This document shows, one piece after another, positions 1-28,619 of a stretch of DNA of 28,619 nucleotides. The notes beneath the pieces are model-generated. The model was not told the origin of the DNA, made no database searches, and worked only from the letters and a program-made list of their open reading frames with translations. Origin of the DNA: a virus; the IMG/VR virus record IMGVR_UViG_3300044638_000842, positions 1 to 28,619 of that record, one strand, 5' to 3'. Each line of letters starts with the position of its first letter. The first letter of the stretch is position 1. Made by a program: the position numbers and the translations under genes.

Positions 1-101
1 GTGCCAATGTTAATCTTAAATCCTGATTGCCAAAATAAACCCACGTTTGCGCTTACCTCAATATCGAAGTAAAGTCTTTTGCGTTTGGTTGTTGTTGTCA
101 T
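1..101 (-). CDS. 5' fragment of the DEDDy exonuclease gene (cut by the window edge)
   Basis: This is the first 33 codons of the exonuclease whose full copy lies at 27205-27942. The two are identical over the shared 101 bases, including the first acidic pair of the FDIE motif. The gene is truncated only because the window begins here. On the circular map it follows the lysozyme gene, whose stop lies 18 bases upstream in the direction of transcription. Confidence 0.9.
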   Translation of the reverse strand, partial: MTTTTKRKRLYFDIEVSANVGLFWQSGFKINIG

Positions 102-119
102 TATGTTGGTTTTGGTGTT

Positions 120-725
120 TTATGCTATTGAGTCCCGTATTAAGTCCGCTTCCGCTTCTCGCCTTATTACTAATCCGTCTAATCCGATACCTTCCCAAAG
201 CCTCTTACTCTTTTCGATTTCTTCGGCAATTCCTTCGTAATCTTGTTTCTTAACTAAATCGACAATGGCTTTCATTTCCCTTCTCCTGTCGCCTGATAAA
301 CTTGTTCCCCTGTTAAATACCATAGAAACCAATGCGCCCTGGGTGTCCTCGTTTAAATGGATCATTTCAGGGTATATTGATAAAGTTGCTTTATAAAATC
401 TTGGTAATGTACTTTTAACGAATACGTCGTATGCAATATTGTACGGAACTCGAACATTTAATACCTCGCCTTTAATCATTGCTTTTGCTCGTTCCTTTTT
501 TAATCCGCATAAAGGCTTCAACGCATTAACAAAGTTTAAGTTCAAACAAGGGGACCAATCCGCTAAGAATTGCTTCTCCGTGTTATATCCTAAATCGTAG
601 CCAATACCTATAGTCGCTCCGCTATCGCCCCCAGGCCAAGTAACCTTTTGTAATGCCTTTTCGTAGTACGAACGTCCGCCAATCTCAAAGTGAATGATTA
701 AGTCAATAGATTTCTTGCTAAGCAT
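120..725 (-). CDS. Endolysin, pesticin/GH24-like lysozyme
   Basis: A 201-residue muramidase-like protein predicted to cut peptidoglycan at lysis. The N-terminal FEIGG segment supplies a likely catalytic glutamate (E14). It is followed by a WPGGDSGATIGIGYDLGY segment with D34 and T38, the arrangement seen in the pesticin-like branch of the T4-lysozyme fold. No signal peptide is visible, so export should depend on the holin. It is the last gene of the lysis cassette; the holin-like gene ends 2 bases before its start. A second, slightly different allele lies at 27961-28566. The family assignment is recalled from motif shape, not searched. Confidence 0.85.
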   Translation of the reverse strand: MLSKKSIDLIIHFEIGGRSYYEKALQKVTWPGGDSGATIGIGYDLGYNTEKQFLADWSPCLNLNFVNALKPLCGLKKERAKAMIKGEVLNVRVPYNIAYDVFVKSTLPRFYKATLSIYPEMIHLNEDTQGALVSMVFNRGTSLSGDRRREMKAIVDLVKKQDYEGIAEEIEKSKRLWEGIGLDGLVIRREAEADLIRDSIA

Positions 726-727
726 AT

Positions 728-907
728 TTAGTCCTTTTTAGTCATTTTATCCAACATTGTATCAGGAGTAAACAATAAACCCACCCCCGTACTAATAGCA
801 ACTAACGCTCCCGTCCAATCTGCCTTACCTAAGAATACAGTCGCCATTGCACCAATAATTAATACCAAACCGATACTTGTAGTCTTCCACGCTTTTAAAT
901 TCTTCAT
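728..907 (-). CDS. Small holin-like membrane protein
   Basis: A 59-residue protein when started at the ATG at 907. A TTG at 934 could add nine residues but would run into the preceding gene, which ends at 909, so the ATG one base after that stop is preferred. The sequence holds a hydrophobic segment (TSIGLVLIIGAMATVFLG), a short polar turn and a second moderately hydrophobic stretch (TGALVAISTGVGLLF), then a charged tail ending KMTKKD. Two potential membrane spans next to the lysozyme gene fit a class II-like holin. The role is inferred from size, topology and position. A 3' fragment recurs at the right end of the window. Confidence 0.65.
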   Translation of the reverse strand: MKNLKAWKTTSIGLVLIIGAMATVFLGKADWTGALVAISTGVGLLFTPDTMLDKMTKKD

Positions 908-908
908 A

Positions 909-1454
909 TTAAAATATTTTTTTATAGTAACCAACCGAATATTGGTTAGTTGTAATATTTAGCAAAAATAAGTCGTTTTTTTCGGTCTTATATCCAATCC
1001 CTACTCCTATGCCTAAATTGTTATCTAAGCGCCTTAAATCGCCTAAAATACCCAAATAAAAGCTATTCTTGTTGGGGTGGTAAATATTGTTGGTAATTCT
1101 TATTGTTTTTTCGTGCAAATTAGCCTTAAATTGACGACCTATTATAGAATTTTGTCTTATAGTGTCAATAATTGTAAAACGGCTTGAGTCTATGCTAAAA
1201 CTGTCCGTGTAAATCTTAGTGGCTAAATAATCTTTGACAATCGTAATCGTGTCCCTTACTGTATCAATTCGGCTATTATCTTGTATAACCTGGTAAGGTA
1301 TGTTTTTACCTTTAATGTACTTGGTAAATGTTTTCTCTTGGTAAACCGTGTCTATTGTTTTAATGACAATAGGATCATTCTTTATATACCTACAACTTTT
1401 GCCTAATAGGAAAATTGCAATCGCTACCAATAAAAAGATAACGACGTTTCTCAT
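909..1454 (-). CDS. Lysis-cassette envelope protein, spanin candidate
   Basis: A 181-residue protein with one N-terminal hydrophobic segment (VVIFLLVAIAIFLLG) followed at once by KSC. The middle (about residues 35-100) is polar and rich in DT/TI repeats such as DTVRDTITIV. The last about 50 residues alternate hydrophobic and polar residues (FYLGILGDL, LGIGVGIGY, LFLLNI) and end in YYKKIF, a terminal aromatic residue like outer-membrane beta-signals. A membrane anchor plus a beta-rich tail in a lysis cassette fits a protein bridging inner and outer membranes. It overlaps the preceding gene by one base (TAATG). No homologue could be checked; a DUF6808-like phage protein is an alternative. Confidence 0.55.
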   Translation of the reverse strand: MRNVVIFLLVAIAIFLLGKSCRYIKNDPIVIKTIDTVYQEKTFTKYIKGKNIPYQVIQDNSRIDTVRDTITIVKDYLATKIYTDSFSIDSSRFTIIDTIRQNSIIGRQFKANLHEKTIRITNNIYHPNKNSFYLGILGDLRRLDNNLGIGVGIGYKTEKNDLFLLNITTNQYSVGYYKKIF

Positions 1455-1672
1455 TAGTCCCTGTCTTGTTTGTTCTCTAAATTAACAAATAACTTGTTCA
1501 AACTTGTTTGGATATTGTCAAGTTTCTTGGCGATAATGTCGTCTTGCTTTTCAACCATAGTTACTCGTACCTCTAGTTCTTTAAGTTTTAGACTTACTTT
1601 AACATAAATACTTATTAAGCCTATGATTATGGCAATGGCTTGTCCCGCCAAGAAAATTGCAATACTTTCCAT
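1454..1672 (-). CDS. Small TM plus coiled-coil protein (XhlA/holin-like)
   Basis: A 72-residue protein with one membrane segment (residues about 4-26, AIFLAGQAIAIIIGLISIYV). A heptad-like amphipathic helix follows (LKLKELEVRVTMVEKQ...LDNIQTSLNKLFVNL), and the tail is charged. This layout resembles XhlA-type hemolysin/holin accessory proteins. Its start abuts the stop of the 48-residue gene (1673) and its stop overlaps the spanin candidate by one base, so the cassette is probably translationally coupled. Function is inferred from topology and position. Confidence 0.6.
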   Translation of the reverse strand: MESIAIFLAGQAIAIIIGLISIYVKVSLKLKELEVRVTMVEKQDDIIAKKLDNIQTSLNKLFVNLENKQDRD

Positions 1673-1819
1673 TTAGTCCTCTTTTGTGGCTTCTTCCGTT
1701 TGTACTCCTTGCTCCTTAGCAATGTTCCCTAAGAACTCGAATATTGGATTTGCGTACTTAGCGGGTAACTCTAAAAGGTAAGCCTGTAATTCTTTTAATT
1801 GTGTTTCGTTGATGTGCAT
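1673..1819 (-). CDS. 48-residue protein, first gene of the lysis operon
   Basis: A short open frame beginning MHINETQLKE and ending EEATKED, acidic and mostly helical in appearance, with no membrane segment. I accept it because it lies directly downstream of a consensus Bacteroidetes promoter (1836-1868), fills the gap exactly and ends one base before the next start. The motif PANP/PAKYANPIFEFL gives some hydrophobic core. Function unknown; it could regulate lysis or be a small virion-associated factor. Confidence 0.6.
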   Translation of the reverse strand: MHINETQLKELQAYLLELPAKYANPIFEFLGNIAKEQGVQTEEATKED

Positions 1820-1835
1820 ATTATTTGATTTTTTA

Positions 1836-1868
1836 CAAATATAAGATTTCCTTTATTGATTTACCAAA
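1836..1868 (-). promoter_or_regulatory. Bacteroidetes-type promoter of the lysis operon
   Basis: On the minus strand TTTG (1868-1865) is followed after 21 bases by TATATTTG (1843-1836). This matches the Bacteroidetes primary sigma consensus TTTG-N19/21-TAnnTTTG. The site starts at the 3' edge of the DUF7936 gene (stop at 1870) and lies 17 bases upstream of the first lysis gene, so lysis genes can be transcribed apart from the tail operon. Confidence 0.7.
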
Positions 1869-1869
1869 T

Positions 1870-2208
1870 TTAACTAGGATTGGACCAAGGTAATGGCAAT
1901 ACAATAATTGGAGGATTGATTATGTTCTCAATTTGTCCGTCTAATCCTAAGTCGATTGCTTCAACGTCTAACCCAGCGTCTAACCAACTGCAAACTTGCT
2001 CGTAGGTTAAATCAGGATAAGCCGTAAAATCAGTTGAACTTGGGGTAGTACAAGCCATAGTTCCGTAACTTGAAACATTGATAGGTTCGCCACCTACAAA
2101 CTGTTCAGCGGTTCTAGTCCAATGTACTACTTTTACTACGTCAGTTAATCCGTCTTCGCTTGGTGCGGTATCTAGTTGGTTAATTACCCAATTGTAAGTT
2201 ATTGCCAT
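1870..2208 (-). CDS. DUF7936-like phage protein
   Basis: A 112-residue protein beginning MAITYNWVINQLDTAP and ending NPPIIVLPLPWSNPS. The pattern (I-T-Y-x-W start, D-G-L...V..V-H-W, S-x-Y-G, a W-L helix and a closing NPP..LPLPW) matches a family I know from marine and freshwater phages as DUF7936, usually beside tail fibre genes. Here it is directly downstream of the 1025-residue fibre, 2 bases after its stop, which suggests a tail-tip or fibre-associated virion protein. No enzymatic motif is visible. Confidence 0.7.
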   Translation of the reverse strand: MAITYNWVINQLDTAPSEDGLTDVVKVVHWTRTAEQFVGGEPINVSSYGTMACTTPSSTDFTAYPDLTYEQVCSWLDAGLDVEAIDLGLDGQIENIINPPIIVLPLPWSNPS

Positions 2209-2210
2209 TT

Positions 2211-5200
2211 TTATTTATTTTCTAATGTTTTTAATCTTGCTTCTAATTCTTTTATTGCGTTTATTAAAGCCGTATAAATTGCGTCCTTTTCTAGTCCTAA
2301 ATATTCCCCTTCGATTACTGCTTCCGGCATTATTTGTTGTACTTCTTGAGCAATAAATCCAAATTGTTTATTCTTATTATTATCATTCTTCCAATCAAAC
2401 GAAACAGGATTAAGTTTAAGTATTTCGTTTAAGCCATAAGTAATTGGAGTAATGTTTTCTTTTAATCTTTTATCGGACGGGTTAGTATTAGTTAAAGTTC
2501 CTGAACTTGAATAAACCGTTCCTGTTCCTAATGAACCCAAATACAATGTCCCCGCATTAATACCACCCGTAAAGGTAGCTGTTCCTGTTGAAGATATTGT
2601 AAGTCTTGCACTATCACTTGTACCAAATACTAATGAAGAAGCTGCTGCATTCCATACATAAGCATTATTTTGAAGATTACTATTTGCTACTGAACCACCA
2701 CCAACACCAACATAAAAATTGGCAGTTGAATTGGCATTAGTAATATTTACAGTTGAATAAGAACTTGCTCCATCATTGTTTATTCTTACCTTATCCACTC
2801 CTGAACTACTTGTAGTGCCTATAAGTACTAAGCCCCCTGAAGTAATTCTCATTCGCTCGGAATTGTTAGTACCAAATGAAATTAACCCATTAGCAACATT
2901 ATAAATATTAAAATCATTTACCGTTCCGACAACATAGTTATAACCTATAAATGCTGATACTTGATTAGGCAAATTTGTCCCGTATGTAAATTGAATTGAA
3001 CCCCCACCGCTACTTGTTGAATTTATTTCCAAAGCGGGATAACCACCTGAAGATAATTTTAAAAGATTTATTTGACCACCACCACCATAAGTAGTTCCAT
3101 TTGTTATGCTAGTTGTTCCAATACCTACATTGCCCAAATTGTCAATAGACATTCTTTCAATAGGCGTTCCACCATTTCCGTTTAATGTCCAAAAACCTAA
3201 TCTACTTGACCAAGAACTTGCCGGATTAGGTTGTATTGACCTAATATAAGCAAAGTCAGTAGCGTCTTGAGTAAATGCAATACCTCCATTATAAGACGGG
3301 GTTGAAGAACTTCCACCTCCGGAATTGTTACCAATTAATCTTAATTGGTCGTTAACCTGATTATAAGAAACTGTATTATATAATGTTAATTTATTTGTAG
3401 GACTGCTCGTTCCAATACCTACTAAGCCACCATTTGTAATTCTCATTCGCTCGGTATCGTTAGTGCCAAATGCTAAAGGCGAGTTTGTTATTGCACCTAT
3501 GTACACATCACTTGTACCATTTCTTGCCATTAAAGTACCACGAGTAGCACCGCTATTTGCACTAACAAATAATTGACCAAAGTTTGTACCTGCTATTTCT
3601 AATGATTTTGGACTTGTACCTTGACTAAATGGACTTGTTGTTCCTATTCCAACATTGCCCGTAGTATTGGCAATACTAAAAACTACTTCTGCTGCTGAAT
3701 GATTGTAAAATTGTAAATCAGTATTTGCACCTACCGCAGAGCTTCCAATATACCAATTATTTGTACCCGCAGTTTGAAGTGATAATCCGTTTGAATTACC
3801 TGCTGATGCTCTATTAATAAATAAATTTGTCGTAAACCTTCCCGTACCATTTACGTCAAGTAAATTACTAGGAGAAGTTGTTCCAATACCAACCTTGCCT
3901 GAATTATCCCAAGTTAAAGCAGGAGTACCTAATGCAGTTGCAGAAGTTCCATATCCTAATGACCACTTTGCAGCCGATACGTTAAATATACTACCTATAT
4001 TTTCGCCGTCGCTTGAAAGCATATAAGCATTTGTAGTATTATTAAAATTGTATATTGAATTTGTTGATAATATTGCGTCCGTATTATCCCAAGTTAAATT
4101 AGCCGAACTTGTTTGTGTTGTAGTACCATTAAAATAAGCTATACGACCACTTGCACCCGTTCCCGTTATAGGATTGGTTAAAGCGTTTTGCTTATTGTTA
4201 AATGTAGTCCAATCCGCACTTGAAAGGTAGCCATCTCTTATGTCATCGGCTTTACTAATAGAAAATGCTCCCGTTGTATTGTTATAGCTTAACGGAGTTG
4301 TTGCACTTAAGGAAGCTAAAGTTATATAAGTACTAGAGTCCACGCTACCATCTGCCTTTAAAAACTGACTTGAAGTACCACCACTTTTTACTAAAGTAGT
4401 TGCGTTTAAAGTACCTATTATAGTTGCAGCGTTTCCGCTACCGCTTGTTTTATTTATATAAAGACCTTCGCCATTTCCACCTTTTGTTATGTTTAAAGTT
4501 ATTCCGCTACCGCTTGAATGATTAATATCAAAAGTATTGCTACTGCCTGAACTTGTAAAACTTGCAGTAGTACCTATAATCCCACCATAAAAAGTAGTAC
4601 CAGCACCACCACCACCGCCCATTAATGCAATATGAGTTCCACTATTTGAATAAATATTTAAACCACCGCTACCAACTGCTTTTAATTGGTTAAGGTTTAC
4701 TATATCAGTTGTTAAATCAAAAGTACCTAAATCAACATTTGCAGTTGCACCTGTATATGGCACATAACCCGTTAAAGAAGGGAATGTAATTAAACTACCA
4801 TCACCCGCCACATATTGAGCCGAACTTCCGGCAAAGCCTATGTTTATCGTTCCCGAAGTCGTAATCGGAGAACCTGTAATAGTTAAAGCGTCGCCACTTT
4901 CAGTTACCGCAACACTTGTTACCGTTCCCGTTGCACCACTTGCCTTTTGCCAAATAGTACCCGAGTAAATAACCTGGTCGCCAACTACGAAGCTTATAGG
5001 ACCTGAACCAAAGTTAACAGTTCCGGCAACGTTACATAAATAAACGTCCCCTTGGTTACCCGTTCCGTCGGCTAATGTTGGAGTATTTGTTGCAGCGTTC
5101 CAAGTCCCCTTATATTCCATTACGGAATTGGGTAATTGAGAAACTAATATTTTACCGTTTACGTCTAATTGTGGAATACCATTTGAAGCGTTAATAGGCA

Positions 5201-5288
5201 AAGAACCTAAAACTCCCGTTGATCCTGTTATAACACCTTCTAAACTTCTTACTTTAGCACCGCCCGTTATTTGTAACTGTTGACTCAT
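2211..5288 (-). CDS. Tail fibre with S74 intramolecular chaperone
   Basis: A 1025-residue fibre, the likely receptor-binding protein. The N-terminal about 150 residues include a carbohydrate-binding-like segment (EYKGTWNAATNTP...GDQVIYSGTIWQKA). The long shaft is built of Gly/Ser/Thr/Asn-rich beta repeats, with recurring VGIGTTSP and ERMRI-T-GGLV units. The last 88 residues start at SDKRLKENI (residue 938) and continue with FGFIAQEVQ and a terminal coiled coil. That is the peptidase S74 chaperone, which trimerises the fibre and cuts itself off at the Ser of the SDKRLK motif. Near-identical repeat units at the DNA level could allow repeat-number change. Confidence 0.9.
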   Translation of the reverse strand: MSQQLQITGGAKVRSLEGVITGSTGVLGSLPINASNGIPQLDVNGKILVSQLPNSVMEYKGTWNAATNTPTLADGTGNQGDVYLCNVAGTVNFGSGPISFVVGDQVIYSGTIWQKASGATGTVTSVAVTESGDALTITGSPITTSGTINIGFAGSSAQYVAGDGSLITFPSLTGYVPYTGATANVDLGTFDLTTDIVNLNQLKAVGSGGLNIYSNSGTHIALMGGGGGAGTTFYGGIIGTTASFTSSGSSNTFDINHSSGSGITLNITKGGNGEGLYINKTSGSGNAATIIGTLNATTLVKSGGTSSQFLKADGSVDSSTYITLASLSATTPLSYNNTTGAFSISKADDIRDGYLSSADWTTFNNKQNALTNPITGTGASGRIAYFNGTTTQTSSANLTWDNTDAILSTNSIYNFNNTTNAYMLSSDGENIGSIFNVSAAKWSLGYGTSATALGTPALTWDNSGKVGIGTTSPSNLLDVNGTGRFTTNLFINRASAGNSNGLSLQTAGTNNWYIGSSAVGANTDLQFYNHSAAEVVFSIANTTGNVGIGTTSPFSQGTSPKSLEIAGTNFGQLFVSANSGATRGTLMARNGTSDVYIGAITNSPLAFGTNDTERMRITNGGLVGIGTSSPTNKLTLYNTVSYNQVNDQLRLIGNNSGGGSSSTPSYNGGIAFTQDATDFAYIRSIQPNPASSWSSRLGFWTLNGNGGTPIERMSIDNLGNVGIGTTSITNGTTYGGGGQINLLKLSSGGYPALEINSTSSGGGSIQFTYGTNLPNQVSAFIGYNYVVGTVNDFNIYNVANGLISFGTNNSERMRITSGGLVLIGTTSSSGVDKVRINNDGASSYSTVNITNANSTANFYVGVGGGSVANSNLQNNAYVWNAAASSLVFGTSDSARLTISSTGTATFTGGINAGTLYLGSLGTGTVYSSSGTLTNTNPSDKRLKENITPITYGLNEILKLNPVSFDWKNDNNKNKQFGFIAQEVQQIMPEAVIEGEYLGLEKDAIYTALINAIKELEARLKTLENK
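2842..2878. repeat. Fibre-internal direct repeat, copy A
   Basis: 37 bases encoding the ERMRIT repeat unit of the fibre shaft. They match 3436-3472 with three mismatches in direct orientation, separated by about 560 bases. This is a possible recombination site for changing shaft length. Confidence 0.7.
3436..3472. repeat. Fibre-internal direct repeat, copy B
   Basis: Second copy of the 37-base ERMRIT-coding unit (34/37 identical to 2842-2878). Related, more diverged VGIGT units recur through 2840-3900, so the shaft appears to have grown by duplication. Confidence 0.7.
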
Positions 5289-5300
5289 TTTATATTATTT

Positions 5301-6002
5301 TTATTGGAATAAACCACGAACAAATTCATCACTCTCAAGCGCTCTTGGGAATGTCAATACTCCGGTTGTTGAGTTCCACGCAACTTGTTCGCCCGTTGCA
5401 CCACTCGCCACAATGTCCCTAACGTCAACCCCACCCCTAGATACATAAAGACAAGTCTTGCCAATCATATCGGTCCAAGTAATTGTATTTTCTGCACCTG
5501 AAGCCGTGTATTGTTTATCGACAACAACCCCACCCGCAACGATAACCGTACCGCTAGGATTAAGCGCAGTTCCCGTAGTACCATAAGGACCCGTTCCCTG
5601 TAAACTAACTGAATAAGTTGCAATATCCTTAAATGGACCGTTTAATTGAAAGTTAGACAAGTTACAAGTACCGCTTATTATTACTAAGCCGTCCGCTCCG
5701 TTGTCTATAACAAACTTTACGCTTATTGGAGTTCTATTCTTTTGTATATTTAAGAAGTTTAAATATCCGTAGCCGTCCAAAGTAACTAAGCCATCGCAAG
5801 TAATTGTCCACGAAGCCATATCAATTTTGTATTCTTTATACCACGCCGAACTTTGACTCGTTACCTCTTTTTGGTCAACTGATACGTTAAAAACGCAGTT
5901 AGTTGAACAAGCGAACGGAATATCACGTCCATCGGGGTAAGCCTCCGAAGGTGCCTCGTGATAATAAAGCATTATATTTTTCCCTGTTACTTTGTCTGCC
6001 AT
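5301..6002 (-). CDS. Second tail-tube-fold protein (tail tip region)
   Basis: A 233-residue protein starting MADKVTGKNIMLYYHE. The first about 145 residues follow the pattern of TP901-1-type major tail proteins: an N-terminal K-x-G-K-x-x-M/L-Y strand, a central TSQSSAWYKEYKIDMASWTITCDGLV stretch, and ATYSVSLQGTGPYG closing the domain. Residues about 150-233 form an added Ig-like or beta domain. The regular tail tube gene is at 10749-11189, so the phage has two tube-like proteins, this one between tail tip and fibre. It may cap the tube distally or decorate the tip. The fold call is by pattern only. Confidence 0.6.
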   Translation of the reverse strand: MADKVTGKNIMLYYHEAPSEAYPDGRDIPFACSTNCVFNVSVDQKEVTSQSSAWYKEYKIDMASWTITCDGLVTLDGYGYLNFLNIQKNRTPISVKFVIDNGADGLVIISGTCNLSNFQLNGPFKDIATYSVSLQGTGPYGTTGTALNPSGTVIVAGGVVVDKQYTASGAENTITWTDMIGKTCLYVSRGGVDVRDIVASGATGEQVAWNSTTGVLTFPRALESDEFVRGLFQ

Positions 6003-6019
6003 ATTGCAAATTTACTTTT

Positions 6020-8008
6020 TTATTGTTCAACTGTAAAATTAGCATTTTTGATTGTGTTTGGCAACCTTACTTTTGATACCTCCAATAATGTAACATTGCT
6101 TAACATATCCTCAATTAAGTTAAATTCACAATTCCCCATTATATAATATTTACCCGTTATATTGTTTGGTCCTGGAGAAGTATCTTCCACTTTTATAGAA
6201 GAAAATAAACTCAAATGGCTTTTTGTTGTTTCTCCTGTTTTCTTGCTCATTAATGACATTAAAGAACCGCTTACATTAATTTGAGCCTTAGATTGTGTAA
6301 AGTAGTAATCTTCGGCAATAATACCCACCAAGTTTATTGAAATGTAACCCATTCCCGCTTCCGATTGTCGATACCAAAAAGAATAAACCTCTAAGCCAAA
6401 ACTATTTACAATTGCTCCTATATTGTTAAAGTTTTCTCCAAACCTGGCTCCAATATAATTGTCAACTGTTTTCTTATTTTGAAAGGTTGTTTCCTTTTGT
6501 ACTGAAACTAAGTTATAAGAATAATTACTTGAAAAGCTAATCGAAAAAACGCTCACGTCAACTTCCGCTTGAGTTTGAAGCAATCCCGTTTGCAATGGGT
6601 TAACCCTAACGGAAAAATAATACTGTCCTGATACGGGTATCGGAGCCGTTGAGAAACTAATGGAGTTTTGCTTGTTTTGTGATAAATCCCCCGTAGGTTG
6701 GTAATACTCGGGGTTTGCTCCCGCTATTTCCCACGCTTCATTCTTTGAATAGTAATAAGTTGTTGAACCATAGATTATTTCGATTTTAACCGTACATATC
6801 GGCTTATCTTCTATTGGGTTACTTACTACCTTATAATTGAATTTAACGTCCATTACGTCGCCTATAGATACATATCTAGTGTATATTGCCCTAACCCCAG
6901 CAAACGAGTCAAAGCTACCTACTGTCGAATAGCTAATTTTATAAAAGTTAGCAATTTCCCCCGTTGTAAAAGTAACCGCTCCCGTTCCGTTAGTTTGTGT
7001 TAACCAACCGTAAGGAACCCCACCTACTAATCTTCTTAAATATCCGTTGTCAATATAGTTAACGGCAAACTCCGATTTTGTTGTAAAATATATTTGTGAG
7101 AAACCTTGCCTTATTATTTTTGCTTGGCTATTATCTATAAAGTATAATTCGTCTTCCGTATTGTAAGGCTTTACCGTATAATTTATATCGCTATTACTAG
7201 CAGAAATATAAGTTCCTGTTTCGTCGTATTTAGTTATATAAATATTATCCGAAGCCATTTCGTTAACATTTGTAATATACCATTCTCCGTTTGCTTGGAA
7301 TAATTGACTTCCCCACCCTAATAAAATATATTCTAATATTTCATAACAAGAAATGAAATCGCTATAATAAAAAGGATCAATATTAGGAGTCGTAATTTGA
7401 CTTGAATTGAACCAGTTATTAACGCTCATAAATGATTGCGACAATGGCTCGTTTTTAATATCGTCCGTTCTATTTACCATTTCTCCGGCAAATATTGAAA
7501 CCCCAATGTTTATATTATAACCAAATGGATAATTTAAAGCATTTAAACAGTTTTGAATTGTTTGCCTTAAACTTTCTAATATAGACGAGTTTAAGTTTGA
7601 CGGAGTGTAATAAATAGTCTTAAGCATTGCTAAGCCATCTATAAAAGAAAAGCCACATTCTATTTCTCCCGTAGTAAAAGGCATTACCATTGCGTCCGAT
7701 AACAACCAACCCTGAAAAACAATATTATCGTCGTAAGATAATATCCCAAAGTATTTGAATTGATCCTCATTTGCGAAGTCAATAAAATCTTCTTGAGTGT
7801 CCGTTATATTCAATACCACCCTTAACTCACTCGCTAATAATGGCTCGTATTGGTTGTCGCTTGAAGCATTTGCTTTTAATACAAAAGGCTCCTCGCCTAC
7901 GGGAACCGTGATAGGATCGCCTGTATAATCTTTATCGTAAATGTCTAATTGATAAACATTACCGTTTTTGGAAATAGCCGAACTTGTCCAATGTATGTTA
8001 TAACTCAT
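6020..8008 (-). CDS. Tail tip / baseplate protein
   Basis: A 662-residue beta-rich protein directly downstream of the tape measure gene (one-base TAATG overlap at 8008), the place of the distal tail and tail-associated proteins in siphophages. The N-terminal about 150 residues (LDIYDKDYTG...GWLLSDAMVMPFTTGEIECGFSFIDGLAML) look like a ring-forming tail-tip domain. The rest has many aromatic residues and carbohydrate-module-like beta segments (about 350-500). I recognise no lytic motif. The role as a fused Dit/Tal-like hub is inferred from gene order and size. Confidence 0.65.
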   Translation of the reverse strand: MSYNIHWTSSAISKNGNVYQLDIYDKDYTGDPITVPVGEEPFVLKANASSDNQYEPLLASELRVVLNITDTQEDFIDFANEDQFKYFGILSYDDNIVFQGWLLSDAMVMPFTTGEIECGFSFIDGLAMLKTIYYTPSNLNSSILESLRQTIQNCLNALNYPFGYNINIGVSIFAGEMVNRTDDIKNEPLSQSFMSVNNWFNSSQITTPNIDPFYYSDFISCYEILEYILLGWGSQLFQANGEWYITNVNEMASDNIYITKYDETGTYISASNSDINYTVKPYNTEDELYFIDNSQAKIIRQGFSQIYFTTKSEFAVNYIDNGYLRRLVGGVPYGWLTQTNGTGAVTFTTGEIANFYKISYSTVGSFDSFAGVRAIYTRYVSIGDVMDVKFNYKVVSNPIEDKPICTVKIEIIYGSTTYYYSKNEAWEIAGANPEYYQPTGDLSQNKQNSISFSTAPIPVSGQYYFSVRVNPLQTGLLQTQAEVDVSVFSISFSSNYSYNLVSVQKETTFQNKKTVDNYIGARFGENFNNIGAIVNSFGLEVYSFWYRQSEAGMGYISINLVGIIAEDYYFTQSKAQINVSGSLMSLMSKKTGETTKSHLSLFSSIKVEDTSPGPNNITGKYYIMGNCEFNLIEDMLSNVTLLEVSKVRLPNTIKNANFTVEQ

Positions 8009-10053
8009 TACCTTCTAACGTTTAGTGAGAAATTGCTTCTATTCATTGCTAATATTAAATCACTTCCTTTCAATACGAATTGTCCACCCCCAGCACCGCC
8101 ACCGCTTCCGCTCATTGCTCCGGCATTAAAGGTGCTATTCATCATATTACCCAATTTGTTTAATGGCATAATTGCTTCGCTTTGTCCTCCTTCTCCCACC
8201 ATTGCCACCGTTGGACGAGAAACAATTCCACCTTCCGCAAATCCTAATATCTTACCAACTCCGCCAATTAATCCGCCTAAAAATCCGCCACCGCCTCCGG
8301 TTGCAGTTCCTAATAAAGACATCAAACCTTGGAAAATAGTAGCCTGGATAATTGCAGCGATAAATTTCTTTGTTAAGTCAGCGACAAAATTACCCAATGC
8401 CTTCAATGGACTTTCTCCCTTTTGCATTGCGTCGTACATAATTAATAAGCCATCGGTAACATTTTGAGCCATTGTTTCCGAAAACTTCTCCCAATTATCC
8501 GTTAGCCTTTTAGTGTCTTCCTGTTGCTTCTCAATGTCAAGCATTTTTAACCTCTTGCCTAATTTATCATAGGACTTGCTCAACTCCTCGATTATTTCAG
8601 GATTGGTTGATTTATCCATTAAGGATTTCATTTCGGTCATTGCTCTCCTTACTGCTTCCTTCTTCTTCTCGAAGTCCTTACCCGCCATTCTCTCCTCAAT
8701 GTCCATTTGATCCTGGATAATATCAATAGCGTCTTTAGCTGCTTTTTTCTTTTCGTCTAAATCCCTTTTAGCTGCTTCCTTTTCTTGCTTCTCAAATTCT
8801 TTAGTATTAGCGTCGGCAATCTTCATTATCTCCATTCCCAAGTTCTTTTCATTTTGCAAAAGTGCTTGAGCGGACATTTCTTGAATGTTCTTTATTTCAG
8901 CTGCGCTTGCCTTATTGTGTTGCGCTTTTAATATCGCTATTCTTAATTCTTCAGCTACAATTTGATCCGCATATTCTTTAAATGCGTAAATGTCGTCCTT
9001 ATAATATTGTTGCTTCTTTTTTAATAATTCTAGTTCCGAAGTGTCAACGTCAAGACTCGCTTTGCTAGTAGCGGTTTTTGGCGCAGAAGTACCCGTAATT
9101 TTAAAGTCCCCTTGTTTAAATGATTGACTTGTTAAGTTATTAAGGACACCTATTAATTTCTCATAATTAGAAGTTGTTTGTTTAATTTGATTTGCGTTGT
9201 TAGCTATTGCGTCGTTAACTACCCCTATATTAGTTTTTGCGACACCCATTGCAGTACTTCCACCCGTTAAAGAACCTTTTAACACATTCCACCCCATTGT
9301 CCAAGTGGACAAATTACTCGCTTGTTCGGTAATATCAGCGGTTTGTAACCTAATTAACTTTGCATATTCCTCCCCTACTATTTTTGATACTGCCTCGATT
9401 TGCGCTTTTCTAACTAAAGCCTCCGACATTTGATTAATAACATTAATCAATGTATTTCCGTCGTTAATATCCGTTTTTTGTAATTCAACATTACCTTTAT
9501 GCGCTTCTTTTAATTGCTTTAACGCTGCTTCTCTTGCTTCCGTTGATTGACTTACGTCGTTGATTACTGCAACTAATGCTTGGTCCGTTGCTATTGTAGC
9601 GCCTACTGATTTAACGTTTTCATCAAACGCAGTGCGCATTGATTGCATTGATTTCTCAAATGCTCCTGTTTCATTCATAGCATTCATTAAATCGTCGCCA
9701 AATACAACAATTAATGAAGAAACAGCACCTAAAGCCAAACCAATACCCGCTGGACCTGATAAAGCGCCAACCATTGTTTTTAATGCAGCACCCGCACTTC
9801 CTGACTCTTTACTTAATCGTTGAAAAGACTCCAACATTGGGTTAAGGTTATTCGCAATACCCATAAATCCATACGGAGCGTCTTGAGCAACCCTTGACAA
9901 GTTTGTTAAAGCGTTTGTTGCGTCCGCCGTTGGCTTTGTACTTGTTTGAACCGCAGTACCAAATTGCTTTATAGAATTTGTTGCGCTATTTAAACCGTCT
10001 TGTAGTCCTTGAGTATTCGCTCCAATATTAATTTGTAAATCTTCGGTTGCCAT
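8008..10053 (-). CDS. Tape measure protein
   Basis: A 681-residue tail length ruler. It begins MATEDLQINIGANTQGLQ and has helical repeats typical of tape measures. A hydrophobic segment lies at about residues 90-120 (GPAGIGLALGAVSSLIVVFG) and a long Lys/Glu-rich coiled coil at about 330-510. The Gly-rich hydrophobic C-terminus (GGGGGFLGGLIGGVGKILGFAEGG) is followed by VAMVGEGGQSEAIMPL, a motif common in phage tape measures. At about 0.15 nm per residue it predicts a tail near 100 nm. It lies downstream of the frameshifted chaperone genes, as expected. Confidence 0.9.
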   Translation of the reverse strand: MATEDLQINIGANTQGLQDGLNSATNSIKQFGTAVQTSTKPTADATNALTNLSRVAQDAPYGFMGIANNLNPMLESFQRLSKESGSAGAALKTMVGALSGPAGIGLALGAVSSLIVVFGDDLMNAMNETGAFEKSMQSMRTAFDENVKSVGATIATDQALVAVINDVSQSTEAREAALKQLKEAHKGNVELQKTDINDGNTLINVINQMSEALVRKAQIEAVSKIVGEEYAKLIRLQTADITEQASNLSTWTMGWNVLKGSLTGGSTAMGVAKTNIGVVNDAIANNANQIKQTTSNYEKLIGVLNNLTSQSFKQGDFKITGTSAPKTATSKASLDVDTSELELLKKKQQYYKDDIYAFKEYADQIVAEELRIAILKAQHNKASAAEIKNIQEMSAQALLQNEKNLGMEIMKIADANTKEFEKQEKEAAKRDLDEKKKAAKDAIDIIQDQMDIEERMAGKDFEKKKEAVRRAMTEMKSLMDKSTNPEIIEELSKSYDKLGKRLKMLDIEKQQEDTKRLTDNWEKFSETMAQNVTDGLLIMYDAMQKGESPLKALGNFVADLTKKFIAAIIQATIFQGLMSLLGTATGGGGGFLGGLIGGVGKILGFAEGGIVSRPTVAMVGEGGQSEAIMPLNKLGNMMNSTFNAGAMSGSGGGAGGGQFVLKGSDLILAMNRSNFSLNVRR

Positions 10054-10060
10054 CTTTATT

Positions 10061-10456
10061 TTAATTTACTCCGTATAATTTTAATGTCCTTGCAAGTTGT
10101 TCGTCGGTTAACTTAGGGTTGTCTTCTATTTCAATATCCACGTCGTCAATAGCCGGAATGTGCCAAAATGCTTTCAAGGATTTAGGAGCCTTTTCGGTAG
10201 TGCTACTTAGGTATATAATATAGGCGAGGTTTCTAGTCCTCGCCCATTCATTTAACTCTTTTTTTTCTTTACCCATTACGATAATAGAAAAATCCTTCCA
10301 AGTCATTTCCCAAAACTCGTTCGGGCGTATATCGCATTCGGCAGCTTTAACTAATATGTCGTCCCAGCTTAGCTTTGTTAGGCTTTTTTTTTTCCTCTTT
10401 AACAACTCCTTGAACTGTTGTAACAGTATTCGAAATGATATACTTAACATACTCAA
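10061..10456 (-). CDS. Tail assembly chaperone, T-like frame (reached by frameshift)
   Basis: Open frame lying between the G-like gene and the tape measure, overlapping the G-like frame by 110 bases in a different phase. The protein-like part begins after the A10 run (KKKSLTKLSWDDILVKAAECDIRPNEFWEMTWKDFSIIVMGK). The WDDI...PNEFW...T segment resembles the C-terminal domain of gpG/T-type chaperones. The only available start here (TTG at 10456) lies inside the G-like gene, so independent initiation is unlikely. Ribosomes would reach this frame from the G-like frame at 10393-10384 by a +1 (equivalently -2) shift, giving a product of about 220 residues. A sequencing error in the homopolymer is the alternative. 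Confidence 0.75.
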   Translation of the reverse strand: MSMLSISFRILLQQFKELLKRKKKSLTKLSWDDILVKAAECDIRPNEFWEMTWKDFSIIVMGKEKKELNEWARTRNLAYIIYLSSTTEKAPKSLKAFWHIPAIDDVDIEIEDNPKLTDEQLARTLKLYGVN

Positions 10457-10730
10457 TGAATTGCCCTTCGGTATTAAAAAGTCCGCCTAATTCGTCAATC
10501 CAATCACAAACGTCGTCTTCATTATATTCAACGGGTTGTTTGTTACTTACGCAACTTGATTTATAACCAATGTAAATTAACTTTACAACGGTATCTAAAT
10601 CGTATTGCGTTTTACCTAATAGTTCAAAGTACTTGTCAATACTAATATTGTTTATTGCGCAAAATTCACGCATTGCCCAAGTACCCCACTTTAAGTGGAT
10701 TGTTTTGTTGTTTAGTTTTAATTCGAACAT
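10347..10730 (-). CDS. Tail assembly chaperone, G-like
   Basis: A 127-residue protein starting MFELKLNNKTIHLKWGTWAMREFC, helical in appearance, between the tail tube gene and the tape measure gene. That is the universal slot of gpG-type chaperones, which coat the tape measure during tail assembly and are absent from the virion. The frame meets an A10 run near codon 113 (GAG GAA AAA AAA AAG) and stops 12 codons later at 10347. The short version should be the abundant product and the fused version a minority product. Confidence 0.8.
   Translation of the reverse strand: MFELKLNNKTIHLKWGTWAMREFCAINNISIDKYFELLGKTQYDLDTVVKLIYIGYKSSCVSNKQPVEYNEDDVCDWIDELGGLFNTEGQFIEYVKYIISNTVTTVQGVVKEEKKKPNKAKLGRHIS
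10384..10393 (-). promoter_or_regulatory. A10 slippery run for programmed frameshift
   Basis: Ten consecutive A residues on the coding strand, preceded by GAGG and followed by GCC, inside the overlap of the two chaperone frames. The downstream frame is +1 relative to the upstream one, not the -1 of lambda. Established work on dsDNA phages reports -1, +1 and -2 shifts at this gene pair. A run this long could also act by RNA polymerase slippage. Confidence 0.7.
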
Positions 10731-10748
10731 AGTTGTTGTTGTTTTTTA

Positions 10749-11189
10749 TTAAGCTGTTACTGTTTGAGTTAAAGGTGGAACCGCTACTGTTAAAGTCGCA
10801 CTGAATTTTACGTCTTCTTTATCCGCTGCAGTTACGTCAAATGCAGAAATGAAAACCGCACCTGAATAAACTACATTACCCGCAACCGGAGTAGCTTCGC
10901 CCATTTTAATATCGAATACAGTACCGTTAATAAAAGCAGTATATAATTGATTATAACTGTCTTTAGAAGCCGTTCCTGTTTGGTCGATTGCGAACCCGTC
11001 AGCTTTGATTGTTTGGTTGTAAGCCGGTCCAGGTTGGAATTGGTCGCCACATTTAGAAGTTGCGTCAATCACGTTCAAAGAAGAAGTGATATTGTTTGAA
11101 GTAAGACAAGCAACAGGTTTGAATGCACCGTTGTCGTCAATGTCTGCGAATAGTAGGTAATCTCTACCTGATACTTTAGTTTCTGCCAT
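10749..11189 (-). CDS. Major tail tube protein
   Basis: A 146-residue protein that should polymerise into the tail tube. It starts MAETKVSGRDYLLFAD and follows the TP901-1/HK97-like tail tube pattern: an early G-x-D-x-L-L strand, a central NQTIKADGFAID segment, Y-x-x-L-Y-T-A-F-I-N-G-T, and a final VKFSATLTVAVPPLTQTV strand. It lies between the tail terminator gene and the chaperone pair, the standard siphophage order. It shares its early motif with the longer protein at 5301-6002. Confidence 0.85.
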   Translation of the reverse strand: MAETKVSGRDYLLFADIDDNGAFKPVACLTSNNITSSLNVIDATSKCGDQFQPGPAYNQTIKADGFAIDQTGTASKDSYNQLYTAFINGTVFDIKMGEATPVAGNVVYSGAVFISAFDVTAADKEDVKFSATLTVAVPPLTQTVTA

Positions 11190-11193
11190 TTTA

Positions 11194-11601
11194 TTAAATT
11201 TGAGTTATTGTTAAATTATATGTTATAAGCGTTCTAAATACATTGTCTAATGGATTTAAGCCGTCTAAATTTGTGATACTATTTACAAATAAGCTAGTGG
11301 AAGTCCACCCGCTAGGTAGTGTAATTTTAGTATCCGAATTTATTTCTTCTAATATCATATTAGATATTGTTTCGGAACGTTTATAGCCAAAGTTAGCATT
11401 TTTTGTTATAATGTCAACTATTATAGTATTTGTATTTGTGTAACCGCTTTTGCCTTGTTCCTGGCTTGAAGTTCTACCGTCCAAAACGATATATTCCGTA
11501 AGGTCATTATCGGGAGCCATACCGTCGTAAACGGGCAATCCCGTTGCCGAAGCAATGTTGGTTACGAACCATTTCTTTATTTCAATATTAGGATTTAGCA
11601 T
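11194..11601 (-). CDS. Tail terminator-like protein (DUF3168-like)
   Basis: A 135-residue protein (MLNPNIEIKKWFVTNIASATGLPVYDG) with the helix-then-sheet layout of tail completion proteins. It has a YIVLDGRTSSQEQG strand, TNTNTIIVDIITKN, a helix ETISNMILEEIN and a C-terminal FRTLITYNLTI strand. Such proteins cap the tail tube and join it to the head. Gene order between the gp10-like gene and the tube gene supports this. It overlaps the gp10-like stop by 14 bases. Confidence 0.7.
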   Translation of the reverse strand: MLNPNIEIKKWFVTNIASATGLPVYDGMAPDNDLTEYIVLDGRTSSQEQGKSGYTNTNTIIVDIITKNANFGYKRSETISNMILEEINSDTKITLPSGWTSTSLFVNSITNLDGLNPLDNVFRTLITYNLTITQI

Positions 11602-12133
11602 TTTTTATTACGTCTTTTATTTTTAATATTAATTTAGGCTTTTCCGCTTGGAAAGCTGGTATTAAAAACGGTTGCGGTCTTATTCCTTTTCTTATTATAC
11701 TTAAGGCTATCATAAAAGCCACCGATTTACTTTTTTTACCACTAGCAATTCCCTTTTTACTTACCCATTCCGTTAGTGCCTTTACCAAGTCGCTAAATTT
11801 ACCCCCTGTTTTACCCTTAAATTTACTTGCTTCGTCCGCAAATCCGCTAGGGATACTCACTTTGCCACCCGTTCCAAATTCAATGTAAGGAGCATATTTT
11901 GCAGCTGCACCAATTACATACATAAATTGATTTGCACTTTTAGACTTTTCTTCTACATAAATTGACTGCCTTAGTTTACCAAAGTTAACAGGAGCCAACT
12001 TTTTAGCATTCGATTGGATATTTAAAGCAGAAGCAGCAACCTCGTCTTTTATTTCCTTTTTGACTTCCTTGCTCATTTTATCGAACTTCTTAAAAGCCTC
12101 GTTAAGGTTTTTTATTTCAATCGTAATAGCCAT
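11588..12133 (-). CDS. HK97 gp10-like neck/tail component
   Basis: A 181-residue protein. An N-terminal Lys-rich helix (EAFKKFDKMSKEVKKEIKDE) is followed by SNAKKLAPVNFGKLRQSIYV and AAAKYAPYIEFGTG. It closes with RPQPFLIPAF. The A-P-x-x-x-G-x-L-R-x-S-I, Y-A-x-x-I-E-F-G-T and P-Q-P-F-L-x-P-A motifs are the hallmark of HK97-gp10-like proteins at the head-tail junction. It overlaps the adaptor gene by one base (TAATG at 12133). Confidence 0.85.
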   Translation of the reverse strand: MAITIEIKNLNEAFKKFDKMSKEVKKEIKDEVAASALNIQSNAKKLAPVNFGKLRQSIYVEEKSKSANQFMYVIGAAAKYAPYIEFGTGGKVSIPSGFADEASKFKGKTGGKFSDLVKALTEWVSKKGIASGKKSKSVAFMIALSIIRKGIRPQPFLIPAFQAEKPKLILKIKDVIKNAKS

Positions 12134-12474
12134 TAAGCGTACATTTCAATTTCCCAAAATCTATGCGCATTGTCCACGTCCTTTATAGAATGGATTGTAA
12201 AGCGTTGACCTTCAACCTCTAATTGGTAATTATCATTTATCGACAAATCCCAACGGATAAATAATTTAGCATATCTATTAAATGATAATTGGTTTTCCTG
12301 TACTACTCTATTTTGTGGTTGTGGTCTATAATCCCCCCAAACAGTAGCTTGAAGCGTAAATGTTGTTGTAAATCCACCTTCGCCGTCGCTCGTTCTAGTA
12401 GGCGCATAAACGTTCACTAATCTATTCATTGAGTTAGCGTCAACGTAATTATCTTTATGTAGTCCTATTCTCAT
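12133..12474 (-). CDS. Head-tail adaptor (SPP1 gp16-like stopper)
   Basis: A 113-residue protein when started at ATG 12474, one base after the preceding stop at 12476. The longer open frame to 12600 would overlap the gp6-like gene by more than 120 bases and is unlikely. The sequence NRLVNVYAPTRTSDGEGGFTTTF...VWGDYRPQ and RYAKLFIRWDLSIN...VEGQRFTIHSI shows the small beta-barrel pattern of the phage head-tail joining family. It should seat below the connector ring and gate DNA exit. Confidence 0.8.
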   Translation of the reverse strand: MRIGLHKDNYVDANSMNRLVNVYAPTRTSDGEGGFTTTFTLQATVWGDYRPQPQNRVVQENQLSFNRYAKLFIRWDLSINDNYQLEVEGQRFTIHSIKDVDNAHRFWEIEMYA

Positions 12475-12475
12475 A

Positions 12476-13006
12476 TTATAATATTGGCGAAGTTCTTGTC
12501 CAACGTTGGCAAACTCTCCAGGTTTTCTCACAAATACCCATATCGTCCACGTCCATACCTCTATTCTCGTATCCGTAGTTAATTTGATCCAAAATAGCAA
12601 TCTTTATTTCTTTTGGTACTGTTGACATACCCGTAGTATAAACCGCCGTTAAATTCGCCCAATCAGGCTTTTGTAGGTTAGGATATTGTCCTCCTATTAA
12701 CTTATAAACGTTGCTTCCAATTACATTACCGTTAACGTCCGTTAAGCTAGTAAATGAGGTCATTGGACCGAATGGAAGCTGGAAGTTACCCGCACTATTA
12801 GTGAACCACAATGTAACCGTTTTAGGGGTAATACTTATGTTGGCTGCCTTTTCTACTGCTTGACGTGATTGAGTGATTAATTCCTCAAACAAATCGTCTT
12901 CAACGTTGTTATCGACACGGCAATACTGCTTTGCTTCTGCAACTGTTACAGGCTCGGTAATTGTGCCTAAGTCAACTTGAGTGTAATCTATAATGTAATT
13001 GTACAT
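12476..13006 (-). CDS. Head-tail connector (gp6-like)
   Basis: A 176-residue protein. The start EPVTVAEAKQYCRVDNNVEDDLFEELITQSRQAVEKAANISI is the typical helical bundle of HK97 gp6/SPP1 gp15-type connectors. The beta part TVTLWFTNSAGNFQLPFGPMTS and the closing helix VPKEIKIAILDQINYGYENRG also fit. It is the first gene after the terminator that follows the capsid gene and has a TAAATTTG box at 13019-13026 upstream. Confidence 0.85.
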   Translation of the reverse strand: MYNYIIDYTQVDLGTITEPVTVAEAKQYCRVDNNVEDDLFEELITQSRQAVEKAANISITPKTVTLWFTNSAGNFQLPFGPMTSFTSLTDVNGNVIGSNVYKLIGGQYPNLQKPDWANLTAVYTTGMSTVPKEIKIAILDQINYGYENRGMDVDDMGICEKTWRVCQRWTRTSPIL

Positions 13007-13018
13007 ATCCCTTTTTTA

Positions 13019-13026
13019 CAAATTTA
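13019..13026 (-). promoter_or_regulatory. Possible -7 box (TAAATTTG) before the connector gene
   Basis: TAAATTTG fits the -7 half of the Bacteroidetes promoter, but the expected TTTG 19-21 bases upstream is absent because that position is occupied by the terminator G-run. It might need a phage activator, or be chance. Confidence 0.35.
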
Positions 13027-13039
13027 CAATAATATTAAT

Positions 13040-13068
13040 AAAAAACCCCCACCATTTACGGAGGGGGT
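13040..13068 (-). terminator. Rho-independent terminator after the capsid gene
   Basis: On the minus strand ACCCCCUCC (13068-13060) pairs with GGUGGGGGU (13053-13045) with a single U-U mismatch and a six-base loop, followed by a run of six U. It lies 23 bases after the major capsid stop and 34 bases before the connector start. It should lower downstream transcription and so raise capsid mRNA relative to connector and tail mRNA. Confidence 0.85.
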
Positions 13069-13091
13069 AATTTTATTACTTAGCGTTATAA

Positions 13092-14183
13092 TTAGCTAAC
13101 GTTTCCTAAGTCAGCAAAGATAGCTGAACCTGGTTGCATTAAGTTAACATCTTCGTAACACTCGATACGAGCAGTAACCATATTTTGTTGGAAGTTACTA
13201 GCGTTCTCATAAGAAAACTCGATTGCTAAACCTTCAACTTCAACACGCTCACAATAGTTGTTATCTAAGATCAATACTTTGTCGTCAGCTACCCAAGAAG
13301 CAGCGATTACAGGTACTCCCCAAATTGTGATACCACCGTTAGGGTTTACGATAACTGAACCACTTCCGGCATAGTAACCCGCAGTGATTGTTTCTTTTAA
13401 TAAACGTCCCATTTGAGTTGGGCTAACCAATGCAAAAGAAGCTACATAGTTTGCGCTCTTTTGGTTTCCGATATAGTCAACTAATTGCTCTAAATCTACT
13501 GTTTCGGAAGTAGTTGTTGAACCTGTTGCAGCACCGCTTACAGTTGTATAGAATGCAGCATTCTCCGCTTTGTAGAAATCTCTAGTCAACATTCTTGGTA
13601 AAGTTGTACTCAAGAAAGGTAAAGATTTAGCCATTTGCTTAGAGAAAGTTGAGAAACCTGCGATATAGTCGTTAACTACTTTTACTTCGCTTAATGCGTA
13701 GTTGTTCTCGCCTTTGTTAGAACCTTCAGTTTGAGCAGCAATGTTGTTAGTAGTAGAAGTTTCCTTATAGAAAACATATAAACCACTTGTTGAACGTACT
13801 GTAGGGATCAAATCACGGAAGTTTACTGCTTGGCTTGGTAAGATAGCAGCGTTAGGAGCGTAAGAAGCTTGAGCGTCGCCTGTTAAAGAAGCAGACAAAG
13901 TCATACTCTTAACGTCGCTTAAATCTAAACGGAATTTACCGCCTGACTTCATTTCTTTTTCCATTAAGTCCATATTGCCATCAAGTTTTTCCATGATAGC
14001 TTCGTCCAAATTCTTAACTTGCTTAGCAGCGCTTTTCTTTTGAGCTGCGTTTTGTGCGTCGATTTGTTTTTGTGTTTCGTCCGCTAACACTTTGATTGAA
14101 GCCTTAACTTCATCGATTTGAGCAGCAACGTCGGATTTAATTCCTTTTACGTTTTCTGCCATTTCATTGATTAAATTTTCCAT
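13092..14183 (-). CDS. Major capsid protein, HK97 fold
   Basis: A 363-residue capsid subunit of the phage_capsid family. Residues 1 to about 95 are charged and coiled-coil-like, with Lys/Gln/Ala heptads, matching the delta scaffolding domain removed by the prohead protease. The mature part includes AAILPSQAVNFRDLIPTVRSTSG, VYFYKE-like strands and FSTFSKQMAKSLPFLSTTLPRMLTRDFYKAENAAFY (spine helix). It also has NPNGGITIWGVPVIAA and a C-terminal strand with AIEFSYENASNFQQNMVTARIE. The gene order protease-capsid-terminator-connector supports the call. Confidence 0.93.
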   Translation of the reverse strand: MENLINEMAENVKGIKSDVAAQIDEVKASIKVLADETQKQIDAQNAAQKKSAAKQVKNLDEAIMEKLDGNMDLMEKEMKSGGKFRLDLSDVKSMTLSASLTGDAQASYAPNAAILPSQAVNFRDLIPTVRSTSGLYVFYKETSTTNNIAAQTEGSNKGENNYALSEVKVVNDYIAGFSTFSKQMAKSLPFLSTTLPRMLTRDFYKAENAAFYTTVSGAATGSTTTSETVDLEQLVDYIGNQKSANYVASFALVSPTQMGRLLKETITAGYYAGSGSVIVNPNGGITIWGVPVIAASWVADDKVLILDNNYCERVEVEGLAIEFSYENASNFQQNMVTARIECYEDVNLMQPGSAIFADLGNVS

Positions 14184-14185
14184 TT

Positions 14186-14953
14186 TTACTTTTTAAATAG
14201 ATTATTGAATTGATTAATTGCCTTTAGGACTTGCTCGTTATCTTCGGTCTTTTCTTCTTGAGTCGGCTCAACTGATTGCTCGGGTTGAGTGATTTCCTTA
14301 ATTACTTCGATTTCCATTAACTCGCTTTGTATCCTTTTTATTTCGATTTCTACTAAGCTAAATGTTTCATCGGTAAATCTTCCACCTTTGAACGCTTTGA
14401 TTAGCCTTTCGAGCCTGTTACTTAATTCTGCCTTTTTATCAGCGATTTCCATTTCTCCTTTAAATCCTAATGTTGGAGTTTCAGGATTAGCACCCCAAAG
14501 AACCGCACTACCTTCATACATTTTTAACTCGGTAATTGTTCTTATTCCGTTTTTGTCAACGCTTGACTTAATTGTACTAAATCCTATTGAGTGTTGGTTA
14601 ATTAACCCAGCTTCATACAATTTGATAATGTCTTCGCCTTTCTCGGTTTCAATGATTGGAGTAACTGCGATTAACATATCATTCTCAACGTATAATTGTT
14701 CCGGCTTACCAATTACGTTATTCATATCTGCGCAATGATCCACCAATGACCAAATAAGGTTTTTTCCTTTTGGTCCACGTTCAGCCAACGTCTTAGTAAA
14801 TGCTTCAGGAACGATAATGTCGTTATCTAAATCGATATTACCACATCTCGCCCAAACCGCCTTAACTCTGCGTTGTTCGGAGTCAACGTCCATTATGTTA
14901 TAACCTTCGTCTTCCTTTTGAACTAAGGTATTTTTTAATTGCATAGTATTCAT
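14186..14953 (-). CDS. Prohead maturation protease (S78 family)
   Basis: A 255-residue protease of the HK97 gp4/S78 family that should cleave the capsid delta domain. SEQRRVKAVWARCGNIDLDNDIIVPEAF is the typical first strand region. LVDHCADMNNVIGK carries the likely catalytic His (H73) and QHSIGFS the likely Ser (S122). LKMYEGSAVLWGANPET completes the fold. The C-terminal about 90 residues are Glu/Lys/Gln-rich and helical, a probable scaffolding tail. Starts at ATG 14953 or 14944 are both possible. Confidence 0.88.
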   Translation of the reverse strand: MNTMQLKNTLVQKEDEGYNIMDVDSEQRRVKAVWARCGNIDLDNDIIVPEAFTKTLAERGPKGKNLIWSLVDHCADMNNVIGKPEQLYVENDMLIAVTPIIETEKGEDIIKLYEAGLINQHSIGFSTIKSSVDKNGIRTITELKMYEGSAVLWGANPETPTLGFKGEMEIADKKAELSNRLERLIKAFKGGRFTDETFSLVEIEIKRIQSELMEIEVIKEITQPEQSVEPTQEEKTEDNEQVLKAINQFNNLFKK

Positions 14954-14958
14954 ACCAA

Positions 14959-14966
14959 CAAAGTTA
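14959..14966 (-). promoter_or_regulatory. Possible -7 box (TAACTTTG) before the protease gene
   Basis: TAACTTTG lies 5 bases upstream of the protease start in the 26-base gap after the gpF-like gene, without a TTTG at the -33 position. The same octamer precedes the portal gene at 17630-17637. Confidence 0.3.
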
Positions 14967-14979
14967 TTATTTTTTTTTG

Positions 14980-15855
14980 TTATTGTAATGCTTCGCTTAA
15001 TAAGTTAGCTATTTCCATTCCGGCTAAGTTTGTTAATAAATTCCATATCAACCCAGCGTCGCCCATTGGCGGGTTATTTTCTAGCTTTTGTAATTTACCA
15101 TCGCTTCCCCTTACGGCTTCATATCCTAAGGTACAACGACAATTACAAACGTTTCCGGCGTGAGCGGTTGAGTCGCCTGGGTGCAACATATTGTCAATAT
15201 AATCCCTTGCCGGAACTACAAACTTTTGGTCCATTGGTATTTGAACACCGTCCATATTTAAGTGATCGTTTGCGTCCCTTGGCATTCTTCTTGTCCTGTT
15301 ATCCTTTGCTGCAATCCATTCTTTAACTGTTACCAAACCCGTTGACATTGCGCCAACCATTGAGCCAATGTTGGCTGCCCTTGAGGTTTCCGTTCTAGCT
15401 ATTAAGGAAGCACGGTAATTAGTTATTCCCGATGTCTTAAGTAACTCAATGATTTCATTCATTGTTAAGTTTTCGGATTGCCCTTGCACTAAAAACCTTC
15501 TTATTTGTTCCTTTGTTGTTTCCGTAATATCCGCAGCTAATTGGTCCAATCCTTTTGTTTCTAGGTACTTAATGATAACGTAAGCAAATAGATTAGTTTT
15601 AGCGTCTTTTACTTCCATTGGGACGTAAGCGCCTTTAGTAGCCTTTTTAACGTCTTTCTCGGCGGTTATACCCATTTTGGTACCTAAGGCAACGTGCAAC
15701 TGTTTAATCGTCTTTTTGAGCGCCTTATCGCTAATTGCGTTGAAGTCCTGGGTACGACAATATGTATCGACCTGTCTTTGTAATTCCTTTTGGAATTTAG
15801 GCGAGTATTTAATTAAAGCATTGTTATATAGTTTCCTATAATCTTGCCAAATCAT
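14980..15855 (-). CDS. Head morphogenesis protein (SPP1 gp7 / Mu gpF-like)
   Basis: A 291-residue minor head protein. The C-terminal half has the family signature: LIARTETSRAAN, EWIAAKDNRTR, DHLNMDGVQIPMDQKF, NMLHPGD and CNCRC, with His and Cys spaced as in the F-like head morphogenesis domain. The N-terminal half is helical and Lys-rich. It should act in procapsid assembly or DNA ejection with the portal. It overlaps the DUF5856-like stop by one base (TAATG). Confidence 0.88.
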   Translation of the reverse strand: MIWQDYRKLYNNALIKYSPKFQKELQRQVDTYCRTQDFNAISDKALKKTIKQLHVALGTKMGITAEKDVKKATKGAYVPMEVKDAKTNLFAYVIIKYLETKGLDQLAADITETTKEQIRRFLVQGQSENLTMNEIIELLKTSGITNYRASLIARTETSRAANIGSMVGAMSTGLVTVKEWIAAKDNRTRRMPRDANDHLNMDGVQIPMDQKFVVPARDYIDNMLHPGDSTAHAGNVCNCRCTLGYEAVRGSDGKLQKLENNPPMGDAGLIWNLLTNLAGMEIANLLSEALQ

Positions 15856-16217
15856 TACTTAAGTGTTAAAAGGTAAAGCGTCTTAGCTATTAGCTTGGCG
15901 ATTTCGTCTATTTCGTTTTGTATCCAACTATCCTGGTAAATTGTTTTGCGTTCCTTTTGTACAAATGTGTAAAGGTCCTTAAAGTATGTTTGAACGGCTT
16001 CGTTGCTTGTATAATTTTGTAGCGTACCAACGGAGTAATTCTTAGGTCTTCCGTATATTCCGCTTACGCTTTCAACTAATCCGTCGTATAATTCAGCGAG
16101 TTCGTCTTGGTATTTATCCAATGCTTTATGCTCGGCATAACTCATTGTTTGATTGTGCCAAACGATTGCCTGTTCTTTACTGTCTAATAATTGACTTATA
16201 AATTCTACGAATTGCAT
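15855..16217 (-). CDS. DUF5856-like helical protein (possible ferritin-like fold)
   Basis: A 120-residue all-helical protein. The segment VWHNQTMSYAEHKALDKYQDELAELYDGLVESVSGIYGR (about residues 19-57) matches a pattern I recall from phage DUF5856 proteins. Its W-H-N, A-E-H-K-A-L and D-x-L-V-E-S spacing resembles Dps/ferritin-like helices, with H21, E29, H30 and D38 as potential metal ligands. It lies between portal and gpF-like genes, so it might be a minor head protein. Metal binding is inference only. Confidence 0.6.
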   Translation of the reverse strand: MQFVEFISQLLDSKEQAIVWHNQTMSYAEHKALDKYQDELAELYDGLVESVSGIYGRPKNYSVGTLQNYTSNEAVQTYFKDLYTFVQKERKTIYQDSWIQNEIDEIAKLIAKTLYLLTLK

Positions 16218-16218
16218 A

Positions 16219-17613
16219 TTAAGATTGTTTAGGTGTTGTTTCCGTTGGGATTTCTAAGGGTTGGAATTGGTCTAATGTCTGCAAACTACTTGGAACGTAT
16301 AGCTTTTGTAGTTCCTCCATTGGGATATAATCAGGGTTTTTGATACCCATTATTTCCATCTTTTGTGCCGGACTAATCCACCAGGCTTGATCTAACCAAG
16401 CAACTTGCTCGGCTTTGTTTGCTTCTAGTTCTTGGTAAACTTGTATGTCGTAACCAATGTAAACATTTTGTCCTCTATAACCCCAATCGCTATGAAGTTT
16501 CCTATTTAATTGCTCGGCAATACTATCCAATAAAGGAATGGCGCAACGCAATGTTAAAGCCTTCTCCCCTTCTCTTTGGTTATTGTAAGTCTTATTTTCA
16601 GCGTCGTTCAACAACTGACTAGGCACTCCGTAAATATTACAAAGCGACTTCATATCCCACTTCTCGGACTCGATAATGTTTAACTCAACGGGACTTAATC
16701 CTATTTGCTTCCAATCCACTTTATAACCTGATACCGCAATAGAATTGAAGTTACTTGCTCCGCCTTTCTCGCTAATTGATTTCTTTAACGCTTGAGCCTG
16801 TTGAGTACCGCTTGACGGGTCGAACCTATCGTCATTCATAAATAATACTCCGGCTGGACCTCCATTTTGGAATGAAGCAACCGCAGCCGTCTTGGCTTCG
16901 TTAGAACGAGTTAAGGTTCTAGCAGCTGCCATTAACGGAGATTGTCCGTAAAGTTCGTTCCCTGTTACTGTCCAATAAGGGTTAAAGTATTTGTCGTGTA
17001 ATATTTCCTTTGTGTCAAAGGTCCACAACTTACCGTAGTATAATTGGTAACCCACTCTTGTTGGTGGGAAGACTTCCACGTTGGCAACGATTGCCATAAA
17101 TTGAGCGGGTAATGCATAAAGTTCAAAGGGTTTGCCATCGTTAGGACCGCCTTCAATCATTTTAGCATAAATGAAGGAGTTGCCCGTTAATAATTTAAAG
17201 CCGCACCATTGTTCAACTAAATCCGCCCAGGTGTCCTCCTCGTTCGGATATTTAAGTAATTCGTTTAATCGTGCGTCGCCGTCGTATAATTCAAATGCTT
17301 TTTTGTGTAATTGCTTAACCTCGTTCCAATTCTCGATTTTATCGGGTTGCTTCATTAATGACTTATAACGCTTAGCAGCCGTTTGGTCCACTACTTTATA
17401 AACGTGAAATGGAGCCAACTTTGCTTTGTCAGTAATTAGTTTTACGATTGAATAAACTATATCGTTTGATTGGTAGCCGTCCCTAACGTAAGCTTGTGCG
17501 TTTTGTCCTTGCCAAGTAACAATCCCTTGTTGTATTGCAACCTGTGCGCTTAGTGGAATGTTCGGAAATAAAGTGTTTACTTTCTTTTTACTAAAGAAGT
17601 CAAATAGTCCCAT
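16219..17613 (-). CDS. Portal protein, HK97 type
   Basis: A 464-residue portal that should form the dodecameric DNA channel at one capsid vertex and dock the terminase. It starts MGLFDFFSKKK and has NDIVYSIVKLITDKAKLAPFHVY early. The core segments are ADLVEQWCGFKLLTGNSFIYAKMIEG, NELYGQSPLMAAARTLTRSNEAKTAAVASFQNGGPAGVLF and SEKWDMKSLCNIYGVPSQLLND. All are typical of the phage_portal (HK97) family. It lies directly after TerL. Confidence 0.93.
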   Translation of the reverse strand: MGLFDFFSKKKVNTLFPNIPLSAQVAIQQGIVTWQGQNAQAYVRDGYQSNDIVYSIVKLITDKAKLAPFHVYKVVDQTAAKRYKSLMKQPDKIENWNEVKQLHKKAFELYDGDARLNELLKYPNEEDTWADLVEQWCGFKLLTGNSFIYAKMIEGGPNDGKPFELYALPAQFMAIVANVEVFPPTRVGYQLYYGKLWTFDTKEILHDKYFNPYWTVTGNELYGQSPLMAAARTLTRSNEAKTAAVASFQNGGPAGVLFMNDDRFDPSSGTQQAQALKKSISEKGGASNFNSIAVSGYKVDWKQIGLSPVELNIIESEKWDMKSLCNIYGVPSQLLNDAENKTYNNQREGEKALTLRCAIPLLDSIAEQLNRKLHSDWGYRGQNVYIGYDIQVYQELEANKAEQVAWLDQAWWISPAQKMEIMGIKNPDYIPMEELQKLYVPSSLQTLDQFQPLEIPTETTPKQS

Positions 17614-17629
17614 ATATGTACAATTTAGT

Positions 17630-17637
17630 CAAAGTTA
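17630..17637 (-). promoter_or_regulatory. Possible -7 box (TAACTTTG) before the portal gene
   Basis: TAACTTTG in the 35-base gap between TerL and portal, 16 bases upstream of the portal start. No TTTG lies at the -33 distance. It is weak alone and noted because the octamer recurs at 14959-14966. Confidence 0.3.
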
Positions 17638-17648
17638 CTTATTTTATG

Positions 17649-18959
17649 CTAATAAACGCTCACTACAAATTTTGGTGTATATTCAAATATCATTCTCATT
17701 GCCAAGCAGTCCGAGAAATCGGGGGACCTTCCAATTAAAGCCTTTACTTTATCCTTTGGTATTATACCCTTGCTTCCGTCTTTGTCAACTGATTTCTGCT
17801 TGACTTGTTCCAACTCCTCAATGATTAGTTGTTTCATTTTGCCATCTGCGTTAATGTATATTTTATTATCGTTTATTAACTCGGCTAACTTATAGTAGCA
17901 TTGCGATTTAAGGTTGTCAAAGTTCTCTTTTGCTTTTGTTACAGGGTTCTCCAATGCCCTGGAGTTATTGACGAAGCCTTTGCACCTTAGTATATCGCAT
18001 ACTCCTCCGCCTACTCCGTCCTCATCGACGACAACGTTTGAAGTGGGGACCTTGTAATCGTTTTGTAACTTCTTTATGATTTCAGCCACCTCAACAACCG
18101 ATTTACCCGAGTACTGATAAAGTTTAACCCTAAAGCCATTCCATAAGCCAATGACAGTACTATCGCCACCGAAACGAGCAACGTCGCAACTAATGTAAGG
18201 TGTACCACTATGTACATAATCGCTAGTAAAGCAGTCAAGAATTTTCTCATAATCTATTAATTGTGCGGGATCGGACAAGTACTCCCAATTACCAAAAAGC
18301 AAACGTTCCTTGCTTACTTTGTCTAATGTTAAAAGGTTCTCCTTGTAATGTTTTGAAATAAAAGGGTTATCGTCTATTAACGAACTTATAAAGCGTTTAT
18401 TGTCCCCAATGCTTCCGTCTTGCTGGGGTTTATAGAACTCGGAGTAAGTCCAATTCTTTGCCGGATTACAAGTGTAAAGTATCTTAGGCACTAAATCGTT
18501 TTGGTCCAACTGAAACCTTATTCTCGATTTAATAATGTTTCGTGCCTTGTCGTCAACCTGATTTGCTTCGTCAATGAATGCGTCCGTAATTTCTAGCGAA
18601 CCCAATTCGTCAAAGTTAGGATCGCTTGGGTAACTGTAAAGGTCCTTTAACAATATCGTTGAGCCGTTAAAGAACTCTATTGTTGAGGATTGAGCGTTAA
18701 ACTTATAATGCTTTCCGGCTTCTAGTCCTTGCATTTTAGCAACCTGGAAGAATGATACTAACGTAGTTTCTTTAAGCGTCTTTAATACCGCACGTCCAAT
18801 TAGTCCTCTAGTGTTTGAGTACTTTAATCTTTGTTTGAGTTGCCAATAACAACCAAGCGCAGTTTTGCCACCTCCGGCGCCACCGCCGAAAAGTATTTCA
18901 TTTGTTGTTTTATCCTCGAGTAAATCGAGTGCGATTGTTTGTTTTATAGATAGTTCCAT
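17649..18959 (-). CDS. terL: Terminase large subunit
   Basis: A 436-residue packaging motor with ATPase and nuclease domains. Walker A is GGGAGGGKT (residues 25-33). The Walker B-like segment is ITDAFIDEANQ, followed by a CNPA coupling motif. The C-terminal RNase H-like nuclease has acidic residues in SCDVARFGGDSTVIG, VVVDEDGVGGG and SPDFSDCLAMRM. The length is normal for the family. It overlaps the small subunit by one base (TAATG), indicating coupled translation. Confidence 0.95.
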   Translation of the reverse strand: MELSIKQTIALDLLEDKTTNEILFGGGAGGGKTALGCYWQLKQRLKYSNTRGLIGRAVLKTLKETTLVSFFQVAKMQGLEAGKHYKFNAQSSTIEFFNGSTILLKDLYSYPSDPNFDELGSLEITDAFIDEANQVDDKARNIIKSRIRFQLDQNDLVPKILYTCNPAKNWTYSEFYKPQQDGSIGDNKRFISSLIDDNPFISKHYKENLLTLDKVSKERLLFGNWEYLSDPAQLIDYEKILDCFTSDYVHSGTPYISCDVARFGGDSTVIGLWNGFRVKLYQYSGKSVVEVAEIIKKLQNDYKVPTSNVVVDEDGVGGGVCDILRCKGFVNNSRALENPVTKAKENFDNLKSQCYYKLAELINDNKIYINADGKMKQLIIEELEQVKQKSVDKDGSKGIIPKDKVKALIGRSPDFSDCLAMRMIFEYTPKFVVSVY

Positions 18960-19312
18960 TATAGGCTTGAACTATTTGCTACATAAGTTTTCTTCTCCTC
19001 CCAAGTTATGTTTATTCCACCGCTTACCTCAACTTCAGTCGATTGCTTTGCTTTGCCTTCTAGTCGGTCAATTACCTCCTGATATGCCCTTTGGTCGCCC
19101 TTTAATGCTTTAGCAATCATTTGCATATCCATTAATTCTAACACGGTAAAGTCTTCTTCTTCTCCTGTAATTGGGTTCCTTTTCTTTTGTACTAATTCCA
19201 ATAATCTTTTAAGCCTTGTTTTGCTATGTTCCGTTCCCTTTGGTTTCCCAGCGGGATTTCCACTTACTCCTTTGGGGAATGGCTTTAAGTTTTGTTCGTT
19301 TGCCATATTCAT
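18959..19312 (-). CDS. Terminase small subunit-like (DUF5681 type)
   Basis: A 117-residue basic protein opening with FPKGVSGNPAGKPKG, the DUF5681 signature found in many small terminase-like proteins, followed by a helical Lys/Arg-rich part and ALKGDQRAYQEVIDRLEGK. It should recognise the packaging site and recruit TerL, whose gene follows directly. ATG 19312 or 19306 could be the start. A TATCTTTG box lies at 19331-19338, inside the end of the preceding gene. Confidence 0.85.
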   Translation of the reverse strand: MNMANEQNLKPFPKGVSGNPAGKPKGTEHSKTRLKRLLELVQKKRNPITGEEEDFTVLELMDMQMIAKALKGDQRAYQEVIDRLEGKAKQSTEVEVSGGINITWEEKKTYVANSSSL

Positions 19313-19327
19313 TGAATTTTCACTGAA

Positions 19328-19762
19328 TTACAAAGATACGCCACAATTAGGGCAAATCTTACCGCTTTTTGTATTATCAATCTTTTTAGGCTCCTCAATA
19401 GTTGGATTTAGAAAGTCAACGTTAACGCTCCAATCGTTCAAGTCTTCCAGGTCCCAATCCCCATTTGCCAACATATCCATATCAAATTCGCCATTGTGAG
19501 TGTTGTCGATTATCAATAACTTCTTCTTCTTTTTATCAGTCAGTCCGCTCATAACAATAACGGGAACGTCTTGAATGCCTAATTGAATACAGGCTCTATA
19601 TCTTTGGTGTCCTCCTAATATTACATTATTTTCATCTATAATAATTGGCTTTGCTTGTAACAAATCAGGATCTTGCTCTATTGAGTTGACTAATTTGTCG
19701 AACTCGAATTTATTAATCTTGCGAGGGTTCTCCGGATTGGGTTTGATTTGTGATATTAGCAT
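19328..19762 (-). CDS. ParB/sulfiredoxin-like domain protein
   Basis: A 144-residue protein beginning MLISQIKPNPENPRKINKFEFDKL, then QAKPIIIDENNVILGGHQRYRACIQLGIQDVPVIV. The N-P-R-x-I start and G-G-H-Q-R-Y-R-A motif define the ParB-like nuclease/CTPase fold. The C-terminus ends in CPNCGVSL, half of a zinc ribbon. In phages such genes often lie beside terminase or methyltransferase genes; here it precedes the terminase pair and abuts a zinc ribbon gene. A role in DNA handling before packaging is inference. Confidence 0.8.
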   Translation of the reverse strand: MLISQIKPNPENPRKINKFEFDKLVNSIEQDPDLLQAKPIIIDENNVILGGHQRYRACIQLGIQDVPVIVMSGLTDKKKKKLLIIDNTHNGEFDMDMLANGDWDLEDLNDWSVNVDFLNPTIEEPKKIDNTKSGKICPNCGVSL

Positions 19763-19957
19763 TTATCTATTTTTTGTTTCGGTTCTAATTGAGGGAAGCT
19801 GGACCTTTTCAACTTTGTTTAATTGCTCAAAGCCTATTGATTTATTACATTGGCTACATTTAAACTTATGTTTATTAAGTTCAGTTTGCCAAACGTAATC
19901 TTCTTGTATTGATCCGCATTTACATTTATAGGTTCTTTTGCCGAATGTATTTTTCAT
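19763..19957 (-). CDS. Small zinc-ribbon protein
   Basis: A 64-residue protein with YKCKCGSIQEDYVWQ and FKCSQCNKSIGFEQL, two Cys pairs (CxC and CxxC) about 20 residues apart that could bind one zinc. The tail is basic. Its stop is adjacent to the ParB-like start, and its start overlaps the 39-residue gene by four bases (ATGA). Function unknown; nucleic-acid binding is likely. Confidence 0.7.
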   Translation of the reverse strand: MKNTFGKRTYKCKCGSIQEDYVWQTELNKHKFKCSQCNKSIGFEQLNKVEKVQLPSIRTETKNR

Positions 19958-20073
19958 CGTCCTTGTCCTTTATAGGGTTTTGGCTTGGGACTGTGTTTAT
20001 TGTAAGACTTCTTTGCCTTACCGCATTTGCGCTTCCCAAATGTTGTTTTACCGTTAGTAGTTAGCTTCGCCAT
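19954..20073 (-). CDS. 39-residue highly basic peptide
   Basis: Short frame encoding MAKLTTNGKTTFGKRKCGKA and a tail KKSYNKHSPKPKPYKGQGR. It has 11 Lys and 2 Arg among 39 residues and no acidic residue. The four-base ATGA overlap with the zinc-ribbon gene and the clean start support it. The Lys/Pro/Gly tail resembles DNA- or RNA-binding tails; I have a general recollection of similar small proteins in Flavobacteria phages. Function unknown. Confidence 0.65.
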   Translation of the reverse strand: MAKLTTNGKTTFGKRKCGKAKKSYNKHSPKPKPYKGQGR

Positions 20074-20239
20074 ATTTTAAATATTCATTTATATAATCAG
20101 CCACAAAGTTAAAGGCTTCTTCCTTAGTTTCCCCATAAACGAAATGATTTATTTCTTCAATTACAAAAGTGTACCCAAAATAACCGTTTACGGGTGGCAC
20201 TTCTCGCATTGTGTCAAATATGTTACTTGTATTGCTCAA
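20054..20239 (-). CDS. 61-residue protein of unknown function
   Basis: Encodes MSNTSNIFDTMREVPPVNGYFGYTFVIEEINHFVYGETKEEAFNFVADYINEY (shown in part), acidic and aromatic. A beta-beta-alpha pattern is followed by an amphipathic helix, somewhat like small HicB/DUF-type folds. It overlaps NinG upstream by 17 bases and the basic peptide downstream by 20. No function can be assigned. Confidence 0.6.
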   Translation of the reverse strand: MSNTSNIFDTMREVPPVNGYFGYTFVIEEINHFVYGETKEEAFNFVADYINEYLKYGEANY

Positions 20240-20594
20240 TTATTTCGTTTAGTTCGGTCCTGGTCCATTTCTTTATTAGCCTATGTTGTTGCTCTAACTC
20301 CATTACCTTACGTTCTCCAACTTTATCAATTAGGTTTCTTCGGTAGCCTATTAGGTGGAATTGGTCGAAGCCATTACAACTTTTGCACTCCCCGTTTACG
20401 TTGTATTCGTCAAATCTTAAAGCCGAACTCCCCTTGACAGGAACGTAATGCCCGGCGTCCATAAGGCTAACGTCTTTAGTTTGTCCGCAACTAATACAAG
20501 TAAAGTACCCGTCTTGGCTATCTCTTTGCCTAATATAAGCGTTGAATATTTTTTGCGCCTTTGCCGTTAGTTTAGGAATTGTTATTAATGCCAT
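20223..20594 (-). CDS. ninG: NinG/Rap-like recombination endonuclease
   Basis: A 123-residue protein. FNAYIRQRDSQDGYFTCISCGQTKDVSLMDAGHYVPVKGS and RFDEYNVNGECKSCNGFDQFH match lambda NinG. The Zn/HNH-like residues are C33, C36, H49, C70, C73 and H80. NinG (Rap) is a structure-specific nuclease that aids annealing-type recombination, consistent with the ERF protein encoded at 24620-25186. It is shorter than lambda NinG but keeps the core. A TAATTTTG box lies just upstream at 20599-20606. Confidence 0.88.
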   Translation of the reverse strand: MALITIPKLTAKAQKIFNAYIRQRDSQDGYFTCISCGQTKDVSLMDAGHYVPVKGSSALRFDEYNVNGECKSCNGFDQFHLIGYRRNLIDKVGERKVMELEQQHRLIKKWTRTELNEIIEQYK

Positions 20595-20608
20595 ATTGCA
20601 AAATTAGG

Positions 20609-20818
20609 TTATTTGACAACACGGAAACATACTTTGCGTCCGTTTACCTCAAATCGTTTCTTTTGTAACGGATTTAGTCCGCTCCTTATTGCGTACTCAT
20701 TTACTCCTGTTACCCTAACTGCATAAGCAATCGATTTATACACTGTTACCTCTTTTGTTTCTATATCCACCATTTTAATTGGTCGGCTATTCTCTAAGCC
20801 TTTTACTTCTCCGCTCAT
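20609..20818 (-). CDS. NUMOD1-like small DNA-binding protein
   Basis: A 69-residue protein: RPIKMVDIETKEVTVYKSIAYAVRVTGVNEYAIRSGL, then KKRFEVNGRKVCFRVVK. The strand-turn-strand, S-I-x-x-A, G and I-R-x-x-L spacing resembles NUMOD1 modules that help homing endonucleases bind DNA, but no nuclease is attached. The start overlaps the 24-residue membrane peptide stop by four bases. A stand-alone DNA-binding role is inferred. Confidence 0.55.
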   Translation of the reverse strand: MSGEVKGLENSRPIKMVDIETKEVTVYKSIAYAVRVTGVNEYAIRSGLNPLQKKRFEVNGRKVCFRVVK

Positions 20819-20889
20819 TTCTTTTTGTTTAGTTGCTCACTTAACCAAAATAAGGTAAATAGTAAGCTAATTATTACTAAGTATTCCAT
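20815..20889 (-). CDS. 24-residue membrane micropeptide
   Basis: Encodes MEYLVIISLLFTLFWLSEQL followed by NKKK: one short membrane span with a basic C-terminus. It is linked by a four-base ATGA overlap to the next gene and by a one-base TAATG overlap to the preceding micropeptide. The coupling argues for real translation. Function unknown. Confidence 0.5.
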   Translation of the reverse strand: MEYLVIISLLFTLFWLSEQLNKKK

Positions 20890-20960
20890 TATTTCGTTTG
20901 TTTATAAAATTGTATTACTTCCAATATTGTTATAATACCGATTAAGATAATTATTGTCAT
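20889..20960 (-). CDS. 23-residue membrane micropeptide
   Basis: Encodes MTIIILIGIITILEVIQFYK plus QTK, almost entirely one hydrophobic helix with a basic end. The start overlaps the stop of the 30-residue peptide (ATGA) and the stop overlaps the next start (TAATG). Function unknown; one of three such genes in a row. Confidence 0.5.
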   Translation of the reverse strand: MTIIILIGIITILEVIQFYKQTK

Positions 20961-21049
20961 ATTTCTTCGTTTGAGTCGTTATTGGTATAAATAAAACTAC
21001 ATAATGCAGTAAATATAATTACGCAAATAAAACCTATTAAAAAATTCAT
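20957..21049 (-). CDS. 30-residue membrane micropeptide
   Basis: Encodes MNFLIGFICVIIFTALCSFI and a polar acidic tail YTNNDSNEEI. It has one predicted membrane helix with an acidic tail, opposite in charge to the two following peptides. It begins 2 bases after the HTH gene stop. First of three overlapping micropeptide frames. Confidence 0.5.
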   Translation of the reverse strand: MNFLIGFICVIIFTALCSFIYTNNDSNEEI

Positions 21050-21051
21050 AT

Positions 21052-21291
21052 TTATTTGTTTTTATGTAAATCCCAGCGTGAGCCAAGATTGTTTTGTTTT
21101 GCTAATCTATAAACGGTCCGTTCGCTTATTTTTAAATCAATTACAATATGAGTTATCGTTGGAAATTTATTAACGTCGTTCCATCGTTTTACTAACTCCC
21201 TTGAGTAAAGATTTTCTAAGCTTAGGTCTTCCCCTTTGTACTCTATATTCGGGTACTTTTGGCAAATATGTTGGTATAATTTGTTGCTCAT
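21052..21291 (-). CDS. Small helix-turn-helix protein
   Basis: A 79-residue protein, MSNKLYQHICQKYPNIEYKG then FPTITHIVIDLKISERTVYRLAKQNNLGSRW. The last part is a good helix-turn-helix (T-H-I-V-x-D-L-x-I-S-x-R-T-V-Y-R-L-A). It is the first gene after the terminator-like structure at 21297-21357, so it may regulate this small-gene block. The target is unknown. Confidence 0.7.
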   Translation of the reverse strand: MSNKLYQHICQKYPNIEYKGEDLSLENLYSRELVKRWNDVNKFPTITHIVIDLKISERTVYRLAKQNNLGSRWDLHKNK

Positions 21292-21296
21292 AGTTT

Positions 21297-21357
21297 AAAA
21301 ATACCCCCACCGTTATAACTAACACCCCTGTTTGTTATTAATAATTTAGTGAGGGTA
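21297..21357 (-). terminator. Two-tier hairpin with U-run (terminator or attenuator)
   Basis: In the minus-strand RNA UACCCUCAC (21357-21349) pairs fully, with one G-U pair, with GUGGGGGUA (21310-21302). Inside it AUAACAAACA (21338-21329) pairs with UGUUAGUUAU (21324-21315), with one A-A mismatch, around a GGGG loop. UAUUUUU follows (21303-21297). It fills the gap between the DUF6633-like stop and the HTH start. Confidence 0.7.
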
Positions 21358-21363
21358 ATAAGT

Positions 21364-21987
21364 TTATTTATTTCTTAAATATTGTTGCATTGCGTTCCTA
21401 TTGGCTTCTTTGTCCAAGTCTTGGCTTGTTCGGTTACTGTCGCCCATTGCTTTGAATTGAGCGTGTGCTTCCTCTTTACCGTTTATGTATGCTTGGTGCC
21501 TTTCTTCCCTGTATTTCTCCAACATTTCAAAAAAGGTAGGCATATCCATACGGTCATAAACTTTGCCATATTTAAACTTGGGTAAGCCGTCTAAGAATAA
21601 TAATATATCCTGGATAGCTAATTGGTCTTGCTCGGAGTCGTTTATTAATTCGTAGGATAAATTCATTATTTGTTCGGGACTCATTCCAACCCTTAAATTG
21701 AAGTTATTCAATGCTTTTGTAATTGCAATAGATAATATGCCGGATATTTTTTCCACTCCGTAAAGTTTTGTTAATGCCGGAAGCCTTTCACTTACAGGAA
21801 TTAATTCAATTACTCTTAATGGCAACGGTTCGCCTTTATCCTTGTATCGACACATTTCATTGTGTAAGCCTCCTTTATCCCCTGTCGCTAAAGAATTTAG
21901 TATGCGCTTCGTGTAACTGTTCGGCGGTAATTTTTGGAGCGATCCTGGAGTTGTTGTTTGTTGTTGTATTTCTTGTAATGAGTTCAT
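21364..21987 (-). CDS. DUF6633-like Bacteroidetes phage protein
   Basis: A 207-residue helical protein. LPLRVIELIPVSERLPALTKLYGVEKI in the middle and YGKVYDRMDMPTFFEMLEKYREERHQAY near the end match a family I recall from Bacteroidetes phages and mobile elements (DUF6633-like). It follows and overlaps the replication initiator-like gene by 113 bases, so a helicase-loader-like or initiation-accessory role is possible. No ATPase motif is seen. A start at Met45 (21855) would remove the overlap, but the N-terminus LPPNSYTKRILNSLATG looks protein-like. Confidence 0.6.
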   Translation of the reverse strand: MNSLQEIQQQTTTPGSLQKLPPNSYTKRILNSLATGDKGGLHNEMCRYKDKGEPLPLRVIELIPVSERLPALTKLYGVEKISGILSIAITKALNNFNLRVGMSPEQIMNLSYELINDSEQDQLAIQDILLFLDGLPKFKYGKVYDRMDMPTFFEMLEKYREERHQAYINGKEEAHAQFKAMGDSNRTSQDLDKEANRNAMQQYLRNK

Positions 21988-22615
21988 CGTTCCAGCTTTT
22001 ATTGTTTATAAATGTTTCAGGGTTTTTTCTAAATTGTTTATCGGGTACTGCAATTTTGTAAAGTTCTATATAATTCATCGCATTTTGGCGTTCTTGGTCA
22101 GTTAATTTATTCCACTTCTTTTTTAACTTTTCCTTGACACCTACCTTTTTATCATAATCATTCCAAAACCAATCAAAATCAATATTAACTTGTTCTTGTT
22201 CTTTATCTTCTTCTTTTTCTTGTTCTTCTTCTTCTTTCGTATGTGTATCCATACTGTATAGATACTGTATCAATACTTTATCTTTTACCTTTAATAATTC
22301 TTTTTCTATACAAGCACGAACCTTTGGACTATTTGAGTCATTATATTTACCCCAATTCTTTAATGCCATTTCTTTAGTATGTTCCGAATAAATTAATTTA
22401 CCCGTATTAATAAAAAATAATAATAGCTTTTTAATTGTATCATCGTTATATCCCGTGTCGTAACACATTTGCTTAATTGTAATCTCATAAATTCCGCATT
22501 GTGTCGTTCGGTCGTTTGTAAGTAAATACAAGTAAAAAAACTTTTGTTCAGGAGTTAAACCTTCAACAAACTCATCTCGCCAAAATGTAACGTGGACTTT
22601 CCTAAATATTGCCAT
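21875..22615 (-). CDS. Replication initiator/replisome organizer-like protein
   Basis: A 246-residue protein from ATG 22615; a TTG at 22663 would extend it through the structured leader and is rejected. The N-terminus MAIFRKVHVTFWRDEFVEGLTPEQKFFYLYLLTNDRTTQCGIYEI and TGYNDDTIKKLLLFFINTGKLIY is the winged-helix DnaD/replisome-organizer-like domain. An acidic linker (EEEEQEKEEDKEQEQ) leads to a second domain, FDWFWNDYDKKVGVKEKLKKKWNKL...FRKNPETFINNKSWNDE. It probably binds the origin and recruits the host helicase. It has its own promoter and leader. Confidence 0.8.
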   Translation of the reverse strand: MAIFRKVHVTFWRDEFVEGLTPEQKFFYLYLLTNDRTTQCGIYEITIKQMCYDTGYNDDTIKKLLLFFINTGKLIYSEHTKEMALKNWGKYNDSNSPKVRACIEKELLKVKDKVLIQYLYSMDTHTKEEEEQEKEEDKEQEQVNIDFDWFWNDYDKKVGVKEKLKKKWNKLTDQERQNAMNYIELYKIAVPDKQFRKNPETFINNKSWNDELITRNTTTNNNSRIAPKITAEQLHEAHTKFFSDRG

Positions 22616-22640
22616 AAAATAAAAAAGGGATTTGGACCAG

Positions 22641-22706
22641 CAGGTAATGCGACTACCTGTCAATCCTCCTCCCCAATAAGTTCTTACTGATATGTCGCAT
22701 ATATCA
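22641..22706 (-). promoter_or_regulatory. Leader with two hairpins bearing complementary 7-base loops
   Basis: In minus-strand RNA order, UGAUAU-AUGCGAC-AUAUCA (22706-22688) is followed by 28 bases and then CAGGUA-GUCGCAU-UACCUG (22659-22641). Both stems are perfect 6-bp and the two 7-base loops are exact reverse complements, so a kissing-loop interaction is possible. A GGAUU/AAUCC outer pairing around the second hairpin is followed by CUUUUUU. The predicted transcription start falls at the first hairpin and the initiator ATG is at 22615. Confidence 0.7.
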
Positions 22707-22709
22707 AGA

Positions 22710-22740
22710 CAAATATAGATTATTTTACCAATAATTCAAA
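22710..22740 (-). promoter_or_regulatory. Bacteroidetes-type promoter of the replication initiator
   Basis: TTTG (22740-22737), 19 bases, then TATATTTG (22717-22710) on the minus strand: a full consensus match. The -33 box lies inside the last codons of the methyltransferase gene. Transcription should begin around 22706-22703, right at the first leader hairpin. Confidence 0.75.
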
Positions 22741-23721
22741 CTCATTAATAGCTTTAAATATTTGTAAAGCTACTTGAGGAACTATTGCGTTTCCGTAGGC
22801 TTTGATACTTTCGTTTCGCCATTTAGAAAAGGTAATTCCGTCCAATTCTCGGGAAATCCCATCATTTCCGCCACAAATCGGGGGTTGAGTTGGGAATTCT
22901 TCCCATCTTCCGAATTCATTGTTGCCCAACTTCCCAAGTCGTTCGTTTCCCCTCTCCCCCTGTTTATAATTGACTCCCTGCTCCCACTCCCCCTGCAATC
23001 GGAAGCCGTTGGAGTTGGTAACATTCCTACTATTTGAGTTGCTAAATTCGGTATCTTGGTTCCATTCGGATATTTCTCCATTCTCTTTTGAAACGTCGTT
23101 AAATTCACTACGTCTTCCTTTGTGGTTGGAGTAAGCAACATTTTCTTGCTTATCATTTGTGCATACTCCGAAGGGCTTAGTGTTCTCCCTTTCATAAAAT
23201 TCTCCAAACGAGGAGTTTCGCACGCTCTTGGAGTTGAAAGCCACAAACCATATTCGATCCCTTCGGTGCGGGGCGTTGACACTTGCAGCTGGTATAAGAA
23301 ACGGTTGTACTTCATAGCCTTGACTTTCCAAGTCAGCACACACCTCGTCGAATACCAACCCTCCATTCCAACTAACAAGTCCACGAACGTTTTCGCCAAT
23401 GATCCATCGGGGTTTAATTTCTTTAATTGCTCGTAACATTTCAGGAAAGAGGTGTCTTTCGTCGGCTTTCCCAAGTCGTTTTCCGGCTGTTGAGTAGGGT
23501 TGACAAGGGAACCCTCCTGTAAGGACGTCAACTGTTCCTTGGTGAATAGAGAAGTTTGTTTTAGTAATGTCATTGTAAGATTTTGAGTTAGGGAAGTGGT
23601 GGGCTAAAACTTTTTGTCCAAATGGGTTCCATTCACAATGGAATATATTTTCCCAGCCTGCCCATTCGGCTGCTAAATCAAAGCCACCAATTCCGCTGAA
23701 TAATGAAGCGTGTGTTAGCAT
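22720..23721 (-). CDS. C5-cytosine DNA methyltransferase
   Basis: A 333-residue enzyme that transfers a methyl group to C5 of cytosine in DNA. Motif I is SLFSGIGGFD, motif IV is TGGFPCQPYS (catalytic C73), motif VI is GENVRG (E110), motif VIII is HRRDRIWFVAF and motif X is KAYGNAIVPQVA. The target recognition region (about 190-280) is Asn/Glu/Arg-rich and unusual. Without a restriction enzyme in the window it is probably a solitary methylase protecting phage DNA. About 80% of the gene also carries another open frame (22782-23573). The start overlaps the HTH gene by 7 bases. Confidence 0.93.
   Translation of the reverse strand: MLTHASLFSGIGGFDLAAEWAGWENIFHCEWNPFGQKVLAHHFPNSKSYNDITKTNFSIHQGTVDVLTGGFPCQPYSTAGKRLGKADERHLFPEMLRAIKEIKPRWIIGENVRGLVSWNGGLVFDEVCADLESQGYEVQPFLIPAASVNAPHRRDRIWFVAFNSKSVRNSSFGEFYERENTKPFGVCTNDKQENVAYSNHKGRRSEFNDVSKENGEISEWNQDTEFSNSNSRNVTNSNGFRLQGEWEQGVNYKQGERGNERLGKLGNNEFGRWEEFPTQPPICGGNDGISRELDGITFSKWRNESIKAYGNAIVPQVALQIFKAINEFELLVK
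22782..23573 (-). CDS. Long open frame nested in the methyltransferase gene (+1 phase)
   Basis: A 263-residue frame with ATG start, same strand, +1 phase, covering methyltransferase codons about 50-313. It reads like a protein: MTLLKQTSLFTKEQLTSLQE, then LAKTFVDLLVGMEGWYSTRCVLTWKVKAMKYNRFLYQLQVSTP, LLPTPTASDCRGSGSR and LNPRFVAEMMGFPENWTELPF. I recall proteins with the PTPTA-x-D and LNPRFV...MMGFP-x-x-W-T-E-L-P-F motifs in other Bacteroidetes phages, some linked to cytosine methyltransferases, but could not check this. No membrane or catalytic motif is clear. Two overlapping conserved proteins would be a case of overprinting; a long chance frame is the alternative. Confidence 0.55.
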   Translation of the reverse strand: MTLLKQTSLFTKEQLTSLQEGSLVNPTQQPENDLGKPTKDTSFLKCYEQLKKLNPDGSLAKTFVDLLVGMEGWYSTRCVLTWKVKAMKYNRFLYQLQVSTPRTEGIEYGLWLSTPRACETPRLENFMKGRTLSPSEYAQMISKKMLLTPTTKEDVVNLTTFQKRMEKYPNGTKIPNLATQIVGMLPTPTASDCRGSGSRESIINRGRGETNDLGSWATMNSEDGKNSQLNPRFVAEMMGFPENWTELPFLNGETKVSKPTETQ

Positions 23722-23909
23722 AACTTATAACTTGCAAAGGTTTTACCACTAATAGTTACATTCTTAGTTACAATCTTTAATCCATCATTTCTTAAATCGC
23801 TAATCCTGGCAGCTAATCTAAAGCACCCGAATTTATTTAATGCGTCCAATGGAGTAATTGATTTGCCTTTAATTAAATAGGCTTTGATTTGTTGGTTTTG
23901 TGTTTTCAT
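23715..23909 (-). CDS. HTH_39-like winged helix protein
   Basis: A 64-residue protein, MKTQNQQIKAYLIKGKSITP then LDALNKFGCFRLAARISDLRNDGLKIVTKNV. The L-D-A-L-x-x-F-G-x-x-R-L-A-A-R-I-x-D-L-R signature identifies the HTH_39 DNA-binding family, common as small phage genes. It overlaps the methyltransferase start by 7 bases, so the two are probably coupled and it may regulate that gene. Confidence 0.85.
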   Translation of the reverse strand: MKTQNQQIKAYLIKGKSITPLDALNKFGCFRLAARISDLRNDGLKIVTKNVTISGKTFASYKLC

Positions 23910-23921
23910 AGTTGGTTAAGT

Positions 23922-24197
23922 TTAAAAGGGTAAATCTAAATCCTCATTCTCTTGTTGGTTAATAGGCTTTGAATATTCCTTCTTAAAATTATATTCTTTG
24001 CCACGTCCACAATATTCTTTCTTCTTCTTCTCGGCTCGGTCCTCCTTGCTTTGATTGTTATAAACTAAATGAGTGTTTTCCTTTTCGTCAACTTCTTTTA
24101 GGTTGTCAACTACTAAGTTTGCAAAGTGTCTTACTCCTGTTTTAGTTTGAACAGGCTTCCATTGGATTTTCTCCTTTTCAATGTTAATTACTATCAT
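23922..24197 (-). CDS. Small protein with SSB-like acidic C-terminal tip
   Basis: A 91-residue protein. The first half (MIVINIEKEKIQWKPVQTKT, GVRHFANLVVDNLKEVD) has alternating strands. The centre is very basic (RAEKKKKEYCGRGKEYNFKKEY). The end is QQENEDLDLPF, closely like the DDDIPF tip by which SSB recruits partner proteins. It lies in the operon with ERF, where phages often encode an SSB. It is too short for a full OB-fold SSB, so it may be a reduced or unrelated ssDNA-binding protein. Confidence 0.5.
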   Translation of the reverse strand: MIVINIEKEKIQWKPVQTKTGVRHFANLVVDNLKEVDEKENTHLVYNNQSKEDRAEKKKKEYCGRGKEYNFKKEYSKPINQQENEDLDLPF

Positions 24198-24198
24198 A

Positions 24199-24618
24199 TT
24201 ATTTGTTTAAAGTGATTACATAAGATTGTTTATAGGACTTTAAAGGTATTGCGCCACGCTCAAACTTTTTACCGTTCTCCTCGATTTCTTTTTGCTCGGC
24301 TTTTAATATATCGATTTGCGCCTGTAATTCCGCCCATCTAGGCGAGTAAGAAGCATAGTCGTAGGTTTGACTGTCTTTGAGGCTTATATTGGCTCCTAAG
24401 TGGTCATATTTCCCCTTGGGGCATTTATCCAGGAAGTCAATAATATGCTCCTCACTTTTTGCTCTTAATGTTTTAGTAAAGTTCTCCATTACTGAAATTT
24501 TAATGGCAATGTCTTCGGCTTTCATTGTGCCTTCGGACAATTCATTAGCTACGTTTTGAGCAAATGTTTCAATTTCGCTTTTAGATGGTGCGATCTCCCA
24601 AATTGCTAAAGTATTCAT
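24199..24618 (-). CDS. Recombination-operon protein of unknown function
   Basis: A 139-residue, mainly helical protein starting MNTLAIWEIAPSKSEIETFA. Helices with Glu/Lys heptads dominate (AEDIAIKISVMENFTKTLRA, WAELQAQIDILKAEQKEIEENGKKFERG), broken by KCPKGKYDHLGANISLKDSQTYDY. It is directly downstream of the ERF gene (1-base gap). Phages often place Gp157- or Gam-like nuclease modulators here and the coiled-coil content would suit one, but I do not recognise the family. Confidence 0.65.
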   Translation of the reverse strand: MNTLAIWEIAPSKSEIETFAQNVANELSEGTMKAEDIAIKISVMENFTKTLRAKSEEHIIDFLDKCPKGKYDHLGANISLKDSQTYDYASYSPRWAELQAQIDILKAEQKEIEENGKKFERGAIPLKSYKQSYVITLNK

Positions 24619-24619
24619 A

Positions 24620-25186
24620 TTATAATTGGTTTTTTTTGCTTGTAAATAATGCTTGAATGCCTGGATTTATTAGTTCCTTGTTTAAACTGTGTAACTTGGC
24701 TAATTCTTGAACGTTTTGGCAGAAGTCAATCGCAAATGTTAAATCAGTTGCGTTTTTGTGCTTCTTTATATAAGCCGGAATGTCGTAATCCTTTTCTCCG
24801 GCTGCGTCCGTGTCTTTATCAGCAATTATAGTTAAAATTGAACATAAAGCATAGCGTCTAAAATAGCTAATCGCCGATCCTAATGACTGATATTCATTCA
24901 TACCCCTAAGAACAACTTGAGGGATTGTAACCTCGCTTGTTATCGTTTCTCCTGTTTCGGTGTGGAAAACAATAGTTTGCAGTTTGTCGTCTTGTAAAGG
25001 TTGAACAAAGCCTAGTTTATGCTTTTTTAATAATGGCATAATAACCTTAAAAATAGCCGGTAAATCAGCGTAGGTATAATTGTGTCCATTAGTCCCCTTG
25101 TGGATTACGGGGCATTCTTGTTGAAATTCTGCAATAGCTTTGTAAAGTTTTAGGCTCTTGCGAAATTCGTTTTTTTCTTCATTCAT
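24620..25186 (-). CDS. erf: ERF-family single-strand annealing protein
   Basis: A 188-residue recombinase that anneals complementary ssDNA, useful for genome circularisation and recombination. HNYTYADLPAIFKVIMPLLKKHKLGFVQPL, LQTIVFHTETGETITSEV and YQSLGSAISYFRRYALCSILTIIADKDTDAA are the three ERF signature segments (Y-x-Y-A-D-L, H-x-x-T/S-G-E, G-S-A-x-x-Y-x-x-R-Y-A-L). NinG encoded further on is a natural partner. Confidence 0.92.
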   Translation of the reverse strand: MNEEKNEFRKSLKLYKAIAEFQQECPVIHKGTNGHNYTYADLPAIFKVIMPLLKKHKLGFVQPLQDDKLQTIVFHTETGETITSEVTIPQVVLRGMNEYQSLGSAISYFRRYALCSILTIIADKDTDAAGEKDYDIPAYIKKHKNATDLTFAIDFCQNVQELAKLHSLNKELINPGIQALFTSKKNQL

Positions 25187-25241
25187 AGCGTTGAATTTGT
25201 GGTTAAATAATAATTAAAATTAAGGGTATTTTGTGAATAAA

Positions 25242-25580
25242 TCAAAATAATTCGATTATTTTTTTTATCTCATCTTGGTAGTCGTTCTCGTATCTTAAAC
25301 TTAATACTTCCTCAATTGTTTGACAAGCGTGAATTACGCTAGTGTGGTCCCTATGAAATATCCTAGCTATTTCCTTAAGTGTCATTCCTGTTCGTTTCCT
25401 GATCATATAAATTGCTATAAATCTAGCTTTTACATAACTTCTTAATCTGCATTTGCCTTTAACCTGGACTGTCGTAAGTCCGTAAAAGTCGCAAATGTTT
25501 TCAATTATTTCCCGAGCGTGTTTTTGCTCGTTATATAATATTTTACTCATTCTTCTGCTTGGTGCGGTCCAATAACTCAT
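25242..25580 (-). CDS. Stand-alone DnaA domain IV-like protein
   Basis: A 112-residue protein corresponding to the C-terminal DNA-binding domain of DnaA. SYVKARFIAIYMIRKRTGMTLKEIARIFHRDHTSVIHACQTIEEVL includes the DnaA signature RDHTSVIHA (residues 77-85). No AAA+ or domain I part is present. It may bind DnaA boxes in the phage or host and either seed or block initiation. A near-consensus box TTATCCACC lies at 26257-26265 in the control region of the same operon. Confidence 0.85.
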   Translation of the reverse strand: MSYWTAPSRRMSKILYNEQKHAREIIENICDFYGLTTVQVKGKCRLRSYVKARFIAIYMIRKRTGMTLKEIARIFHRDHTSVIHACQTIEEVLSLRYENDYQDEIKKIIELF

Positions 25581-25591
25581 AATTGATTGTT

Positions 25592-25891
25592 TTATAAAAA
25601 TGTATTAATAGGTAACATAAATTGATCCGTAATTTCGTAAAGGTCTAAGATTAGCCAATGATAAGACTTAAGTATTCGCTTTTGCACCTGGTTCATTCTA
25701 GCTATTTTTATTAGAATGTCTTCCTCTTTGTACATTAAACGGATTGGCTCGTCGTAGGTTCCCTTGCGCCATAACGATAAATCCTTTTCGAACATTTCTT
25801 GTCTGCGTTGCGCTTCTTTTAATAACTCAAGCAAACAAGCTGCTCTTTTGTGTAACTTTAGTTGTCTTCCTTGATAAATTAGTTGGTCCAT
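25592..25891 (-). CDS. 99-residue helical protein of unknown function
   Basis: Started at ATG 25891 (MDQLIYQGRQLKLHKRAACL), because the longer frame to 25939 would overlap the 37-residue membrane protein gene. It is all-helical and charged (LLELLKEAQRRQEMFEKDL, EDILIKIARMNQVQKRILKSYHWLI). It ends 11 bases before the DnaA-like start. No motif recognised. Confidence 0.6.
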   Translation of the reverse strand: MDQLIYQGRQLKLHKRAACLLELLKEAQRRQEMFEKDLSLWRKGTYDEPIRLMYKEEDILIKIARMNQVQKRILKSYHWLILDLYEITDQFMLPINTFL

Positions 25892-25902
25892 AGCATTTAA
25901 TT

Positions 25903-26016
25903 TTAAAGGTTGTCGGCTAAGCAGCCAATAATAATACAAATAATAAAAATAATAACTCCGGTTGTAAAACTTACACTGTCATTAATGTAGTCTTTGTTGT
26001 CTTCTTTCCAGCTCAT
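25903..26016 (-). CDS. 37-residue single-span membrane protein
   Basis: Short frame encoding MSWKEDNKDYINDSVSFTTG, then VIIFIICIIIGCLADNL. The polar acidic N-terminus is followed by one membrane helix. It fits exactly between its neighbours (19 bases after the previous stop, 11 before the next start), which is why I accept it. Function unknown. Confidence 0.55.
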   Translation of the reverse strand: MSWKEDNKDYINDSVSFTTGVIIFIICIIIGCLADNL

Positions 26017-26035
26017 AGTTGTTTGTTTTAAATGA

Positions 26036-26212
26036 TTAAATAATAGATAATAATTTTTCTTTTAACTCAATTAGTTCGTTACGTTCTTTAACGTATTCAG
26101 CAACTAATGTCATACTATTAAATGTTGCAATTAATTTTTCCACTTCTTGAATACGACCGTTTAACCCTTCAATAAGTTGTAAGTTTTGTTTAAATGTAAT
26201 TTCTAAATTCAT
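26036..26212 (-). CDS. 58-residue coiled-coil protein, first gene of the early operon
   Basis: Started at ATG 26212. The longer start at 26239 lies upstream of the predicted transcription start (about 26230), so it would not be translated from this promoter. The sequence MNLEITFKQNLQLIEGLNGR then IQEVEKLIATFNSM...LVAEYVKERNELIELKEKLLSII is a helical hairpin with heptads. Being first in the early operon it may act on the host or regulate. Function unknown. Confidence 0.6.
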   Translation of the reverse strand: MNLEITFKQNLQLIEGLNGRIQEVEKLIATFNSMTLVAEYVKERNELIELKEKLLSII

Positions 26213-26236
26213 AGCTTTTGGTTTTGTTTGATAAAT

Positions 26237-26268
26237 CAAAGATATATTAACATATATTATCCACCAAA
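26237..26268 (-). promoter_or_regulatory. Bacteroidetes-type promoter of the early operon
   Basis: TTTG (26268-26265), 20 bases, then TATCTTTG (26244-26237) on the minus strand: a full consensus match placed 25 bases before the chosen ATG. The -33 box is overlapped by the DnaA-box-like TTATCCACC (26257-26265), so a DnaA-type protein could repress or sense this promoter. Confidence 0.8.
26257..26265 (+). promoter_or_regulatory. DnaA-box-like TTATCCACC
   Basis: Eight of nine bases match the bacterial DnaA box TTATCCACA. It lies within the early promoter. A second TTATCCACC occurs at 26589-26597, inside the metallopeptidase-like gene. Confidence 0.4.
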
Positions 26269-26355
26269 CTTTTACACAATTATTTTTAGTTAATTATTTG
26301 TTAAAGCCTTTAAACCTACGCTATCATTGAGTTATTATAATAAAATATATATATT

Positions 26356-26375
26356 AGTTTACTAATTAGTGAACT
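26356..26375. promoter_or_regulatory. 20-base near-palindrome, operator-like
   Basis: AGTTTACTAATTAGTGAACT, symmetrical except for one position pair, 87 bases upstream of the early promoter -33 box. Its core ACTAATTAGT is shared, with one added A, by the dyad at 26450-26464. Confidence 0.5.
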
Positions 26376-26381
26376 TTTGTG

Positions 26382-26414
26382 CAAAAAAAGGGTCCCAAGT
26401 AGAAACTTAGGACC
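26382..26414 (-). terminator. Rho-independent terminator 2
   Basis: Minus-strand RNA GGUCCUAAGU-UUCU-ACUUGGGACC (26414-26391): a 10-bp stem with one G-U pair and a four-base loop, followed by C and seven U (26389-26383). A textbook terminator, the second in tandem. Confidence 0.9.
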
Positions 26415-26449
26415 GTAACCATTTATTATGTCTGCTTTGCTATGAATTA

Positions 26450-26464
26450 GGACTAAATTAGTCC
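26450..26464. promoter_or_regulatory. Perfect 7-bp dyad between the two terminators
   Basis: GGACTAA-A-TTAGTCC, fully symmetrical around one central base. No U-run follows, so it is more operator-like than terminator-like. It shares the ACTAA/TTAGT half-sites with the near-palindrome at 26356-26375. Confidence 0.5.
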
Positions 26465-26480
26465 ATTCCCACTATTTGAC

Positions 26481-26514
26481 CAAATAAAACTCCCTAGCGT
26501 TTTAAACTAGGGAG
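26481..26514 (-). terminator. Rho-independent terminator 1
   Basis: Minus-strand RNA CUCCCUAG (26514-26507), nine-base loop, CUAGGGAG (26497-26490): a perfect 8-bp stem followed by UUUUAUUUG. It lies 38 bases after the stop of the HExxH gene and ends the transcript that comes round from the lysis genes. Confidence 0.88.
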
Positions 26515-26551
26515 AAACCAACTATGAAAACAACAATACAAAGATACCTTT

Positions 26552-26821
26552 TTATTTAGAGCCGTCCTGGAGGGGTAAATGCTTCGAATTATCCACCATT
26601 CTATAACCCAATCTCCAAAGTAACTTAGTTAATATTACGCTCTTTTCAATTACTTCCTCCTCACTTGCTTCAGGATAAAGTAAGTGCATTACCTCGTGAA
26701 TGTATATTTCAAGCAGTTTTCTCCCCTTTAATCGAGGATCGATATAAATTACCCCATCGCTTTCAGCTATGCCGTGCGCTTGTTCCCTACCTAGTTTTTT
26801 ATGGATAATCTTTATTTTCAT
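26552..26821 (-). CDS. Small HExxH metallopeptidase-like protein
   Basis: An 89-residue protein. KLLEIYIHEVMHLLYPEASEEEV contains HEVMH (H42, E43, H46), the zinc-protease HExxH motif, followed by a Glu-rich stretch that could supply the third ligand. The N-terminal VIYIDPRLKGRK strand leads into it as in minimal SprT/ImmA-like domains. The substrate is unknown; it may act on a host or regulatory protein. Overlaps the preceding gene by one base and is the last gene before the double terminator. Confidence 0.7.
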   Translation of the reverse strand: MKIKIIHKKLGREQAHGIAESDGVIYIDPRLKGRKLLEIYIHEVMHLLYPEASEEEVIEKSVILTKLLWRLGYRMVDNSKHLPLQDGSK

Positions 26822-27006
26822 TACGCTTTCAATAATGCTTCGTCCGGACGGTCTATTTCTTTTACTTCGTATTTATTACCGCCTCGAACTTTTGCCAATG
26901 CTTGTTTTACGCTTGTTTCCATAATGTACAATTCAGTTAATTTTTTCACTAGCCACGCTTCTTGTTCTGCTAAACTCATTTTATTCCAATTTTTAGGGTA
27001 TCTCAT
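26821..27006 (-). CDS. 61-residue protein of unknown function
   Basis: Started at ATG 27006 (MRYPKNWNKMSLAEQEAWLV), one base after the preceding stop at 27008. The longer frame to 27036 would overlap that gene. An N-terminal W-x-x-M-S-x-x-E-Q-x-x-W-L helix is followed by a basic middle (KQALAKVRGGNKYE) and an acidic end. No family recognised. Confidence 0.6.
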   Translation of the reverse strand: MRYPKNWNKMSLAEQEAWLVKKLTELYIMETSVKQALAKVRGGNKYEVKEIDRPDEALLKA

Positions 27007-27007
27007 T

Positions 27008-27205
27008 TTAATATACTTTATCGTTATTATTTTCAATTATTTTGCGAAGGTAAAGTGCCAGGTCCAAAGCCTCCTCGTAAGCATAATAAATCCACTCGCT
27101 ATTCCCTAAATCTTTGCGGTCTAAGGTTGTACCATACTCCAGCTTACCTTTTGCCTCACGCTTACGCATATCTTCAATGACCAAAGTTAAAATATTTGAG
27201 TCCAT
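27008..27205 (-). CDS. Small MazG/NTP-PPase-like phage protein
   Basis: A 65-residue helical protein: ILTLVIEDMRKREAKGKLEYGTTLDRKDLGNSEWIYYAYEEALDLALYLRKII. The K-G-x-x-x-Y-G-T-T-L-x-R-x-D and Y-E-E-A-L-D-L-A-L-Y-L pattern is a widespread small phage family. The E-E-x-x-D-x-A-x-Y-L helix resembles all-alpha NTP pyrophosphatases (MazG-like), but one half of that active site is missing. Nucleotide clean-up is a tentative role. Coupled to the exonuclease by a one-base overlap. Confidence 0.6.
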   Translation of the reverse strand: MDSNILTLVIEDMRKREAKGKLEYGTTLDRKDLGNSEWIYYAYEEALDLALYLRKIIENNNDKVY

Positions 27206-27942
27206 TATTTATCAGTTTTTGAGTGCAATTTTCCGCACGTTTTACATTTATATTGTATCTTAACTAATCCGGAAGCCATTACTCTTTTATTGCTTTTTAC
27301 TAATTCATCGGAGCCACATTCAGGGCAAGTTCCCCTATCTCCGCCAAATATTACTCCGTAATGCGTCTTAGCTGGGATATGATTGTTTAATTCTTTGTGG
27401 ACCTTCTCCAATAATACAACGTCCTGTATGCAGTAATCAATCATTTTATTTAATGCTTTCTTGTCGTTGTTTAGCATTATGTCTTTCCATAAATCGAAGT
27501 CAGTATGTATCTTTTGTCCTAATCCTAGAAACTTGCCAATGTAGTCAAGTCTATTGGAATTAAACCTAAACTTTGACCTGGCTATTTTTAAAGTGTCTAT
27601 TGTTGTATAATTGGGGAACATATCTATTCGGTGGAATAAACAACGAGTTCTAATCCAAGCTAAGTCGAATTTGTCGCCATTATGCCCGATTAGTTCGTCG
27701 GCTTCATTTGCCACCTTAATAAATTCTTGTAGTAACTTTTTATCGTCTTGTTTATTATCCCAATGTAGGTAATAAACGTCTTTGTCTTCTTCCCATTTGT
27801 AACAAATACAAATGATTGCACGTTCTTTTATAATGTTCTCCGTGCCAATGTTAATCTTAAATCCTGATTGCCAAAATAAACCCACGTTTGCGCTTACCTC
27901 AATATCGAAGTAAAGTCTTTTGCGTTTGGTTGTTGTTGTCAT
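27205..27942 (-). CDS. DEDDy 3'-5' exonuclease with C-terminal zinc ribbon
   Basis: A 245-residue protein with the exonuclease (RNase H-like) fold of family B polymerase proofreading domains. Its motifs are YFDIE (D13, E15), GHNGDKFDLAW (D93) and YCIQDV (Y170, D174), with LDYIGKFLGLG between. There is no polymerase domain. Residues 206-236 add a zinc ribbon (CPEC...CKTC). It may process DNA ends for ERF annealing or degrade host DNA. The first 33 codons are repeated at the left edge of the window. Confidence 0.85.
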   Translation of the reverse strand: MTTTTKRKRLYFDIEVSANVGLFWQSGFKINIGTENIIKERAIICICYKWEEDKDVYYLHWDNKQDDKKLLQEFIKVANEADELIGHNGDKFDLAWIRTRCLFHRIDMFPNYTTIDTLKIARSKFRFNSNRLDYIGKFLGLGQKIHTDFDLWKDIMLNNDKKALNKMIDYCIQDVVLLEKVHKELNNHIPAKTHYGVIFGGDRGTCPECGSDELVKSNKRVMASGLVKIQYKCKTCGKLHSKTDK

Positions 27943-27960
27943 TATGTTGGTTTTGGTGTT

Positions 27961-28566
27961 TTATGATATTGAGTCCCGTATTAAGTCCGCTTCCGCTTCT
28001 CGCCTTATTACTAATCCGTCTAATCCGATACCTTCCCAAAGCCTTTTACTCTTTTCGATTTCTTCGGCAATTCCTTCGTAATCTTGTTTCTTAACTAAAT
28101 CGACAATGGCTTTCATTTCCTTTCTTCGTTCCCCTAATAAACTTGTTCCCCTGTTAAATACCATAGAAACCAATGCGCCCTGGGTGTCCTCGTTTAAATG
28201 GATCATTTCAGGATATATTGATAAAGTTGCTTTGTAAAATCTAGGTAATGTACTTTTAACGAATACGTCGTATGCAATATTGTACGGAACTCGAACATTT
28301 AATACCTCGCCTTTAATCATTGCCTTTGCTCGTTCCTTTTTTAATCCGCATAAAGGCTTCAACGCATTAACAAAGTTTAAGTTCAAACAAGGGGACCAAT
28401 CCGCTAGGAATTGCTTCTCCGTGTTATATCCTAAATCGTAGCCAATACCTATAGTCGCTCCGCTATCGCCCCCAGGCCAAGTTACCTTTTGCAATGCCTT
28501 TTCGTAGTACGAACGTCCGCCAATCTCAAAGTGAATGATTAAGTCAATAGATTTCTTGCTAAGCAT
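27961..28566 (-). CDS. Endolysin, second allele (right terminal copy)
   Basis: The same 201-residue pesticin/GH24-like lysozyme as at 120-725, with four amino-acid changes: S to L, D to E and R to K around residues 143-149, and the last residue A to S. Catalytic candidates E14, D34 and T38 are unchanged. On the real circular genome this and the left copy are one locus, so they represent two alleles, not a duplication. Confidence 0.85.
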   Translation of the reverse strand: MLSKKSIDLIIHFEIGGRSYYEKALQKVTWPGGDSGATIGIGYDLGYNTEKQFLADWSPCLNLNFVNALKPLCGLKKERAKAMIKGEVLNVRVPYNIAYDVFVKSTLPRFYKATLSIYPEMIHLNEDTQGALVSMVFNRGTSLLGERRKEMKAIVDLVKKQDYEGIAEEIEKSKRLWEGIGLDGLVIRREAEADLIRDSIS

Positions 28567-28568
28567 AT

Positions 28569-28619
28569 TTAGTCCTTTTTAGTCATTTTATCCAACATTG
28601 TATCAGGAGTAAACAATAA
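28569..28619 (-). CDS. 3' fragment of the holin-like gene (cut by the window edge)
   Basis: The last 16 codons and stop of the holin-like gene, identical to 728-778. Truncated only by the window end. Confidence 0.85.
   Translation of the reverse strand, partial: LLFTPDTMLDKMTKKD

Follow-up and report, generated by a model that had tools for sequence, protein, structure and literature searches.

The methyltransferase locus and its nested frame

The window, a stretch of 28,619 nucleotides from the virus record IMGVR_UViG_3300044638_000842, carries portal, terminase, tail and replication genes. On its minus strand lies an open reading frame for a C5-cytosine methyltransferase, called alpha throughout, and wholly within this frame a second protein, called beta, is encoded at an offset of 148 nt, which corresponds to the +1 frame. 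Beta covers 79% of alpha. The original prediction of an ATG-started frame nested in the +1 phase of a cytosine methyltransferase gene is therefore correct, and the sequence motifs it quoted from the nested translation were found there. The frame that it reported is real, with a precise size of 263 residues plus the stop codon. The coordinates of all features are listed in Table 1.

Table 1. Features of the overlapping alpha and beta genes in the window
Feature	Position	Strand	Basis
Alpha, C5-cytosine methyltransferase ORF, 333 aa, motifs I, IV, VI, VIII, X	22720..23721	-	
Alpha motif I, SLFSGIGGFDLA, SAM binding, outside the overlap	23671..23706	-	
Alpha motif IV, GGFPCQPYS, with catalytic Cys	23491..23517	-	
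Alpha motif VI, GENVRG	23380..23397	-	
Alpha motif VIII, HRRDRIWFVA, boundary of the constraint switch	23239..23268	-	
Alpha VIII-X stretch, Asn/Glu/Gly/Ser/Arg-rich	22798..23238	-	Composition; identity 58.6% in alpha vs 71.5% in beta
Alpha motif X, YGNAIVPQ	22774..22797	-	
Beta, nested +1-frame protein, 263 aa	22782..23573	-	ORF; phrog_1008 match (E=2.9e-22, residues 11-248); frame conservation
Beta start codon, ATG	23571..23573	-	Conserved in relatives
Beta N-terminal domain, aa 41-99, two helices and a beta hairpin (predicted)	23277..23453	-	AlphaFold pLDDT about 70-83
Beta variable region with LSTPRA, LLTPTT and LPTPTASD	22890..23276	-	Beta-frame substitutions; hhalign to L301
Beta motif-IX-like element, LNPRFVAEMMGFPENWTELPF	22827..22889	-	Same element between VIII and X in single-chain enzymes

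Alpha matches PF00145 (E=8e-49) as well as TIGR00675 and has the motifs by which a C5 methyltransferase is recognized, including PCQ in motif IV and ENV in motif VI. In a phmmer comparison M.HhaI aligned to alpha residues 5-178 only, and profile matches span the stretch between motifs VIII and X. Upstream of alpha, a 64-aa open reading frame at 23715-23909 ends 7 bases inside the alpha start, an overlap that suggests translational coupling. In a related gut phage (MT835926.1, locus ~519-1520), an intein-like insert interrupts the methyltransferase precisely at its catalytic cysteine, with the junctions GGFP-C|FDGDTLV...VHN|CQPFS; its match to Pfam Intein_splicing (E=1.7e-5) lies below the curated cut-off.

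Beta itself showed no match to Pfam or NCBIfam profiles, including those of methyltransferase domains. AlphaFold modelling of beta alone gave a pLDDT of 62 and a pTM of 0.28, and the model had no match in the PDB. Residues 41-99, which overlap alpha motifs VI-VIII, are among the better-predicted parts of this model and are proposed as a contact region for alpha. The variable region that follows is proposed to be the target-recognition region. A possible resemblance between a YSTRC stretch in beta and recognition-domain motifs of M.HhaI was weighed and was not used as evidence. In the motif-IX-like element, L229, M238, G239 and P241 are invariant in 130 sequences. A beta profile compared by hhalign with four canonical C5 methyltransferases revealed no motif-IX homology.

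Openness of the nested frame

In the window, the +1 frame of alpha remains open for 273 codons; in 10,000 synonymous-codon shuffles of alpha the open run averaged 87 codons and never exceeded 215. So that the sampling itself would not favour the nested frame, similarity of the methyltransferase protein alone was used to choose 80 viral loci. In all 80, the +1 frame was open across approximately 81% of the gene, compared with 31% in the shuffles (P<0.01 for each locus). The +2 frame of the same loci showed no excess openness over synonymous shuffles. The result was similar for bacterial genes: eight nested-type genes showed a +1 excess (P of 0.005 or less), whereas 13 ordinary C5 methyltransferases lacking the full nested frame, taken from bacterial genomes that also carry the nested type, did not (P 0.12 to 1.0; one of the 13 has a partial match to the nested family). 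The nested frame is not open by chance. A search for stop codons in homologous loci, proposed together with the original prediction, found the frame uninterrupted in the homologues.

Conservation of the beta start codon

Among 116 non-redundant loci, 113 retain the ATG of beta. This codon is formed within the alpha codons by one of two routes, either through Asn/His-Asp codons (xATGAC) or through a TAT tyrosine codon that precedes a codon starting with G. Tyrosine in alpha is encoded by TAT in 33 of 35 cases when the next codon begins with G, compared with 20 of 77 when the next residue is Asn or His (Fisher 2.8e-12, for loci that are not independent of each other). This comparison indicates that the start of beta is conserved by means of two alternative codon solutions. 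In several relatives from Bacillota, Shine-Dalgarno-like sequences (AAGGAG/GGAGG) are found just before the beta start, inside alpha codons.

Selective constraint in the two frames

Substitution rates at the three codon positions of alpha were compared across 59 disjoint pairs of relatives. On either side of the overlap the third position changes fastest, with rates at positions 1/2/3 of 0.071/0.043/0.252 ahead of the overlap and 0.130/0.087/0.326 behind it. Between motifs VIII and X, the rates are 0.322/0.205/0.227, with the maximum at alpha position 1, equivalent to beta position 3. Realignment of this region by the beta protein gave 0.202/0.195/0.341 for the beta positions. Amino acid identity follows the same division: alpha is the more conserved protein upstream of motif VIII (90.4% compared with 76.6% for beta), and beta is the more conserved one after it (71.5% compared with 58.6%, 57 pairs). 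Divergence at 4-fold synonymous sites of alpha decreases from 0.283 before the overlap to 0.243 over beta residues 1-40, 0.166 over residues 41-105 and 0.079 in the recognition region, and is 0.352 after the recognition region. Constraint therefore passes from the alpha frame to the beta frame near motif VIII. In the N-terminal part of beta, conservation of residues beyond what alpha dictates was not significant once stop avoidance was removed (z 1.2-1.6).

The refuting pattern of substitutions named with the original prediction did not occur: synonymous change is reduced in the overlap, and in the 3′ half it is the nested frame that the substitutions follow. It had also been remarked that alpha has an unusual recognition region where the two frames coincide. 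The coincidence with the conserved half of beta holds true, and the region itself seems to be mainly a shadow of beta; the VIII-X stretch of alpha is probably a linker.

Re-divided and single-chain relatives

Related loci distribute the same elements differently over the two frames. In a survey of 324 loci, in which the IX and X elements were called by regular expressions, 236 carried motif X in the alpha frame with IX in the beta frame, 13 had both in beta, 11 encoded a single chain, and another 11 had both elements in the catalytic frame together with a short +1 open reading frame. In L211 and L243, alpha stops just after motif VIII and the beta frame continues past LNPDWVExLMGFPxGWTD into motif X. 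Likewise, the alpha frame closes at motif VIII or shortly beyond it in L299, L305, Gordonia phage Upyo and mycobacteriophage Ovechkin, with motif X carried by beta. In all six, the beta frame passes an element of the LNPxWVEWLMGFPxGWT type before it reaches motif X.

A single frame holds motifs I-VIII, an LPTP region, an MGxPxGW element and motif X in both mycobacteriophage DLane gp65 and L301; DLane gp65 carries LLPTP repeats and the element EWMMGWPAGWVT between motifs VIII and X. When beta was compared with L301 by hhalign, as a one-on-one comparison and not a database search, beta residues 184-246 aligned with L301 residues 209-293, between motifs VIII and X, with a probability of 96.8. The AlphaFold model of L301 superimposes on M.HhaI with a Z score of 24.1 and an rmsd of 3.4 over 236 residues; its recognition part is poorly predicted. 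The alignment indicates that the C-terminal half of beta is homologous to the VIII-X segment of single-chain enzymes.

Two further arrangements were observed. Streptomyces phage Darolandstone has the IX-like element in one frame together with motifs I-VIII and X, and its LPTP repeats in the +1 frame. In three loci from Bacteroides genomes (L205, L237 and L249), the methyltransferase frame is interrupted and the nested frame is open for more than 300 codons, which may be due to decay, sequencing error or recoding.

Distribution and annotation

Members of the beta family are encoded by phages whose hosts include Paenibacillus, Lacticaseibacillus, Bacteroides and Porphyromonas, and they also turn up in genomes from Bacteroidota, Bacillota, Pseudomonadota, Parcubacteria and further groups. 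Among 296 sampled Bacteroidota genomes 5 gave a match, weak in two cases; among 398 Pseudomonadota genomes the number was 24. Each of the 23 loci inspected following the proteobacterial searches showed the nested +1 arrangement. Among more than 300 loci, no open reading frame of the beta family was clearly independent of a C5 methyltransferase. The statement in the original prediction that similar motifs occur in phage proteins near other cytosine methyltransferases proved accurate: these proteins correspond to phrog_1008, the family matched by beta, and nearly every relative examined overlaps such a methyltransferase in the +1 frame.

Loci of this kind usually carry wrong annotations. The phrog_1008 label, ‘DNA methyltransferase’, is misleading if read as catalytic, as beta lacks a Pfam or NCBIfam methyltransferase domain. 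In Pseudomonas phage PMG1, the nested open reading frame is annotated as ‘DNA methyltransferase’ and the frame of the real methyltransferase is left unannotated. Paenibacillus phage Shelly has the same nesting, with 33% identity; its nested gene SHELLY_56 (AJK27976.1) is annotated as ‘g55 internal gene’, a hypothetical protein, and no function is proposed there. A partial literature search found no publication on this overlap in phages. A paper on 48 Paenibacillus larvae phages lists methyltransferases, and a term search of it gave no discussion of the nesting.

A methyltransferase probably split between two frames

We consider it highly probable that beta is a real gene, encoding the target-recognition and motif-IX subunit of a frame-split C5-cytosine methyltransferase that assembles with alpha. 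Comparative evidence establishes dual coding, conservation of the beta start, the frame switch in constraint and the C-terminal homology to the single-chain VIII-X segment. Points that weigh against this reading are the low confidence of the model of beta alone and its missing PDB match, the negative profile comparison with canonical motif IX, the non-significant extra conservation in the N-terminal part of beta, and the use of regular expressions to call IX and X in the survey. Further, we infer that beta is expressed, forms a heterodimer with alpha and recognizes the target, and that the enzyme has an anti-restriction role. One mRNA would give rise to both proteins, with beta translated from its own ATG. 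Alpha would contribute motifs I-VIII and X as its SAM-binding and catalytic domain; beta would add the motif-IX element and the variable region for target recognition, both of which lie between VIII and X in single-chain enzymes. Both would assemble into one active enzyme, with beta residues 41-99 contacting alpha, and the Asn/Glu/Gly/Ser/Arg-rich stretch of alpha would act as a linker leading to motif X, its sequence being mainly a shadow of beta. The assembled enzyme would methylate phage DNA, most likely against host restriction. The suggestion made with the original prediction, that a second protein from the same DNA could partner the methylase, thus finds strong comparative support in the open frame, the constraint and the start codon.

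It is very unlikely that programmed ribosomal frameshifting joins both frames into one methyltransferase chain instead of two proteins being made. The two frames are almost always in the +1 relation, natural single-chain versions exist, and loci resembling M.AquI need just one shift after motif VIII for a full enzyme, all of which would suit such a mechanism. However, the type found in the window needs two shifts, because alpha contains motif X and beta contains IX, and one shift does not give a complete enzyme. The conserved beta ATG and Shine-Dalgarno-like sites of Bacillota moreover lie well ahead of the point where a shift would be of use, and the synonymous constraint over beta residues 41-105 also argues against frameshifting.

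That beta functions apart from alpha, for example as the separate regulator or anti-defence factor that had been considered at first, is highly unlikely. Beta has its own start, and its N-terminal domain has no match among solved structures. On the other hand, no clearly independent member of its family appeared among more than 300 loci, and fused and re-divided relatives indicate that its C-terminal part is the missing VIII-X segment. Because relatives fuse or re-divide the pieces of the same enzyme, beta is best regarded as a subunit and not as an independent anti-defence factor. Finally, although conserved alpha motifs partly dictate some conserved beta motifs and N-terminal conservation of beta beyond alpha is weak, it is extremely unlikely that the open frame reflects nothing more than chance or the shadow cast by conserved residues of the methyltransferase, with no second protein made, given its openness in every one of the 80 loci, recognition-region substitutions that track beta codon positions, the synonymous constraint in the alpha frame, the rescue of the start by alternative codons and the relatives that carry motifs IX and X in the beta frame alone.

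Beyond the window, the two-subunit reading can be extended, tentatively and with somewhat less than even confidence, to a widespread and ancient class of frame-split C5 methyltransferases whose catalytic and recognition halves lie in different frames of one DNA stretch, with constraint switching at motif VIII and with variable division and fusion. Such an arrangement may let phages swap recognition modules and thereby specificity, with alpha acting as a tolerant linker in that region. Long same-strand overlaps in which both proteins are under selection are rare in well-studied systems; the overlap described here offers a proposed function, a sharp switch in constraint, and both single-chain and split relatives for comparison. 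A frame-split enzyme would account for the misannotated phage family phrog_1008 and for the many phage C5 methyltransferases that seem to have no normal recognition domain. Recoded cloning of the annotated methyltransferase frame alone could yield an inactive enzyme.

Comparison with known two-polypeptide methyltransferases

The small polypeptide of M.EcoHK31I is encoded within the gene of the large one, in another frame. This enzyme (YGGCCR) consists of a larger polypeptide with motifs I-VIII and X and a smaller one with motif IX (PMC3404938, citing Lee, Kam and Shaw 1995), and its predicted recognition domain was placed in the large subunit (PMC3404938). M.AquI (CYCGRG) is likewise made of two polypeptides, split after motif VIII in the variable region, so that the first carries motifs I-VIII and the second IX-X (PMC3404938). 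With motif X in alpha and an IX-like element in beta, the window pair fits the M.EcoHK31I type of division, likened here by the published arrangement of motifs. In contrast to M.EcoHK31I, it is apparently the nested subunit, a member of a widespread phage family, that contains the recognition region. A division similar to that of M.AquI is seen in L211, L243, L299, L305 and Ovechkin, whereas motif X, which M.AquI has in its small subunit together with IX, stays in alpha in the window. DLane gp65 has the same pieces as the window pair, but in a single chain and one reading frame. What appears to be new is the breadth across phages and phyla, a recognition region encoded by the nested frame, the switch in constraint and the link to one-chain forms.
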